Positions 1 through 64,000 of a stretch of 64,000 bases of DNA are shown one piece after another (within the stretch, counting starts at the first letter, position 1; every line of letters starts with the position of its first letter). The position numbers and the translations under genes were made by a program. The DNA comes from Mediterraneibacter massiliensis (GTDB taxonomy: Bacteria > Bacillota > Clostridia > Lachnospirales > Lachnospiraceae). The stretch lies in the NCBI RefSeq assembly GCF_001487105.1, contig NZ_LN913001.1, positions 1,854,372-1,918,371 of the forward strand, written 5' to 3'. Under the pieces are notes generated by a model. That model worked only from the letters and a program-made list of their open reading frames with translations. It did no database searches and was not told the origin of the DNA.

Positions 1-609
1 CTTAATCTCTGATTTATCCTGTTTTTCCTCTTTCCGGTCTTTTCCCTGCAGCCTGATATAAACTCCATCCGCTTCTTCAAACAGGACGGGAACCTCTCTT
101 TTTCCTTTCACATGCCCTTTCTTATATTCTTCTGTCAGCTCCGCTTCATCCTCACAGACTTTTTCCCCTAACGCCTGAATGACGTTCCATACTCCCATCG
201 CACTGATCGTCTGTCCAGTCATCTCACTGACCTGACGGGCACATTCTCTGTAAGATAGTTCTGTGATCCCGTTTACCAACAGTTCCGCCATATTCGTTGA
301 GAGCAAACCCACGTGATCCAGATCCAGTGTTTCGTTCAGCAGATATACAAAACGCTTTCTTCCGTCCTCCTCTGTCACTTCATAAACATTTCTCTGATAG
401 GTCACCTCACCATATACGGTCTTCACAGTTGTCTGTCTGCCCCCTTTATTCCGGTACTTCTTTTTGTCTCTGTCCTCCATCAGCATCCGGTCATACCGTT
501 CCAGGAACTCTTTTGGGAACTCCCTGCCGATCTGGCAGACCCACGCATAAATATTTTTCTCTAACTGCTTGAATGTTACGCCGTTTTCCTTTATCATTGA
601 ATTCATCAT
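1..609 (-). CDS. ISLre2-family transposase, N-terminal part (window-edge partial)
   Basis: This is the first 203 codons of the same transposase that is complete at 5139-6569; the two are identical at nucleotide level over the shared part. The start codon is at 609, preceded by an AAGGAG site five bases upstream. Within the window the frame is open, so it is truncated only by the window edge and may be intact. It belongs to the UPF0236/ISLre2 transposase family, which carries a single transposase gene per element. Confidence 0.88.
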   Translation of the reverse strand, partial: MMNSMIKENGVTFKQLEKNIYAWVCQIGREFPKEFLERYDRMLMEDRDKKKYRNKGGRQTTVKTVYGEVTYQRNVYEVTEEDGRKRFVYLLNETLDLDHVGLLSTNMAELLVNGITELSYRECARQVSEMTGQTISAMGVWNVIQALGEKVCEDEAELTEEYKKGHVKGKREVPVLFEEADGVYIRLQGKDRKEEKQDKSEIK

Positions 610-721
610 ACAGACTCCTTATGTTTTTTCTCGTCAATTAAACAATAAGATAAATCTGTATGATTGGGAAGAGGTTTCGATCTCTTCCCTTTATTTTTGC
701 CAATGATAATTATACTCTAAG
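1..721 (-). mobile_element. ISLre2-family insertion sequence, copy 1 (cut by window edge)
   Basis: Bases 1-721 are identical to 5961-6681, the transposase-upstream end of the complete copy at 5065-6681. The identity stops at 721, which marks the element's end. The rest of the element lies outside the window. It sits 27 bases downstream of the parC stop codon and points the same way as the topoisomerase operon. The flanking 9 bases (722-730) differ from the target duplication of the other copy, so the two copies inserted independently. Confidence 0.9.
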
Positions 722-748
722 TTTGCCTATAACCATTTCAAGTACTGA

Positions 749-2992
749 TCATACACGTGCCTTTGTCCCGGTACCATCCCGCTTTGCCAGGCGCAGTCTG
801 TTTAATACCACTTCTTTTTCTTTATACAGCGCCTTTGCTTCCATACCTTCTTCAAACAAATATACCTGCTCCAACTCATCTTTCTTCTGAAGTTTCATTC
901 CTCGCACTCCCACAGCGCCTTTCTTCTTTTCCGGAACTTCCGCTGCCATAAACCGCAGGAAATACCCACCCTTTGTCTGCAATACGAGATTCTGGTTTTC
1001 ATTGACCACACAGACGGCGAGCAGCCTGTCCTCCTCGTTTAACTTCGTTGCCGCAATGGTCCGTTTCGACACCTGAAATTCACTGCCCTCTACCCTCTTT
1101 AACATTCCCTGACTGGTAGCAAACAATAATCTGGCGAAACGCATTTGCTCGGCATCATATACGGTGATGATCTGTTCTTCACTGCTCACATAATTACTTA
1201 CATTATCGATCGGGATCCCTTTGTCTCTGAATTTTCCATAGGGCAGGTCTAACACTTTGATCTGATGCATTTTCCCGGTATCTGTAAAGAGGCAGATTTT
1301 ACCTGTATTCATACAGCGGACAATATATTTATTCTCGGCGTCTGCCGCTTCTTTGTTCCTCTCATATACAGAAACATCCACTGTCTTTGCATAGCCGAAC
1401 CTATCCATCAAAAATATGACTTCCTGTTCCTCGATCTTTTTCTCCTCAAAGACTGCTTCTTCCGCATTTTCTACGACTGTCCTGCGTTTTCTTCCATATT
1501 CATTTTTATAAGAATCCAATTCTTCCATGATCAGATTCGCCATAGAATCATAGTTATTTAAAATATCCTCATATCTGGCAATATTTTTCAACGTCTGATC
1601 ATGCTCTTTTTGCAGTGCCTCGATCTCTAATCCGATCAATTTATACAAACGCATTTCTAGTATTGCAGTCGCCTGCCTCTCGGTAAACCGAAGGAGTGCT
1701 GCCATTTTTTTAGAAATGCTAGATTTAAATTTGATATTGTCTGTTACGCCGTTGACCAAGCAGGCTTTTGCATCTTTTACAGACGTACTTCCCCGCAGGA
1801 TCTCAATGATCAGATCGATCACATCGCACGCCTTGATCAGCCCTTCTTGTACTTCCCGCCTCTCTTCCTCTCTTTTAAGCAATGTCTTATATTTTCTCGT
1901 CGTCAATTCAAACTGAAAATCCACATGGTGCTCGATCACTGCCTTTAAGCCCAAAGTCTCCGGTCTTCCGTCCGCCACAGCAAGCATATTGACGCCGAAC
2001 GTATCTTCCAGTCGTGTCTTTTTATAAAGCATGTTTTTTAGATTTTCAGCGTCCGCTCCTTTTTTGAGCTCTAATACGATACGAATTCCTTCTTTGGAAG
2101 ACTGGTTGGAAATATCTGTAATATCTGTTGTCTTTTTGGCCTCTACCAGCCCAGCAACATCATTTAAGAACTTGCCGATCCCGCTTCCGATCATCGTATA
2201 GGGGATCTCTGTGATAACAAGCTGTTTCTTGCCGCCCTTTAACTCTTCTACTTCTACCTTGCCTCGGATTTTGATTTTTCCTTGTCCCGTCTCATAAATC
2301 TGCAGCAGATCATCTTTATTGACTACGATTCCGCCTGTAGGGAAATCCGGTCCTTTGATATATTTCATCAGCTGCTTCGTACTGATCTCATCATTTTTCA
2401 TATATGCCTTCACGGCTTCGATCACTTCGCCTAAATTATGGGTCGGGATGCTGGTCGCCATCCCGACCGCAATTCCTTCAGCCCCATTGACAAGCAGATT
2501 TGGTATGCGCACAGGAAGAACGACAGGCTCTTTTTCTGTCTCGTCAAAATTTGGTCCAAAATCGATCACATTTTTATCCAGATCAGACAGGTAGACTTCC
2601 TGCGTAAATTTCGTAAGTCTTGCTTCTGTGTACCGCATTGCCGCCGCACCGTCTCCCTCTATGGAACCAAAATTGCCATGTCCGTCTACTAACACCATAC
2701 CCTTTTTGAATTCCTGCGCCATAACGACCAGAGATTCATAGATAGAGCTATCTCCATGAGGATGATATTTACCCATTGTATCTCCCACAATACGCGCACA
2801 TTTACGATATGGCCTGTCATAGCGTATTCCCAGCTCATGCATATCATAGAGCGTCCTTCTCTGTACAGGTTTTAAGCCGTCACGCACGTCTGGCAACGCC
2901 CGTGCGATGATGACACTCATGGCATAATCGATGTATGCTTTTTTCATAAGATCTGAATACTCTGTTCTTATTATCTGTGATTCACTGTTCAT
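749..2992 (-). CDS. parC: Type IIA topoisomerase subunit A (topoisomerase IV ParC-like)
   Basis: This is the DNA-breaking and religating subunit of a type II topoisomerase, about 747 residues. The catalytic tyrosine lies in AAMRYTEARL near residue 121, and the N-terminal segment DGLKPVQRR is typical of the GyrA/ParC breakage-reunion domain. A C-terminal beta-pinwheel follows. Where gyrases carry the GyrA box (QRRGGKG-like), this protein has an unrelated acidic stretch, which favours a ParC role over gyrase. A frame extends up to 3022, overlapping the parE stop as TAATG, but AGGAG lies eight bases before the ATG at 2992, which I take as the start. It follows parE directly and is surely cotranscribed. 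A second GyrA-like paralogue elsewhere would confirm the naming. Confidence 0.9.
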   Translation of the reverse strand: MNSESQIIRTEYSDLMKKAYIDYAMSVIIARALPDVRDGLKPVQRRTLYDMHELGIRYDRPYRKCARIVGDTMGKYHPHGDSSIYESLVVMAQEFKKGMVLVDGHGNFGSIEGDGAAAMRYTEARLTKFTQEVYLSDLDKNVIDFGPNFDETEKEPVVLPVRIPNLLVNGAEGIAVGMATSIPTHNLGEVIEAVKAYMKNDEISTKQLMKYIKGPDFPTGGIVVNKDDLLQIYETGQGKIKIRGKVEVEELKGGKKQLVITEIPYTMIGSGIGKFLNDVAGLVEAKKTTDITDISNQSSKEGIRIVLELKKGADAENLKNMLYKKTRLEDTFGVNMLAVADGRPETLGLKAVIEHHVDFQFELTTRKYKTLLKREEERREVQEGLIKACDVIDLIIEILRGSTSVKDAKACLVNGVTDNIKFKSSISKKMAALLRFTERQATAILEMRLYKLIGLEIEALQKEHDQTLKNIARYEDILNNYDSMANLIMEELDSYKNEYGRKRRTVVENAEEAVFEEKKIEEQEVIFLMDRFGYAKTVDVSVYERNKEAADAENKYIVRCMNTGKICLFTDTGKMHQIKVLDLPYGKFRDKGIPIDNVSNYVSSEEQIITVYDAEQMRFARLLFATSQGMLKRVEGSEFQVSKRTIAATKLNEEDRLLAVCVVNENQNLVLQTKGGYFLRFMAAEVPEKKKGAVGVRGMKLQKKDELEQVYLFEEGMEAKALYKEKEVVLNRLRLAKRDGTGTKARV

Positions 2993-3021
2993 TTCCTTAT
3001 CTCCTCGTCCTTTCAGACACA

Positions 3022-4944
3022 TTATATATCCAGTTCTGCCTCTGTGGCGTTTTCATAAATAAACGCTTTTCTAGGAGGCACCTCAGTTCCCATCAGCATC
3101 TCCGTCACACTGGATGCCATACGGGCATCTTCGATCTCCACCAGCTTCAAGAGTCTCCTTTCAGGATCCAGCGTTGTCTCCCAGAGCTGCTGTGCGTCCA
3201 TTTCTCCAAGTCCTTTATATCTTTGCAGCGTAAAACCGCCGTCATGAGTCTTTCTGTATCTCTCCAATGCCTTATCATCATACAGATACTCTTCTTCTCC
3301 TTTTTTCGGCATAGTCTTGTACAGCGGCGGCATGGCAATATACACATGCCCTTCATAGATCAACTCCGGCATGAATCTATAAAACAGCGTCAAAAGCAGT
3401 GTAGAGATATGAGCGCCGTCTACATCTGCATCTGCCATGATGATGATCTTATCATAACGCAGCTTGCTGATATCAAAATCATTGCCGTATCCTTCCGAAA
3501 AGCCGCAGCCAAACGCATTGATCATCGTCTTGATCTCTGCATTGGCAAGGATCTTATCAATACTTGCTTTCTCTACATTTAAAATTTTCCCTCGGATCGG
3601 GAGGATCGCCTGGAAATTTCTGTCCCGCGCCGTCTTCGCCGAGCCGCCCGCAGAATCTCCCTCCACGATAAAAATCTCACATTTACTCGGATCTCGGCTC
3701 TCGCAGTTTGCCAATTTCCCATTACTGTCAAAAGAATATTTCTGCTTCGTCAAAAGATTCGTCTTTGCTTTTTCTTCTGTCTTTCGTATCTTCGCCGCTT
3801 TCTCCGCACTGGAAAGTACTTTTTTAAGCACCTCAAGATTACGGTCAAAGTACAATACGATCTCATCTCCCGTCACCTTACCTGCCGCTCTCGCTGCATC
3901 CGGATTGTCCAGTTTTGTCTTCGTCTGCCCTTCAAACCGTGGATCCGGATGTTTGATCGAGATGATCGCCGTCATGCCATTTCGTATATCCGCTCCGGTA
4001 AAGTTGGCATCCTTCTCCTTCAGGATCCCAAGTTCTCTGGCGTACTGATTCATAACCGATGTAAACGTTGTCTTAAAACCAGTCAGATGTGTGCCTCCCT
4101 CGGCATTATATATATTATTACAGAAACCAAGTACATTTTCATGGAATTCATTGACATACTGTATAGCCGCCTCTACCTCGATTCCTTCCGACTCTCCTTT
4201 GAAATAGATTGGTGCGTGCAGCGCTTCTTTTTTCTTATTTAAATCCTGGATATATCCTATGATTCCTTCCGGTTCATGATAGATTTCTTTTTCCGCTTTT
4301 TCACCGCGCTTGTCTTCAAACACGATCGTCAGCTCCGGATTCAGATAGGCTGTCTCATGCAGACGGCTCTTTACCTCGTCAGCCTTAAACCTTGTCTTTT
4401 CAAATATCTCACCATCCGGCAGAAAATTTACTTCTGTTCCCGTCTTTCGCGTCTTTCCTATTTTGGGAAGCAGTCCATTTTCCAGCTCTATGACGGGGAT
4501 CCCTCGTTCATACCGGTCATGATGCACATAGCCGTCCCTGCTGATCTTTACATCCATATATACAGACAATGCGTTTACGACCGAGGAGCCAACTCCGTGC
4601 AGTCCCCCACTGGTCTTATAAGCCGAGTCATCAAACTTTCCGCCTGCATGCAGTGTTGTATAGACAAGGCGAGCAGCGGATACACCCTTTTGATGCATAT
4701 CAACAGGAACTCCGCGTCCATTGTCAGCAATAGTCGCGGAGCCGTCTTTTTCCAGCGTCACTTCGATTTTTGAACAAAACCCTGCCAAATGCTCATCCAC
4801 TGCATTGTCTACGATCTCATATATCAAGTGGTTCAATCCCTTGGTCGATACGCTTCCGATATACATTCCCGGTCTTTTTCGGACTGCTTCCAGCCCCTCC
4901 AATACGGAAATACTGTCCGCATCATATGTATTCTGCTTTCCCAT
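3022..4944 (-). CDS. parE: Type IIA topoisomerase subunit B (ParE/GyrB ATPase)
   Basis: This is the ATP-driven subunit of the topoisomerase, 640 residues. It has a GHKL ATPase fold (EIVDNAVDEH, DNGRGVPVD, GGLHGVGSSVVNAL), a transducer domain, and a Toprim domain with EGDSAGGSA and DADVDGAH, the metal-binding acidic cluster. The C-terminal QRYKGLGEMD and PPRKAFI are normal for the family. Length matches stand-alone ParE/GyrB. The start at 4944 has AGGAGA upstream and a near-consensus promoter at 5010-5038. Whether the pair works as gyrase or topoisomerase IV is inferred from the missing GyrA box in its partner. Confidence 0.92.
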   Translation of the reverse strand: MGKQNTYDADSISVLEGLEAVRKRPGMYIGSVSTKGLNHLIYEIVDNAVDEHLAGFCSKIEVTLEKDGSATIADNGRGVPVDMHQKGVSAARLVYTTLHAGGKFDDSAYKTSGGLHGVGSSVVNALSVYMDVKISRDGYVHHDRYERGIPVIELENGLLPKIGKTRKTGTEVNFLPDGEIFEKTRFKADEVKSRLHETAYLNPELTIVFEDKRGEKAEKEIYHEPEGIIGYIQDLNKKKEALHAPIYFKGESEGIEVEAAIQYVNEFHENVLGFCNNIYNAEGGTHLTGFKTTFTSVMNQYARELGILKEKDANFTGADIRNGMTAIISIKHPDPRFEGQTKTKLDNPDAARAAGKVTGDEIVLYFDRNLEVLKKVLSSAEKAAKIRKTEEKAKTNLLTKQKYSFDSNGKLANCESRDPSKCEIFIVEGDSAGGSAKTARDRNFQAILPIRGKILNVEKASIDKILANAEIKTMINAFGCGFSEGYGNDFDISKLRYDKIIIMADADVDGAHISTLLLTLFYRFMPELIYEGHVYIAMPPLYKTMPKKGEEEYLYDDKALERYRKTHDGGFTLQRYKGLGEMDAQQLWETTLDPERRLLKLVEIEDARMASSVTEMLMGTEVPPRKAFIYENATEAELDI

Positions 4945-5009
4945 ATTTACTCTCTCCTACTTCTTTTACACCTCTTGCCAGGGGTTGCCTCTCCCTGCAC
5001 TATTGGTTA

Positions 5010-5038
5010 ATTCTAGCACATACGATAGGGGTTTTCAA
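5010..5038 (-). promoter_or_regulatory. Sigma-A promoter of parE-parC
   Basis: On the minus strand, TTGAAA (5033-5038) is separated by 17 bases from TAGAAT (5010-5015). The promoter lies about 70 bases upstream of the parE start. The insertion sequence begins only 27 bases upstream of the -35 box, so the promoter is intact but its upstream region was replaced. Confidence 0.8.
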
Positions 5039-5055
5039 ATAATTTTTCCTTTTCA

Positions 5056-5064
5056 ACCGCTCCT
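5056..5064. repeat. 9-bp target-site duplication, left copy
   Basis: ACCGCTCCT at 5056-5064 is repeated exactly at 6682-6690 and brackets the insertion sequence. Nine bases is the usual duplication length for ISLre2-family elements. Confidence 0.9.
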
Positions 5065-6681
5065 GTTACTGTCAAGTAATCGTTGGCAACTTTCTTTTTG
5101 ATTTATCTTTTTGTTGAAATAGCATGTTTTGTCCCAGTCTAATATCCAGCCATGTACAACAGTCGTTTTCTCTCCCCCTGTATCTTTCCATTTAATCCAA
5201 CCATATGTCCAATCACCGGATATTCATATCCTTTTCCGTCTTTCCTTGGCGCTTTCGCTGACATCAGAATCTCTCCATACAATTCTTCTACTTTTTCTTC
5301 TTCAAATACCGGCCGACGCAGACGTTCGGTCACTTCATACAGCTTTCCACTGCACTTTTTTGCCAGGATCTTCGCCAGATGATTTCCTCCCTGTTTGCTC
5401 CAACTCCTATGTCCATGCTTCATTCGCTTTGCGATCACGCTCCATACATGGTTTTCCATCGTTCCCATATTCCGATATGCCAACCCTTCCGGTGGCTCTG
5501 GAAGATTGAGATTTTGAGACTGGTAAGGCACGAGTCCTTCCCGGTTGTTTTCATAATAACGAATCAGGTCTTCTACATCTTCAATCTCTGCCTCATCACT
5601 TAAGCTGTTTCGATAGATTTCCAGATACCGGAATACTTCTTCAATCTCTTCAGCTTTTATCAGCTCTAAAACAGCATCCCTCGCAGCCTGTTCATGGATT
5701 TTCTCTTTCGCAGCCTTATTCCGGTGGAACGGGTCTAACTGAAAACAGGTGCTTTTATCTTTCACTTTCTTGATCCAGGATGCTCCGTCTGCGTTTAAGA
5801 TTCTTTGATCCACTTCATCCAGGTTAAACTCCTGCGCGATTGCTGCTTCCCGATATTCCTGAAACTCCTTTGCTTTGGAAAATCCGGCAACGACTACTTT
5901 ATTTTCCAGCGCATAACGATCCGAACCGGTTTTTCGCCATCCTTCATAAGCAATCCCGATCTTAATCTCTGATTTATCCTGTTTTTCCTCTTTCCGGTCT
6001 TTTCCCTGCAGCCTGATATAAACTCCATCCGCTTCTTCAAACAGGACGGGAACCTCTCTTTTTCCTTTCACATGCCCTTTCTTATATTCTTCTGTCAGCT
6101 CCGCTTCATCCTCACAGACTTTTTCCCCTAACGCCTGAATGACGTTCCATACTCCCATCGCACTGATCGTCTGTCCAGTCATCTCACTGACCTGACGGGC
6201 ACATTCTCTGTAAGATAGTTCTGTGATCCCGTTTACCAACAGTTCCGCCATATTCGTTGAGAGCAAACCCACGTGATCCAGATCCAGTGTTTCGTTCAGC
6301 AGATATACAAAACGCTTTCTTCCGTCCTCCTCTGTCACTTCATAAACATTTCTCTGATAGGTCACCTCACCATATACGGTCTTCACAGTTGTCTGTCTGC
6401 CCCCTTTATTCCGGTACTTCTTTTTGTCTCTGTCCTCCATCAGCATCCGGTCATACCGTTCCAGGAACTCTTTTGGGAACTCCCTGCCGATCTGGCAGAC
6501 CCACGCATAAATATTTTTCTCTAACTGCTTGAATGTTACGCCGTTTTCCTTTATCATTGAATTCATCATACAGACTCCTTATGTTTTTTCTCGTCAATTA
6601 AACAATAAGATAAATCTGTATGATTGGGAAGAGGTTTCGATCTCTTCCCTTTATTTTTGCCAATGATAATTATACTCTAAG
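5065..6681 (-). mobile_element. ISLre2-family insertion sequence, complete copy
   Basis: The element is 1617 bp, with one transposase gene and imperfect inverted ends: 5065-5089 against the complement of 6657-6681 match at 17 of 25 positions and share TTGGCAA. It is flanked by 9-bp direct repeats. It landed between parE and spoIIP, next to the last base of the spoIIP stop codon, and so broke neither gene. It is oriented so that its transcription runs towards parE. Confidence 0.95.
5139..6569 (-). CDS. ISLre2-family transposase (UPF0236 type)
   Basis: The protein has 476 residues and fills the insertion sequence. It resembles the UPF0236/ISLre2 transposase family in length, charged lysine-rich composition and segments such as LPEPPEGLAYRNMGTMENHV and HRSWSKQGGNHLAKIL in the C-terminal half. 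The ATG at 6569 has AAGGAG five bases upstream. The frame is intact from end to end, so this copy may be active. Its first 203 codons are identical to the partial copy at 1-609, which suggests recent duplication. Confidence 0.92.
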   Translation of the reverse strand: MMNSMIKENGVTFKQLEKNIYAWVCQIGREFPKEFLERYDRMLMEDRDKKKYRNKGGRQTTVKTVYGEVTYQRNVYEVTEEDGRKRFVYLLNETLDLDHVGLLSTNMAELLVNGITELSYRECARQVSEMTGQTISAMGVWNVIQALGEKVCEDEAELTEEYKKGHVKGKREVPVLFEEADGVYIRLQGKDRKEEKQDKSEIKIGIAYEGWRKTGSDRYALENKVVVAGFSKAKEFQEYREAAIAQEFNLDEVDQRILNADGASWIKKVKDKSTCFQLDPFHRNKAAKEKIHEQAARDAVLELIKAEEIEEVFRYLEIYRNSLSDEAEIEDVEDLIRYYENNREGLVPYQSQNLNLPEPPEGLAYRNMGTMENHVWSVIAKRMKHGHRSWSKQGGNHLAKILAKKCSGKLYEVTERLRRPVFEEEKVEELYGEILMSAKAPRKDGKGYEYPVIGHMVGLNGKIQGERKRLLYMAGY

Positions 6682-6690
6682 ACCGCTCCT
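6682..6690. repeat. 9-bp target-site duplication, right copy
   Basis: ACCGCTCCT, identical to 5056-5064. It ends on the base directly before the complement of the spoIIP TAA stop (6691-6693). Confidence 0.9.
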
Positions 6691-7872
6691 TTATTGTGTA
6701 AGAACCTGCTGTAATGTATCTGCCAACACTTCCATTGCATTCATCATCTCTTCTACTGTATTCGTCTGCGCTCCGGCTTCAATCAGAAGAGATTTCGGCA
6801 CCAGATGCAGATTATAGCGATAGCCTCGCAGGTAAATGTGCCTTGCAAAACCTGGATATGTACTTTCACAGGCAAGCTGCATCTGTAATGAAAAGGCAAG
6901 GTTATCCTGTATATATGGATTATAAAGATATGCTATATCCCCATTTGTACGCGTTCTACTCAATCCGTTAAAGAACATGATCTTTGCCGTCTGCTTCCCG
7001 TTTACTTCCGTCACCAAATGTGTGTCGTCGCCTACTCCGTCCCGATGCAGGTCGATGACCACTTCTATCGTAGGATTCGCCTCCAGGATCGGGCGGATAG
7101 ACGCTTCCGCATTCTCATAGGCATTGCTCCTGTCAAGCTGTCCATTGATAATATCATAGACCCCGGTATCATGGATTGTCTCGATCCCTTTCTCATTTAA
7201 AAGCTTTGTCAGATACTCTCCGACACCTACAATGCTGGTGCTGGGATCACCCGGCGTAGAATCCACAAATTCTTCTTGGGAATGGGTATGAAAGATCAGT
7301 ACTTTCGGACCGTCTGCAGTAGTATCGATCTTCATGCTTCGTCCAAGCAGATCGTCTGCATTGAGCTGATCCGGTCCTATCATAGTGGAACTGTCTACCG
7401 TATAAAAATTGCTCAGCAGATAATCAAAATCCCGCAGCTTTTCTATCGACATATCTACAGAAGAAGATACCGGCTGTGTTTCCTGTGATTGTGCTGCATC
7501 TTCCTCTCCGATCAATTTCCCGTTTTCGTCTACCGCATTCTCGTCGTTTGCCTGGCTTTCTAATATTTTTGCGATTGTCTCTTCATCTTCCATAGGCGCT
7601 TCATATGTCTTTTTCTCTTCCACATATTGTACCACCGGCAGCCATGCATACACTTTCTTTGTAATCCATGCCCCCATGCCCTGTTCTGGTTTTTTATGCA
7701 GATAGGCAAGGCCCGGCATATACATTTCTTCCGCTTTATACAGCAGATCTCCCTGCAGTTCATAGCCAAAATCTCTGGCCGCTGTTTTTCCAACGGCTCC
7801 TGCAGCCCAGACGCCTGCGAAACACAGAATAAAAAGCAGTCCTTTTAACTGTTTTTGCTTTCCGTTATTCAA
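6691..7872 (-). CDS. spoIIP: Stage II sporulation protein P (engulfment peptidoglycan hydrolase)
   Basis: SpoIIP is a membrane-anchored amidase and endopeptidase that works with SpoIID and SpoIIM in the mother cell to thin the septal wall during engulfment. The sequence shows one N-terminal membrane helix (LLFILCFAGVWAAGAVG), then the amidase domain with VLIFHTHSQEEFVDS, VIDLHRDGVGDD and the late LIEAGAQTNT. A GTG start at 7959 is possible but has only a weak site. I prefer TTG at 7872, preceded by AGAGGTGG, giving 393 residues with the membrane helix right at the N-terminus. That choice leaves a terminator-like hairpin (7888-7939) between gpr and this gene. The gpr-spoIIP order is conserved in spore formers. 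Confidence 0.9.
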   Translation of the reverse strand: MNNGKQKQLKGLLFILCFAGVWAAGAVGKTAARDFGYELQGDLLYKAEEMYMPGLAYLHKKPEQGMGAWITKKVYAWLPVVQYVEEKKTYEAPMEDEETIAKILESQANDENAVDENGKLIGEEDAAQSQETQPVSSSVDMSIEKLRDFDYLLSNFYTVDSSTMIGPDQLNADDLLGRSMKIDTTADGPKVLIFHTHSQEEFVDSTPGDPSTSIVGVGEYLTKLLNEKGIETIHDTGVYDIINGQLDRSNAYENAEASIRPILEANPTIEVVIDLHRDGVGDDTHLVTEVNGKQTAKIMFFNGLSRTRTNGDIAYLYNPYIQDNLAFSLQMQLACESTYPGFARHIYLRGYRYNLHLVPKSLLIEAGAQTNTVEEMMNAMEVLADTLQQVLTQ

Positions 7873-7887
7873 TCTGTCCACCTCTGC

Positions 7888-7939
7888 AAAAAGTGTGCTT
7901 CTCCCTCTTTTCAAAAGATGCCTTTGAGCGCACACTTTT
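7888..7939 (-). terminator. Hairpin between gpr and spoIIP (terminator or attenuator)
   Basis: On the minus strand the 10-base arm AAAAGTGTGC (7939-7930) pairs with GCACACTTTT (7898-7889), with a further T after the second arm and a smaller inner hairpin. It fits a partial terminator between gpr and spoIIP. It lies inside the frame only if the far-upstream GTG is the true spoIIP start. Confidence 0.55.
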
Positions 7940-7984
7940 CTTTTTTCTTTAAGATGCACCGGCTATTTTCTTCCGGACTCTTTC

Positions 7985-8983
7985 TTACATTGTATGCTTA
8001 GGTTCCCCTATTATGCCTTTTCTCATAAATAATACGTTCAGTGCTTCCGAGATCGTATAACTGATCTGATCTACCATTTCATCTACATCCTTTGGCGTGA
8101 CAAACATTCCGTTTAAATGTGGCGCGATCAGTTCTTTTACCAATTCATATTTTTCTCCTGCAGTATAAGAACGCAAAACTTCTCCCGCTTTTTTCAGCGT
8201 GTCGGAAGTTTCCAGAGCTGCTATGAAATTCTCCATCGTATCGTTTACGATCGTCGCCGCGTCTACCACGGTTGGGACTCCGATACCGATCACCGGGACT
8301 CCCAGAGATTCTTTATTCAGTCCACTCCTGTTATTTCCCACACCTGTTCCCGGATGTATCCCTGTATCTGCGATCTGGATCGTCCGGTGCAGCCTTTTGC
8401 TGTTTCGCGCGGCTAATGCGTCCACTGCAATCACCAGATCCGGCTTTGTCTCTTTAATCACACCTCGTATGATCTCGACAGTTTCCATACCCGTCTGTCC
8501 CATCACACCCGGCACGATCGCACTAATCATATTGGCATTTTCCATCCCCATCGCATACTTTCCATATTCTTTTACAATATGTCTTGTCACTGTCAGATGA
8601 TCGACCACATTGGGTCCCAGCGCATCCGGCGTCACCTGTCGATTCCCAAGCCCGACTACCAGTATAGATACATCTTCTTTCTCGATCGTATTTCCCCGGA
8701 TCAATTCCTGCACATATTTTGCCAGTTCTTCTGCTATCTCCCTGTGATAATCCTCATCCGGCACAGACAGATTAGGCGCCTCTAAAGTCAAGTAGGTGCC
8801 CACTGGTTTCCCCATTGCTTTAGCTCCTTTTTCCGTCTCTATCCGCACTCTCGTTACACGAATTTCTTTTTCCTCATCATAATGTTCCTCCAGTACGACA
8901 CCCTGTACTTCTACATGATCCGATTCAAACCGCTCCTTTTCTTCCAGCGCAAGGTCTGTACGAATACTATACTTATCCAACAT
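7985..8983 (-). CDS. gpr: GPR endopeptidase (spore germination protease)
   Basis: GPR degrades small acid-soluble spore proteins during germination. The protein has 332 residues. It carries the N-terminal YSIRTDLALEE segment, which resembles its own autoprocessing site, and the family core ILVVGLGNRQVTPDALGP, SAIVPGVMGQTGME, VIAVDALAAR and ADTGIHPGTGVGNNR. It is made in the forespore as a zymogen; related enzymes are sigma-F/G controlled, but I could not identify a convincing promoter here. spoIIP follows on the same strand. Confidence 0.95.
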   Translation of the reverse strand: MLDKYSIRTDLALEEKERFESDHVEVQGVVLEEHYDEEKEIRVTRVRIETEKGAKAMGKPVGTYLTLEAPNLSVPDEDYHREIAEELAKYVQELIRGNTIEKEDVSILVVGLGNRQVTPDALGPNVVDHLTVTRHIVKEYGKYAMGMENANMISAIVPGVMGQTGMETVEIIRGVIKETKPDLVIAVDALAARNSKRLHRTIQIADTGIHPGTGVGNNRSGLNKESLGVPVIGIGVPTVVDAATIVNDTMENFIAALETSDTLKKAGEVLRSYTAGEKYELVKELIAPHLNGMFVTPKDVDEMVDQISYTISEALNVLFMRKGIIGEPKHTM

Positions 8984-9085
8984 ACTCCATCCTCACTTTA
9001 TTCTTGTTTCGCAGCTCATGCCCTCTCATGCCGGCAAACTTCGCCCGATGTTGTTTAGTTTTACCGTATTTTTCATAAATATGTA

Positions 9086-9114
9086 TTGACAAGCCTCCAT
9101 ACTTGGCATAAAAT
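9086..9114 (+). promoter_or_regulatory. Sigma-A promoter of rpsT
   Basis: TTGACA (9086-9091), 17-base spacer, TAAAAT (9109-9114). It lies about 90 bases before the rpsT start. The rest of the gpr-rpsT gap shows no other clear feature. Confidence 0.85.
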
Positions 9115-9204
9115 AAATGGGTATGTTTCATTGGAACGTCCGTGTCCGAATCCAGTGAAATGATAAATTACATTTGAAATTTCGCATATTTGGAGGTGTA
9201 CAGA

Positions 9205-9468
9205 TTGGCTAACATTAAATCTGCTAAGAAAAGAATTTTAGTGAACGAGACAAAAGCTGCAAGAAACAAAGCAATCAAATCAAAGGTAAAAACTGCTGTG
9301 AAAAAGGTAGAAGCTGCGATCGCTGCAAAAGATGCAGAGGCTGCAAAGACTGCTTTACATGCGGCTATCGTTGAGATCTCAAAAGCTGGAAGCAAAGGTG
9401 TTTACCACAAAAGAACTGTTTCCAGAAAGATTTCTCGCTTATCAAAAGCTGTAAATACGATTGCTTAA
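9205..9468 (+). CDS. rpsT: 30S ribosomal protein S20
   Basis: Small-subunit protein S20, 87 residues, basic and alanine-rich (NIKSAKKRILVNETKAARNK at the start). Translation begins at a TTG codon (9205), six bases after a strong GGAGGTG. The frame extends to another TTG at 9190, but that lies within the ribosome binding site region and would add five residues before the conserved ANIKSAKKR start. It is monocistronic, with its own promoter and terminator. Confidence 0.95.
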   Translation: MANIKSAKKRILVNETKAARNKAIKSKVKTAVKKVEAAIAAKDAEAAKTALHAAIVEISKAGSKGVYHKRTVSRKISRLSKAVNTIA

Positions 9469-9490
9469 TTGATCTGATATAGAGAAAACA

Positions 9491-9527
9491 AAAAGACATC
9501 CGCTGCCGTCAGGCGGATGTCTTTTTT
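9491..9527. terminator. Bidirectional terminator between rpsT and MATE gene
   Basis: AAAGACATCCGC and GCGGATGTCTTT form a 12-bp stem with T runs on both strands. The stop codon of the convergent MATE gene (9509-9511) lies in the loop, so one arm of the stem also encodes the last residues of that transporter. Confidence 0.9.
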
Positions 9528-10867
9528 AATGTAGGCCAGACAGTGATGAGCATCGTAACAAAAGACGCTGTACCACCGATGGCATTCGATATGGGTTCTG
9601 CCAAAAACACCCCGTCTGTTCCCAGCCCTGCCACCATCGGAAGCAAAAGCGTCAGAGGAACTACAATGATGATCTTGCGGAATAAAGAAAAGAAGATCGC
9701 AGGTTTAGGCAGATTCAGTGCTTGGTATGTAGACTGCCCGGAAAATTGAAGTGCCATCATAAAAATCCCGCAAAAATACAGCCGCATTGCAGGGATTCCT
9801 TTTTGTATCAGCTCTGGTTCATTTGTAAACAGATGCAGGAAAAAACGTGGCTCAAAAAATAAAACTGCCCACATCAGTACCGTAAATACCATACAGCTTC
9901 CTGCCATAAATTTGATCGCAGATTTTACACGTGTATAACATTCTGCCCCATAATTATAGCCGATCACCGGCTGTGCACCGGATGTCAGTCCTGTCACTGG
10001 CATTGTGATGATCTCCCTCACTGAATTGATGACTGTCATGATTCCCACATATACGTCTCCTCCATATCTGGAAAGCATCGCATTACAGACGATCTGCACA
10101 GTTCCGTTCGTAATATACATGATAAATCCTGCTGCCCCGAGCAGCACGATTTCCTTCACCAACTTTACATCTATACGCATAGCGTCCCTGCTCAGTTTTA
10201 GAATCGCTTTTTTTCCTGTCAGGAATTTAAGCACCCACAATGCCGATGCTCCCTGAGAAATAACGGTGGCCACTGCGGCGCCTCTGACTCCCATATGAAA
10301 GCCGAAGATCAAAACCGGATCTAAAATAATGTTGAACACAGCTCCCAGCAAGACAGTAAACATCCCCGTCTTTCCAAATCCCTGGGAATTGATAAAATTG
10401 TTCATCCCCAAACTGATCATGACAAAGATCGTCCCCAGCAAATAAATCGTCAGATATGCATCTGCATAGGGAAACGTAGCATCACTGGCACCGAACAGAT
10501 ACAAAAGCGGTCTTTTGAACAATAGACCGGATACCATCAAAATACCGCCGCACACAAGCAGCATAGAAAAAGAGTTGCCCATGATACACTGTGCTTTTCT
10601 TTCTTCATGCCCGCCTCTGGCGATCGAACACAACGGTGCACCGCCCATCCCGAACAGATTGGCAAATGCTGTGATGATCGTAATAATAGGAAGCGCCAGT
10701 CCGATCCCTGTCAGTGCTTCCGCAGAAGTGTGCGGAATATGCCCTATATAAATACGGTCCACGATACTGTAAAGTACATTGATCAACTGTGCTAATGTCA
10801 TAGGCAGGGCCAGACTTAAGATATTTCTGGCAATGCTCCCTTTACTGAAATCATTTCTGCTTTCCAC
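9509..10867 (-). CDS. MATE family efflux transporter
   Basis: A 452-residue integral membrane protein of the multidrug and toxic-compound extrusion family, which exports organic cations by Na+ or H+ exchange. It has the usual twelve or so hydrophobic segments in two halves, an N-terminal ALPMTLAQLINVLYSIVDRI motif and the repeated GMGGAP-type stretch. Drug specificity cannot be told from sequence. Its last five codons (KKTSA) fall in the stem of the shared terminator with rpsT. It stands alone, between rpsT and ilvC. Confidence 0.9.
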   Translation of the reverse strand: MESRNDFSKGSIARNILSLALPMTLAQLINVLYSIVDRIYIGHIPHTSAEALTGIGLALPIITIITAFANLFGMGGAPLCSIARGGHEERKAQCIMGNSFSMLLVCGGILMVSGLLFKRPLLYLFGASDATFPYADAYLTIYLLGTIFVMISLGMNNFINSQGFGKTGMFTVLLGAVFNIILDPVLIFGFHMGVRGAAVATVISQGASALWVLKFLTGKKAILKLSRDAMRIDVKLVKEIVLLGAAGFIMYITNGTVQIVCNAMLSRYGGDVYVGIMTVINSVREIITMPVTGLTSGAQPVIGYNYGAECYTRVKSAIKFMAGSCMVFTVLMWAVLFFEPRFFLHLFTNEPELIQKGIPAMRLYFCGIFMMALQFSGQSTYQALNLPKPAIFFSLFRKIIIVVPLTLLLPMVAGLGTDGVFLAEPISNAIGGTASFVTMLITVWPTLKKTSA

Positions 10868-10918
10868 TCATCCTCTCCCCTTCCTGTGTGACTCAAACTC
10901 TATTATATACCCGTCGCC

Positions 10919-10966
10919 AAAAAAAGTACACATATCAAACACGAGTTTGATATGCGTACTTTTTTT
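10919..10966 (-). terminator. Terminator of ilvC
   Basis: A long stem (about 20 bp with one G-T pair) runs from the A tract at 10919 to the T tract ending at 10966, with a four-base loop. On the minus strand it follows the ilvC stop by about 55 bases. The A and T runs make it usable from both sides. Confidence 0.88.
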
Positions 10967-11020
10967 ACTTGCCGCTTCCGGCTGATTTCTTAGTTCCTGC
11001 TCACGGATCCTGCCGCAAAA

Positions 11021-12043
<1,023 letters not shown>

Positions 12044-12142
12044 TCATTCCTCCTAAATTTACATTCCAGCATGGCTATGCTGTGTTTTCTGAAAATTTAT
12101 AGTTAAAGGCTCCTGCCCTTAGCTTTCTTTTATGCACCTGTT

Positions 12143-12643
12143 TTAGTCAATATATGTAATATCCTTGCTTCCCCTGGCGAGTCCTGTGATCCCTGTCCGT
12201 GCCAGTTCTAATATCTCATAGTCTTTGAGCAGATTTAAGAATGCTTCCAACTTAGACTGATTCCCCGTTAATTCGATCATCAAAGATTCTTCTTCCACAT
12301 CTACGATCTTCGCACGGAAAATATCTGCCACAGAGATGATCTCTCCTCTCTGTGCGGCATTCGCGCGCAATTTTACCATGATCAGTTCCCGATAGACAGA
12401 TTCTTCATCTTTTAAAACTTTGATCTCAATCACATCTTCCAGTTTTCTGACCTGCTTTTCAATCTGTGAAAGGATCAGTTCATCTCCGGAAGCAACAACT
12501 GTGATCCTTGTAAATCTTGGATCTGCCGTCATACCTGCGGTGATACTGTCTATGCTGTATCCTCTTCTGCTGAATAAACCTGCGATCCGGCTGAGTACTC
12601 CCGGATTATTGTCGACCAACAATGAATAGACCTGTTTTCTCAT
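12143..12643 (-). CDS. ilvN: Acetolactate synthase small (regulatory) subunit
   Basis: Regulatory subunit of acetohydroxyacid synthase, which binds valine through an N-terminal ACT domain (YSLLVDNNPGVLSRIAGLFS) and activates the catalytic subunit. It has 166 residues from the ATG at 12643. A GTG four codons upstream (12655) is part of the GTGAGG ribosome binding site, so I do not use it. The catalytic subunit gene ilvB, which usually lies directly upstream, is missing; the upstream neighbour is an ABC-F gene. ilvN and ilvC form a two-gene unit. Confidence 0.93.
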   Translation of the reverse strand: MRKQVYSLLVDNNPGVLSRIAGLFSRRGYSIDSITAGMTADPRFTRITVVASGDELILSQIEKQVRKLEDVIEIKVLKDEESVYRELIMVKLRANAAQRGEIISVADIFRAKIVDVEEESLMIELTGNQSKLEAFLNLLKDYEILELARTGITGLARGSKDITYID

Positions 12644-12709
12644 GTATTTCCTCACTTTCCCGGTTTCATTGACCTTGCAGAAAAAACAGAGTGCGTTCTG
12701 TTTTCTATA

Positions 12710-12738
12710 ATATTAGCAACTATGTCTGCTTTTGTCAA
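12710..12738 (-). promoter_or_regulatory. Sigma-A promoter of ilvN-ilvC
   Basis: TTGACA (12733-12738), 17 bases, TAATAT (12710-12715) on the minus strand. The predicted RNA begins at about 12703, at a small hairpin (AAAACAGA/TCTGTTTT) followed by T residues, which could stabilise or attenuate the transcript. Confidence 0.82.
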
Positions 12739-12775
12739 GAGAATCCGTTCATTAATTCTTGATGTTACTTATTCC

Positions 12776-14617
12776 TTATTTTTCCTGCTGCTGCCGCTCA
12801 ATCTGTTCTGCCAGATCATTTAAATATACCCAGCGTTCCGTCTTTTCCTCCAGTTCTTTCTCCGTCTTTTCTTTCTCCTGCATAAGTTCAGACAAACGCA
12901 CGGAATTCGTCGCGTTTTTCTCTATTTCTTGTTCTGCTTTTTCTAGTTTTTCTTCCAATTGTGCGATTTCCTCGTCGATTCTCTCATATTCCCTTTGTTC
13001 TTTATACGAAAATTTTAGATTTGTCTGATGGTCTTGCTTCCATGAACGCTTTTTCCCCATTTCTTCTTTCTCGTCCGTATATGCCTGATTTTTCACTTTT
13101 GCAGCTGTTTTCCTCGTTTCTGTATTTTCCGTCTTTTTTCTTTTTTTCTCCATATAATCCGTATATCCGCCCTCATATTGTACAAATCTGCCCTCACCCT
13201 CAAAAGCAAATATACGATCTGCGATCGTATCCAGAAAATACCGGTCATGGGAAACAGCAATCACGATCCCTGCAAAAGATTCCAAATAATCTTCTAATAT
13301 GTGAAGTGTAGGAATATCCAAGTCATTGGTCGGTTCATCTAACAAAAGAACATTCGGGGCTCCCATCAGTACTCTCAAAAGATAGAGCCTTCTTTTTTCT
13401 CCTCCTGACAGCTTTGAAACCGGCGTATACTGCATAGAAGCATTGAACAGAAATCGTTCCAGCATCTGGGAAGCCGATATCCTTCCCTCTTTCGTCGGAA
13501 GATACTCCCCCACCTCACGAATGTAGTCAATCACTCTTTGCTCCGTGTCCATCTGGGGCGTCTCCTGTGCAAAATGCCCTATCCTGATCGTCTCGCCGAT
13601 TTCCACATGCCCACTATCCGGTCTTAATTCCCCTGCCAGGATCTTCATCAACGTAGATTTACCGCATCCATTCTCTCCTATGATCCCAAGTCTTTGATTC
13701 TTCAGTACGATATAACTAAAATCTGCAAGAATTGTTTTTTCCCCATACATTTTACATATATGAGATACTTCTATCGTCTTTTTCCCCATTCTGCTTTCTA
13801 CAGATTCCAGTTCTACCGTCATATCTTGTATAGGCGCCGCCTGATTTTTCAGTTCTTCCAGACGGAGCAGTCTTGCCTTTTGCTTTGTACTTCTGGCACG
13901 GCACCCTCGCTTTGCCCATTCTAGCTCTGCTCTTAACACACTGTTTCTCTTTCGCAGAGAGGCGAGTTCCATTTCCTCTCTTGCTGCTTTCATTTCCAAA
14001 AACTTTGTATAGTTCGCCTCATACTCATAAATTTTCCCATGATCGATCTCCCAAATCCGGTTCGTTACTCTGTCCAGGAAATAGCGGTCATGGGTAACCA
14101 TGATGACACATCCTTTAAACCGATTCAAAAATGCTTCCAGCCAGGCTGCCATTTCATTATCCAAATGATTCGTCGGCTCATCTAAGATTAGGATCTGCGC
14201 CGGTTCAAGCAGTGTCCTGGCTAGAGCCGCACGCTTTTTCTGTCCGCCGGAAAGGTATTGTACATTCGCCTCATGGTCAAACAATCCCAGCCTGTTTAGA
14301 ATCGTTTTTGCCTCGTTATCTGTCTCCCAGTCCTCCTTTTGCATTTTCCCTCTCATTACATAGGACAGCACTGTCTCCTCTTTTGTAAAAAGCGGATCCT
14401 GCGGGAGATAAGCAAGACGTATACCATTTTTTATAATCACTTGCCCTGCATCTGCCGCTTCCAGTCCAGCAATAATTTTTAATAAAGTGGTTTTTCCCGT
14501 CCCATTAATCCCAATGATGCCGATCTTGTCCCCCTCCTGGATCCCACAGGAGACATCAGCAAAAATACTTTTTTCTCCAAATTCTTTACTGATATGTTCT
14601 ATATTTAAAATATTCAT
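12776..14617 (-). CDS. ABC-F family ATPase, Uup-like
   Basis: A soluble protein with two ATP-binding cassettes and no membrane domain, 613 residues. Each half has Walker A (GINGTGKTTLLK, GENGCGKSTLMK), an LSGG signature (YLSGGQKKR, KLSGGEKRR) and Walker B (DEPTNHLD, DEPTNDLD). The DEPTNDLD of the second half and the charged C-terminal coiled coil of about 70 residues are typical of Uup. Uup-type proteins act on ribosomes or branched DNA; resistance cannot be claimed. The frame extends 94 codons upstream to 14899, but the hydrophobic, poorly coding start of that stretch and the AAAGGA before 14617 show that 14617 is the start. Confidence 0.9.
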   Translation of the reverse strand: MNILNIEHISKEFGEKSIFADVSCGIQEGDKIGIIGINGTGKTTLLKIIAGLEAADAGQVIIKNGIRLAYLPQDPLFTKEETVLSYVMRGKMQKEDWETDNEAKTILNRLGLFDHEANVQYLSGGQKKRAALARTLLEPAQILILDEPTNHLDNEMAAWLEAFLNRFKGCVIMVTHDRYFLDRVTNRIWEIDHGKIYEYEANYTKFLEMKAAREEMELASLRKRNSVLRAELEWAKRGCRARSTKQKARLLRLEELKNQAAPIQDMTVELESVESRMGKKTIEVSHICKMYGEKTILADFSYIVLKNQRLGIIGENGCGKSTLMKILAGELRPDSGHVEIGETIRIGHFAQETPQMDTEQRVIDYIREVGEYLPTKEGRISASQMLERFLFNASMQYTPVSKLSGGEKRRLYLLRVLMGAPNVLLLDEPTNDLDIPTLHILEDYLESFAGIVIAVSHDRYFLDTIADRIFAFEGEGRFVQYEGGYTDYMEKKRKKTENTETRKTAAKVKNQAYTDEKEEMGKKRSWKQDHQTNLKFSYKEQREYERIDEEIAQLEEKLEKAEQEIEKNATNSVRLSELMQEKEKTEKELEEKTERWVYLNDLAEQIERQQQEK

Positions 14618-14677
14618 ATATTTTCCTTTCGTACCATAGTGAAAATCTAAGATTTTTCTTAATTTTTCTTCCGATGC

Positions 14678-14706
14678 TTGAGTCCTGCCAAAAAAAGTTA
14701 TACCAT
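14678..14706 (+). promoter_or_regulatory. Promoter of the 14741 membrane protein gene
   Basis: TTGAGT (14678-14683), 17 bases, TACCAT (14701-14706). It lies about 35 bases before the start codon, in the short divergent gap with the ABC-F gene. Confidence 0.55.
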
Positions 14707-14740
14707 ATATAGAGTTATCTTTATGAAAGCGAGGATTGTT

Positions 14741-15496
14741 ATGCGTACAACCAAAAAGCACTCTACTATATTTGATGATGATTTTGAAGTCACATATGAA
14801 GATGATCCATCTGTCTTCACTGACATACAGCACACAGATGTTCCAAAACGGAAATACTTTGAAGATGTAGACTATGAAGATGAAGACGACTACAAACACA
14901 GAGCAGGATATAGAAATTATGACGATACCTGTTACGACCTCCCCAATGAAAAGGAATATAAAAAAAGGAAAAAACGCCGGAAAAGTTCTGTTCCTTTAGC
15001 CGCGCCAATACGAAAAGGCGGAAAAGCGCTGTCCAGATTTTCCAGTACCGTGATCCGGCGTCTTTCCCTCCTTCTCATCCTGGCAACTACATTTTATGTA
15101 ACTTATAATTTCTGGCGCGGAAGCGCGCTATATGGAGATATCATAGAAGCATGCAGGACAATGCAGGTTACCCCCGTATTGGCAGCATACTTCAGTGTAG
15201 CTGCCCTTTTCCTGCTCTTTGAACTTATTTCCCTTTTCTGGGCAATGACTAGAACAAAAGTGCGCGATGGTTTCTCTTCCTGGAAGGAGGATACCGGCAG
15301 AGGGATGTTTTCCTTCATCGCCGTGTTTGTCTCCTCCTATCTGGCATTTCTCCTAAACCGTTTTATCCCGGATTCTTTGGAAGTCCTATACGGTCTAAAA
15401 GGCGCTCTGGATGTCTATGGTTCTCTGTACAATGTCCTCTTCGGCCTGTGCACGGCAGGCGTAATTTCCTGCCTTATACGGAAACATCGGCGCTGA
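14741..15496 (+). CDS. Unknown four-helix membrane protein with acidic N-terminal tail
   Basis: I do not recognise this family. The 251-residue protein begins with about 75 polar residues rich in Asp, Glu and Tyr, followed by a lysine/arginine cluster (KKRKKRRKSS). Four hydrophobic segments then follow: near LLLILATTFYVTYNFW, VLAAYFSVAALFLLFELISL, FSFIAVFVSSYLAFLL and YNVLFGLCTAGVISCL. The start at 14741 has GAGG six bases upstream; the frame is open to 14678 without a better site. It is divergent from the ABC-F gene and convergent with the nucleoside kinase gene (15 bases between stops). The basic patch probably marks the cytoplasmic side of the first helix. Confidence 0.75.
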   Translation: MRTTKKHSTIFDDDFEVTYEDDPSVFTDIQHTDVPKRKYFEDVDYEDEDDYKHRAGYRNYDDTCYDLPNEKEYKKRKKRRKSSVPLAAPIRKGGKALSRFSSTVIRRLSLLLILATTFYVTYNFWRGSALYGDIIEACRTMQVTPVLAAYFSVAALFLLFELISLFWAMTRTKVRDGFSSWKEDTGRGMFSFIAVFVSSYLAFLLNRFIPDSLEVLYGLKGALDVYGSLYNVLFGLCTAGVISCLIRKHRR

Positions 15497-15511
15497 GCAC
15501 AAATATATAGA

Positions 15512-17182
15512 TCATACACGAAAACATCCGCCGCCGATAAATTCTCTCAGCAGTGAATTTGTCGGCACGTATTCACTTCCGATTCCCACAAAATAATCAA
15601 AAAACTTCAAAAGACGCTTTGCCTCTGCATATTCCGGCGATTTTTTTTCTACGCCGAACAGCAGCGGTTCCACATATTGTTTCAGTACAGCAAGTTCATA
15701 TAAAAGTGAAGAATTGAACATAACATCTGCTTCCTCCTGGAACGGGAAGATATTTTCTTCTTCTCCTCTCCTCACCGACTGCCACATAGCGATCGTATTT
15801 TTCGCAGATGTTCCTCTTGTTCTTGCATCCCGCACGAGCCTGCGTATAAGCCGTCCGTCTGTAGATGGTATCCGGTTATGCTCGTCAATATTTAACTGGG
15901 TCAACGCACTGATATAGATTTTAAATTTGTTTTCATCAGAAAGTGCTTCTGTCAGCTTTGGATTCAAACAATGGATCCCTTCTATCACAAGAATATCATT
16001 TTCTCCAAGCTTTTTGGGTGTCGTATCATAAGTCCGCACCCCTTTCTTAAAATTAAAGATCGGCAGATACACTTCTTTTCCCGCCAGGAGTGCCTCCATA
16101 TCTTCATTAAATTTCCTTACATCAATTGCTTCAATACACTCAAAATTATACTTCCCATTTTCGTCTTTTGGCGTATCCTCACGATTCACAAAATAATTAT
16201 CCACAGCGATCGGGTGCGGCTTCATGCCGTTTACTCTAAGCTGTATGGATAAACGATGGGAAAACGTAGTCTTTCCTGAGGAAGAAGGACCTGCGATCAA
16301 CACGAATTTTACATTCTTTCTTTTGGCGATCTGCTCGGCTATCGCACCAATACGCCTCTCTTGATAGGCCTCCTGCACAAGCACCACTTCCCGCATATCA
16401 CATTTTGTGACCATGTCATTGAGTGCCCCTACTGTATCTATCTCCTGACTGTCTCCCCACTCAACGGACGTTTTAAGCACTTCAAAGAGCTTCGGGCTCG
16501 GAGCAAACGGCGGCACCTCTTCCGGCCTTTCTTTCACGGGCATCTGTATCACAAAGCCCTTGTCATAAAGATGCAGAGAAAAATACTGCAGACAGCCGGC
16601 GTCCGGAACCATGTATCCATAATAATAATCCTCAAATTCATTCATACTATAAATATTAACCTTTGACACGCGCCTGTATTCAAACAGTCTTTCCTTATCA
16701 TACATCCCATGCCGCCGAAACAGCTCCACTGCTTCCGATGTATGGACAGAACGTTTCTTGATCGGCATCTTCTCTCTGGAAAGTTCCCGCATCCTATGCT
16801 CTACTTTCTCAAGAAATTCCTGGTCAAGTACAACATCTCCTTCCACCGTACAGTAATACCCCTTGCTGAGGGAAAAATGGATACGCACACGTTCTACTGT
16901 ATCATGTCCTCCTACATCATGCACCGCTTTTACCAGAAGAAAACACATGCTTCTCTTATATGCAGCATGCCCGATCTGATCTGCCGTTGTAAGAAAAGTA
17001 ATCTCACAGTCCTGTTCCACTGTCTTTGACAGTTCTTGAAGGCGGAATTCATTTACATAGACTAAGACAATCTGGTGCGCATATTTTTCCTGCAATTCTT
17101 CTGCTATTTTTTTGTACGTAGTGCCTGCTTCATAGATTCTTGTCTCATTTTCGATCTTTACTTTACAATATTTTTTCTCCAT
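15512..17182 (-). CDS. Nucleoside (uridine-type) kinase with N-terminal TGS domain
   Basis: A 556-residue protein in three parts: a TGS-like domain (about 1-65), a segment like the second additional domain of threonyl-tRNA synthetase (about 70-220), and a C-terminal P-loop kinase of the uridine kinase/phosphoribulokinase family. The P-loop GPSSSGKT is at 298-305, followed by VDNYFVNREDTP and IFNFKKGVRTYD. It is expected to phosphorylate a nucleoside with ATP or GTP; the substrate is not certain. It is the last gene of the dgt-dnaG-rpoD-trmK-nif3 run, 35 bases after nif3. Confidence 0.85.
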   Translation of the reverse strand: MEKKYCKVKIENETRIYEAGTTYKKIAEELQEKYAHQIVLVYVNEFRLQELSKTVEQDCEITFLTTADQIGHAAYKRSMCFLLVKAVHDVGGHDTVERVRIHFSLSKGYYCTVEGDVVLDQEFLEKVEHRMRELSREKMPIKKRSVHTSEAVELFRRHGMYDKERLFEYRRVSKVNIYSMNEFEDYYYGYMVPDAGCLQYFSLHLYDKGFVIQMPVKERPEEVPPFAPSPKLFEVLKTSVEWGDSQEIDTVGALNDMVTKCDMREVVLVQEAYQERRIGAIAEQIAKRKNVKFVLIAGPSSSGKTTFSHRLSIQLRVNGMKPHPIAVDNYFVNREDTPKDENGKYNFECIEAIDVRKFNEDMEALLAGKEVYLPIFNFKKGVRTYDTTPKKLGENDILVIEGIHCLNPKLTEALSDENKFKIYISALTQLNIDEHNRIPSTDGRLIRRLVRDARTRGTSAKNTIAMWQSVRRGEEENIFPFQEEADVMFNSSLLYELAVLKQYVEPLLFGVEKKSPEYAEAKRLLKFFDYFVGIGSEYVPTNSLLREFIGGGCFRV

Positions 17183-17217
17183 TTTTCCTCCTTTTATTCA
17201 GCTGTGGTCAGGAGTCC

Positions 17218-18000
17218 CTATACAACCTGAAACGGATGAACGACCGGAGCTGCCGTCACCTCCAGACCAGGAAGCTTTTTCTCCAGGAAGTGTTTCATGT
17301 CTTCTATAAAGACATATTCTGTCCCATAGTGTCCCGCGTCAATGATAGAAAGTCCCTGTTCTACCGCATCCAGCCCATCATGATGTCCTATATCTCCAGT
17401 CACAAGAACATCTGCTTTTTTCCGAATCGCCGCTGAAACAGCGCTTTTCCCACTTCCCGGTGATATGGCAAGCCGTGAAACACTTTGCTCCATATTCCCA
17501 AATATTTTTACCGTTCCTAGTTTTAATGTATGTTTCACATAGACGCCACATTCTTCCAAAGACATTTTTCGCGGCAGGGTACCTACTCTTCCAATTCCCT
17601 CTTCGCGCCCATCTTTCTCCATTGTAACATCCAGTACTTCGGTATTTTTCAACTGCAGGATCCTTTCCGTTAAAGCTGCCATTCCAAGGACATCATAATT
17701 TGTATGCATAGCATAGTATGCGATGTCAGACTGGATTAACGCAACGACCCTTCTACTTATAAAATCTCTGTCTGTCACGCATTTCAAAGGAGAAAAAATA
17801 AGAGGGTGATGCGTGATCAGCATATCTGCCCCAGCTTTCTTAGCCTGCTCGATCACAGATTCTGTCGCATCCAGGGCGATATATACTTTCTTCACTTCTT
17901 TTTCACTTCTCCCTGCCAGAAGTCCCACATTGTCAAAACTAAGGGCGGCTTCCGGCGGATAGGAAGCCTCTATCACTTTCATGATTTCCTTACACAGCAT
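17218..18000 (-). CDS. Nif3-like dinuclear metal centre protein (YqfO family)
   Basis: A 260-residue member of the NIF3/DUF34 family. The metal ligands are visible in MLITHHPLIFSPLK, and in GDIGHHDGLDA and IDAGHYGTEYVFIE near the C-terminus. Members form hexameric toroids with two metals per subunit; some act as GTP cyclohydrolase-like hydrolases, but the role here is unknown. It lacks the extra PII-like insert found in some longer homologues. The start overlaps the end of trmK by 11 bases, so the two are translationally coupled. The trmK-nif3 pairing is widespread in Firmicutes. Confidence 0.88.
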   Translation of the reverse strand: MLCKEIMKVIEASYPPEAALSFDNVGLLAGRSEKEVKKVYIALDATESVIEQAKKAGADMLITHHPLIFSPLKCVTDRDFISRRVVALIQSDIAYYAMHTNYDVLGMAALTERILQLKNTEVLDVTMEKDGREEGIGRVGTLPRKMSLEECGVYVKHTLKLGTVKIFGNMEQSVSRLAISPGSGKSAVSAAIRKKADVLVTGDIGHHDGLDAVEQGLSIIDAGHYGTEYVFIEDMKHFLEKKLPGLEVTAAPVVHPFQVV

Positions 18001-18694
18001 AATACTTCATTCCTTTCTCTATGCATAGAAGTTCCTGTCTCAACTGTTCTTTTCTATCTTCTATCCTCTTTGTTCCTCCATTTTGCAGATGCTTTAGTAT
18101 CTGCTTCTTTAGATTGCCTTCCCTTTTCAGATACTCATACAGCACCGGATCTTTCTTTTCCAAAAGAAGCCTTCCATACTGAAGTTCTGTCTCACTCCAA
18201 TTCTGTTCCTGCTCTTTTTTCCCCGGTACTACTTTCATCATAGGATAGTATTTTCCTTCCTCCTGCACCATCTTCTCCTCTATAAACAAAAAACCCTCCT
18301 GTAGCAGAAAGGCTCTCACTTTTGCGGTCTCCGACTGCGGCTGAAGAATGCACTCCTTTAAATAAGCCAGGCTATTGCCTGCCTGTTCTAAAATATGTAT
18401 CATCAACCCCCCGCCCATTCCCGCGATCACTGCACACTGCGCTTCGCCCGGCCGCAGTTTATCCAGTCCGTCAGAAAGACGCAGTTCTATTTTATCTTCC
18501 AAGGCGTGCTCCTGCACATGGTCTTTTGCTCTTTTTAAAGGTCCCGGTCTGACATCCATCGCTACCGCAGAAGGAATGATCCCATTTTCCGTTAAATAGA
18601 TTGGGATATAGGCATGATCTGTACCTATATCCGCCAATTTATATCCGGCAGTCACCAAGGAGGCAACTGCCTGTAATCTTCTTGATAGTTCCAT
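17990..18694 (-). CDS. trmK: tRNA (adenine(22)-N(1))-methyltransferase
   Basis: SAM-dependent enzyme that methylates N1 of A22 in tRNA. The 234-residue protein has a Rossmann methyltransferase core with LADIGTDHAYIPIYL (SAM binding) and AGMGGGLMIHIL, and a C-terminal coiled helical region of the kind used for tRNA binding. It starts nine bases after the rpoD stop and overlaps nif3 by 11 bases. The dnaG-rpoD-trmK-nif3 order matches many Clostridia. Confidence 0.9.
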   Translation of the reverse strand: MELSRRLQAVASLVTAGYKLADIGTDHAYIPIYLTENGIIPSAVAMDVRPGPLKRAKDHVQEHALEDKIELRLSDGLDKLRPGEAQCAVIAGMGGGLMIHILEQAGNSLAYLKECILQPQSETAKVRAFLLQEGFLFIEEKMVQEEGKYYPMMKVVPGKKEQEQNWSETELQYGRLLLEKKDPVLYEYLKREGNLKKQILKHLQNGGTKRIEDRKEQLRQELLCIEKGMKYYAV

Positions 18695-18703
18695 GACTGC
18701 CCC

Positions 18704-19822
18704 TTAATCCAGATAATCTCTCAGTTTTCTGCTGCGGCTTGGATGACGGAGTTTTCTTAAAGCTTTCGCTTCAATCTGACGAATACGTTCTCTTGTAACG
18801 TCGAACTCACGTCCTACTTCCTCTAAAGTTCTTGCGCGGCCGTCATTCATACCAAAACGCAGGCGCAGTACTTTCTGTTCTCTCTCTGTCAGCGTATCCA
18901 GCACCTCGTCCAACTGCTCTTTGAGCAATGTCTGTGCCGCCGCCTCTGCTGGAACAGGGACATTGTCGTCCTGTATAAAATCGCCCAGGTGACTGTCTTC
19001 CTCCTCGCCGATCGGTGTCTCCAGAGAAACCGGTTCCTGGGAGATCTTCAGTATTTCTCTGACCCTCTCCACCGGCATGTCCAATTCCTTGGCAATCTCC
19101 TCCGGCAGCGGTTCTCTGCCCAGTTCCTGTAAAAGCTGACGAGATACCCGGATCAGCTTATTGATCGTCTCGACCATATGCACGGGAATACGGATCGTCC
19201 TTGCCTGATCCGCGATTGCTCTCGTAATTGCCTGCCGTATCCACCATGTCGCATATGTGCTGAACTTATACCCTTTGTGATAGTCAAATTTTTCCACGGC
19301 TTTTATCAAGCCCAAATTCCCCTCCTGGATCAGATCAAGGAAAAGCATACCCCTGCCCACATAGCGCTTTGCGATGCTGACCACCAGACGCAAGTTTGCC
19401 TCTGCCAGTTCTTTTTTCGCATCTTCGTCGCCTTCCTCCATCCGTTTTGCCAGTTCGATCTCACGCTCTGCGCTTAGAAGTGGGACCTTTCCGATCTCTT
19501 TCAGATACATACGCACAGGATCCTCAATGCTGACTCCTTCCGGCACGGACAGATCGATATTTTCCATATCCACCTCATCGTCATCTGAAATGATCACGTC
19601 GATGTCTACATCCACATCATCGTCTACATCAGAATTGATACGCAGGACATCAATATTATTCGCTTCCAGGTAATCATATACTTTCTCCATATGTTCTGCA
19701 TTCAGTTCCATATCATTGAAGAAATCATTGATCTCCTGCAGCTCCAGTATACTTTTTTTCTTCTTTCCCTGTGCAACAAGTTCCTTTAATCTTTCTTCAA
19801 ATTTCTGTATGTTTTCTTCCAT
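18704..19822 (-). CDS. rpoD: Primary RNA polymerase sigma factor (SigA/RpoD)
   Basis: Housekeeping sigma factor, 372 residues. Region 1.2 ([11 protein letters not shown]), region 2 with [20 protein letters not shown] for -10 recognition and melting, region 3, and region 4.2 with the helix-turn-helix [20 protein letters not shown] for the -35 box are all intact. The N-terminal region 1.1 is short and very acidic ([19 protein letters not shown]). The start is ATG 19822, with AAGGATGG upstream; a TTG eight codons earlier lacks a site. It lies between dnaG and trmK in the classical macromolecular synthesis operon. Confidence 0.96.
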
Positions 19823-19876
19823 GTGTCCATCCTTCCCCACCTGCAAAAGCGCAGGCTGTCTTGTTTTATTTTATCC

Positions 19877-21652
19877 TTAATCAATAGAAATATGCAGTTT
19901 CTTCAAATCCTCCAGCCGCCTCTTTTCTTCCATCAGATGCTGTAAGCCGGCCATGTCTGTCGGTTCCAGCTGCAGCGTCTGTTCATCGATACTATGCGAC
20001 TTTACCCTCAGTATCGTTTCTTTGAGCGCCTGTTCCTGTTCTTCCTTCGTCGTCAGCTTCTTGATCCTGGTATGAAACAGAGAGGCCGCCTCTCTGTGTT
20101 CTTCCTCCGCTGTAAAATGATTCAATATTTTAGCCGGGTTTAATTCTCCTTTATCATACTGATCATACAGGAATTCCGCAACTGTCTGGTAGAGTTTTTC
20201 TGTAAAATCTGTCGGGCTTATGTATCTGCGGATGACGGAAAACAGCTTCTTTTCATCAATCATCCATGTAAGAAGCGCTTTCTGCGAAGTCAGGATTGCA
20301 TCTTCCTTTGGCTTTTCCTGTCCTGCCGCCTGCTTATGTCTTACCACAGGCTTTGCCATTCCCTCCTGCACAGCAGCCTTGCTGACCATCTTTTTCAGAC
20401 TTTCCTCGCTGACCTTATATTTCTTTGCGACCGCTTCTATATAGTTATTGCGTTCCAATTCTTCTTCAAAAGTCAAAAGCCGCCTGGCCGCCTCTCGGAA
20501 AAATGCTGTCTTGCCTTCCGGAGAGTCCATGGCAAACTCTCGCTCCAATATCTCCAGGCTGAACAAGAAACCATTTCTTGACTCCTTGATCCGTTTTTCA
20601 AATTCCTCGGCGCCCAGATTTTTAATGAATTCATCCGGATCTTTATACGGATCCATCCGTATCACCCTTGCTGCGATCCCTGCTTCCTTTAAGATCGGTA
20701 CTGCACGCAAGGCAGCTCTCGTTCCCGCGTCATCACTGTCATACGTAAGATACACTTCCTGGACATATCGTTTGATCAAAGAGGCATGTCCGGATGTCAG
20801 AGCCGTGCCCAGTGAAGCGACTGCATTCGTGAAACCGGCCTGGTGGAGCGAGATCACATCCATATACCCCTCACACAACAAAAAATAGGATCTCTTTGAT
20901 ACACGCGCACGGTTTAATCCATACAGATTCCGGCTTTTGTCAAAAACAACTGTCTCTGGGGAATTTAAATATTTCGGTTTCCCCTCCCCCATAACACGGC
21001 CGCCAAATCCTATAACGCGGTTGTTTACATCCATGATCGGAAACATCACTCGGTTCCAAAACTTATCATACACCCCGTGACGTTCATCCGTATTTATAAG
21101 TCCTGCTTTTCGTATCAGTTCTTCTGTCCATCCCCTGCTCCGCAGATATTTGTACAGATCGTCACTGTATTTATTAGAATATCCAAGCCCAAATCCTGTG
21201 ATCATCTCATCAGACAACTCTCTATTCTTCAAATATGTATAGGCCTGCATGCCATTTTTCGATTTCAGCTGTGCATAAAAATACTTTGCCGCCGCCTTAT
21301 TGATTTCTAATATGGAAGCTTTTAAGTCGGCTTTTTCTTTTGCCTCTTTGGAATACTCCATCTCCGGCAGCTCCACTCCTGCACGATCCGCCAAGAATTT
21401 CACCGCCTCCACAAAAGAGAAGTTCTCATATTCCATCAAAAATGTGAATACATTTCCTCCTGCTCCGCACCCAAAACAATAATACATCTGCTTTCCCCGG
21501 CTGACCGAAAAGGAGGGAGACTTTTCGTTATGAAAAGGACACAGACCAAAATAGGAACTCCCTTTCTTCTGAAGCCTGACATACCCGGATATGACATCCA
21601 CAATGTCGTTTTTCATTCTGATTTCTTCTATCAGGTCCTCTGAATAATACAT
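19877..21652 (-). CDS. dnaG: DNA primase
   Basis: Makes RNA primers for replication. The 591-residue protein has the N-terminal CHC2 zinc finger (CPFHNEKSPSFSV, CFGCGAGG), a catalytic Toprim core (LCEGYMDVISLHQAG, LTYDSDDAGTRA) and a C-terminal DnaB-binding region with long helices. It lies between dgt and rpoD on the same strand; the gap to rpoD is short. Confidence 0.96.
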   Translation of the reverse strand: MYYSEDLIEEIRMKNDIVDVISGYVRLQKKGSSYFGLCPFHNEKSPSFSVSRGKQMYYCFGCGAGGNVFTFLMEYENFSFVEAVKFLADRAGVELPEMEYSKEAKEKADLKASILEINKAAAKYFYAQLKSKNGMQAYTYLKNRELSDEMITGFGLGYSNKYSDDLYKYLRSRGWTEELIRKAGLINTDERHGVYDKFWNRVMFPIMDVNNRVIGFGGRVMGEGKPKYLNSPETVVFDKSRNLYGLNRARVSKRSYFLLCEGYMDVISLHQAGFTNAVASLGTALTSGHASLIKRYVQEVYLTYDSDDAGTRAALRAVPILKEAGIAARVIRMDPYKDPDEFIKNLGAEEFEKRIKESRNGFLFSLEILEREFAMDSPEGKTAFFREAARRLLTFEEELERNNYIEAVAKKYKVSEESLKKMVSKAAVQEGMAKPVVRHKQAAGQEKPKEDAILTSQKALLTWMIDEKKLFSVIRRYISPTDFTEKLYQTVAEFLYDQYDKGELNPAKILNHFTAEEEHREAASLFHTRIKKLTTKEEQEQALKETILRVKSHSIDEQTLQLEPTDMAGLQHLMEEKRRLEDLKKLHISID

Positions 21653-21710
21653 AGTTTCCTCCTAAAAATGCCCTTATATTATTATATTCGACAAAGGCCG
21701 TCGTTTTCCT

Positions 21711-22712
21711 TTAATTTTTCCAGGCTTCCGGCACAAAAAATTCCTGAAACTTTTTTACAGCATATAGATCCGTCATTCCTGCGATATAATCGCACACGAT
21801 CTGTTCTCTGCTGCTGTCCGTATAAGACAGTGCGTCCAGAAATTGCCGCGGCAGCGTATCCAGATGGCGGATATAATATTCATACAGCTGCTCTATCATA
21901 TGTACCGCCTTGTCTTCCTCCCCCTTCGCTTTTGGATTCATATATACATTCTCAAACATAAATTTCCGCAGTTTTGTCATGGCAGCCTCTACTTCTTCCG
22001 ACATACAGATCTCCGGCTTATCCATGCTGTGAGTGATCACATCATGCACCATCGTGTTAAGACGCTCTTTCCCCGTATATCCTAATACTTTTCTTATAGA
22101 ATAAGGAATATCGTTCTCTGTAAGTATCCCTCCACGGATAGCATCATCCATATCATGATTGATATAAGCGATTTTATCCGAAAGCCTTAGGACCTGTCCT
22201 TCCAGCGTATGCGGATGTCCCGCAGTCTGATGATTCAGTATCCCATCCCGCACTTCCCATGTAAGATTCAGTCCTTTTCCCTGTTTTTCCAGACATTCTA
22301 CAACCCTGAGACTCTGCCTGTGATGTGAAAAATGATACACCCGGTTAAGCGCCCTTTCCCCTGCATGCCCAAACGGCGTATGCCCCAAGTCATGTCCCAG
22401 AGCAATGGCTTCCACTAGATCTTCATTTAGTTTCAATGCTTTGGCGATCGTCCTGGCATTCTGCGAAACCTCCAGCGTATGCGTCAGCCGCGTCCGATAA
22501 TGATCTCCTTTGGGAAGAAGAAATACCTGTGTCTTCTGCTTCAGCCTACGGAATGCTTTGCAGTGCAGGATCCTGTCTCTGTCCCTTTGAAATACAGGAC
22601 GTATATCGCACTGTTCTTCTTCCCTCTCCCTGCCTTTGGAATTTCTGCTTAATGTGGCATAAGGACTTAAATACGCAACTTCCCGCTCCTCCAATTGTTC
22701 TCTTATGGTCAT
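21711..22712 (-). CDS. dgt: Deoxyguanosinetriphosphate triphosphohydrolase-like protein
   Basis: HD-domain hydrolase that cleaves dNTPs to nucleoside and tripolyphosphate. The 333-residue protein carries THTLEVSQNARTIAK, then the HD pair in IALGHDLGHTPFGHAGE, and a later YINHDMDDA. The short form of the family often acts on several dNTPs, so dGTP specificity is not assured. ATG 22712 is chosen because GAGGT lies six bases upstream; the ATG two codons earlier is too close to it. It leads the dnaG-rpoD operon; a TATAAT occurs upstream but its -35 box is poor. Confidence 0.92.
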   Translation of the reverse strand: MTIREQLEEREVAYLSPYATLSRNSKGREREEEQCDIRPVFQRDRDRILHCKAFRRLKQKTQVFLLPKGDHYRTRLTHTLEVSQNARTIAKALKLNEDLVEAIALGHDLGHTPFGHAGERALNRVYHFSHHRQSLRVVECLEKQGKGLNLTWEVRDGILNHQTAGHPHTLEGQVLRLSDKIAYINHDMDDAIRGGILTENDIPYSIRKVLGYTGKERLNTMVHDVITHSMDKPEICMSEEVEAAMTKLRKFMFENVYMNPKAKGEEDKAVHMIEQLYEYYIRHLDTLPRQFLDALSYTDSSREQIVCDYIAGMTDLYAVKKFQEFFVPEAWKN

Positions 22713-22795
22713 TGGCATTACCTCGAATCCATTCTGAAACCATCGTCATATTGTTCTTCTATATAATTATATTCTGTACTTTTTCTGTATTTCCT

Positions 22796-24358
22796 CTATT
22801 TCCGTTCTTCTTTCAAGCGTTTTTCGATTGCTTCTGCTACTGTCTGCAGGACTTTGATCCTTGCATAGTATTTACTGTTCGCCTCCACAACGATCCAAGG
22901 GGCATATTCCGTCGAAGTGCGCAGGAGCATCTCATTGACCGCCTCCTCGTAACTGTCCCATTTTTCGCGGTTTCTCCAATCTTCTTCCGTAATCTTCCAT
23001 CGCTTTTCAGGCGTCTCCTGCCGTGCAGTAAAACGCTTTTTTTGTTCTTCCTTGTCAATATGCATCCAGAACTTCAAAATGACCGTCCCTGCATCCGCCA
23101 GATCTTTCTCCATATCATTCATTTCTTTATACGCTCTCTGCCACTCTTCCTTTGTACAGAATCCTTCAATACGTTCCACCATCACTCGACCATACCATGT
23201 CCGGTCAAAAATCGCAATATGTCCCGCCTTTGGCATGGCTCTCCAGAATCTCCAGAGATAATGGTGCGCTTTTTCAATATCATTGGGCGCGGCAATCGGC
23301 GTCACAACATATCCCCGCGCATCCATCTTCTCCGTCAGACGCTTGATCGCCCCACCTTTTCCTGCGGCATCCCATCCTTCAAAACCGATCACGACCGGAA
23401 TCCTTCTGCGGTACAGTTCGCCATGCAGCATTTCTATCTTTTTCTGTAACTTCTTCAGCTTCTTTTTATATTCTTCTTTTGTCAGTGTACATGCAAGATC
23501 TGCTTTGGACAGTATCGATTCTTGTAATTTACTGATCTGGCTTCCTTCCGTTTTGGGAGATTGGATTTCGACCGCCTGTGCTTCTTCTTTTTCCGACTCT
23601 AGTTCACGCAGCACTTCTGTCGCCCGTGTCTTTACCTGTTCGTTCTTTCTCTTTTTTATCTCCTCTTCCAAAAATGCAATAACCGTAGAATACATTTTTA
23701 CTGCAGCAAATCTGCGGTCCGTCGCCTCGATGATCGTCCAGGGGGCATAGTCGACATCTGTCTTTTGCAGCATTTCTTCCATCATACGCTCATATTCGCT
23801 GTACCGCACGTTCCTTTCTATATCCCCCTGCGTTACTCTCCATGCGGTTTCTTTCTTTTTCTTCAGCTTCTTAAATCGTCTCTTCTGCTCTTTTTTATCG
23901 ATATCAAAGAGAAGCTTGATCAATACGTTGCCATCATCTGTCAGCTGCTTTTCAAAGGAACAAATAGAATAATATATAGAAGGCAGTTCACGTTCCTTTG
24001 TCCTCTTCTCGAAACGGTCTATGAGCACTTTACGGTACCAGCTTCCATCAAAAATCGCCATTCTGCCTCTTTGTGGTGTTTTTCTCCAAAATCTCCAAAA
24101 AAACGGATGCATAGCTTCTTCTTCCGTCTCCTTTTTTACCGTATACACTTCAAACCCCCTTGGATCCATGCCGCGTATCAATTTCCCGATCTGCAGTCCC
24201 TTTCCCGCCGCATCATATCCCTCAAATACGATCATAACAGGTATGTTCATTTCCTTACACTGTCTCTGCAGATAAGAGAGTTTTGTTTCAAGCATAGGCA
24301 TTTTTGCTTTATACTCTTCTTTTGATAACTTTTTTGTTAAATCCACTTTTTCTAACAT
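22796..24358 (-). CDS. pap: Two-domain polyphosphate kinase 2 (polyphosphate:AMP phosphotransferase type)
   Basis: PPK2-family enzyme with two fused domains, 520 residues, the arrangement of class II PPK2 that makes ADP from AMP and polyphosphate. The N-terminal domain has FEGYDAAGKG and FDGSWYRKV; the C-terminal one has FEGWDAAGKG and FDRTWYGRV. The conserved Arg after the Walker B Asp is Gly in the first domain, so the second domain is the better catalytic candidate. A charged linker of about 45 residues joins them. CGGAGG precedes the start. It lies upstream of dgt on the same strand, 83 bases away, but probably has its own promoter. Confidence 0.9.
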   Translation of the reverse strand: MLEKVDLTKKLSKEEYKAKMPMLETKLSYLQRQCKEMNIPVMIVFEGYDAAGKGLQIGKLIRGMDPRGFEVYTVKKETEEEAMHPFFWRFWRKTPQRGRMAIFDGSWYRKVLIDRFEKRTKERELPSIYYSICSFEKQLTDDGNVLIKLLFDIDKKEQKRRFKKLKKKKETAWRVTQGDIERNVRYSEYERMMEEMLQKTDVDYAPWTIIEATDRRFAAVKMYSTVIAFLEEEIKKRKNEQVKTRATEVLRELESEKEEAQAVEIQSPKTEGSQISKLQESILSKADLACTLTKEEYKKKLKKLQKKIEMLHGELYRRRIPVVIGFEGWDAAGKGGAIKRLTEKMDARGYVVTPIAAPNDIEKAHHYLWRFWRAMPKAGHIAIFDRTWYGRVMVERIEGFCTKEEWQRAYKEMNDMEKDLADAGTVILKFWMHIDKEEQKKRFTARQETPEKRWKITEEDWRNREKWDSYEEAVNEMLLRTSTEYAPWIVVEANSKYYARIKVLQTVAEAIEKRLKEERK

Positions 24359-24495
24359 TGTTTTCCTCCGATTGACACTTCTTCTGTTAGTATTGACGGG
24401 TTTTTAGTTTATTATTTGCAGACTGTAATATAATAGTATCATTAAAACTGCAAAAAAAATAGAACCGAGCACCTATTTTTTGTACTCGCTCCTAT

Positions 24496-24837
24496 TTAAT
24501 CCTTTTCATCCTCATACATTTCTTTTAGCAACTCATAAACCAAACTCTGTTTTCTGCTGCTCACTGCATTATACATTCTGCAAATATCCATATGATTTTC
24601 CGTCAGATGCAAAAGCTCGATCTGATACTCTTGCGTCAGTCTTTTATCCGATACCTTCAAAATATAATCGATTGAAACATGAAAATAATTTGACAATTGT
24701 ATCAAAATATCTGCCGGCAGAGAATTCTCGCCGTTCTCAATCCTGCTGATCGTCTGCTGCGAAACATTAATTTTAGCAGCTAATTCTTCCTGTTTAAGTC
24801 CTTTTTCTTTCCGGAGTTCTTTTACACGATTGTCCAC
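24496..24837 (-). CDS. XRE-family transcriptional regulator A
   Basis: A 113-residue DNA-binding protein. The N-terminal helix-turn-helix (LRKEKGLKQEELAAKINVSQ, then TISRIENGENSLPA) is of the lambda Cro/C1 type; the remaining 50 residues are helical and may form a dimer interface. GTG at 24837 follows AAAGGGTG by eight bases. The frame runs back to 24924, but that would place 29 residues in front of the motif without a ribosome binding site. It is divergent from a second XRE gene at 24986. Target genes are unknown. Confidence 0.85.
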   Translation of the reverse strand: MDNRVKELRKEKGLKQEELAAKINVSQQTISRIENGENSLPADILIQLSNYFHVSIDYILKVSDKRLTQEYQIELLHLTENHMDICRMYNAVSSRKQSLVYELLKEMYEDEKD

Positions 24838-24861
24838 TGTATTCACACCCTTTAATATTCT

Positions 24862-24968
24862 ATCTATTATTGTACCGAATACCGATCGCAGTGCTATCCA
24901 AATATAGGTTTTACATATACTCATATTTTATGTACGCTCATTCTTATTCATACTTACAATGGTACAAT
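24862..24968. promoter_or_regulatory. Mirrored -10/operator motifs between two XRE genes
   Basis: ATTGTACC at 24869-24876 and GGTACAAT at 24961-24968 form an inverted pair. Each includes a TACAAT that reads as the -10 box of the gene it faces. A weak -35 (TTCTTA, 24941-24946) is present for the plus-strand gene; none is clear for the minus-strand one. The shared 8-mer could be the binding site of either regulator. This is inference from symmetry only. Confidence 0.4.
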
Positions 24969-24985
24969 ATTCCTGGTGATGTGAT

Positions 24986-25249
24986 ATGTTATCTAACACA
25001 CTAGGAAAAAGATTAAAAATGCTTCGCAAGCAACATAATCTAAACCAGTTAGAACTTTCTAAAAAGTTAAGTATACAAAGGCAGACTCTCTCCGCATATG
25101 AACGCGGCATCAGTGTTCCAAATATTTTTATTCTGATCCAATTAGCCGATATTTATGGTCTGACCTTAGATGAACTTGTAGGACGCAGGCCTTTTCAAAA
25201 AAAGCCAGACACTGCAGTTGCTCCTTTTCAGGATTCGGAATCTCCATAA
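24986..25249 (+). CDS. XRE-family transcriptional regulator B
   Basis: An 87-residue helix-turn-helix protein (LGKRLKMLRKQHNLNQLELS, KKLSIQRQTLSAYERGISVP) followed by a short tail ending near TAVAPFQDSESP, with no effector domain. It starts at ATG 24986 with a GGTGAT upstream. It is divergent from regulator A and upstream of an acetyltransferase gene. A self-regulating local repressor is likely, but this is inferred from size and context. Confidence 0.82.
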   Translation: MLSNTLGKRLKMLRKQHNLNQLELSKKLSIQRQTLSAYERGISVPNIFILIQLADIYGLTLDELVGRRPFQKKPDTAVAPFQDSESP

Positions 25250-25368
25250 AAATGCTTATCTTCTGCTTGTACTATTTTTCTTTCACCGATATAATATATT
25301 TATGAACCATATTGCATCAAATGAGAGTACTATTTATGCTGCAACTTGGCGGCGGAGTGGAGATTTTT

Positions 25369-25920
25369 ATGAGTGAATATGAAAAAATGCTGTCTGGTGA
25401 ATGGATTTTTCCGTCTTCTCCTGAACTCAAAGAAATGCGGATTTTCTGCAATCATCTTATCTTTGATCTAAATCAAATTGACAACAGCCAAAAACAAAAG
25501 CGCTATATTCTTCTCAAAAGGCTGCTGGGAGATATAGGGGAAGATGTCAATATAAAATCCATCTTTCAGTGTGACTATGGAAAAAATATTCATGTAGGAA
25601 ACCATGTGTTCATCAATTACAACTGTGTCATTGCCGACGTAGGAAAAGTTGTGATCCATGACCATGTAAAAATAGGTCCTCAAGTTGGAATCTATACAGT
25701 CAACCATCCTCTCGATCCTGCCGAAAGGCTGACCGGAAAAGAACACGGAAAAAAGATTGAAATCGGGGAGAACTGTTGGATCGGAGGGCACAGCGTGATC
25801 AATCCGGGCGTTACTCTTGGCAGGAATGTTGTCGTAGCTTCCGGTACTGTTGTCACAAAATCTTTTGGAGATAATGTCCTCGTCGCAGGGGTTCCCGCCC
25901 GAGTCCTCAAATCCCTTTAA
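25369..25920 (+). CDS. Maltose/galactoside O-acetyltransferase-type hexapeptide acyltransferase
   Basis: Left-handed beta-helix acetyltransferase, 183 residues, the length of maltose O-acetyltransferase. The N-terminal MSEYEKMLSGEWIFPSSPEL and the hexapeptide repeats are typical, with VNHPLDPAER carrying the catalytic His and IGENCWIGGHSVINPGVTLG in the coil. It transfers acetyl from acetyl-CoA to a sugar hydroxyl; the exact sugar cannot be read. ATG 25369 follows GTGGAG; the frame opens 19 codons earlier without a site. Confidence 0.9.
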   Translation: MSEYEKMLSGEWIFPSSPELKEMRIFCNHLIFDLNQIDNSQKQKRYILLKRLLGDIGEDVNIKSIFQCDYGKNIHVGNHVFINYNCVIADVGKVVIHDHVKIGPQVGIYTVNHPLDPAERLTGKEHGKKIEIGENCWIGGHSVINPGVTLGRNVVVASGTVVTKSFGDNVLVAGVPARVLKSL

Positions 25921-26076
25921 TATTCCTGCCTTTTTCCATCGCATTGTCTCCTTATAGTATTCTATACTTCAGTTTTTTCCCCATTCGGGCATCCCACAAT
26001 ACATGCCTTCCAGGCGAATGTGCTTCACAGGACAAAGCATAGAATTTACGAAAATGAAAAAAAGCAAAAAAAATTG

Positions 26077-26105
26077 TTGACATTTAATCTGATACCGAGT
26101 ATTAT
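26077..26105 (+). promoter_or_regulatory. Sigma-A promoter of tRNA-Leu
   Basis: TTGACA (26077-26082), 17 bases, TATTAT (26100-26105), about 40 bases before the tRNA. The rest of the 25921-26144 gap shows nothing clear. Confidence 0.85.
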
Positions 26106-26144
26106 ATTATTCGTGGCGTGTGAATCACAGAAGCGCCGCAAAAT

Positions 26145-26229
26145 GCGGAAGTGTCGGAACTGGCAGACGAGCAAGACTAAGGATCTTGTGAGCAATGCGC
26201 TCGTGTGGGTTCAAGTCCCATCTTCCGCA
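26145..26229 (+). tRNA. tRNA-Leu (anticodon AAG)
   Basis: An 85-nt class II tRNA. The acceptor GCGGAAG pairs with CTTCCGC and the discriminator is A. The anticodon stem CAAGA/TCTTG encloses the loop CTAAGGA, so the anticodon is AAG and reads CUU (and CUC if A34 is modified to inosine). The long variable arm has a GAGC/GCTC stem, and the T loop is TTCAAGT. CCA is not encoded. It is a single-gene unit with its own promoter and terminator. Confidence 0.95.
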
Positions 26230-26235
26230 GTATGC

Positions 26236-26272
26236 AAAAAGCAGAAGACCTTACATAGGTTTTCTGCTTTTT
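26236..26272 (+). terminator. Terminator of tRNA-Leu
   Basis: AAAAAGCAGAA pairs with TTCTGCTTTTT, with an additional ACCT/AGGT inner stem. It starts seven bases after the tRNA. Confidence 0.9.
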
Positions 26273-26305
26273 AATTTTCAAATTATACATACATATACTT
26301 TTGCT

Positions 26306-26346
26306 TAAAAAGGCGTTGAATCATAAACATGAATCAACGCCTTTTT
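26306..26346 (-). terminator. Terminator downstream of trpB2
   Basis: AAAAAGGCGTTGA and TCAACGCCTTTTT form a 13-bp stem with a loop of about 14 bases. It lies 90 bases beyond the trpB2 stop on the minus strand and can work in both directions. Confidence 0.82.
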
Positions 26347-26434
26347 ATACCTTATCATATGCAGCACGCCATCTGCAAGGCATGTATCCGGAATGCCAAA
26401 TGGGGATACATTTATTCTTGTTCACATGGACTGT

Positions 26435-27820
26435 CTATTCCATATTTCCCGGAAATTTTGGTATACCGTCAAATCCCGCCTGCAGTTCTGCGTCAGTCGG
26501 TATATAATCCTGCATCTCGCCATTGTGGAATTTCTCATATGCCACCATGTCAAAGTATCCTGTACCTGTCAGGCCAAAGAGGATTGTCTTTTCTTCTCCT
26601 GTCTCTTTACATTTTAAAGCTTCATCAATTGCTACTTTGATCGCATGACTACTCTCTGGAGCCGGAAGGATCCCTTCCACTCTCGCGAACTGTTCTGCCG
26701 CAGTAAATACAGATGTCTGTTCCACAGAACGTGCCTCCATATAACCATCCTCATATAGCTGAGACAGAACCGAACTCATACCATGATAACGCAAACCTCC
26801 TGCATGATTCGCAGATGGAATAAATCCGCTGCCCAGTGTATACATTTTCGCCAGCGGGCAGACCATTCCTGTATCACAGAAATCATATGCGTACACACCC
26901 CTTGTAAAGCTTGGACAGGAAGATGGTTCTACAGCAATAAAATGATAATCAGCTTCTCCTCTTAATTTCTCGCCCATAAACGGAGAGATCAGTCCACCCA
27001 GATTAGAACCACCCCCTGCACAACCGATGATGATATCTGGTTTGATACCATATTTATCCATGGCAGTCTTTGTCTCCACACCGATGATAGACTGATGGAG
27101 CAATACCTGGTTTAATACACTGCCCAATACATACCGGTATCCCGGTGTATGTGTCGCCACCTCTACCGCTTCAGAGATCGCGCATCCTAAACTTCCCGTT
27201 GTTCCCGGATGTGCTGCGAGTATTTTTCTTCCCACCTCTGTTGTCTCAGAAGGAGACGGAGTCACGCCGGCCCCATAAGTTCTCATCACTTCCCGTCGAA
27301 ACGGCTTCTGCTCATAGGAGCATTTTACCATATATACTTTACAGTCTAGATCCAGATAAGAGCATGCCATAGACAATGCTGTTCCCCACTGTCCTGCTCC
27401 AGTCTCTGTCGTCACGCCCTTCAAACCTTGTTCCTTTGCATAATACGCCTGCGCGATCGCGGAATTCAACTTATGACTTCCACTTGTGTTATTTCCTTCA
27501 AATTTATAATAGATCTTAGCTGGCGTGTCTAATTTTTCTTCCAGACAGTACGCTCTCACTAGCGGCGCTGGACGGTACATTTTATAAAAATCTCTGATTT
27601 TTTTAGGGATTTCTATATATGGATTCTCATTATCTAATTCTTGTTTTACCAATTCCTGGCAAAACACGACGCTCAATTCTTCTTCCGTCATTGGTTTTAA
27701 CGTCTCCGGATTTAAAAGCGGCGCAGGTTTATTTTTCATATCCGCCCGGACATTATACCATGCCTTTGGCATCTCACTTTCTTCCAGATAAATCTTGTAA
27801 GGAATTTTTTTCTCACTCAT
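26435..27820 (-). CDS. trpB: Tryptophan synthase beta chain, TrpB2 type
   Basis: PLP enzyme condensing indole with serine to tryptophan. The 461-residue protein is longer than classical TrpB (about 400) and has the TrpB2 features: a long N-terminal extension (KIYLEESEMPKAWYN), the PLP lysine in NTSGSHKLNSAIAQAYYAK, and GCAGGGSNLGG for phosphate. No trpA is next to it, as is usual for TrpB2, which acts alone or salvages indole. Its leader is a T-box with a UGG specifier, so expression should rise when charged tRNA-Trp falls. It is a single-gene unit. Confidence 0.93.
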   Translation of the reverse strand: MSEKKIPYKIYLEESEMPKAWYNVRADMKNKPAPLLNPETLKPMTEEELSVVFCQELVKQELDNENPYIEIPKKIRDFYKMYRPAPLVRAYCLEEKLDTPAKIYYKFEGNNTSGSHKLNSAIAQAYYAKEQGLKGVTTETGAGQWGTALSMACSYLDLDCKVYMVKCSYEQKPFRREVMRTYGAGVTPSPSETTEVGRKILAAHPGTTGSLGCAISEAVEVATHTPGYRYVLGSVLNQVLLHQSIIGVETKTAMDKYGIKPDIIIGCAGGGSNLGGLISPFMGEKLRGEADYHFIAVEPSSCPSFTRGVYAYDFCDTGMVCPLAKMYTLGSGFIPSANHAGGLRYHGMSSVLSQLYEDGYMEARSVEQTSVFTAAEQFARVEGILPAPESSHAIKVAIDEALKCKETGEEKTILFGLTGTGYFDMVAYEKFHNGEMQDYIPTDAELQAGFDGIPKFPGNME

Positions 27821-27902
27821 TTTACTTCTCCTTTCCTATTGCCGATATTTTTAACCGGCATGATCTCCGGGACATGAGCTTTTTGGAACATCCTTTCCCA
27901 AC

Positions 27903-28196
27903 AAAAAAACTCCTGTCCCATACAACATTTACATTGCAGGGACAAGAGTTTATTCATCTACTTAAAAACTCCTGCGGTGCCACCCGGCTTGATGCAACAC
28001 TACATCCACTCATGCATACCAACATATGCTGCCTTTGATAACGGAGTACTCTCTCCGGTTCGCCTACTTACTCTTTCTTTTTGTTCAGCTCACCCTCCGA
28101 AGCCCATTCCTCTCTGCTTTTGCCTACCGCATTCCCACCATCTGCAGCTCTCTGTAAGGTAATATCGCAAAAGTACTTACTCTTCTTCAACGGTTT
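27903..28196 (-). promoter_or_regulatory. T-box leader (tRNA-Trp) of trpB2
   Basis: The T-box sequence GGGTGGCACCGCAGG (complement of 27971-27985) lies before a terminator with arms ending at 27951 and 27903 and a run of T. Upstream are stem I parts: GAGTAAGTA, AGAGAG and GGAATGGGCTTC. UGG in that last segment is in the specifier position and matches the tryptophan gene downstream. The leader fills most of the 474-base gap before trpB2. Confidence 0.9.
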
Positions 28197-28202
28197 AAAA
28201 AA

Positions 28203-28231
28203 ACTTTATCACTATTACACGAAATTGTCAA
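28203..28231 (-). promoter_or_regulatory. Sigma-A promoter of the trpB2 T-box leader
   Basis: TTGACA (28226-28231), 17 bases, TAAAGT (28203-28208) on the minus strand. It sets the leader start near 28196. Confidence 0.82.
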
Positions 28232-28294
28232 TATTCTTTTTTGATTAAATTTTCATAGGTAAATTTTCATAAGGGATTCTCCTATTCATTTTTC

Positions 28295-28840
28295 TCACCA
28301 ATGATTATATCCTACGATTTTTTCCATCTCTTTTCGTCTCTTTTCACGGGGTTTCCCTACTTTTTGGGGATATCCGACAGCAATCGCAAGACGTACCGTA
28401 CACTCTGGCGGAACGTGAAATGCTTCCTTTAATTTCTGTTGATTCAGAACACCGATCATACAAGTGCCAAGTCCCATATCCGCTGCCCCATAACACAATG
28501 TCACCGCTGCCATCCCGATATCCATCTGCGCGAAATGCTGGGAGCCATATTTCTCCTCTACCGCCTCTCTTAAATGTGCCTTTTCCTCGCACAGAAGAAT
28601 AAATGCCGGTACGTTTTCCTTCCACGGGCAGCCTGTGAGTCCATGATCATCCAGACCATCTCTCATCTTTTCAAGAGCTTCTTCTTCATCTACAATAATA
28701 AAATGCCATGCCTGCGAGTTGCAGGCGCTGGGAGATAATCTGGCAATCTCCACCAGATGTATCAGCAGTTCTCTTTTTACCTTTTTGTCACTGTAGATAC
28801 GACAACTCTCACGTATCTGCTGCAATGCTTCAAAATCCAT
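28295..28840 (-). CDS. Nitroreductase family FMN protein
   Basis: A 181-residue flavoprotein of the nitroreductase superfamily. QQIRESCRIYSDKKV (FMN phosphate binding), SPSACNSQAWHFIIV and AADMGLGTCMIGV are typical. It likely reduces quinones or nitro compounds with NAD(P)H; the physiological substrate is unknown. ATG 28840 follows AAAGGAG; the frame continues 80 codons upstream into the rplT terminator, which is not plausible coding sequence. Confidence 0.88.
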   Translation of the reverse strand: MDFEALQQIRESCRIYSDKKVKRELLIHLVEIARLSPSACNSQAWHFIIVDEEEALEKMRDGLDDHGLTGCPWKENVPAFILLCEEKAHLREAVEEKYGSQHFAQMDIGMAAVTLCYGAADMGLGTCMIGVLNQQKLKEAFHVPPECTVRLAIAVGYPQKVGKPREKRRKEMEKIVGYNHW

Positions 28841-29016
28841 CCCGTCTCCTTTCCGGAAGGGATCCTTTTTTCTTTTCCCTTTCCATCTATTCTGACTATA
28901 GCACAGCCTTTTCAAAGGCACAAGTACCGGACAGGCAAATGTGCAGACTATCCGACAGAACTGCTGGAACAAAAATATAATCCTTATTTTTATCAGGATA
29001 AAAAATGTTTTCCCAC

Positions 29017-29063
29017 AAAAATACACCCTGTTCCAATCAAAATTGTAACAGGGTGTATTTTTT
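29017..29063 (-). terminator. Terminator of infC-rpmI-rplT
   Basis: AATACACCCTGTT and AACAGGGTGTATT pair, flanked by A and T runs. It begins about 10 bases after the rplT stop. Confidence 0.9.
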
Positions 29064-29072
29064 AATCTTTTA

Positions 29073-29429
29073 TTACGCAATCTTTTCTTTTGCGATCTCT
29101 GTCAGTGCCGCAAAACCTTCTTTATCATTTACTGCAAGTTCTGCAAGCATTTTTCTGTTGATGTCAATCTCTGCAAGTTTCAGTCCGTGCATAAATTTGC
29201 TGTAAGACAAGCCGTTCATTCTTGCCGCTGCGTTGATACGCGCGATCCAAAGCTGTCTCATCTGACGTTTGCGCTGCTTTCTTCCCGCATATGCAGATGT
29301 GAGAGCTCTCATAACTGACTGCTTTGCAACTCTATACTGCTTGGAACGGGCTCCTCTGTATCCTTTTGCCAGTTTCAATGTTCTGTTATGTTTCTTCCTT
29401 GCGTTCATTCCGCCTTTGATTCTTGCCAT
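29073..29429 (-). CDS. rplT: 50S ribosomal protein L20
   Basis: Large-subunit assembly protein, 118 residues, very basic at the N-terminus ([20 protein letters not shown]), with the globular C-terminal RNA-binding part ([20 protein letters not shown]). In Firmicutes L20 also represses its own operon by binding the infC leader; a fitting leader is seen at 30268-30442. Last gene of infC-rpmI-rplT. Confidence 0.97.
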
Positions 29430-29459
29430 TTCTTAATCCTCCTTCTAAACTACCGAATC

Positions 29460-29657
29460 TTACAGATACGGTAACACTTTCTTCATGTTCTTTACATTCG
29501 TTGCATCTGTAATTGCAGACTGTCTAAGATTCCTTTTTCTCTTTGTAGTCTTCTTTGTTAAGATATGGCTTTTATAAGCTTTATTTCTTTTCAGTTTTCC
29601 TGTCCCTGTCTTTGTGAAACGTTTTGCTGCCGCTCTATTTGTCTTAATTTTTGGCAT
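29460..29657 (-). CDS. rpmI: 50S ribosomal protein L35
   Basis: A 65-residue basic protein ([20 protein letters not shown]). The start is ATG 29657, behind GGAGGAGATC. The frame opens 14 codons earlier, but that stretch contains the ribosome binding site. It lies between infC and rplT. Confidence 0.96.
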
Positions 29658-29713
29658 AATGATCTCCTCCTTTATTGTGATGCCCTGCCGGATATTCATT
29701 CCGGAACAATCTC

Positions 29714-30220
29714 TTAACGTTTTTCAGTTAAAACCATGCTCATATTTCTTCCTTCAAGCTTTGCCGGCTTTTCGATAACCGCTACTTCTGAAAGCAGACC
29801 GGCAAAATCATCCAGAATATGTTTACTCTGCTGCATATGCGCCATTTCTCTTCCACGGAAACGCAGTGTAACCTTTACCTTGTTCCCTTTTATGATAAAT
29901 TTCTTTGCATTATTCACCTTTGTATTCAGATCATTCGTATCGATATTCGGTGACAGACGCACTTCCTTGATCTCAACAGTTTTCTGTTTTTTCTTTGCCT
30001 CTTTTTCCTTCCTTGTCTGCTCATATTTATACTTGCCGTAATCAATGATCTTGCAGACCGGCGGTTTGGCTGTAGGTGCAATTTTCACCAAATCAAGTTC
30101 AGCTTCCATTGCAAGCTTCATAGCTTCTCTGGATGACATGATCCCTAACTGTTCCCCATCCTCACTAATCAGACGCACCTCTTTGTCTCTGATTTGCTCG
30201 TTAATCATTAAATCGCTAAT
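29714..30220 (-). CDS. infC: Translation initiation factor IF-3 (AUU start)
   Basis: IF-3 keeps ribosomal subunits apart and checks the start codon. The protein has the N-domain ([14 protein letters not shown]), a lysine-rich linker and the C-domain ([15 protein letters not shown]). An ATG is at 30208, but it lies 20 bases from GGAGGT. Four codons upstream is ATT (30220), exactly eight bases after GGAGGT (complement of 30229-30234), giving a 168-residue protein beginning SDLMINEQ. An AUU start is known for infC in other bacteria and lets IF-3 repress its own synthesis. Upstream is an L20-type leader. Confidence 0.93.
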
Positions 30221-30267
30221 TGTCGTATACCTCCGTCAAATGAATTTCCTTCAGGTTCTGTGCGAAA

Positions 30268-30442
30268 ACACAAAAAAACGAGTGAACACAATATCCACCC
30301 GACTCTCAACAAAAGAATCTTCCTGCTCCTCATACATAACGGTAGAAAACTTCAGAAAACACTTTGTTCAATATCAGACCAATAGTCACGCCCTTGTGCT
30401 ATGGTGAGAGTGGATACTCTACTTTGTTTTTTGCCTTACGCA
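30268..30442 (-). promoter_or_regulatory. L20-type attenuator leader of infC-rpmI-rplT
   Basis: Minus-strand leader of about 175 bases. It ends in a terminator, with CGGGTGGA pairing with TTCACTCG and then seven T (30272-30302). An early segment, TATCCACTCTC, is complementary to GAGAGT and GTGGATA within the terminator stem, so a long-range alternative pairing can undo the terminator. This layout matches the L20 leader of low-GC Gram-positives, where L20 favours termination. Confidence 0.8.
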
Positions 30443-30448
30443 ATATCT

Positions 30449-30477
30449 AAAATAGCACATTCTCTGCCTCTTGTCAA
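30449..30477 (-). promoter_or_regulatory. Sigma-A promoter of infC
   Basis: TTGACA (30472-30477), 17 bases, TATTTT (30449-30454) on the minus strand. Confidence 0.85.
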
Positions 30478-30493
30478 CAATTTTCTCTGCTTG

Positions 30494-30524
30494 ACATAAA
30501 GTTTATGTAACTTTTTATGTAACT
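30494..30524. repeat. Operator-like palindrome and direct repeat between infC and NSS promoters
   Basis: ACATAAAGTTTATGT (30494-30508) is a perfect inverted repeat around one base. Its right half is part of TTTATGTAACT, which occurs twice 12 bases apart (30502-30512 and 30514-30524). The spacing suggests three half-sites for a regulator serving one or both divergent promoters. Confidence 0.45.
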
Positions 30525-30557
30525 AACCACAATCTTCTATAAATTTCAATCCGAATA

Positions 30558-30566
30558 TGATACAAT
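30558..30566 (+). promoter_or_regulatory. Extended -10 promoter of the first NSS gene
   Basis: TGATACAAT combines an extended -10 (TG at 30558-30559) with TACAAT (30561-30566); the -35 box is poor. It would start RNA at about 30573, just before the first helix of the structured leader. Confidence 0.6.
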
Positions 30567-30572
30567 AACGTG

Positions 30573-30657
30573 GACAGCGCCTATTTCATCATGCAGCTGA
30601 CATGGTTTTGGCAAAGTATCCTCTTACTGCCATCTGTCAAAGCAACTGCAAGGCGCC
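30573..30657 (+). ncRNA. Compact structured leader RNA upstream of NSS transporter (unassigned)
   Basis: Five nested helices can be drawn without conflict: 30577-30582 with 30651-30656 (6 bp), 30592-30596 with 30646-30650 (5 bp), 30598-30602 with 30635-30639 (5 bp), 30610-30613 with 30628-30631 (4 bp) and 30616-30618 with 30625-30627 (3 bp). Unpaired stretches are 9, 1/6, 7/3 and 2/0 bases. It begins at the predicted transcript start and ends 26 bases before the start codon. I could not match it to a riboswitch class from memory. Confidence 0.5.
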
Positions 30658-30682
30658 ATTTTACATGAAAGAGAGAGCAAAC

Positions 30683-32011
30683 ATGAAAAGTATACACCAA
30701 ACCAATTCAAACGACAAGTTTCAAAATAAATGGGGATTCATTGTTGCCTGTATCGGCAGTTCTGTGGGGATGGCCAATATCTGGCTTTTCCCATACCGCA
30801 TCGGTGAATTTGGCGGTGCGGCCTTTCTGATCCCCTATATCCTTTTTGTCCTTCTCATCGGCTTTACCGGCGTTATCGGGGAAATGGCATTTGGACGTGC
30901 CATGCAGGCAGGACCTCTGGGCGCATTCAGCAAGGCTTTCAAGCAGCGTAATACGCGGATCGGAACTTTCATCGGTCTGATCCCCGTTATTGGTTCTCTT
31001 GGCATCGCCATCGGATACAGTGTTATCATCGGCTGGATCTTAAAATTCTTATTTGATTCCATCACAGGAAGCATTGTCAGTAATAAAGACCCTGTCCTTG
31101 TTTTTTCAGAATTGTCGCAAAATTTCGGCAGTATATCCTGGCATATACTAGGACTGGTATTAGTACTCGTCTGTATGTCTTTTGGCATTTCTAAAGGAAT
31201 AGAAAAGGTCAATAAGGTAATGATGCCTGCCTTTTTCATTCTGTTTCTCTTTCTTGCCGTCAGAGTCGCTTTTCTTCCCGGCGCGCAGGAAGGCTATGCG
31301 TATTTGTTCAAACCGGACTGGTCCGCAATGGCAAATCCCAAAACATGGGTATATGCAATGGGACAGGCATTTTTCTCCCTCTCTCTGGCAGGAAGCGGTA
31401 CCGTTGTCTATGGGAGTTATTTAAAATATGACGTCGATATCGTCAGCAGCGCTAAATATGTCGCTTTATTCGATACACTGGCAGCACTCCTTGCCGGGCT
31501 TGTCATCATTCCGTCTGTCTTCGCCTATGGGATGCAGCCCGATTCCGGCCCTGGACTCTTATTTATCACGATTCCGTCTGTAATCCAGAGCATTCCTTTT
31601 GGACAGATATTTGCGGTGATCTTTTTCCTTGCTGTGTTATTTGCAGGCATCACTTCTCTGATGAACCTGCTGGAAAGTCCTGTTGAGGCGCTGCAGAAAC
31701 ATTTCGGCTGTTCCCGTATTTTTGCTATAGCGGCTGTTGGCATCGTCACTATATGCATCGGTATTTTCGTAGAAGGCACACTTTTAAGTCCTTGGATGGA
31801 TACTATATCTATCTATGTCATCCCACTGGGAGCCCTGCTTGCCGGGCTTACTATGTTCTGGGTCTGCAAAAAAGGATTTGCCCGCAATGCCGTCCAGACC
31901 GGAAGAAATAAGACACTGGGCAAATGGTTTGAACCTATGACAAAATATGTATTCTGTGGAGTCTGTGTGCTCGTATACATACTAGGCATTTTCTATGGCG
32001 GCATCGGCTAG
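30683..32011 (+). CDS. Sodium-dependent transporter, NSS family (1)
   Basis: A 442-residue membrane protein of the neurotransmitter:sodium symporter family (SNF, LeuT fold), with about eleven hydrophobic segments. Helix 1 reads GSSVGMANIWLFPYRIGEFGG instead of the usual GNLWRFPY, with Leu in place of the gating Arg; this marks a divergent bacterial subgroup. Members carry amino acids or amines with Na+; the substrate is not readable. ATG 30683 follows GAGAGAG; in-frame starts at 30665 and 30602 have no site and 30602 lies in the structured leader. A second NSS gene follows. Confidence 0.88.
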   Translation: MKSIHQTNSNDKFQNKWGFIVACIGSSVGMANIWLFPYRIGEFGGAAFLIPYILFVLLIGFTGVIGEMAFGRAMQAGPLGAFSKAFKQRNTRIGTFIGLIPVIGSLGIAIGYSVIIGWILKFLFDSITGSIVSNKDPVLVFSELSQNFGSISWHILGLVLVLVCMSFGISKGIEKVNKVMMPAFFILFLFLAVRVAFLPGAQEGYAYLFKPDWSAMANPKTWVYAMGQAFFSLSLAGSGTVVYGSYLKYDVDIVSSAKYVALFDTLAALLAGLVIIPSVFAYGMQPDSGPGLLFITIPSVIQSIPFGQIFAVIFFLAVLFAGITSLMNLLESPVEALQKHFGCSRIFAIAAVGIVTICIGIFVEGTLLSPWMDTISIYVIPLGALLAGLTMFWVCKKGFARNAVQTGRNKTLGKWFEPMTKYVFCGVCVLVYILGIFYGGIG

Positions 32012-32045
32012 GCCAATAAAAATTTAGAAAATTCACTAATTTCTC

Positions 32046-32074
32046 TTGTTTTTTTCTGCTATTTATGTCATAAT
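32046..32074 (+). promoter_or_regulatory. Candidate promoter of the second NSS gene
   Basis: TTGTTT (32046-32051), 17 bases, CATAAT (32069-32074), about 40 bases before the start codon. The second transporter may therefore be transcribed on its own as well as from upstream. Confidence 0.5.
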
Positions 32075-32114
32075 ATCGCTATTATGGTTACAAATGAGGT
32101 TGAGGAGGATTTTT

Positions 32115-33470
32115 ATGAAAGACAGAAGTAATTTTACCGGAAAAGTCGGCTTTGTCTTAGCGGCTGCCGGTTCAGCGGTTGGTCTGGGAAACCTGTGGCG
32201 TTTTCCCTATCTTGCGGCACAATATGGTGGCGGGACATTTCTCATCTGCTATCTCATATTGTCTGTTACCTTTGGTTTTACATTAATGACTGCGGAGATT
32301 GCTCTGGGACGGAAGACCCGTTTAAGTGCGATTGGGGCGTTTAAATCTTTAGATAAACGCTTTGGTTTTCTTGGTGTGCTCGCAGCGATCGTTCCTATTA
32401 TCATTCTTCCCTATTATTCCGTTATCGGAGGATGGGTCATCAAATATTTTGCCACCTCTCTTACAGGGCATACAGCTGCGGCTGCACAGGATACTTATTT
32501 CACCGGATTTGTCAGTGGACTCTCTGAACCGATCTTTTGGTTCCTTCTCTTTGTTATATTTACCGCGGTGGTTGTCATCTTCGGCGTAGAAAAAGGGATT
32601 GAAAATGTCAGCAAATTTTTAATGCCCATACTGGTTGTATTGACACTGGGAATATGTGTCTACGTACTTATGCAGGATGGCGCTGTAGACGGACTGAAAT
32701 ATTATCTGCTCCCTCATATGTCGGACTTTTCTATCAAGACTTTACTGGCAGCCATGGGACAGCTTTTCTACTCCATGTCGTTGGCAATGGGGATTATGAT
32801 CACCTATGGTTCCTATATGAAAAAAGAAACAAACCTGGAAACCTCTGTCAAACAGATTGAATTTTTCGATACAGGTTTTGCATTTTTTGCCGGTCTGATG
32901 ATCGTGCCTTCTGTTTTCATTTTTTCAGAAGGAAATTTAGAAAACTTAAAAGCAGGTCCCTCTCTTATGTTCATCACTCTGCCGAAAGTATTTAACAGTA
33001 TGCCGATCGGAGATATTCTTGGCGCCATTTTCTTCCTGCTTGTTTTCTTTGCGGCATTGACTTCTTCTATTTCACTGATGGAGACAATCGTCTCTATCTT
33101 GATGGATAAGTTCAAATGGGGACGCAAGATGACTTGTATCATCGTTTTTGTATATGTAATATTGATGGGAATTCCATCCTCTCTTGGTTTTGGCGTTTGG
33201 GATTTCATCAAGCCGCTTGGCATGTCCATCCTGGATGCATGGGATTTCATGAGCAACAGCGTGCTTATGCCGATCGTAGCTCTTATCACCTGTATCTTTG
33301 TGGGCTTCTTCATCAAACCAAAGACAATCTTGGATGAAGCCTGTGCAGAAGGTGCCAAATTCAAAAGCAAGACACTCTTTACTATTATGATAAAATGGAT
33401 TGCACCTATTTGCCTTATTGCGATCCTTTTAAGCTCTGTCATGAGTGCATTCGGAATCATTACATTATAG
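32115..33470 (+). CDS. Sodium-dependent transporter, NSS family (2)
   Basis: A 451-residue LeuT-fold symporter with the canonical helix 1 (GSAVGLGNLWRFPYLAAQYG) and typical helix 6 and 8 segments (MGQLFYSMSLAMGIMITYGS). It is expected to couple amino acid or amine uptake to Na+. ATG 32115 follows GAGGAGG; the longer frame to 32046 crosses the promoter. It differs clearly from the first NSS protein, so the pair is not a recent duplication. Confidence 0.9.
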   Translation: MKDRSNFTGKVGFVLAAAGSAVGLGNLWRFPYLAAQYGGGTFLICYLILSVTFGFTLMTAEIALGRKTRLSAIGAFKSLDKRFGFLGVLAAIVPIIILPYYSVIGGWVIKYFATSLTGHTAAAAQDTYFTGFVSGLSEPIFWFLLFVIFTAVVVIFGVEKGIENVSKFLMPILVVLTLGICVYVLMQDGAVDGLKYYLLPHMSDFSIKTLLAAMGQLFYSMSLAMGIMITYGSYMKKETNLETSVKQIEFFDTGFAFFAGLMIVPSVFIFSEGNLENLKAGPSLMFITLPKVFNSMPIGDILGAIFFLLVFFAALTSSISLMETIVSILMDKFKWGRKMTCIIVFVYVILMGIPSSLGFGVWDFIKPLGMSILDAWDFMSNSVLMPIVALITCIFVGFFIKPKTILDEACAEGAKFKSKTLFTIMIKWIAPICLIAILLSSVMSAFGIITL

Positions 33471-33481
33471 TCGATCACACA

Positions 33482-33517
33482 AAAGGTCCGCTCCTAATCT
33501 GATGGAGCGGACCTTTT
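33482..33517 (+). terminator. Terminator after the NSS pair
   Basis: AAAGGTCCGCTCC and GGAGCGGACCTTT pair, then T run. It starts about 12 bases after the NSS stop. Confidence 0.92.
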
Positions 33518-33560
33518 TATGTTCCATATTTTCAATCAAAATACGGTTTTCTCTTATTTT

Positions 33561-34424
33561 TTATCGTTTATTTCCCAAACAAAATACAGCCACTACTCCC
33601 GGACCGGTATGACTTCCAATGACTGTTCCGATATTATTGATCAAAATCTGGTCTACCCCCATCTTTTCACGCACCAAACCCGCAACATACTCCGCTTCTT
33701 CAATACAGTCTCCATGGGTGATCATGACCATATCGTTATCCCATCCCTTAGACTGCTCTATTGCCATATCTACGATCTTGTTCAGTGAACGCTTTCTCCC
33801 TCTCTCTTTTCCGATCACCTGCAGTTTTCCCTCATCATTCATATGTATGATCGGTTTTATCTGGATCATGGTTCCCACAATAGCTGTTGTTTTTGAAACC
33901 CTCCCGCCTCTGTGAAGATGATGTAGATCATCTACCGTCACATTATGGCAGACATGTAGTTTATTTTCTTCTACCCATTGCGCAACCTCTTCCATGCTCT
34001 TTCCTTTATTTTTTAATTTCAACGCATGGTATAAGAGGAGCCCCTCTCCCAGACAAGCACACAGCGTATCGATCACTATGATCTTTGAAGCCGGATATTT
34101 TTCTGAAAGTTCTTCCCCTGCAATACGCATACTGTTGTATGTGCCGCTAAGCCCGGATGAGAATCCTAGATGCAGCACGTCTTTTCCTTCTTTCAAAAAT
34201 GGTTCCAGCGCTGCTACCGCCTCGTCCGGATTGACTTGAGACGTAACAGACATCTTTCCTTCCCTGATCTTGGCAAAAAATTCCTTACTTGACAGTCCAT
34301 ACATATCTGTATAAGTTTCTCCGTCTATTGTATATCTCAAAGGAATGACAGGAACATTCCTTTCTTCCAGCCATTCTTTTGGTAGATCGACGGTACTGTT
34401 TACTGTTATCACATAATCTCTCAT
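33561..34424 (-). CDS. DegV family fatty-acid-binding protein
   Basis: A 287-residue DegV/FakB-type protein, which binds a fatty acid and presents it to a kinase. The N-terminal VITVNSTVDLPKEWLEE, the central HLGFSSGLSGTYNSMR and the C-terminal IGSHTGPGVVAVFCLG are family marks. GGAGGAATACAAGA precedes the start. A small hydrophobic frame lies directly upstream. No fakA-like kinase is nearby. Confidence 0.92.
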   Translation of the reverse strand: MRDYVITVNSTVDLPKEWLEERNVPVIPLRYTIDGETYTDMYGLSSKEFFAKIREGKMSVTSQVNPDEAVAALEPFLKEGKDVLHLGFSSGLSGTYNSMRIAGEELSEKYPASKIIVIDTLCACLGEGLLLYHALKLKNKGKSMEEVAQWVEENKLHVCHNVTVDDLHHLHRGGRVSKTTAIVGTMIQIKPIIHMNDEGKLQVIGKERGRKRSLNKIVDMAIEQSKGWDNDMVMITHGDCIEEAEYVAGLVREKMGVDQILINNIGTVIGSHTGPGVVAVFCLGNKR

Positions 34425-34443
34425 TCTTGTATTCCTCCATGGC

Positions 34444-34611
34444 CTATATATTTGTATCTGATTTATTTATCATATCATTTTTCCCGGTATTTCGCAAAAT
34501 TTTTTTTACCGTAATGATAAAGAGTATCACCGTTGCCGTGCCTAAAATAAAATCCACTATCGCTCCTATCCTGCAACTCCCCATGATCTCCACAAGTTTT
34601 TCTTTTTTCAT
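34444..34611 (-). CDS. Possible small membrane protein
   Basis: A 55-codon frame from ATG 34611 (an in-frame TTG lies at 34644) encoding one hydrophobic segment (GAIVDFILGTATVILFIITV) and a basic tail. It ends 20 bases before degV on the same strand. AGGAA lies only two bases before the ATG, so initiation is uncertain. An 11-bp inverted repeat (CCTGCTCTTTG, 34615-34652) spans its 5' end. It has no family I recognise and may be a chance frame. Confidence 0.35.
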   Translation of the reverse strand: MKKEKLVEIMGSCRIGAIVDFILGTATVILFIITVKKILRNTGKNDMINKSDTNI

Positions 34612-34694
34612 TTTCCTGCTCTTTGCCAATGTAAAAATTTTCAAAGAGCAGGTATATTTTTTATGATAGTATAGTAAATAAAAAGAAGCCGCCG

Positions 34695-36062
34695 TTAGTT
34701 TTGTTTCACATTCAGATAATTTCTTCCTGACAGCGTCTTATTAAAAACAAGGAAGCATAAGACCAAAATGCAGCCTATCGCAAATCCAACCCAATTAAAA
34801 CATCCTGTTAAAATCAACAACATAAGGCGCATAAACTTAAGAGCATACCCCAGTTCAAAATTAGGCTGCGTATAGTTTGCCACCGCCACAAATGCCATGT
34901 AAAGCATCACTTCGCTGTTGAACCAACCCGACTGCACAGAAAATTCTCCCATCACAATACCTGCGATAACACTTAGTGGAGTACTTAACATACTCGGCGT
35001 ATTCATTGCCGCAAGCCTTAAGCCGTCTATAGACAATTCCAGGATCAGGAGCTGGAAGATCAGCGGAATATTCACTACATCCCTAACCGCAATGAAAGAG
35101 AATATCTCGGGCAGCCAGTCTAAATTCTGCATAAATAGTAAAAATAATGGGGTCAGAAAAACCGTCGCGATAGTAATGAGAGTTCGAGTCACTTTTAAGT
35201 AGATTCCTGTCAGTGTCGGAAAATAATAATCGTTGGCTTCCTCGATCATATCCAAAATAGATGTTGGCAGTATCATCGCCGACGGAGAATTATCCACCAG
35301 GATCACGACTTTTCCTTCCAACAGGCATGCCGCCGCTGTATCCGGTCTCTCCGTATATTTAAATTTAGGAAAAGGATTGAACCACTTCCTCTTAAATAGT
35401 GCTTCTGCAAGGCTCTGCTGATTCATTCTTAAATCTTGTATGTTTAATTCCTCGATCCGCGTTTTCACATTGCAGAGCAATTCCTTATCTACTCTGTCCT
35501 GCATATAACAGACCGCAATATCCGTTCTGGACACCTGCCCTGCCTCTGTCATCTCCATTACCAGATGAGGATCCCGTATCCGCCTTCTCATTAGCGCAGT
35601 GTTAAATACCAAAGTTTCCACAAAACCATCTCTGGATCCTCTCATAGATTTATCTTTATCCGGTTCATCCACATTCCGTGCCGGATATGTCCGGCAGTCT
35701 ATGCAGACACATGCCTCATACCCTTCTATAAACAAGACTGCCGTCCCTGACAGGAGATTTCTAATCACCTTGTCAAAATCTCCCAACACATCCACCTCCA
35801 CATAAGGCACGCATTTTTTGCAAAAAGCACTGGCATCTGCCGGCATTGTCTTTTCGGTCAGAGCGATAAATGATGTCATAAGCTTTAGCATCGTCTCATC
35901 TTTTACAAAACCGTCGATAAAATAAAAGACCGCGCTTCTGCCCCCGATATCCATATTTCTCCGAATGATATCAAAACTTTCTTCCACTGGCAGAACCCGG
36001 TCCATAAAATCAATATTCTCTTCAAATGAACTGCTGATTGTTTTTGTGATCTTCTTCACCAT
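34695..36062 (-). CDS. Spore germination protein, GerA/SpoVAF family
   Basis: A 455-residue protein of the GerA A-subunit family. The soluble N-terminal half contains SFDIIRRNMDIGGRSAVFYF and IDGFVKDE; the C-terminal half has about five membrane segments (TIATVFLTPLFLLFM, PLIFQLLILELSIDGLRLAA, TPLSVIAGIVMGEF). IDGFVKDE and the lack of adjacent gerAB/gerAC genes favour SpoVAF rather than a germinant receptor, but no spoVA genes flank it. It would act in the spore inner membrane. It lies between degV and a peptidoglycan transglycosylase. Confidence 0.85.
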   Translation of the reverse strand: MVKKITKTISSSFEENIDFMDRVLPVEESFDIIRRNMDIGGRSAVFYFIDGFVKDETMLKLMTSFIALTEKTMPADASAFCKKCVPYVEVDVLGDFDKVIRNLLSGTAVLFIEGYEACVCIDCRTYPARNVDEPDKDKSMRGSRDGFVETLVFNTALMRRRIRDPHLVMEMTEAGQVSRTDIAVCYMQDRVDKELLCNVKTRIEELNIQDLRMNQQSLAEALFKRKWFNPFPKFKYTERPDTAAACLLEGKVVILVDNSPSAMILPTSILDMIEEANDYYFPTLTGIYLKVTRTLITIATVFLTPLFLLFMQNLDWLPEIFSFIAVRDVVNIPLIFQLLILELSIDGLRLAAMNTPSMLSTPLSVIAGIVMGEFSVQSGWFNSEVMLYMAFVAVANYTQPNFELGYALKFMRLMLLILTGCFNWVGFAIGCILVLCFLVFNKTLSGRNYLNVKQN

Positions 36063-36148
36063 AGAATCGCTTCCTTTCTGAGCATACTATGCCCACGCCT
36101 TATTTCTCTATGGTTAGATTCCCCACTTTTTCCTGTATTATACAGATT

Positions 36149-36817
36149 TTAGTTTTCTTCTATAAAGCCTGCTTTCTTCATTTTATCCAGAACCTGCTCC
36201 TGCCTCTGTCTGGCAAGTTCCGGATTGGTCAATGGATTATAGTCGTTAGGCGCATTCGGAATGCCCGCAAGCAGGGTGCTTTCATCAAAATCCATCTCCC
36301 AAGGGTATTTTCCAAAGTACCCCAAACTTGCATCCATTACACAATAATATCCATTTCCAAAATAAATTGAATTAAGATACAATTCTAAGATCTTATCCTT
36401 GTCGAGCGTCCTCTCGATACGAAATGCCATAAATAGCTCTGAAACCTTGCGCACCAGCTTTTTATCTTGTGTGAAAAATTGATTCTTAGCAAGCTGTTGG
36501 GTGATCGTGCTGCCTCCCTCGACATAAGCGCCTGCCTGTATATCATGAAATATGGCTCTTCCTACTGCGATTGGATCCATGCCCGAATGCCTATAAAATC
36601 GTTTATCTTCTACAGCAAGCACAGCCTGCTTATAAGCCTCCGGCATTTCATCCAATGTCGTATAATTCTCCTTCGCCTCTATTTCGCGCGCCATTTCTTC
36701 TACACTTTTGACTTCTAACGCTCCTCGGTATCCTTCATATCCCTGCCATGTAAGATAGCCAACAATGACAAGTCCGCATAATAAAATAAAAGAACACAGT
36801 CGTTTCACGATCTTCAT
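36149..36817 (-). CDS. mtgA: Monofunctional biosynthetic peptidoglycan transglycosylase
   Basis: GT51 glycosyltransferase that polymerises lipid II, without a penicillin-binding domain; 222 residues. An N-terminal membrane anchor (LCSFILLCGLVIVGYLTW) is followed by AVEDKRFYRHSGMDP with the catalytic Glu, GGSTITQQLAKNQFF and KILELYLNSIYFGNGYY. ATG 36817 follows AAAGGTG by nine bases; a GTG four codons earlier is part of that site. Confidence 0.92.
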   Translation of the reverse strand: MKIVKRLCSFILLCGLVIVGYLTWQGYEGYRGALEVKSVEEMAREIEAKENYTTLDEMPEAYKQAVLAVEDKRFYRHSGMDPIAVGRAIFHDIQAGAYVEGGSTITQQLAKNQFFTQDKKLVRKVSELFMAFRIERTLDKDKILELYLNSIYFGNGYYCVMDASLGYFGKYPWEMDFDESTLLAGIPNAPNDYNPLTNPELARQRQEQVLDKMKKAGFIEEN

Positions 36818-36951
36818 ACTGCCTGTCACCTTTTCTTTCGTACTCTTTTATCCGTTTCTGTTAAGTTACAGGTACAGTATACCGAAAACAACTGTATTCT
36901 TCCATAATATTTTCTTACAGTTTTTTTAATTTTACTTACATTTTTGTAAGA

Positions 36952-37467
36952 TTATCTTTTTGAAGTACTGCCAAATCCGCCGTTGCGCACAGCAGTAACT
37001 TGGTCGTCCACCGTGATCCCATATTCCACAAAAATCCCCTGCATGAACCCTTCTCCTGCGGCAATCTCCACTGTCTTTTCTTCTTTAGAATCATTCGTGA
37101 TCTTGGCAAACATATGCCCTTCATTATCTGAATAAAAATAATCACTGTCAATGATCCCGACTGTATTATTCAACTGCAGGCGATATTTAAATCCCAGACC
37201 GCTTCTCGGATAACACTTCAGCACCCATTCCGGTTCCATCTCCACGCGGATACCTGTAGGAATCTTCACTGTCTCACCCGGAGAGAGCCTAAAAGATACC
37301 GGCGCAAAGAAATCATAACCGGCGCTTCCCGCTGTCGCTCTCCTTGGAAGCTTTATCTGCTGGTAGATCTCTTCTGTTTTTTCTGCTTCTCCTTGTCCAA
37401 ATGTATCCATCCAGTCCTTTTTAAACTGTTCAAAACTCACCTTGTGAAATTTTGCAATTCTTTTCAT
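36952..37467 (-). CDS. dut: dUTP diphosphatase
   Basis: Hydrolyses dUTP to dUMP, keeping uracil out of DNA and feeding thymidylate synthesis. The 171-residue protein has a 35-residue N-terminal extension before the core. Motifs: ATAGSAGYDFFAP (1), PRSGLGFKY (3 in family order), NTVGIIDSDYF with the catalytic Asp, and the flexible C-terminal NGGFGSTSKR, which closes over the substrate. It follows nrdG by about 20 bases, so nucleotide reduction and dUTP clearance are coexpressed. Confidence 0.92.
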   Translation of the reverse strand: MKRIAKFHKVSFEQFKKDWMDTFGQGEAEKTEEIYQQIKLPRRATAGSAGYDFFAPVSFRLSPGETVKIPTGIRVEMEPEWVLKCYPRSGLGFKYRLQLNNTVGIIDSDYFYSDNEGHMFAKITNDSKEEKTVEIAAGEGFMQGIFVEYGITVDDQVTAVRNGGFGSTSKR

Positions 37468-37485
37468 TTATCTTCCCTTCCCGTG

Positions 37486-37977
37486 TTATGAATTGTGCAG
37501 AATGATCTTGTCTTCTTCCAGACTTCTTCTCACATCGATCACTCTCTGATTAGAACTACCTTTCCAGTGCAGCTGCGTATCTTTTAAGGCTTCTTCAAAT
37601 CTTCCGTCAACCACCACATCTATATATGCCAGTATCTCCTCATCCTGGATTTCTTCCCAGCAATACCCTGTATACAGCCACTGGCTCTTATCAGGAAATT
37701 TTTCCCTGAGCCATTTCGCCAGCGCGGTCATTTCCACTCTGTTTGCCGCATGAAGAGGATCGCCTCCGCTGTACGTAATACCGCTTATGTAATCTTTATC
37801 GAGCTGTTCTTCCAATTCTTCTTCTGCCGCCTTATCAAAGGGCAGACCACCGTGTATATCCCATGTCACCGGATTATGGCAGCCGGGGCATCCGTGCGAA
37901 CATCCTGCCACCCACAATACCACCCGCAGTCCATCTCCATTTAGCATATCGTCTTTTGTAATATTGTGATACCGCAT
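37486..37977 (-). CDS. nrdG: Anaerobic ribonucleotide reductase activating protein
   Basis: Radical SAM enzyme that installs the glycyl radical on NrdD. The 163-residue protein has the cluster motif in VAGCSHGCPGCHNPVTW and the SAM-binding TYSGGDPLH. Its start is one base after the nrdD stop, so the two are translationally coupled. Strictly anaerobic function. Confidence 0.95.
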   Translation of the reverse strand: MRYHNITKDDMLNGDGLRVVLWVAGCSHGCPGCHNPVTWDIHGGLPFDKAAEEELEEQLDKDYISGITYSGGDPLHAANRVEMTALAKWLREKFPDKSQWLYTGYCWEEIQDEEILAYIDVVVDGRFEEALKDTQLHWKGSSNQRVIDVRRSLEEDKIILHNS

Positions 37978-37978
37978 T

Positions 37979-40099
37979 TTACATACTTTTCCTTTCCGCT
38001 ATTTCTGCCATTTTAGCGTCATTAAGCCGCGTATCCCCTTTCACTCTGGAATAAGAGAGATACCCATTCATTCTGTCGATTTTTGTTAAATTTTTGCTGC
38101 CGCACTGCGGGCACACGTCCATATCCAGTTCTTCATGTCCACAGTCATCACAGTAGGACAAAGACAGATTTACGCCTTCATAATATCCCTTTGCCATTGC
38201 CCTTCTGACAAGGGATTTTACTGCTTCTGCATTGTAACTGATCGGATATTTTACATACTGGATCTTCCCGCCGTTGCTCAGATTCCAGAAACGACCTTCC
38301 AAATCTTGCTTTTCGATCGGTGTTATGTCTTCTGTTACGTGGCAGTGAAAACTATTGCTTACATATTCTCTGTCAGAAACATTTTCTATGATCCCGTACT
38401 TCTTACGGAACTGCTGTATCTGTACACCGCACAGATTCTCCGCCGGTGTTCCGTAAATTGCATACAGATGTCCATCCTCTTTTTTAAATTCTTCTATTTT
38501 ATCATTGATATACTGAAGCGTATCTACTGCAAACTGCCCATCTTCCACAAGTGATTTTTTATTGTACAGCTGCTGCAGTTCATTTAATGCTGTAATACCA
38601 AAAGAAGCAGTAGCAGACTTTAAAAGCGGCTTGATCTTGTCATACAGTCCCAGATTACCGCCATAGAACCCTCCTTCACAGTAAGCAAGCGGGTTTGTAG
38701 AAGCCTTCATCTCTCCCAGATAATCGTATGTCCTCTGATGTAGTTTACGTATCAGGTTCAGATAATAATCCAACACCTCATAAAAAGGCTTGCTTTCCTG
38801 CATAGATTTTGCATAGATCATGGGAAGGTGCAGACTGATCGCACCGATATTAAACCGCCCTACGAAGACCGGCACATCCCGCTCGTCAGCCGGCTCCATG
38901 CCCCCTCTCTCATACCAAGGAGATAAAAATGCACGGCATCCCATCGGGCTGATGATCTTTCCGTATTTTTTATACATACTTGGCACATAGCCTTCACCTG
39001 TCAGGCTTAACCAGTCCGGATACATTGTTTTTCTTGAGCACTCAATCCCCGCCTCAAAGACATCTTCCAGCGGCTTTCCCGGTCCATGCAGTTCTTCGTC
39101 ATATAAAAATACAATCTTCGGGAATAATACCGGCTTTTTGTGTCCTTCTCTTCCCTGTCCTTTCCGTCGCACCTCCAGCATCTTGATCGTCGCAAGTTTT
39201 CCATACCGGCTCGTCCGTGTTCCGGCTGTCACTGTAATGAACGGATAGTCTCCACGGCTGGAAGATACTGAGTTAAACTTATATTCCCACCCTTGAAACC
39301 CCTGCTCCATCTCCTTTTCCAGATCTGTCCATGCAACTTCCTGTGCTTTTTCTTCAGACAATCCTAAAGCTCTATATTTCGCAAGCAGACGTTTATGTGA
39401 TTTTTCTGCGTATGGCTCTAGAATCTCGTCTACACTTGGAACCGTAAAACCACCATACTGCTGACTTGCGGCGCTCAAAACAATATCGCCGATCACGTCA
39501 AACGCTGTGTCTAATGTCTTCGGTTCATTGTACCACAAATTCCCCATCTCAAAACCGCCGCTCAGTACGTTTTTCACATCAAAGAGACAGCAGTTCATCG
39601 TGTCTCGCCTTGCCGACATATCATGGATATAAATATATCCCTCCCGGATTGCCTGTATTTCCTCTACCGTTAGGAAAAACTTTTTGTACAGTTCCTTATT
39701 TAACTCATTAAAGATCAGACTCCGTTTTGTTGAAACAAGCGCACTGTCTGTATTGCTGTTTTCTTTGTCCCCAATATACATAATAGACTGGCTCTTTTTA
39801 TATACCTCGTCCAACATCTGGACAAAATCTTGTTTATAGTTCCGGTAATCTCTATAACTTTTTGCGACCACCGGGTTTACCTTCTCAAGAGCGCCCTCCA
39901 CCACATTATGCATTTCTGCAATCGGAATCTCTGTAATCTGCAGATCTTTCACTTTCTCTTCGACAAATTTGCAGATATAATCCAATTCTTCCTCTTTAAA
40001 TTTAATCAAAGCGCGGTATGCAGATTTATTGACAGCCACCACAACTTTCTGCACATTAAAATCTTCCTTCGTTCCGTCTTTTTTAATAACCTTGATCAT
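37979..40099 (-). CDS. nrdD: Anaerobic ribonucleoside-triphosphate reductase
   Basis: Class III reductase that makes dNTPs without oxygen, 706 residues. An N-terminal ATP-cone (VIKKDGTKEDFNVQKVVVAV) gives allosteric control. The C-terminus has a zinc site (CDDCGHEELDMDVCPQCG) and the glycyl-radical loop RMNGYLSYSR, with the radical Gly near residue 679. The pair with nrdG marks anaerobic life. A near-consensus promoter lies at 40184-40212; I saw no complete NrdR box pair. Confidence 0.96.
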   Translation of the reverse strand: MIKVIKKDGTKEDFNVQKVVVAVNKSAYRALIKFKEEELDYICKFVEEKVKDLQITEIPIAEMHNVVEGALEKVNPVVAKSYRDYRNYKQDFVQMLDEVYKKSQSIMYIGDKENSNTDSALVSTKRSLIFNELNKELYKKFFLTVEEIQAIREGYIYIHDMSARRDTMNCCLFDVKNVLSGGFEMGNLWYNEPKTLDTAFDVIGDIVLSAASQQYGGFTVPSVDEILEPYAEKSHKRLLAKYRALGLSEEKAQEVAWTDLEKEMEQGFQGWEYKFNSVSSSRGDYPFITVTAGTRTSRYGKLATIKMLEVRRKGQGREGHKKPVLFPKIVFLYDEELHGPGKPLEDVFEAGIECSRKTMYPDWLSLTGEGYVPSMYKKYGKIISPMGCRAFLSPWYERGGMEPADERDVPVFVGRFNIGAISLHLPMIYAKSMQESKPFYEVLDYYLNLIRKLHQRTYDYLGEMKASTNPLAYCEGGFYGGNLGLYDKIKPLLKSATASFGITALNELQQLYNKKSLVEDGQFAVDTLQYINDKIEEFKKEDGHLYAIYGTPAENLCGVQIQQFRKKYGIIENVSDREYVSNSFHCHVTEDITPIEKQDLEGRFWNLSNGGKIQYVKYPISYNAEAVKSLVRRAMAKGYYEGVNLSLSYCDDCGHEELDMDVCPQCGSKNLTKIDRMNGYLSYSRVKGDTRLNDAKMAEIAERKSM

Positions 40100-40183
40100 G
40101 CCGCCTGCTCCTTTTCGCCTATTTTTACCATATTTTGTGTTTTTATCCCATTTTCTTCCCTATATGATGTATCAGTACTACCT

Positions 40184-40212
40184 ATACTATCATTCCTTCC
40201 TTTTCCAGTCAA
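40184..40212 (-). promoter_or_regulatory. Sigma-A promoter of nrdD-nrdG-dut
   Basis: TTGACT (40207-40212), 17 bases, TAGTAT (40184-40189) on the minus strand. ACACAAAATATGGT further downstream faintly resembles one NrdR half, not enough to call. Confidence 0.72.
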
Positions 40213-40249
40213 CTTGGAATGTTACACAAAATTCTTTCTTCCCCTCTCC

Positions 40250-41431
40250 CTATTTTTTGTCTAAAAATATTCCGGACGCATCCAATACTCCAATCATTTC
40301 CTGTATCACCGGTATATCCACCACCAACGCCATGCGGACATATCTTTCCCCACCTTTTCCAAATGCGCTTCCCGGTGTTACGATCACTCCTGTTTTTTCC
40401 ATCAGATCCATACAAAACGAAACCGACGTCTCGTAATTTTCGGGAATCTTCGCCCACACAAACATCGTTCCCTGGCTGTCCGGCACATCCCATCCAATAC
40501 TGCGCAGCCCTCCGCACAATATCTGGTTCCGTTCTTTATACTTTTGTCTCTGTTCTTCAATATAGGTGTCTGGTCCTGTAAGAGCCGCTATGGCAGCATA
40601 TTGTACCGGGAGGAAAATGCCATAATCGATCTGCGAACGAAAAATCTTCAGTTTCTGGACTATTTCTTTATTCCCCACTAGAAAGGAAATCCGCGCACCA
40701 GTCAGATTGTAAGACTTAGACAGGGAATAAAATTCTGCCCCCACCTCTTTAGCTCCCTCAAAAGAAAGGAAGGATCTGCCCTTTTCCCTGGAAAAGATAA
40801 TATCAGAATAGGCATTATCGTGAAGGATGACAATATCATGCCTCTTTGCAAATGCGATCAGTTCCGGGTAAAATGTATCCGGAGCACAGACACAGACCGG
40901 GTTGAGCGGATAGGATACGATCATATATTTCGCCTGTTCCAGCACATCTTCCGGTATTTCAGAAAGTTGGGGCAGATACCCATTCTTTTCCTCAATCGGA
41001 TACGTCTGTACTCTCGCGCCTGCCATGATCCCACTCATCTCAAATAAAGGATATCCCGGATCCGGCACAAGGATCATATCTCCCGGATTGCAGAGCACCA
41101 TCCCGATATGCGCCATACCTTCCTGCGTACCATATACGGATGTGATTTCTTCTTTCTCAAGTTCTACACCAAAACGCTTCTTATACCGGTACTGCACTGC
41201 ATTCAGAAGCTCCGGCAGATCTGAAAGTGCATATTTATAATTCTGCGGATCTTCACAGGCCTTTCTCATAGCTTCCATAACATGGGGAGCCGGCGCAAAA
41301 TCCGGCGTTCCCACTGAAAGATTAAACACCTTCCTCCCCTGCTTTTCCAGTGCCTCTTTCTTCTCGTTCAACACTGCAAAAATCCCTGTCTCAAACTGGT
41401 TCATCTTATTTGAAAACTCTATTTTTTTCAT
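40250..41431 (-). CDS. PLP-dependent class I/II aminotransferase
   Basis: A 393-residue fold-type I aminotransferase. NLSVGTPDFAPAPHV at the start, PDPGYPLF, VSYPLNPVCVCAPD (the conserved Asn), HDNAYSDIIF and the PLP lysine in SLSKSYNLTGARISF are all present. It is nearest in pattern to LL-diaminopimelate/alanine-type aminotransferases; substrate cannot be fixed. The usual NPTG element is changed to NPVC. GAGGAG precedes the start. A promoter at 41522-41550 separates it from pyrD. Confidence 0.88.
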   Translation of the reverse strand: MKKIEFSNKMNQFETGIFAVLNEKKEALEKQGRKVFNLSVGTPDFAPAPHVMEAMRKACEDPQNYKYALSDLPELLNAVQYRYKKRFGVELEKEEITSVYGTQEGMAHIGMVLCNPGDMILVPDPGYPLFEMSGIMAGARVQTYPIEEKNGYLPQLSEIPEDVLEQAKYMIVSYPLNPVCVCAPDTFYPELIAFAKRHDIVILHDNAYSDIIFSREKGRSFLSFEGAKEVGAEFYSLSKSYNLTGARISFLVGNKEIVQKLKIFRSQIDYGIFLPVQYAAIAALTGPDTYIEEQRQKYKERNQILCGGLRSIGWDVPDSQGTMFVWAKIPENYETSVSFCMDLMEKTGVIVTPGSAFGKGGERYVRMALVVDIPVIQEMIGVLDASGIFLDKK

Positions 41432-41521
41432 CTGTTTCTCCTCTGCAGCTGCCTGCCTTTATCGTCTATTTTTCTTAATATGAAAATAAGCGGAAACAGT
41501 AGAAACTGCTGCCGCCTATTT

Positions 41522-41550
41522 AGCATACCATATTTTAGACTTGAATACAA
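41522..41550 (-). promoter_or_regulatory. Promoter of the aminotransferase gene
   Basis: TTGTAT (41545-41550), 17 bases, TATGCT (41522-41527) on the minus strand, about 90 bases before the start. It suggests the pyr cluster ends at pyrD. Confidence 0.6.
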
Positions 41551-41573
41551 ACCTCGTTGTTTTCAAATCTGTT

Positions 41574-42476
41574 CTACAAAATCCCCCGTATCTCATCCAA
41601 GGAATCCAGATGATTCTCTTCCATATATTTTTCCATGCCCTCGATAATATCCAGGGAAATATCTGGCTTCATGAAAGTCGCAGTGCCTACCTGTATCACC
41701 TGCGCACCTGCCATGATAAATTCAATCGCGTCCTCCCAGGTAGTGATCCCACCAAGTCCCATGACCGGTATCTTTACCGCCTTGCACACCTGGTGCACCA
41801 TCCGCAGAGCGATCGGCTTGATAGCCGGGCCGGACAGACCAGCATATCCATTGTTAAATACCATTTTTTTTCTTTTTATGTCCACTGCCATCGCAAGGAA
41901 TGTATTGACAAGTGATACACCATCCACCCCCTCCTCTTCACACATCTTGGCGAGAGAAACAATATCCTCTGCATTCGGAGACAACTTTACGACCAGTTTA
42001 TGTCTGCTGATCCTGCGCACTTCCCGCACCAGTTCCCTGGCAGCTTCTGTCTTGACCCCAAAATTCATACCGCCCTCTTTTACGTTTGGACAAGAAATAT
42101 TTAGCTCCAGAATATCCAGATCTACATCATTTAGCCTCTCTGCCCCTCGAAAATAGTCTTCTTTGAAGTGTCCTCCCATGTTGACGATATTAACGACGTC
42201 TTTTTCATTGACCCAATCCAGATCCTTTTCGATAAACGCCTCTATCCCCGGATTTTCAAGTCCTACACTATTCATGATGCCGCTGGGTGTTTCCCATATA
42301 CGGATACCGTCATTTCCCCCATGAGGATGCGCGATAAGTCCCTTGGACGATAATCCACCCAACTTCTCTATATCAAATTGTTCCGCAAGTTCTCTTCCGA
42401 ATCCGCATGTGCCGGAAGCAAGGACCACCGGATTTTTAAAAGCAATTCCTGCAAATTCTGTCTTTAATCTACTCAT
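41574..42476 (-). CDS. pyrD: Dihydroorotate dehydrogenase B, catalytic subunit
   Basis: FMN enzyme interconverting dihydroorotate and orotate, 300 residues, class 1[16 protein letters not shown], the catalytic-loop Cys in [25 protein letters not shown] and [19 protein letters not shown] (FMN phosphate) are visible. It works with PyrK, which passes electrons from or to NAD(H). The start directly follows the pyrK stop. In this cluster the enzyme may run towards dihydroorotate (see findings). Last gene of the four-gene unit. Confidence 0.95.
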
Positions 42477-43187
42477 TTATGCAAACACCTCGCTTCCTAA
42501 AAATACCGGTCCGTCTTTGCAGGCCGTCTTATTTCCGCTTTTTGTCTTACAGGTACAGACCTTGCACATACCGATCCCACATGCCATACGATTTTCCATA
42601 GAAACATACAGAGGAGCGCTTGCCCCCACTTTCACACATTTTTCATATAAAACTTTCATCATGATCTCCGGACCGCAGGTCAGAATCACATCATATTTCA
42701 GAGGATCCACAGAATCTGTAATAAAGCCGCCCACATCGATCGTCACATGATCTGCGACATTCTGATAGTCTGTTTCTAACACCGGCTGTCCGCTGAATCC
42801 CAGGTAAATATCGATCTGGCTGCATGTGCCTGCTTCTCTGTATTTCTTTGCCGTATAGTAAAATGGCGCGATTCCGACGCCGCCCCCTACCATGGCGATT
42901 TTCCCCTTTACATCTTCCGGAAATCCATTGCCATAAGGTCCGTTGAGCGTAAGCATTTCTCCGGGTTCCAGACGGCTTATCAATTCTGTTCCTTTTCCTA
43001 CTTTCTTATACAAAAAGGATACTTTTTCTCCATCTGCATCAAATACACTGATCGGTCTTGAAAGTACCGGATATTCTTCCCATCCTCTCAGCATATAAAA
43101 TTGTCCGGCCTTTACCTGATTCTTTTCCTCCACTTCTATCAGATAAAAATCATCCGACAGTTTTTCATTTGCCAGTATCTTTCCCAT
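42477..43187 (-). CDS. pyrK: Dihydroorotate dehydrogenase B, electron transfer subunit
   Basis: Flavin and iron-sulfur subunit linking PyrD to NAD(H), 236 residues. FAD-binding RPISVFD, the NAD-binding GGGVGIAPFYYTAK, and the C-terminal 2Fe-2S cysteines in ENRMACGIGMCKVCTCKTKS are present. Because it couples to NAD, the pair can run in either direction, unlike quinone-linked PyrD. ATG 43187 follows AAGGAGG; an upstream in-frame start at 43220 lacks one. Confidence 0.95.
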   Translation of the reverse strand: MGKILANEKLSDDFYLIEVEEKNQVKAGQFYMLRGWEEYPVLSRPISVFDADGEKVSFLYKKVGKGTELISRLEPGEMLTLNGPYGNGFPEDVKGKIAMVGGGVGIAPFYYTAKKYREAGTCSQIDIYLGFSGQPVLETDYQNVADHVTIDVGGFITDSVDPLKYDVILTCGPEIMMKVLYEKCVKVGASAPLYVSMENRMACGIGMCKVCTCKTKSGNKTACKDGPVFLGSEVFA

Positions 43188-43203
43188 ACTTAGCCTCCTT
43201 GTT

Positions 43204-44475
43204 TTATTCTTTATCCTCATATACGACTCTGCCGCTGCAGATCGTATATTTCACTTTACCGTACAGTTCTTCTCCAATAAAAGGTGAATTATTGGATCTG
43301 GAATGGAATTTTTCCACCTTCCATTTCTCAAATTCATCAAAGATAACAAGATCCGCCGGTGCCCCCTCTGCTATATATCCGCTGTCAAGTCCATACAGTT
43401 CTGCCGGATTCAGCGTCATTTTTTTCAGGAAATATTCCATAGTCAGGCTTCCTGTACGGACCAGATTTGTTATGCCAAGAGCCAAGGCTGTCTCCAATCC
43501 GATCATCCCACTCGGCGCCTTCGTGATCTCTCTGTCTTTTTCTTCTGCGGAATGAGGCGCATGGTCTGTTGCGATGATCTGTATCGTCCCATCCTTTAAT
43601 CCCTCTATGATCCCATAACGGTCATCTTCTGTACGCAAAGGTGGATTCACTTTTGCGAGAGTTTTCTTCTCAAGTGCGTCCTTTTCTGTCAATGAAAAAT
43701 GCTGGGGCGTCGCCTCTGCCCACACATCTGCACCAAGTTTCTGTGCCAGCCTGATATATTCCACTGCAATTTTCGAACTCACATGCTGAATACTGACCCT
43801 AGCCCCCGTTTCCAGTGCCAACGTGCAGTCTCTTGCCACCATAAGCTGCTCGGAAAGCGCCATGGCTCCTCCAATCCCAAGAGACTCAGAGACGGCTCCT
43901 TTATTGATCCCGGCCTGGAATACAAAGTCAGGATCTTCCTCATGGAGACTGATTGCAAGACCTTCTTCTTTCGCCCTTTTTAAAGCTTCGTACATAAGGC
44001 GGCTGTCTTTGATCGGAATCCCGTCGTCACTTAAACCTACCGCTTTTGCTTTCTTTAATTCGGCAAAATCTGTCAGTTCTTTTCCCTTCATTCCTTTTGT
44101 CACTGCTGCTACAGAAAGCACATGGATCCCCGTCTTCTTTCCTTTCTCCAACACATAGGAAAGCGTGTCCGCATTATCCACCGGCGGCTTTGTGTTCGCC
44201 ATGCACACTACAGTTGTAAACCCGCCGGCTGCTGCGGCCTTCGCACCGCTTTCAATATCTTCTTTATAAGTCAGTCCAGGATCACGGAAATGCACATGCA
44301 CATCGATCAGACCCGGCGCCACGATTTTCCCTTCTGCCTCGATAATACGCTCATACTCGTTGCTGCGTTTATATTTTCCGATCCCCGCAATCTTTCCTTC
44401 TTCTATCAAAATATCCAGTGTTTCATCTGTTCCACTTTTAGGGTCGATCACCCTGCCGTTTTTAATTAAAATCAC
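43204..44475 (-). CDS. pyrC: Dihydroorotase (class I)
   Basis: Zinc amidohydrolase interconverting N-carbamoyl-L-aspartate and dihydroorotate; 423 residues. Metal ligands are in LIDVHVHFRDPG, with MANTKPPVDN for substrate and the catalytic Asp in IIATDHAPHS. A relaxed relation to hydantoinases is possible, but the Asn/Arg substrate motifs fit dihydroorotase. The start overlaps the stop of the M20 hydrolase gene by four bases, so both are coupled. It is followed by pyrK and pyrD. Confidence 0.94.
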   Translation of the reverse strand: MILIKNGRVIDPKSGTDETLDILIEEGKIAGIGKYKRSNEYERIIEAEGKIVAPGLIDVHVHFRDPGLTYKEDIESGAKAAAAGGFTTVVCMANTKPPVDNADTLSYVLEKGKKTGIHVLSVAAVTKGMKGKELTDFAELKKAKAVGLSDDGIPIKDSRLMYEALKRAKEEGLAISLHEEDPDFVFQAGINKGAVSESLGIGGAMALSEQLMVARDCTLALETGARVSIQHVSSKIAVEYIRLAQKLGADVWAEATPQHFSLTEKDALEKKTLAKVNPPLRTEDDRYGIIEGLKDGTIQIIATDHAPHSAEEKDREITKAPSGMIGLETALALGITNLVRTGSLTMEYFLKKMTLNPAELYGLDSGYIAEGAPADLVIFDEFEKWKVEKFHSRSNNSPFIGEELYGKVKYTICSGRVVYEDKE

Positions 44476-45686
44476 TGATTCTCCCTCCTAATATGTTCAT
44501 ATATTACCCGCGCACCGTTACAGATATCTTCAATTGTGGCAAATTCCATTTTATTATGGCTGATTCCTTTGTCACATGGTATAAAAACCATTGCTGTATC
44601 ACAGACAGACGCAAATGACATCGCGTCGTGACCGGCTCCACTGACCATGACTCGATTCGAAATCTGAAGTTCACGAGCCGCTTTTTCCAGTTTAAGTGCA
44701 AGATCCTTTGTCATCTCTATCGGCGGAATACTGCTTAACTTCTCTTCGATCAACTGTACTTTACGTTTTCTACATATAGCCCTTGCAGAGTCTAACACGC
44801 CTCTTTCAATCCTGTCAAGACTTGCCGGATCGATTCCTCTTATGTCAATCCCAATCTCCACTTCTCCGGGGATCACATTCATTGCGTTTGGTCTGTTATA
44901 CAATACCCCAACGGTTGCTACAGACTGATACATAGATTCTCTTTGCCCGATCCGTTCCACTTCCAGTATCACTTCCGCAGCTGCGCACAATGCATCATTT
45001 CGCATCATCATCGGCGTTGTTCCGGAATGTTCTGCCATTCCATGGAAATACAGACTATACCGGATAGGACCTGCTATTGTACTGACAATCCCAAGTTGCG
45101 TATGACACTCCTTTAATACCTTTCCCTGTTCAATGTGTAATTCTAAATATTGTCTGACACCCTCAATCTTTTTCGGTCGGATATGCAGTCCTCTTTCTGC
45201 AAAAATATCCCCAAGAAGCTTTCCATCTTTTGATAAAAGTCCTTCAATATCCTGCTTGTAGGCTTCTTTTGTGATCAGTCCGCTTCCGATCGTACAACAT
45301 CCGAAATTACTGGATTCCTCACAGCGAAAAGCCCCCACCCGGATAGGAACTTTTAACTCGTCTTCCTTCGCCCAGCGGAGCACCATCATTCCGGCGATCA
45401 CGCCTGCCACCCCGTCATATCTGCCACCCTCTACGACAGAATCTAGATGTGAGCCGATCAGATAGTAATTTTCTTCCATGCTGTTGCAGATATATGTATT
45501 TCCCACTTCGTCTGTTACATCCATATAGCCCATCTGTTTTCCATCTGCGATCAAAGTCTCATGCATTCTGTCCTCGGTCTGCGTATAGCCGAGGCGGGTA
45601 ACACCTCCGTCCGCGGTAGCGCCTATATTATAGAAGCTTTTAAAAAGTTCCTCGCAATACTGTATATCTCTACGGCTGTGTATCAT
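44472..45686 (-). CDS. M20-family N-carbamoyl-amino-acid hydrolase (candidate ureidosuccinase)
   Basis: A 404-residue zinc-dependent amidase of the hydantoinase/carbamoylase family (also includes allantoate amidohydrolase). Metal and substrate motifs: IGSHLDSVVEGGRYDGVAGV, FRCEESSNFGCCTIGS, LELHIEQGKVL, AEHSGTTPM and VSGAGHDAMSFA. Such enzymes release CO2 and ammonia from N-carbamoyl groups. Next to dihydroorotase and DHODB, the natural substrate would be N-carbamoyl-L-aspartate, giving aspartate. That assignment is inferred from context; allantoate or another ureide is possible. It is the first gene of the unit; AGGAGGAG precedes the start. Confidence 0.85.
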   Translation of the reverse strand: MIHSRRDIQYCEELFKSFYNIGATADGGVTRLGYTQTEDRMHETLIADGKQMGYMDVTDEVGNTYICNSMEENYYLIGSHLDSVVEGGRYDGVAGVIAGMMVLRWAKEDELKVPIRVGAFRCEESSNFGCCTIGSGLITKEAYKQDIEGLLSKDGKLLGDIFAERGLHIRPKKIEGVRQYLELHIEQGKVLKECHTQLGIVSTIAGPIRYSLYFHGMAEHSGTTPMMMRNDALCAAAEVILEVERIGQRESMYQSVATVGVLYNRPNAMNVIPGEVEIGIDIRGIDPASLDRIERGVLDSARAICRKRKVQLIEEKLSSIPPIEMTKDLALKLEKAARELQISNRVMVSGAGHDAMSFASVCDTAMVFIPCDKGISHNKMEFATIEDICNGARVIYEHIRRENQ

Positions 45687-45833
45687 ATCTGTCTCCTCCT
45701 ACTTTATCATTTCATAAGCACCGATGTAAAGGCTTTTCTTTCTATATAAAGATGTATGCCTCGTCCCATCCGACAGCGAATTCTTTATGAAAACAGTATA
45801 TCCGCACAGCACGTACAATGCTATGTTCACACA

Positions 45834-45876
45834 AGAAAAAAAGAACGGCCTTTTTTGTTTATTTAGACAAAAAGGC
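45834..45876 (-). terminator. Terminator after the PucR gene
   Basis: GGCCTTTTTGT pairs with ACAAAAAAGGCC around a short loop, followed on the minus strand by GTTC and seven T. It starts about 25 bases after the PucR stop and separates the regulator pair from the M20-pyr unit. Confidence 0.88.
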
Positions 45877-45897
45877 CACTCTCTTGTTCGTATCTGC

Positions 45898-47076
45898 TTA
45901 TCTGCCGCAGAGCTTTTTTTCCAATACCATGAAATACAATTTAAAATTATCTGCCTGACATCTCACATCCAGCCCTGTGAGTTCTTTTATCTTATGCAAG
46001 CGATATTTGATCGTATTCTTATGTGTATGCATACGACTCGCTGTCTCGTCCATATTGCCATCACACTCAAAATAAACGATCAACGTATCTACTAACTCTT
46101 GATTTTTCAATTTCTCCCAGACAGGTAAAAATAAACTCTCTGCTCTATTCTGCAGCATCTTGCGCAGGCTGCTATATAATTCCAGATCAGAAAATGTGTG
46201 TATCTTCGCTGTCTTATCTACGATCCGCCCCAACTCAAGCGCCTGCACAGCTTCTTCATAAGAACACCGGATACCCGCTGCTTTCATGTTCGCTGTTCCG
46301 ATTCCCACCCGATAGCCTCCGTGTATAGCCAGATCATCTAGTGTCACCTGCATTTCTGTCAAAATAAACGGAAGATATCGTTTCAACGTACTTTTCTGTC
46401 TGCTGTACAGTATAAAAAGGATTCCTTTCTCCAACGCAAAGTTACTGCTGTACAATCCTTCTGACAAGCTTTCCGCAAACGCAGAAAGTCTGTCTGCCGC
46501 AAATTGTACCATCCGCCGCCTGCCACCTTCATACATCTCCTGTGTATCTGCTTTGATCAGAAGTGCCTGGAAACAATCCTTTTCAACATCTACATTCAGA
46601 AGCCGTCCTTCTTCCTCAAATATATCCACATTTTCCGCAGGATGAAAAATAATGTCTGCCAAATATTTTCCCAGCATCTTCCTTCTATTGTTTTCTGTCA
46701 TGATTACATTCATAACATCCATGATAATGTCGATATATGTCATTTCATAAGGGATCTGAAGCAGTGGAAAATGATTTTTATCTGCGATTGCGATCATTTT
46801 ATCTGAAATGCGGCGTGCATATTTTCCGGTTTTAATTGCCAGACATGCGCTGCGTGTTTCCAACAGATCATAGAGCAGCCGACACTGCTTTTCCTCATCA
46901 TCCCCGATAGAATAGAGGCTGGTTATTAAAAAGTCATCGCCTTTCAGCCATTGGATCACGTCCGGTACCTCCATTACAGTCACGGTTCCCACATTGACAT
47001 CCAGACATTCCGTGTTTGTAACAAGCTCCAGGTTTCTAAGTGACTTAAACTCTAATAATTCTCTAAGTTTTGCCAT
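45898..47076 (-). CDS. PucR/CdaR-family transcriptional regulator
   Basis: A 392-residue regulator. The N-terminal part (about 1-120) is a PucR N-terminal ligand-type domain (TVMEVPDVIQWLKGDDFLIT), the middle is GGDEF-like, and the C-terminal HTH_30 domain reads FECDGNMDETASRMHTHKNT then IKYRLHKIKELTGLDV. PucR-type proteins generally control purine or ureide catabolism. It follows the regulator-phosphatase fusion by 19 bases and precedes the M20-pyr unit, so it is the best candidate regulator of that unit. Confidence 0.9.
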   Translation of the reverse strand: MAKLRELLEFKSLRNLELVTNTECLDVNVGTVTVMEVPDVIQWLKGDDFLITSLYSIGDDEEKQCRLLYDLLETRSACLAIKTGKYARRISDKMIAIADKNHFPLLQIPYEMTYIDIIMDVMNVIMTENNRRKMLGKYLADIIFHPAENVDIFEEEGRLLNVDVEKDCFQALLIKADTQEMYEGGRRRMVQFAADRLSAFAESLSEGLYSSNFALEKGILFILYSRQKSTLKRYLPFILTEMQVTLDDLAIHGGYRVGIGTANMKAAGIRCSYEEAVQALELGRIVDKTAKIHTFSDLELYSSLRKMLQNRAESLFLPVWEKLKNQELVDTLIVYFECDGNMDETASRMHTHKNTIKYRLHKIKELTGLDVRCQADNFKLYFMVLEKKLCGR

Positions 47077-47095
47077 CTTCTTTCAACCCCTGTGT

Positions 47096-48610
47096 TTACT
47101 CTAATATATCTTTTAACTGCTTTAATCTGCTGATCCTGTACGTACTTTTTTCTCCCTGCACCTGTTCTTTTTCCCCTTCTTTAATAAACCAGCATGTATC
47201 GATCCCATATTCCAGCCCGCCTTTTATATCAGAGCTGTATGAATCTCCGATGATCAATGCCTTGTCCTTATCAAATTCCGGAATATGTTTTTCCACATAT
47301 GTAAAAAATTCTTTAGACGGTTTCTGCGCCCCCACTTCCTCTGAAACAAAGATCTGCTCAAAATACTTGTCAAGCCCCGCAGCTTTCAGACGTTTCTTCT
47401 GCGTCTTTGCCACTCCGTTACTGATGATAAATAAGCGGTACCTTCCCTGCAGCCACTGGCAGATTTCTTCTGCATCTTCGATCATCTGCGTACCTTCATT
47501 TAAACAGGAACGGTATTTTGTCTCCCACTCCTTTCCATCGATCTCTTGTCCAAATTCCTGCATTGTCTTCGCAAATCTCGTATTTAGAATCTCTTCCTTT
47601 TCTATCTTTCCCTGCTCGTATTCCTTCCACAGCCTATCGTTGATCTTTTTATATACCGGAAGATAAGAGAGTGCATCTTCATACCCATAACTCTTTAATA
47701 CATGCGCAAAGGCTTCTTTTTCATTTGCCTGAAAATCCAGAAGTGTGTCATCAACATCCAACAGGAGGCAAGTATACCGATTCGATGCTTTCATCTTATC
47801 TATTTTTTTATTTGTATCCAACACTTTCTTCGCGATCATCAGCAAATGAAGTTTAAAACTGTCTTCTGTATCATGTACATCCAACCCCGTCGATTTTTTT
47901 ACATTCGCAAGATATTCTCTCACCAGATCAGAGGGAATATCCAGCACCTTCGCCGTCATATCTATATCTTCTTTGCACTTATAGTACTTCGCAAGTACAC
48001 GGATCTCTATGTCTCCCAGTTGGCTAAAGACAATATCTGTAATCTGCTTGCCATAACTAGTCACCATTGCATTGATAGAACTATAAATTTCCATTCCCAT
48101 ATAGTCTAAGAAAACCCTCTCTTTTTTGAAGATCTCGCCTGCCTTGACCGCCTTCATGGCATACGTATATGTACGTTTGATCCCAGATATCCCTTTTTCA
48201 GGAAGCCCTATCCCTACTCGTACTTTTTTATCGACTCCCAATGTCTCTAAACGAGCTGCTGCTTCTTTTTTAAACGCCGGAAGAATTTCGGACAGTTCGT
48301 CCTTTGTATGTCCTACTAAAAAAGTCGCTACCCCATTGTCCACATAAAACATCTGATTCGCAGCGGCGGCTCTATTGACAGCCGGCAGTGCACACATCCC
48401 TGTCAAATGCTCTTTTAATTTTTCTTTTTCTTCAAATGTTCCTTGTTCTGTAGAAGGATAGAGAAACACCACTCCCAAAAACATATCCCGGCTAACATCA
48501 AATCCCAGCTTTTTCCCCAGATGTGCTACGAGCTTTTCATCTTCATAGAAATAATTTACCACATCATTAAAATACGTTGAAAATCCTATTGTCTCCATAC
48601 TGCTGTACAT
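47096..48610 (-). CDS. PucR-like regulator fused to a YjjG/YfnB-type HAD phosphatase
   Basis: One uninterrupted 504-codon frame with two unrelated parts. Residues 1-270 resemble the central and C-terminal domains of PucR/CdaR regulators; the helix-turn-helix lies near YYKCKEDIDMTAKVLDIPSD and ends TGLDVHDTEDSFKLHLLMIA, parallel to the neighbouring PucR. Residues 277-504 are a HAD subfamily IA hydrolase: nucleophile motif LLLDVDDTLLDFQANE (Asp 285), FIISNGVAKTQKKRL, and IGDSYSSDIKGG. The nearest known relatives are YfnB and YjjG, the latter a pyrimidine 5'-nucleotidase. No ribosome binding site precedes the internal ATG at the junction, so I see a true fusion. GGAGGT precedes 48610. Confidence 0.85.
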   Translation of the reverse strand: MYSSMETIGFSTYFNDVVNYFYEDEKLVAHLGKKLGFDVSRDMFLGVVFLYPSTEQGTFEEKEKLKEHLTGMCALPAVNRAAAANQMFYVDNGVATFLVGHTKDELSEILPAFKKEAAARLETLGVDKKVRVGIGLPEKGISGIKRTYTYAMKAVKAGEIFKKERVFLDYMGMEIYSSINAMVTSYGKQITDIVFSQLGDIEIRVLAKYYKCKEDIDMTAKVLDIPSDLVREYLANVKKSTGLDVHDTEDSFKLHLLMIAKKVLDTNKKIDKMKASNRYTCLLLDVDDTLLDFQANEKEAFAHVLKSYGYEDALSYLPVYKKINDRLWKEYEQGKIEKEEILNTRFAKTMQEFGQEIDGKEWETKYRSCLNEGTQMIEDAEEICQWLQGRYRLFIISNGVAKTQKKRLKAAGLDKYFEQIFVSEEVGAQKPSKEFFTYVEKHIPEFDKDKALIIGDSYSSDIKGGLEYGIDTCWFIKEGEKEQVQGEKSTYRISRLKQLKDILE

Positions 48611-48683
48611 CTCATTACCTCCAATTGACAGACTATTTTATTTTATTCTATATATTTTTCTCTCTTTTTTAGATGAAAAACAT

Positions 48684-48712
48684 ATTTTACACTATCATTT
48701 TGATCTTGTCAA
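48684..48712 (-). promoter_or_regulatory. Sigma-A promoter of the regulator operon
   Basis: TTGACA (48707-48712), 17 bases, TAAAAT (48684-48689) on the minus strand. Immediately upstream of the -35 box are three 9-base repeats that are A-rich on this strand and may act as an UP element. Confidence 0.82.
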
Positions 48713-48714
48713 TC

Positions 48715-48741
48715 ATTTTCTTTATTTTCTTTATTTTCTTT
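48715..48741. repeat. Three tandem 9-bp repeats
   Basis: ATTTTCTTT occurs three times in exact tandem (48715, 48724, 48733) in the divergent gap, touching the -35 region of the regulator promoter. Confidence 0.9.
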
Positions 48742-48743
48742 CA

Positions 48744-48783
48744 ATTCTTCTTATATATTAAAAATATAATATATAAGAAGAAT
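48744..48783. repeat. Perfect 17-bp inverted repeat
   Basis: ATTCTTCTTATATATTA (48744-48760) and its exact complement (48767-48783) are separated by six bases. AT-rich, with no T run after it on either strand, so more like an operator than a terminator. It lies midway in the 345-base gap between the regulator operon and the symporter gene, which also holds both promoters and a weak hairpin at 48795-48825. Confidence 0.85.
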
Positions 48784-48837
48784 ACTATCTTTGTTAAAAA
48801 CGACAAAATTTCTATCGTTTTTTTGTCTTCCTGACAA

Positions 48838-48866
48838 TTGTAAACGTAAGTTTTATTCGATAAGAT
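48838..48866 (+). promoter_or_regulatory. Candidate promoter of the dicarboxylate symporter
   Basis: TTGTAA (48838-48843), 17 bases, TAAGAT (48861-48866), about 90 bases before the start codon. Confidence 0.6.
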
Positions 48867-48955
48867 GACCATATATATCTTGGTGCACAATAGACCCCTT
48901 AAGAAAAGGCGCTTTTTCTGACAATGTATTCCATTTCAGAAGGAGGATTGAAACT

Positions 48956-50308
48956 ATGCAAAATCAAAAATCGATACATTCTCTGGCACGAAGAATTGTC
49001 ATTGCTCTCGTGCTTGGTATTATCGCGGGCTTTTTCTTTATATGGCTAAGAGAAACATTAAATGCTACCGGCAATGCAAATATCTGGAATATGATCAATA
49101 GTATCTTCTTCCAAGATATATCTGCTGAAGGAGCCTCTAATGCTATTGGTCTGTTCTATATAATCGGACAGATGTTCATCCGCGCCTTGCAGCTTGTTAT
49201 CATCCCCATGATCTTTACTTCTATTGCTCTTGCTATCGGCACAATCTCAGATACGCGAACACTGGGCCGCATCTCTTTTAAAACAATCGCCTGGTTCTTG
49301 CTATGCTATTTCTTTGCGCTGCTCCTAGCAGGCACAGTCGGTATGTTTCTTTATCGCAGCGGTCTTTTCAGCGCCAATATTACCGGACTTTCTGTTTCCA
49401 AAGGTTCTGTCGGTTCCAACCCTCTGCTTGTTATTTTAAACGCTGTTCCCCTTAATATCACAGCTGTATTCAGTGACAACACAGCTGTACTCGCTGTTGT
49501 ATTTCTAGCTGTCGCAGTAGGACTGTGCATGAATGTACTGGGAAAAGAAAAAACAAATACCTTAAGCAAGTTATTTCAAGAAATAAATGATATAGTGGTT
49601 GTTTTCTTAAATTTCGTAGTAACAAAAATGGGACCGTTTGCTATTTTCGCACTTTTTTCGAGAACATTTGCCACATATGGGATCCACTATCTGCGTCCGG
49701 CATTGATCTATGTAGTGACGACCGTTATCCTGCTTCTTACATACCTTTTTGCCGGTTATTCCCTGCTCATACGTTTTGGGACTCAATTAAATCCGATCCC
49801 TTTTATCAAAAAAATTTCCAAGGTCGCAATGTTCGGTTTTTCTACTTCTTCAAGCGCCGCTACTCTTCCTCTTAATTTAAAAACAACGACCACAGAGTTG
49901 GGAGTAGATGAAAAAATTGCTTCCTTTGTCCTCCCTCTTGGTATGACGATCAACATGAACGGTACTGCCATCATGCAGGTGATAGCGACATTGTTTATTG
50001 CCGGATGTTCCGGGTCGCATGTTACAGTTCCTATACTGATCATGATTTCAGTAATGGCAATGTTATGTTCAGCCGGAACACCGGCTGCGCCTGGAGCCGG
50101 AGCAATCGTTCTTTTTACTATTCTGTCTGGTGTTGGCTTTACAAACGACGCGGCGCTTTTGGCATATAGCCTGATACTGGCGATCAATCGTCCTATCGAA
50201 ATGCTCGTGACTTCTTTAAACACAGTAGGCGATTCCTGTACCTGTATCTATGTCGCCAAAACAGAAGGACTCTTGAACAAAGACATCTATAACAGTAAAG
50301 TAAAATAA
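48956..50308 (+). CDS. Dicarboxylate/amino acid:cation symporter (DAACS family)
   Basis: A 450-residue membrane protein of the DctA/GltP family. Hallmarks: the serine-rich loop (FGFSTSSSAATLPLN), GMTINMNGTAIMQVIATLFI and the C-terminal RPIEMLVTSLNTVGDS. Usual substrates are aspartate, glutamate and C4-dicarboxylates, with Na+ or H+; DctA of Salmonella is also known to take up orotate. It is divergent from the regulator operon. Orotate or aspartate are the obvious candidates here, but this is inference. AGAAGGAGG precedes the start. Confidence 0.9.
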   Translation: MQNQKSIHSLARRIVIALVLGIIAGFFFIWLRETLNATGNANIWNMINSIFFQDISAEGASNAIGLFYIIGQMFIRALQLVIIPMIFTSIALAIGTISDTRTLGRISFKTIAWFLLCYFFALLLAGTVGMFLYRSGLFSANITGLSVSKGSVGSNPLLVILNAVPLNITAVFSDNTAVLAVVFLAVAVGLCMNVLGKEKTNTLSKLFQEINDIVVVFLNFVVTKMGPFAIFALFSRTFATYGIHYLRPALIYVVTTVILLLTYLFAGYSLLIRFGTQLNPIPFIKKISKVAMFGFSTSSSAATLPLNLKTTTTELGVDEKIASFVLPLGMTINMNGTAIMQVIATLFIAGCSGSHVTVPILIMISVMAMLCSAGTPAAPGAGAIVLFTILSGVGFTNDAALLAYSLILAINRPIEMLVTSLNTVGDSCTCIYVAKTEGLLNKDIYNSKVK

Positions 50309-50316
50309 AATCTATT

Positions 50317-50357
50317 AAAAAGCATCCGAAATTTCTCTACATTTTTCGGATGCTTTT
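50317..50357. terminator. Bidirectional terminator between symporter and cobA
   Basis: AAAAGCATCCGAAA pairs with TTTTCGGATGCTTTT. It serves two convergent genes. Confidence 0.9.
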
Positions 50358-50369
50358 ATACAAAAATAC

Positions 50370-50897
50370 CTATCGTTCAATTCCCATTCTTGCCTTTATC
50401 CCCTTATCAAAGGGATGTTTTATCTTTTTCATTTCTGTAGCATAATCTGCCATATCCAGCAGTTCCATGCTTGGGCGGTTTCCTGTCAGTATGATTTCCA
50501 GATGCTTTGGTTTCCTTTTCAGATACTCTATGATCTTATCTTCCTCCAGAAGTTCTGCCTGTATTGCATAGATGATCTCATCCATAAACAATACGTCGTA
50601 TCCCTCCGCCTGCTTTGTCATCCTTTCAAATTGATCGGCGTAAAATATCTTTCTCTCTCTTCTCTCTTCTTCTGTCAGATAAGCACTGAATTTTTCCTTC
50701 TCTAATCCAGGCAGGAGCGTTATATTCTCAGACAGCTTTAATATATTTCTTTCACTGGTTTTGTTATCCTTCATAAACTGGTAGATCAATACTCTATATC
50801 CATATCCGGCAGCCCGGGCACATAATCCCATAGCCGCTGTTGTCTTTCCTTTTCCATTTCCAAAATATACGTGAATCAACCCTTTGTCCTTCTCCAT
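50370..50897 (-). CDS. cobA: Cob(I)yrinic acid a,c-diamide adenosyltransferase
   Basis: Adenosylates corrinoids with ATP, 175 residues, CobA/CobO/BtuR family. The P-loop is in HVYFGNGKGKTTAAMGLCAR, with DVLFMDEIIYAI and LTGNRPSMELLDMADYATEM following. No other cobalamin genes are near, so it may serve salvage. Its start lies only about 20 bases beyond the right end of the IS605-type element, so its original promoter may have been displaced; read-through from the element is possible. Confidence 0.93.
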   Translation of the reverse strand: MEKDKGLIHVYFGNGKGKTTAAMGLCARAAGYGYRVLIYQFMKDNKTSERNILKLSENITLLPGLEKEKFSAYLTEEERRERKIFYADQFERMTKQAEGYDVLFMDEIIYAIQAELLEEDKIIEYLKRKPKHLEIILTGNRPSMELLDMADYATEMKKIKHPFDKGIKARMGIER

Positions 50898-51027
50898 ATT
50901 TTATAAGCCTGTCCTTTCGTGAACTACCCATTGTCTAAAGCCAATGGACTTCCTGCTTCATCGACCTCGTAACCTACTATCTCCACAGGCGTTAATTCGG
51001 GCAGTTTCTGCCCTATATATGCTTCTT

Positions 51028-52131
51028 TTATGCTATTTGCCTTAATCCTTCTGCCAGTATATTTTTTGCGGCATTGATATCTCTATCTTGTTTTGTTCCA
51101 CAATTCGGACATATCCATTCCCTTACCGATAAATCTTTTGTATCTGTATTTTGATATCCACAGGCAAAACACAACTGGCTACTGGCATAAAATGTGTCTA
51201 TTTTGACATATTCCCTGCCATTCCATTTTGACTTATATTCCAGTTGCCTTGTAAGCTCATACCATGACACATCACTGATTGATTTTGCTAAATGATGATT
51301 TTTTACCATGTTTTTTATCTGCAGATTTTCCGAAACTATTACTTGGTTTTCGCTGACAATTTCGTGTGAAATCTTATGTAGATAATCTTTTCTGGTATTT
51401 GTTATCTTCTCATGGCATATTGCGATTTCTTTTTTCTTCTTCTCGTAATTTCTGCTGCCTTTTTCCTTGTGTGCCAGTTGCCTTTGCAGTCTCGACAGCT
51501 TCCTCTCATTCTTTTTTATTATCTTTGGATTTTCGTACCTTATCCCATCCGATGTGATACATAAATCCTTAATTCCTAAATCCAATCCTATATTTTGATT
51601 TCTGTGTGGCAATTTTTCATGCTCTGTTTCTACCAGTATTGACACATAGCATTTCCCACTTGGAACCTGACTGACCGTGGCTGATTTTATTTTGCCATGG
51701 AATTCTCTGTGCAGTTTTGCCTTTACTTCTTTTAACTTTGGCAGCTTTATTTTTCCATTCTCTAAATCTACAGCTATATTTCCATTCGTAAAATTCGTTG
51801 TATAGGATTTATGGTTATCGTGTTTACTCTTAAACTTTGGATAGCCCGTATGTTCTTTGAAAAACTTCTGATAAGCTGAATCCATATTATAGATTGCATT
51901 CGTCAGGGCAAACTTATCCACTTCTTTTAACCATTCATATGTCTTCTTTAATTCTCTGTTACAGTAATTGTTGCAGCCTGTTTTACTGATGGTTTTTTTC
52001 TCTTTCTCGTAAGCTTCTTTTCGATATGCAAGCGTCTGGTTATATACAAAACGGCAACAGCCAAATGTTTTAGCTATCTGCATTTTCTACTCATTGTTTG
52101 GATATACCCTGTATTTATATGCTTTTAACAT
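51028..52131 (-). pseudogene. tnpB: tnpB (RNA-guided nuclease of IS605 family) with early amber stop
   Basis: From the natural start at 52131 the frame reads 14 codons (MLKAYKYRVYPNNE) and then TAG at 52087-52089, where relatives carry Gln. After the stop the frame is intact for 351 codons. It keeps the RuvC residues (IGLDLGIKDL, VIVSENLQIKNM, DRDINAAKNI) and the zinc site (CFACGY, CPNCGT). An ATG two codons after the stop could restart translation but no ribosome binding site is seen. The core is therefore catalytically complete but missing its first strand unless the amber is suppressed. Confidence 0.88.
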
Positions 52132-52149
52132 TTGCTGCCGCCTGCCCTT

Positions 52150-52371
52150 CTATCCTTGATTTTCTATATACTTCTTTAACATTTCTTCGGAAATATTTCC
52201 TACACTACAGGCAAAGCATCCATCTGTCCAAAAGGTATGTTCTTTCCAAAAATGTTTTATATCATCTGATATTTGCTTTGATGTCAGTAATTTCTTTCTA
52301 TACTTGCACACAAAAATATTATGATATTGGAGTAAATATTTGTGTCTGTTTTTTGATTTCCATGTTCCCAT
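52150..52371 (-). pseudogene. tnpA: tnpA (Y1 HUH transposase) with internal deletion
   Basis: A 73-codon frame that begins like IS200/IS605 TnpA (KNRHKYLLQYHNIFVCKYRK) and ends like it (HFWKEHTFWTDGCFACSVGN then EEMLKKYIENQG, with the catalytic Tyr). The middle, about 60 residues in normal members, is missing in frame, and with it the HUH metal-binding pair. It cannot be active by itself. Confidence 0.85.
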
Positions 52372-52606
52372 GGCGTAAGTATAACACAAGCCACTACTTT
52401 TGCCTACCTTAACCCACCGTCTAAAGCCAGTGGGATTGCGGTAGCCGTATTTTCAAAATACATATCCACCTATATAATAAACATACCATTCCTAACCGAA
52501 AAATAAAAGGAGAATATCCAGGGAGTCTGGATCCTTCATAGAATATTGCATATTTATTTCTAAAAAAAGTATTGTATGTTAAACTATATATAAAGGAGGA
52601 ATTTTT

Positions 52607-52975
52607 ATGGAACAATATACTTTACCTCACCAGCACGGACAATCCAGAGAGCAGCTCCTAAAACACATGCCGGAGGCGGAATACTTTCAGATCATTGCCG
52701 ATATTTTCAAACAGTTAAGCGATCCTACACGGCTCCGTATTTTTTGGATCCTATGTCATTGTGAAGAATGTGTAATCAATATTTCTGCCATGATGCATAT
52801 GAGCAGTCCGGCTGTCGCTCATCACCTTCGCCTCCTGCGTTCCAGCGGGCTTCTTGAATCCCATCGAGATGGGAAAGAAACATATTATCGAGCAAGCAAC
52901 TCAAAAAAGGCACAGACCCTCCACCATATGATCGAACAAATGATGGAGATCTCCTGTATTAAAGGAGAGGCCTAA
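52607..52975 (+). CDS. ArsR/SmtB-family metalloregulator
   Basis: A 122-residue winged-helix repressor. KQLSDPTRLRIFWILCHCEE and the recognition helix SAMMHMSSPAVAHHLRLLRS are typical. Cys in HCEECV and the His-rich N- and C-termini (LPHQHG, LHHMIEQ) may bind metal. Such proteins release DNA when Zn, Cd or similar bind. It is convergent with the FeoAB gene. The Zn/Cd P-type ATPase 2.5 kb away is a likely target but is not adjacent. AAAGGAGG precedes the start. Confidence 0.88.
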   Translation: MEQYTLPHQHGQSREQLLKHMPEAEYFQIIADIFKQLSDPTRLRIFWILCHCEECVINISAMMHMSSPAVAHHLRLLRSSGLLESHRDGKETYYRASNSKKAQTLHHMIEQMMEISCIKGEA

Positions 52976-53000
52976 AGTGGCATCTCTATACTATAAACGG

Positions 53001-53031
53001 AAAAGGAGCAGGGTGCTCACCTGCTCCTTTT
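53001..53031. terminator. Bidirectional terminator between arsR and feoAB
   Basis: AAAAGGAGCAGG pairs with CCTGCTCCTTTT around a seven-base loop, between two convergent genes. Confidence 0.9.
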
Positions 53032-53033
53032 CT

Positions 53034-55364
53034 CTAAAACATCATGCCAACATGGTATACCACAAACGCTGCAAGCCATGCGATCACGCACTGTCCTATG
53101 ACCATGGCAGCAGCCCATTTCCCGCCCAATTCTCTCTTTACAGAAGCGATTGCCGCCACACAAGGAGTATACAGCAGACAGAACACAAGAAGCGAACCTG
53201 CTCCTGCCAAAGTAAGACTGCTCTGCAAAAGTGCAGTACTTCCAAATAATACCGTCAAAGACGATACAACACTTTCTTTAGCCATGAAACCGGAGATCAG
53301 CGCTGTCGCGATCCGCCAGTCCCCAAAACCAACCGGAATAAAAATTGGCGCAAGTACTCCTGCCGCCATTGCAAGAATACTATTTTGAGAATCCGACACC
53401 ATATTCAGACCGGTATCGAAATTTTGCAGGAACCAGATGACGATTGTTGCAATGAAAATAACTGTAAACGCTCTCTGTAAAAAATCTTTAGCTTTCTCCC
53501 ATAATAAATGCAGTACATTTTTCACTCCAGGCATACGATAATTCGGAAGCTCCATAACAAAGGGAACTGCTTCGCCCTTAAAAGCAGTCTTCTTGAAGAT
53601 CAATGCCATGAGGATTCCCATCATAATGCCAAATATATAAAGACTGATCATGACAAGTGCTCCATGCTCTGGGAAAAATGCTGCTGTAAAAAATGCGTAG
53701 ATCGGCAATTTCGCAGTACAGCTCATAAATGGTGTCAACAGGATCGTCATCTTTCTATCCCGTTCTGATGGAAGCGTACGGCTTGCCATAACTCCCGGAA
53801 CCGTACATCCAAATCCAATCAGCATCGGAACAATACTGCGTCCCGAAAGTCCTAATTTTCTAAGTAATTTATCCATGATAAATGCGACACGTGCCATGTA
53901 TCCGCTGTCTTCTAACAAAGACAAGAACAAAAACAACGTTACAATGATCGGAAGAAAACTGAGTACTCCGCCGACTCCATTAAAAATTCCATCCACCACA
54001 AGAGAACGTACCACTGCATTTACATGTGCCGCCTGCATGGCTCCATCTGCCATTTCGGTAAGTACTGCGATCCCAGCTTCTAAAATCCCCTGCAGAAAAG
54101 CGCCGATCACATTAAATGTCAGCCAAAATACCATACCCATAATACCGATAAACGCAGGAATTCCTGTATATTTCCCGGTCAAAATCCGATCCACCTTCAG
54201 GCTTCTGGCCCGTTCCTTGCTTTCTTTTGGCTTTATAACCGCTTCACTGCATATTTCTTCTATGTAATCAAAGCGCATCTGTGCTACAGCTGCTGCACGA
54301 TCCAAGCCTGTTTCTGCTTCTGTCTGACTGGCGATTTCTTCTAAAATATGGTTCTCCTGAGCTGTCATTCTCAGTTGGTCCAGAATTTTTTTGTCCCCTT
54401 CCATGACCTTGCTTGCTGCAAAACGTACAGGTATTTCTGATTTTTCAGCATGATCCTCGATCAAATGCATCACTGCATGGATCCCTCTGTGGATCCCTTC
54501 TTCTCTTTTGCAGAAATCCGTATCCAGAGGACATTCCTGATATTTTGCCACATGGATTGCATGGCGGACCAATTCCTCGATTCCCTCTCCTTTTGCCGCT
54601 GAAATAGGAACCACCGGCACGCCTAACGCTGCCTCCATCTCATTTACAAGGACCGAACCATCATTTTCCCGCAATTCATCCATCATATTCAGCGCCACGA
54701 CCATCGGGAAACCCAATTCCAAAAGCTGCATGGTCAGATAGAGATTCCGTTCTATATTAGTCGCATCCACGATATTGATGATTCCTTTAGGCTTTTCTCG
54801 GATTACAAATTCTCTTGTTACGATTTCTTCACTGCTGTACGGAGACATAGAATAAATTCCCGGCAAATCTGTGATCAAAGTATTTTCATGTCCTTTTATC
54901 ACACCGTCTTTACGGTCGACCGTAACACCGGGAAAATTTCCCACATGCTGTTTGGAACCAGTCAGTTGGTTAAAAAGAGTTGTCTTTCCGCAGTTCTGAT
55001 TTCCTACCAGGGCAAATGTAAGCGTCTCGTCATCCGGCAGAGGGTTTTCACCTTTTCTATTATGGAATTTTCCACCTTCTCCATATCCTGGATGATGCTT
55101 TTCTCGTCCCACTGTTTTCTTTTTTATCATTCTAGGTTTGTGTGGTTCACCTATTTCAATATTTTTCGCATCCTCTAAACGGATCGTTAATTCATATCCA
55201 TGTATTCTAAGTTCCACAGGATCTCCCATAGGAGCATATTTTACGACTGTCACCTCTGTCCCCTGTATGAGCCCCATATCCAAAAAGTGCTGGCGCAGAG
55301 CTCCCGAACCACCGACAGTCTGTATGGTCGCAGTCTTTCCAATAGCTAATTCACTTAACTTCAT
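53034..55364 (-). CDS. feoB: Ferrous iron transporter, FeoA-FeoB fusion
   Basis: A 776-residue Fe2+ importer. Residues 1-75 are a FeoA-type SH3 domain (LSELAIGKTATIQTVGGSGA), joined by a basic, His/Gly-rich linker to FeoB. The G domain has GNQNCGKTTLFNQLTG (G1, 121-129), DLPGIYSMSP (G3) and NMMDE (G4). The membrane part has two Gate regions with SGYMARVAFIMD, PMLIGFGCTVPGVMASRTL and YTPCVAAIASVKREL. Fusion of the two is seen in some Clostridia. It has its own short upstream region after the P-type ATPase terminator; no Fur or DtxR box was clear. Confidence 0.95.
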   Translation of the reverse strand: MKLSELAIGKTATIQTVGGSGALRQHFLDMGLIQGTEVTVVKYAPMGDPVELRIHGYELTIRLEDAKNIEIGEPHKPRMIKKKTVGREKHHPGYGEGGKFHNRKGENPLPDDETLTFALVGNQNCGKTTLFNQLTGSKQHVGNFPGVTVDRKDGVIKGHENTLITDLPGIYSMSPYSSEEIVTREFVIREKPKGIINIVDATNIERNLYLTMQLLELGFPMVVALNMMDELRENDGSVLVNEMEAALGVPVVPISAAKGEGIEELVRHAIHVAKYQECPLDTDFCKREEGIHRGIHAVMHLIEDHAEKSEIPVRFAASKVMEGDKKILDQLRMTAQENHILEEIASQTEAETGLDRAAAVAQMRFDYIEEICSEAVIKPKESKERARSLKVDRILTGKYTGIPAFIGIMGMVFWLTFNVIGAFLQGILEAGIAVLTEMADGAMQAAHVNAVVRSLVVDGIFNGVGGVLSFLPIIVTLFLFLSLLEDSGYMARVAFIMDKLLRKLGLSGRSIVPMLIGFGCTVPGVMASRTLPSERDRKMTILLTPFMSCTAKLPIYAFFTAAFFPEHGALVMISLYIFGIMMGILMALIFKKTAFKGEAVPFVMELPNYRMPGVKNVLHLLWEKAKDFLQRAFTVIFIATIVIWFLQNFDTGLNMVSDSQNSILAMAAGVLAPIFIPVGFGDWRIATALISGFMAKESVVSSLTVLFGSTALLQSSLTLAGAGSLLVFCLLYTPCVAAIASVKRELGGKWAAAMVIGQCVIAWLAAFVVYHVGMMF

Positions 55365-55410
55365 TTTGTCCTCCTTCTCTTTCCCTCTAATAGTTTACCT
55401 AATCTTTGCC

Positions 55411-55449
55411 CAAAAGTAAAGCAGCGGTGAAAATACCGCTGCTTTATAA
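55411..55449 (-). terminator. Terminator between P-type ATPase and feoAB
   Basis: AAAGCAGCGG pairs with CCGCTGCTTT around an eight-base loop. On the minus strand it is followed by TACTTTTG, a weak T run. Confidence 0.7.
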
Positions 55450-55464
55450 TAATTTTTATCCTAT

Positions 55465-57351
55465 TTATAAATGATGGACCCTAAGCGTCCTGATCGCATT
55501 TAAGATCGCAATGACCATAACGCCTACGTCGGCAAAAATTGCAAGCCACATATTTGCAAGGCCAACTGCCCCAAGTCCTAGACAGGCAAATTTCACAACC
55601 AATGCAAATATAATATTCTGATATACGATCCGCAAACATTTTCTAGAGATTTTGATCGCTTTAGAAATTTTCAGCGGATCATCATCCATCAAGACGACAT
55701 CTGCTGCTTCGATTGCCGCGTCCGACCCCATAGCACCCATAGCGATCCCGATATCCGCACGAGTCAAAACAGGTGCGTCATTGATACCGTCTCCCACAAA
55801 AGCCAATGTATCTTTTCCGGCATTCTCCAGGAGCAATTCTTCTACTTTTTCCACTTTATCTCCCGGAAGCAATTCACTATATACTTTGTCTATCCCCAAA
55901 GTCTCTGCTACTTGTTCCGCTACACGCTTTGTATCTCCGGTAAGCATGACTGTTTTTTTGATACCGGCTTTTCGCAAAGCCGCTACCGCCTCTTTGGCGT
56001 GTTCTTTTATGATATCAGAAATCACAATATGTCCTGCATATTCTCCGTTGACCGCCATGTGGATGATCGTGCCCACTTTATGACATTCACGATACTTCAC
56101 ATGCAGCCTTTCCATCAGCCTGCTGTTGCCGGCAGCGACCTCCTGTCCATCTACTGTGGCAAGTATCCCATATCCGCTGATCTCCTGTATGTCTGAGACT
56201 CTGCTTCGGTCAATTTCCTTTCCATATGCTTTCTGAAGACTCTTACTGATTGGATGTGAAGATGCACACTCAGCAAGTGCCGCATATTCCAACAGTTTTT
56301 TTTCTTCCATCTCATTGTGGTGTACAGCGCTTACTTCAAACACTCCCTGTGTCAAAGTACCTGTTTTATCAAACACTACACATTTTGCCCGTGATAATGT
56401 TTCCATATAGTTAGAACCTTTAATCAAAATCCCTTCCTTGCTCGCTCCTCCTATTCCTGCAAAGAAACTAAGTGGAATACTGATGACCAACGCGCATGGA
56501 CAGCTAATGACCAGAAATGTAAGCGCCCGATATATCCATATGCCCCACTGTGCCGCCTGCCCTAAAAATAAGATCTGTATAAGAGGCGGCAGAACTGCCA
56601 GTGCTAATGCGCCATAACATACTGCCGGAGTATACACTTTTGCAAATTTCGAAATAAAATTCTCTGATTTTGATTTTCTGGAACTGGAATTTTCCACAAG
56701 TTCTAATATTTTAGATACCGTAGATTCTTCAAACGCCTTTATCGTCTGGATTTTTAATACACCTGTCATATTGATGCATCCACTGATGATCTCATCTCCT
56801 TGCCGTACATCCCGGGGTATACTTTCTCCTGTCAGAGCGCTTGTATTCAAACTGGAGCTTCCTTCTATAACAATCCCGTCCAACGGTACTTTTTCTCCCG
56901 GCTGCACTACGATCATACTATCAATACCCACTTCATCCGGATCCACTTTTTCCAGCTTTCCTTCTCGTTCTACATTGGCATAATCCGGACGTATATCCAT
57001 CAATGCACTGATATTTCTGCGGCTTTTTCCAACTGCATAACTCTGGAACAACTCGCCTATCTGATAAAACAGCATAACAGCGATCGCTTCATTATAGTCT
57101 CCGCTTCGCGCATAGATTGCCAAAGCAAATGCCCCCACAGTCGCTACTGCCATCAAAAAATTCTCATCAAAAACCCTGCGATTCCAAATGCCTTTTCCGG
57201 CCTTTTTTAAAATATCATACCCTATGATCAAATATACCAACAGATAAAGAGCTAATTCTGCAATTCCTGTTACCGGTATAAAATTCAATATAATAACCAT
57301 AACAGCTGAAATGATAATCCGGATCAGCATTTTCTTCTGTTTCCTGTTCAT
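55465..57351 (-). CDS. cadA: Zn2+/Cd2+/Pb2+-type P-type ATPase
   Basis: P1B-type efflux pump, 628 residues. Motifs: TGES phosphatase loop (SALTGESIPRDV), CPC in the metal-binding helix (VISCPCALVISIPLS), phosphorylation site VFDKTGTLTQG, and GDGINDAPVL. The final helix has the Asp of FADVGVMVIAILNA, which fits divalent Zn/Cd pumps rather than copper pumps. It lacks an N-terminal HMA domain; a separate 72-residue HMA protein is encoded just upstream. ATG 57351 follows GGAGG by eight bases. Confidence 0.92.
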   Translation of the reverse strand: MNRKQKKMLIRIIISAVMVIILNFIPVTGIAELALYLLVYLIIGYDILKKAGKGIWNRRVFDENFLMAVATVGAFALAIYARSGDYNEAIAVMLFYQIGELFQSYAVGKSRRNISALMDIRPDYANVEREGKLEKVDPDEVGIDSMIVVQPGEKVPLDGIVIEGSSSLNTSALTGESIPRDVRQGDEIISGCINMTGVLKIQTIKAFEESTVSKILELVENSSSRKSKSENFISKFAKVYTPAVCYGALALAVLPPLIQILFLGQAAQWGIWIYRALTFLVISCPCALVISIPLSFFAGIGGASKEGILIKGSNYMETLSRAKCVVFDKTGTLTQGVFEVSAVHHNEMEEKKLLEYAALAECASSHPISKSLQKAYGKEIDRSRVSDIQEISGYGILATVDGQEVAAGNSRLMERLHVKYRECHKVGTIIHMAVNGEYAGHIVISDIIKEHAKEAVAALRKAGIKKTVMLTGDTKRVAEQVAETLGIDKVYSELLPGDKVEKVEELLLENAGKDTLAFVGDGINDAPVLTRADIGIAMGAMGSDAAIEAADVVLMDDDPLKISKAIKISRKCLRIVYQNIIFALVVKFACLGLGAVGLANMWLAIFADVGVMVIAILNAIRTLRVHHL

Positions 57352-57447
57352 GATCATATCCTCCTATTGGATTATACATTTGTTTAATTTTTCATATCTA
57401 CTTCATAAATTTGCACCCTGACCGTAATGCGCAAGGGTGCAAAAATT

Positions 57448-57666
57448 TTAAAATTCGATTTCACAATCCGGTTCTACCTTTTTGCAGGCTTTCAAAACCG
57501 TTTTCATAACTGTCTTTGGCTCCTGCCCCTCCTCGAACTCTACGATCATTTTCTGTGTCATAAAGTTAACCGTCGCGTCTGCAACGCCTGCCGTTTTCTT
57601 TGCCGCATCCTCCATCAGATTCGCACAGTTTGCACAGTCTACCTCAATCTTGTATGTCTTTTTCAT
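57448..57666 (-). CDS. Heavy-metal-associated (HMA) domain protein
   Basis: A 72-residue ferredoxin-like metal-binding protein with the CxxC site in VDCANCANLM. The Glu/Asp-rich C-terminus (EPDCEIEF) resembles HMA domains of Zn/Cd pumps. Located about 95 bases upstream of the pump gene on the same strand, it probably supplies the metal-binding function missing from that pump. ATG 57666 follows AAAGGAG. Confidence 0.9.
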   Translation of the reverse strand: MKKTYKIEVDCANCANLMEDAAKKTAGVADATVNFMTQKMIVEFEEGQEPKTVMKTVLKACKKVEPDCEIEF

Positions 57667-57867
57667 GATCAATACTCCTTTCCTCTTGAAGATATGTTTT
57701 TATTGAACAATTAAATATATGTTTAATCTTTATACTTATATAATACTCCCGACTTTTTAAAATGTCAATCTTAATATGAAAATATTTTGGATATTTTGGA
57801 TACTATCTTTTTAGTCAAGTCTTATAACGAGAGAATTACCAATACAATATGTAAAACATGTATATGG

Positions 57868-57913
57868 AAAGAGGGTGCCGCAAAATCATCAAATGATTGT
57901 GCGATACCCTCTC
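57868..57913 (-). terminator. Terminator downstream of metA
   Basis: AGAGGGTATCGCACAATCA and its near complement form a long stem with minor mismatches. It follows the small zinc-ribbon frame. Together with that frame it fills most of the 57667-57999 gap; the rest shows only the upstream region of the HMA gene. Confidence 0.7.
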
Positions 57914-57920
57914 TCCTATT

Positions 57921-57983
57921 TCATTTTTTGCAATTTTCACAAAACTCTTCCTGATTTGGAGAATTACATTTAGGACAATTCAT
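57921..57983 (-). CDS. Possible 20-residue zinc-ribbon microprotein
   Basis: A frame of 20 codons, 16 bases after the metA stop, reads MNCPKCNSPNQEEFCENCKK. It has two CxxC pairs in the exact spacing of a zinc-ribbon head. GGGGAAAGGG lies just before the ATG. It ends shortly before the terminator. It may be a real tiny protein or the remnant of a longer zinc-ribbon protein. Confidence 0.4.
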   Translation of the reverse strand: MNCPKCNSPNQEEFCENCKK

Positions 57984-57999
57984 TCCCTTTCCCCATTTG

Positions 58000-58923
58000 T
58001 TAAAAACTCGGCGTTCCGTACAAGTCATACGGTGTTACCTGATATACATAATAATTGAGCCAGTTTGTATATAGATTATTTGCGCATGCTCTCCATGTAA
58101 GAAGCGGCTTTTGTTCTGGATCTCCATCCGGATAATAATTAACAGGAATTTGGATATCCATCCCCTTTGCCTTATCTCTTTTATACTCTCCATCCAACGT
58201 CATCCGGTCATATTCCGGGTGCCCCATAACAAAGATTTTTCGCCCGTCCTCTGCCATACATAAGAACACACCTGCCTCCTTTGAATCAGCCAGGATCGTA
58301 ATTCTTTCATCTTTCTCCAAAAGTTCTTCCGGAACCGTCGTGTGTCTGGAATGGGGCGCATAGAATACATCATCAAATCCTCTGACAAGCGGAATCTTTC
58401 TGTTTCTTACATGGTGCTTAAATACGCCGAACTTTTTCTGCGGAAGCTTTACTTTGTCAATCCCATAATGGTAATACACTCCCGCCTGTGCTCCCCAGCA
58501 CAAATGCAGCGTGGAAGTCACATTTGTTGTCGTCCACTCCATGATTTCTTTTAGTTCTTCCCAGTAATCTACCTCCTCAAAGGGCAGCAGTTCCACCGGT
58601 GCGCCTGTAATAATAAAACCATCGAATTTCTGCCGTTTAATCTCTTCAAAAGATTCATAAAATTTATAAATATGGCTGGTAGATGTATTTTTCGATACAT
58701 GGCTCGATACCCGCACAAATGTCACATCCACCTGCAGCGGAGTATTCGAAAGAGAACGCAAGATTTGTAGTTCTGTATCTTCTTTTAACGGCATGAGATT
58801 CAGAAGCCCTATGCTGATCGGACGGATATCCTGATGTGCGGCACGGTATTCGTCCATCACAAATATATTTTCCTGCTCCAGTATCTCTTTTACCGGCAAA
58901 TCATTTTGTACTCGAATCGGCAT
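58000..58923 (-). CDS. metA: Homoserine O-acetyltransferase (MetA family)
   Basis: First enzyme of methionine synthesis from homoserine, 307 residues. The nucleophile is Cys142 (HLCWGAQAG), with His235 and Glu237 in MGHPEYDR. Residue 111 is Glu (TGAPVELLPFE), which in studied enzymes selects acetyl-CoA, whereas Gly gives succinyl-CoA; so I call the acetyl form. The start lies inside the end of the upstream permease gene, overlapping by 23 bases in another frame. AGAGGAGA precedes the ATG. No SAM riboswitch was seen. Confidence 0.93.
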   Translation of the reverse strand: MPIRVQNDLPVKEILEQENIFVMDEYRAAHQDIRPISIGLLNLMPLKEDTELQILRSLSNTPLQVDVTFVRVSSHVSKNTSTSHIYKFYESFEEIKRQKFDGFIITGAPVELLPFEEVDYWEELKEIMEWTTTNVTSTLHLCWGAQAGVYYHYGIDKVKLPQKKFGVFKHHVRNRKIPLVRGFDDVFYAPHSRHTTVPEELLEKDERITILADSKEAGVFLCMAEDGRKIFVMGHPEYDRMTLDGEYKRDKAKGMDIQIPVNYYPDGDPEQKPLLTWRACANNLYTNWLNYYVYQVTPYDLYGTPSF

Positions 58924-60280
58924 GTCTATCTTCTCCTCTTTCCTCGTTTTTCATCTCATTTTCATCAGCATGTACATATGTACCATCAGAATCTATATAG
59001 CTAAACTTATCATAGCAGTCCGTATCTGTAGGAAATTTCTTGCGTTCCAGCCTGTTGTTGATAATCATTTTAACAATGTAATAAATCACGGCAAATGTCG
59101 GAACTCCCAGTATCATTCCCAGGAAACCAAACATGCCTCCTCCCAGCAGTATGGAAAATACAACCCAAAAAGCGGACAGTCCCGTTGAATCCCCAAGTAT
59201 CTTTGGTCCGATAATATTTCCATCCAATTGTTGTAGACACAGTATAAAGATAATAAAATAGATTCCCATCTTAGGGTCCGACAATAAGATCAACAGTGCG
59301 CTTGGAATCGCCCCAATATAGGGACCGAAAAACGGAATTACATTTGTCACTCCTACAATAACGCTGACCAGCATCGTATAGGGCATATCCAAAACAGATA
59401 AGCCTAAGAAACAAAGCACGCCGATGATAGCGGAATCTATAATTTTCCCTATGATAAATCCGCCGAAAATCTGATTGCTTTTAATTGTCAGGTGAAGGAT
59501 CATATTCGCATTTGCAGGTTTAAACAGTGCATATATGATTTTTTTACACTGTCTGGAAAATTTTTCTTTGCTGAACAGCACATATACAGAAACGATCATT
59601 CCGATCACAATGTTGAGTATCTCGCTTATAATGTTGATAACGCCTACCGTCAAACCGGACATGACTACATTCACCTGTTCTAATAGATCTGTGCGCATCC
59701 AGTTCTGTAAAAACTTCGCTGCTTCCTCCAGCACTTCCGCCGCGAACTTTCCTATCGTCGAATTTTCCGAATTCATCTGGGCAAAAGATTCCAGGAAGTG
59801 ATTCATCTGGCTCGGAACTGTAAGCACCATATCCCGTATACTTCGGTATAATTCCGGTATCATCATATTAAACAAAGTTACTACTATTGCGATGAGCAGA
59901 AGCAGCCCTGTCATGATCCCGATTGCTCTTACGAACGATTCTTTTCTCTTAAAACGAGGAAATCGTTTTTTTATTACAGGCAGTAAATGTCTGTCCACGA
60001 TATTTACGATTGGATTCAAAAGATACGCAATCGCCAGACCATAAATGATCGGTTTCAGCACATGGATAACCTTCGCAAGTATATCAGAAATAACTGTAAG
60101 GCGGAGAAGCGCAAAATAAAAAAGGATGCATGTAGCGATCACAATAAAAAACGTCATTCCCTTTCCAAACTGTTGCCTGAGCTTAGAAGATCCTTTCTTC
60201 TTCAATACCGGCTGTTTTATGTAATATCCACTGTTGAGAGCCTCTTCTTTTTGGGCATCCTTTTGTGTCTCTTCTATCAT
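58901..60280 (-). CDS. AI-2E family transporter (YtvI/PerM type)
   Basis: A 459-residue membrane protein of the AI-2 exporter/PerM family, with about eight membrane segments, a long loop after the third (about 150-230), and the family C-terminal part with VTNVIPFFGPYIGAIPSALL and QQLDGNIIGPKILGDSTGLS. Members export small molecules or exchange Na+/H+; the function here is unknown. A polar C-terminal tail of about 55 residues overlaps the metA start by 23 bases, so the two are cotranscribed. Confidence 0.88.
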   Translation of the reverse strand: MIEETQKDAQKEEALNSGYYIKQPVLKKKGSSKLRQQFGKGMTFFIVIATCILFYFALLRLTVISDILAKVIHVLKPIIYGLAIAYLLNPIVNIVDRHLLPVIKKRFPRFKRKESFVRAIGIMTGLLLLIAIVVTLFNMMIPELYRSIRDMVLTVPSQMNHFLESFAQMNSENSTIGKFAAEVLEEAAKFLQNWMRTDLLEQVNVVMSGLTVGVINIISEILNIVIGMIVSVYVLFSKEKFSRQCKKIIYALFKPANANMILHLTIKSNQIFGGFIIGKIIDSAIIGVLCFLGLSVLDMPYTMLVSVIVGVTNVIPFFGPYIGAIPSALLILLSDPKMGIYFIIFILCLQQLDGNIIGPKILGDSTGLSAFWVVFSILLGGGMFGFLGMILGVPTFAVIYYIVKMIINNRLERKKFPTDTDCYDKFSYIDSDGTYVHADENEMKNEERGEDRHADSSTK

Positions 60281-60312
60281 TTATTGCCCACCTTTCCTAA
60301 TATGTACGTATT

Positions 60313-60342
60313 ATTATAACGCCTTATATAAGGATGCGTCAA
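60313..60342 (-). promoter_or_regulatory. Promoter of AI-2E transporter-metA with palindromic spacer
   Basis: TTGACG (60337-60342), 18 bases, TATAAT (60313-60318) on the minus strand. The spacer contains the perfect palindrome CCTTATATAAGG (60322-60333), a plausible repressor site. Confidence 0.75.
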
Positions 60343-60348
60343 TATAAG

Positions 60349-60384
60349 AAAAAGGGATCTTCCTCCAACAGAAAATCCCCTTTT
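60349..60384 (-). terminator. Terminator after the DUF1540 gene
   Basis: AAAAGGGGAT pairs with ATCCCTTTTT (one G-T pair) around a 16-base loop, on the minus strand, about 70 bases after the DUF1540 stop. Confidence 0.78.
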
Positions 60385-60450
60385 CACTATCTCTTTTTAC
60401 AAATGCTTTTTCATATCTATGCGGTCCGAACCGGACACATTTTACCCTTC

Positions 60451-60774
60451 TCAGCCACGGCAGGAAAATGTCGCACATTCTGTCCCTTCGCATTGACAGG
60501 CATTGCTGCCTTCTACGCTGATCTTACCTGCATGGCACTGGCAGCTTTCATTATACATACATTCTGTCGCGTTACAATCTACGCAGGCACAGTCAGAAGG
60601 GGCTTTCATACTGTTTGTATAACTGCCTCCTCCTTCTTTTCTCTCCTGGAAACTGTCGCAGCAAGTCTCCCCGGCGGTTTTCGCGCTGTTTCCTCCGACC
60701 TGTATTTTGTCCAGGTCACATAAAAACTGCTTATTGTGTACACATGTCTGTACAGTACATTTTAATTCTGGCAT
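60451..60774 (-). CDS. Two-repeat DUF1540 cysteine-rich protein
   Basis: A 107-residue protein with two copies of the DUF1540 cysteine pattern: about 5-40 (CTVQTCVHNKQFLCDLDKIQ then CCDSF) and about 62-105 (CACVDCNATECMYNESCQCH then CQCEGTECATF). Likely metal binding; role unknown. DUF1540 proteins are common in Clostridia, often one copy per protein. It follows thrS on the same strand, with its own GGAGG site. Confidence 0.85.
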   Translation of the reverse strand: MPELKCTVQTCVHNKQFLCDLDKIQVGGNSAKTAGETCCDSFQERKEGGGSYTNSMKAPSDCACVDCNATECMYNESCQCHAGKISVEGSNACQCEGTECATFSCRG

Positions 60775-60825
60775 AATGTTATCCTCCTTTTTTACAGATT
60801 CAATATCATTATGCCCTGTATTTTT

Positions 60826-62760
60826 TTATTTATTCGAATCTTGTTTTTTCACTTCACGCACTGCTTTTTCTGCAATTTCTTTTTTCAGACTGCAGATAAA
60901 TTCTCCTGTTTTTTTCTGTCCTTCGTCTCCCTCAAAACGACTTCTGACAGAAACAAGCCCTTCTTCTTCCTCTTTCGCTCCTACAACGAGCATATATGGG
61001 ATCTTCTGCATCTGTGCCTCTCTGATCTTATAACCAATCTTTTCCGCGCGGCTGTCGATCTCAGCACGGATTCCAGCGTCTTCCAGCTCTTTTAATACTT
61101 TCTGCCCGTATTCCATATGCTTATCTGAAATAGGAAGCACTTTTACCTGTACCGGTGCCAGCCAGGTTGGGAAAGCGCCTGCAAAATGCTCGATCAGTAT
61201 TCCGATAAAACGCTCAATGGACCCAAATACTACTCTGTGTATCATAATCGGTCTGTGCTTTTCTCCATCGTCTCCTGTATATTCCAGTTCAAATCGAAGG
61301 GGCAGCTGAAAATCAAGCTGGATCGTACCACACTGCCATGTCCTGCCGATTGAATCTTCCAGATGGAAATCTATCTTTGGTCCATAGAATGCGCCGTCCC
61401 CTTCATTTACTACATAAGGAAGCTGCAGATCATCCAGTGCTCCTCTAAGAGCGTCTGTCGCCATCTCCCAGTCCTCGTCACTGCCCATGCTGTCTTCCGG
61501 ACGTGTAGAAAGTTCCACATGATACTTAAAGCCAAATAAGCTATATACTTCATCTATAAGCTTTGCTACATTCTTGATCTCTCCGCGGATCTGTTCCGGT
61601 GTCATAAAAATATGCGCATCATCCTGCGTAAAGCACCGTACTCTCATCAGACCGTGAAGCTGCCCTGATTTCTCATGCCGGTGTACCAGCCCCAGTTCTC
61701 CCATCCTAAGCGGCAGATCTCTGTAAGAGCGCGGCTCCGATTCATACACCAATATTCCGCCGGGACAGTTCATCGGTTTTATTGCAAAGTCTTCTTCATC
61801 AATGACTGTCGTATACATATTATCTTTATAATGATCCCAGTGTCCCGATGTTTCCCAAAGATGACGGCTTAATATCACCGGAGTAGAAATTTCCACATAT
61901 CCGTTTTTACGATGGATTTCACGCCAATACTCCAACAAAGTATTTTTCAGATCCATCCCTTTTGGCAGAAAGAACGGGAAGCCCGGTCCTTCTTCTTTCA
62001 TCATAAAAAGCCCTAACTCTTTTCCTAATTTTCTGTGATCTCTTTTTTTGGCTTCTTCCATCATATGCAGATATTCTTCTAACTCTGCTTTCTTTGGGAA
62101 AGCTGTCCCGTAAATTCTCTGCAGCATTTTGTTTTTCTCACTGCCTCTCCAGTACGCACCCGCAAGAGAAGTCAATTTGAACGCTTTTACCGGCTTTGTT
62201 GTCATCAGATGCGGTCCGGCACATAAGTCTGTAAATTCACCCTGGGAATAAAAGCTGATTGTTTCTCCTTCTGGAAGATCCTCGATCAACTCTACTTTAT
62301 ACGGTTCATTCTTTTCCTGGAAATATACAAGTGCCTCTTCTCTTGGCATTGTATACTGCTCAATGGCAAGATTTTCTTTAACGATCTTCTTCATCTCTGC
62401 TTCAATTTTTTCTAAATCTTCTGTTGTAAATGGTGTATCTCTGTCCACATCATAGTAAAAACCGTCTGCAATAGAAGGGCCGATCGCCAGTTTTGTCTCC
62501 GGGTAAAGCCTCTTAACTGCCTGTGCCATAATATGAGAAGCTGTGTGACGAAATGCCCCTTTTCCTTTTTCATCATTGAAAGTAAGAATATTCAATTCAC
62601 AATCCTTATCAAGTACCGTACGCAGATCCACGATCTCTCCATCCACTTCTCCTGCTGTCGCAACTCTGGCAAGCCCTTCACTGATGTCCGCCGCGATCTC
62701 GATCACAGATTTTCCTTCCTTATATTCCATACAAGAACCATCTTTTAACGTAATTTTCAT
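60826..62760 (-). CDS. thrS: Threonine--tRNA ligase
   Basis: Charges tRNA-Thr. From ATG 62760 the protein has 644 residues: a TGS domain, the editing/second additional domain with HTASHIMAQAVKRLYP and the Zn-ligand Cys in TDLCAGPHL, a class II catalytic core (KPMNCPGGILVYESEPRSYR, VRCFTQDDAHIF, IHRVVFGSIERFIGILIEH) and the anticodon-binding C-terminus. An in-frame ATG at 62772 abuts AAAGG with no spacing, so I prefer 62760. It lies 38 bases after an aldo/keto reductase gene; the Thr T-box lies before that gene, so both are in one unit. Confidence 0.95.
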   Translation of the reverse strand: MKITLKDGSCMEYKEGKSVIEIAADISEGLARVATAGEVDGEIVDLRTVLDKDCELNILTFNDEKGKGAFRHTASHIMAQAVKRLYPETKLAIGPSIADGFYYDVDRDTPFTTEDLEKIEAEMKKIVKENLAIEQYTMPREEALVYFQEKNEPYKVELIEDLPEGETISFYSQGEFTDLCAGPHLMTTKPVKAFKLTSLAGAYWRGSEKNKMLQRIYGTAFPKKAELEEYLHMMEEAKKRDHRKLGKELGLFMMKEEGPGFPFFLPKGMDLKNTLLEYWREIHRKNGYVEISTPVILSRHLWETSGHWDHYKDNMYTTVIDEEDFAIKPMNCPGGILVYESEPRSYRDLPLRMGELGLVHRHEKSGQLHGLMRVRCFTQDDAHIFMTPEQIRGEIKNVAKLIDEVYSLFGFKYHVELSTRPEDSMGSDEDWEMATDALRGALDDLQLPYVVNEGDGAFYGPKIDFHLEDSIGRTWQCGTIQLDFQLPLRFELEYTGDDGEKHRPIMIHRVVFGSIERFIGILIEHFAGAFPTWLAPVQVKVLPISDKHMEYGQKVLKELEDAGIRAEIDSRAEKIGYKIREAQMQKIPYMLVVGAKEEEEGLVSVRSRFEGDEGQKKTGEFICSLKKEIAEKAVREVKKQDSNK

Positions 62761-62798
62761 TTGCTCATTCATCCTTTCTCAACACTTTTTCTTTCTTC

Positions 62799-63665
62799 TT
62801 ATCCCACCTGCTGTGCAGGTACTCTTTCACGGTCCGGATGTTCTCCTGACCAACCGCACTGGGGCATTGTCTCTAACCGATACATATCCTCTGTGCTTAA
62901 CGTAAAAGAAAATACATCCCGATTCTGCTTCATCCGTTCCAAAGAAGACGACTTCGGAAGCGGCGCCACACCTCTTTGCACTGCGTACCGCAGGCAGATC
63001 TGTGCGGCAGATACATGATACTTTTCCGCCAGTTCTTTTATAAGAGTTTCCTCTAAGACCCGTGTTCTTCCTATCGGGCTCCATGCCTGCACCAGAATAT
63101 TTCTCTGCTGACAATACTGCACCGCCGCCTCCTGACTATAGCCAGGATGAAATTCCAGCTGATCTGCCATCGGTGCTATACGGCAGTCCTCCAATATGTT
63201 TTCTATATGATGAGGGAGAAAGTTACTTAAGCCTATCGCTCTTGCCTTTCCTGCTTCATATAGATCTTCCAAGGCTCTCCACGTCTCTTTGTCAAGTTGT
63301 TTCCACTCCTTGTATCCAGGTTTTGGAAGAGGCCAGTGTATCAGATACATATCCACATAGTCTGTTTTCAGCCTTTTCAAACTTTTCTCCAACGCTTCTT
63401 TGGCATTCTCATAACCCATCTCATCTTTCCAGAGCTTTGTCGTAATAAAAAACGCTTCCCTTGGAAGTCCACTCATTGCGATCGCTTCTGCCAGATATTC
63501 CTCTGTGCCGTAAAAAGAAGCGGTATCAAAATATCGGTATCCCGCATCTATAGCGCTCTTTATGATCTCTGCATTCTTTTTTTCAGCCGCTTTATACGTA
63601 CCATATCCCATACAGGGAATTTTGTATCCATTACTTAATGTATAACAATCATATATGCTCTTCAT
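62799..63665 (-). CDS. Aldo/keto reductase
   Basis: A 288-residue NAD(P)H-dependent oxidoreductase with a TIM-barrel fold. Catalytic motifs: FDTASFYGTEE (Asp, Tyr), FITTKLWKDEM (Lys) and MYLIHWPLPKPG (His), with cofactor binding in LPKSSSLERMKQN. Natural substrate unknown. ATG 63665 follows AAGGAG by eight bases; the longer frame to 63767 runs into the T-box terminator. It is the first gene after a Thr T-box, ahead of thrS. Confidence 0.9.
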   Translation of the reverse strand: MKSIYDCYTLSNGYKIPCMGYGTYKAAEKKNAEIIKSAIDAGYRYFDTASFYGTEEYLAEAIAMSGLPREAFFITTKLWKDEMGYENAKEALEKSLKRLKTDYVDMYLIHWPLPKPGYKEWKQLDKETWRALEDLYEAGKARAIGLSNFLPHHIENILEDCRIAPMADQLEFHPGYSQEAAVQYCQQRNILVQAWSPIGRTRVLEETLIKELAEKYHVSAAQICLRYAVQRGVAPLPKSSSLERMKQNRDVFSFTLSTEDMYRLETMPQCGWSGEHPDRERVPAQQVG

Positions 63666-63771
63666 TTTTCCTGCTCCTTTCTCCTCTTCACTCAAAAAAG
63701 GTCTCTTGTCCATGCCGGTATCCCTGGACTTTTTTGCCTCTATGTAAAAACAGCTTCGTACTTTCACACAT

Positions 63772-63993
63772 AAAAAGTCCCTTTCTGCTAAATACAGAAA
63801 GGGACGGGATATTCCCGCGGTTCCACCCTATTTGAGCTGGCAGAAGCCAGAACCACTTCATTTATAATGATAACGGTATCACCGGACTGTTTTGCAGTCA
63901 CTCCGAGGTAGTTTTCAGATGGTTCCGCAACAGGAAGCTTCCAGCCTTTTGACTTCCCTCTCTGTGTCCTTTCCTCATCCTACTCTTCTCATC
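63772..63993 (-). promoter_or_regulatory. T-box leader (tRNA-Thr) of aldo/keto reductase-thrS
   Basis: The T-box TAGGGTGGAACCGCGGG (complement of 63814-63830) precedes a terminator with an 11-bp stem (GTCCCTTTCTG/CAGAAAGGGAC) and five T (63772-63805). Upstream are GAGTAGGA, AGAGAGG and GAAAACTACCTC. ACU before ACCTC is in the specifier position and means threonine, as expected before thrS. The leader nearly reaches the window end; its promoter is outside. Confidence 0.88.
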
Positions 63994-64000
63994 AACGTAT

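Follow-up and report, generated by a model that had tools for sequence, protein, structure and literature searches.

The fusion gene and its orotate/dihydroorotate neighbourhood

The window analysed here, i.e., the whole stretch of 64 kb, carries at 48610–47096 on the minus strand one open frame of 504 codons without a break, in which a module of GGDEF-like and helix-turn-helix (HTH) domains (residues ~1–272) is followed by a HAD nucleotidase (residues 278–504). Such a frame, joining a regulator-type half to a HAD domain, had been proposed in the initial annotation, with coordinates and domain borders that prove right within a few residues. The fusion gene and the features around it are listed below.

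47096..48610, minus strand: fusion gene, 504 aa, regulator-derived module and YjjG/YfnB-type HAD nucleotidase (uninterrupted frame, Pfam and NCBIfam matches)
48143..48538, minus strand: GGDEF-like domain of the non-catalytic type, aa 25–156 (PF17853; fold match to the Rv2242 and BAD_0249 regulators)
47837..48013, minus strand: HTH segment, aa 200–258, with diverged recognition helix IPSDLVREYLANVK (PF13556 below cut-off; motif absent; modelled helices)
47099..47779, minus strand: HAD phosphatase domain, aa 278–504, with D285, D287, S397, K430, D456 and D461 present (TIGR02254, motif positions, model)
48684..48712, minus strand: fusion-gene promoter TTGACA-N17-TAAAAT, then ATGTTTTTC (48683–48675; N4-[CT]TTTC is common to orthologous genes)
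48790..48807, no strand: inverted repeat TTTGT-N8-ACAAA, putative PucR site, between fusion gene and symporter (also at L013 7801)
48956..50308, plus strand: SDF-family (DctA/GltP-like) symporter, divergent from the fusion gene (PF00375, 297.6 bits)
45898..47076, minus strand: full-length PucR regulator (P0002) with PF07905, GGDEF_2 and HTH_30 containing HKNTIKYR (domain matches); likely operon regulator
45854..45871, no strand: second TTTGT-N8-ACAAA copy, upstream of the M20–dihydroorotase–PyrK–PyrD operon (repeat search)
44472..45686, minus strand: M20 hydantoinase/carbamoylase-family amidase (TIGR01879, 333 bits, cut-off 204)
43204..44475, minus strand: dihydroorotase (NF006839, 642 bits, cut-off 576)
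42477..43220, minus strand: PyrK, dihydroorotate dehydrogenase electron-transfer subunit (NF000798)
41574..42476, minus strand: PyrD, class 1B type (NF005574, 390 bits, cut-off 269)
40250..41431, minus strand: class I/II aminotransferase (PF00155; under every NCBIfam equivalog cut-off shown)

Downstream of the fusion gene the order is PucR, M20, dihydroorotase, PyrK, PyrD and aminotransferase, and the SDF symporter lies upstream and divergent. Dihydroorotase, PyrD, PyrK and the carbamoylase-family gene stand in one operon, each above at least one curated cut-off, in agreement with the suggestion that the fusion gene neighbours a pyrimidine-ring operon. The gene content of the operon is consistent with the interconversion of orotate and aspartate through dihydroorotate and N-carbamoyl-aspartate, and the M20 amidase is, from its neighbour genes, a probable N-carbamoyl-aspartate hydrolase. 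The symporter is a candidate for orotate or carbamoyl-aspartate uptake; symporters 67–68% identical to it are found inside the dihydroorotase–PyrKD operon in two other loci (L103 and L104), and DctA, of the same family, takes up orotate in E. coli (PMC6415869). The carbamoylase, the symporter and PucR point to breakdown. No second copy of the operon's dihydroorotase (PyrC) or PyrD (41574–44475) was found in the genome, however, and pyrBI is located far from the operon (L102 7385–8759; PyrI read by eye), so the operon genes may serve pyrimidine biosynthesis besides orotate use or breakdown. No specific report on genes for orotate degradation emerged from the open-access literature searched, and an Rfam search of the window between 40 and 52 kb returned no RNA. 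An OrfB_IS605/TnpB-type gene (PF01385, PF07282) lies near the cluster at 51028–52083.

The same 504-aa fusion, of equal length and 79% identical, is present in Faecalicatena orotica (NZ_QGDL01000002.1; L013 8001–9515), where it adjoins the same orotate genes. The two genes differ at 98, 51 and 285 first, second and third codon positions, respectively, a pattern that indicates purifying selection on both halves and on the junction. No Shine–Dalgarno sequence was found at the junction, and the sole internal ATG near it, codon 273, is replaced by an Ile codon in F. orotica; an internal start at this codon, yielding a free HAD protein, is therefore rejected. The initial annotation had allowed that homologues might always occur as two proteins with a ribosome binding site at the junction; they are instead fused in two species and separate in 11 genomes. 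The AlphaFold model of the whole fusion has a mean pLDDT of 81.8 with a dip at residues 272–276, and we read its low pTM of 0.47 as reflecting two domains whose relative placement is uncertain.

A complete nucleotidase domain behind a regulator-derived module

The C-terminal half is a complete HAD domain of the YjjG/YfnB type, as had been proposed. It matches NCBIfam TIGR02254 (YjjG_YfnB) over profile positions 2–223 of 223 with 226.9 bits, against an equivalog cut-off of 159.9, and Pfam HAD_2 at aa 283–474 with 77.7 bits (cut-off 23.8). All four HAD motifs tested (I–IV: DxDxT, S/T, K and GDSxxxD) are intact, i.e., DVDDT at 285, SNG at 397, QKP at 429 and GDSYSSD at 455, and occupy identical positions in the F. 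orotica protein. The nearest solved HAD structures are those of Bacillus subtilis YfnB (3ed5/3i76), on which the model of the HAD half superimposes with a TM score of 0.92 (normalised by YfnB length), at 45% identity across the alignment. The HAD half is thus probably an active pyrimidine nucleotidase, and destruction of a pyrimidine nucleotide by the fusion protein, as predicted from sequence, is well supported by the family; the E. coli enzyme YjjG takes UMP, dUMP, dTMP and non-canonical pyrimidines as substrates (PMC8475336). A defence-family reading of the fusion was considered; it produced only a weak GajB match, which was disregarded.

The closest solved folds to the N-terminal module are C-terminal fragments of two PucR-family regulators, Rv2242/MabR (9f80; Foldseek 1.7e-9, VIA Z 12.6 over 226 residues) and BAD_0249 (3onq; Z 12.5 over 230 residues), with a high rmsd showing that the GGDEF-like and HTH domains are placed differently relative to each other; a sequence search of solved structures with the module profile gave no significant match. 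The module has the same domain order as the C-terminal half of PucR, at 24–28% identity. Pfam GGDEF_2 (PF17853) is matched at aa 25–156, where the full protein scores 24.6 bits and the module by itself 26.2 (cut-off 24.5), and in 13/13 module orthologues (E up to 0.1). The HTH segment, by comparison, scores 19.9–23.1 bits against HTH_30 (PF13556; aa 204–258; 19.9 in the full protein), under the cut-off of 27, and the seven other HTH_30 matches of the same genome reach 56–75 bits. There is no domain ahead of residue 25, and the PucR sensor PF07905, present in the neighbouring PucR (P0002) at 101.9 bits, is missing from the module. Furthermore, the recognition motif H-x-N-T-x-x-Y-R is absent from all 13 module orthologues (the window protein and 12 aligned to it); it is kept in every PucR orthologue examined, those of the same operons included, and in most other HTH_30 matches of the genome. 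The net charge of the recognition segment is −3 to +1 in module orthologues versus +1 to +5 in canonical relatives, and the segment is uncharged or acidic in most module orthologues.

The description of this half as a PucR-like regulator thus stands with respect to the GGDEF-like domain and the fold, but not for the PucR sensor, the HTH_30 score and the recognition motif. In our assessment the N-terminal half descends from a PucR-type regulator, yet it lacks these three family-defining characters, so we do not classify it among the PucR regulators. With the usual DNA-reading helix of the family lost, the module may act otherwise than as a conventional DNA-binding regulator. The HTH is, however, modelled as well-folded helices at 200–211, 216–223 and 227–241 with good confidence, is among the best-kept regions between the two fusions (90% identity), and matches Sigma70_r4 in 7/13 module orthologues; another mode of DNA binding is therefore quite possible.

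Distribution of the module and its upstream signals

Queried with the N-terminal half, 12 of 397 sampled Lachnospiraceae genomes contain a module orthologue, and the 11 besides F. orotica are 46–59% identical; in none of these 11 is the module fused, being a separate protein in each. Sampling 392 genomes of the order and 291 of the class yielded no orthologue outside Lachnospiraceae. An extra match from another family (G794) is an ordinary full-length PucR and not the module. No match to the N-terminal half was obtained in 24 congeners (full-protein query, E 1e-25), and none was found on plasmid or viral contigs. Hence the module is an accessory protein that few Lachnospiraceae carry, and two species are known to have the fusion. 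An apparent second fusion, a frame of 699–706 aa in G408, is an artefact, its additional N-terminal stretch being antisense over a PucR gene.

In 6/11 genomes (L029, L030, L032, L034, L036 and L037) the module gene is immediately preceded by a codirectional YjjG-type HAD gene, and several of these pairs come after dihydroorotase and M20 genes; their adjacency argues that both parts work in one context. Phylogenetically, the fusion HAD groups with that of L030 (support 95/94), within a wider clade that also holds the other module-linked HADs and those of L045 and L046, the latter two encoded after dihydroorotase without any module (read in L081/L082). Three module-bearing genomes gave no YjjG relative at E 1e-25, and six of the 11 gave no PucR orthologue (E 1e-30), so the module does not require either partner; gene arrangement indicates that module and HAD are functionally linked but not mutually dependent. 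The HAD gene usually stands ahead of the module gene, the reverse of the order in the fusion, which therefore arose by rearrangement; loss of a stop codon between two genes so arranged is an unlikely origin. Two neighbours were identified by eye: a gene resembling 4-alpha-glucanotransferase (MalQ) adjoins the module gene in six genomes (L029, L032, L033, L034, L035 and L037), and L036 2817–5984, downstream of the adjacent HAD–module pair, resembles the carbamoyl-phosphate synthase large subunit.

Module genes, fused or separate, share a near-consensus promoter, TTGACA-N17-TATAAT, with N4-[CT]TTTC at a constant distance behind it; apart from this, their upstream regions have diverged (42% mean column identity). 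Among 37 near-consensus promoters in 22 loci this start occurs in nine, all of module genes (window 48675–48712, minus strand; L029 9412; L031 12832; L032 9444; L033 9456; L034 4320, minus strand; L035 11461; L036 908; L037 10482, minus strand), and in 0/28 others; F. orotica (CTTTC after TAATAT) and L038 conform by eye, and L030 differs. UTP-sensitive reiterative initiation uses U-runs at the start in carAB (GUUUGC), pyrBI, codBA and upp (PMC6245113), and reiterative starts are common at nucleotide genes of a Gram-positive bacterium (PMC4448216). By analogy, the conserved start suggests that initiation at module-gene promoters could be sensitive to UTP/CTP.

The window contains exactly two copies of the inverted repeat TTTGT-N8-ACAAA, compared with 0.08 expected from shuffles. 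F. orotica has copies ahead of the fusion gene and immediately behind PucR (L013 7801 and 10744), and the repeat also adjoins M20 in other loci that carry a PucR orthologue, including one from a different family; outside the window and L013, sites were noted at L038 8185, L079 6573, L103 5718 and L104 7159. Altogether, PucR loci contain nine sites in 154 kb, whereas no site occurs in the 163 kb of module loci that have no PucR in the locus or in the 76 kb of remaining loci. These counts are descriptive because the repeat was noticed in these loci before counting, the window count against shuffles being the cleaner figure. The repeat thus tracks PucR, not the module; one PucR locus (L031) lacks it even with one mismatch allowed, and module genes without PucR showed no common inverted repeat in their upstream regions. 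PucR-family members are known to use inverted repeats of 17–24 bp as sites (PMC7652997). The adjacent full-length PucR probably reads TTTGT-N8-ACAAA, which is likely an orotate-PucR operator kept across two Clostridia families, and the fusion gene looks like one of its targets.

Role of the fusion protein and comparison with known systems

The reading to which we assign the highest probability, about 0.5, is a pyrimidine nucleotidase joined to a repurposed PucR/CdaR-derived module within a pyrimidine-tuned orotate regulon run by PucR, the module having a control or docking role. The gene product would be a YjjG/YfnB-type pyrimidine 5'-nucleotidase with a GGDEF-like/HTH module taken over from a PucR/CdaR-type regulator, and its gene would belong to the orotate/dihydroorotate regulon under the adjacent PucR, the probable binder of the inverted repeat. 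The HAD domain would most likely dephosphorylate pyrimidine nucleotides, e.g., UMP, OMP or dUMP, which may accumulate upon orotate uptake and passage through PyrE/PyrF. The module would most likely provide dimerisation and binding of a small molecule or partner, controlling or localising the enzyme, or could alternatively enter mixed complexes with PucR; a classical sequence-reading repressor or activator role appears less likely.

A true bifunctional DNA-binding regulator, i.e., a trigger enzyme in which the HTH with its altered helix binds an operator and the nucleotidase reads and removes a pyrimidine-nucleotide signal, is a possible though tentative alternative. The HTH fold is retained and well conserved between the two fusions, its closest solved relatives are the PucR-family regulators 9f80 and 3onq, Sigma70_r4 is matched in 7/13 orthologues, and the GGDEF-like and HTH part of MabR binds DNA by itself (PMC11617747); however, the family recognition motif is lost, the segment is uncharged or acidic in most orthologues, the sole conserved inverted repeat follows PucR rather than the module, and module genes lacking PucR have no shared repeat upstream. 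We regard as doubtful a one-protein feedback device, in which the nucleotidase would read and remove a pyrimidine nucleotide, the HTH with its non-canonical helix would alter orotate-regulon transcription, and UTP/CTP would tune the gene itself via the conserved N4-YTTTC start.

Partnership with PucR, by which mixed dimers formed through the GGDEF-like/HTH halves would lower or tune PucR activity, is consistent with the shared domain order and 24–28% identity and, in both fusion species, with the neighbouring position of the two genes and their common candidate operator, but is unlikely: 6/11 module genomes have no PucR orthologue, and it therefore cannot be the general role of the module. That the join is neutral or accidental, confined to one lineage and adding nothing to halves that work separately, would explain why it is seen in two species only and relatives have separate genes; we consider this very improbable, given that the fusion is in frame, 79% identical and equal in length, junction included, and that the separate genes neighbour each other, as expected for cooperating parts. 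Sequencing or assembly error merging two genes, named in the initial annotation as a way in which the fusion might prove unreal, is rejected with near certainty, because the same fusion occurs in the independent genome of another species, F. orotica, and because the reversed gene order of relatives makes a lost stop codon insufficient. The case makes testable the function of a C-terminal GGDEF-like/HTH module after loss of its recognition helix, the way in which orotate-using gut bacteria prevent build-up of pyrimidine nucleotides, and the site read by the orotate PucR.

To our knowledge, few regulators are fused to an enzyme that consumes their likely signal. The initial annotation knew of no described regulator of this build, and we likewise came across no account of a HAD nucleotidase linked to a PucR/CdaR-type module in the open-access papers searched. 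Compared with the YjjG/YfnB nucleotidases (TIGR02254; YfnB 3ed5/3i76, E. coli YjjG and pneumococcal PynA), the fusion shares the complete domain and all HAD motifs, but these named members are stand-alone enzymes, whereas the enzyme here follows a regulator-derived module of 272 residues; moreover, the HAD clade of the fusion is, unlike the named enzymes, linked to dihydroorotase genes. With the PucR/CdaR family (PF07905/PF17853/PF13556; MabR Rv2242 9f80, BAD_0249 3onq, and B. subtilis PucR, PutR and AdeR) it has in common a GGDEF-like domain followed by an HTH, but it differs by the missing PucR sensor, the HTH score below cut-off, the lost motif and the HAD domain appended C-terminally.

CARF-HAD phosphatase effectors of type III CRISPR systems likewise combine a ligand-binding or regulatory domain with a HAD nucleotide phosphatase, and YjjG is named among the characterised HAD phosphatases in the same report (PMC12715507); the likeness is one of analogy only, and these effectors differ from the fusion in their unrelated sensor, transmembrane helices and defence context. 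A close counterpart is the set of orotate genes of Faecalicatena (Clostridium) orotica, where PyrD/PyrK, dihydroorotase, M20, PucR and the SDF symporter stand in the same order together with the fusion, the difference being an additional hydantoinase-like gene between PucR and M20 (L013 10873–12270) that is absent from this position in the window.
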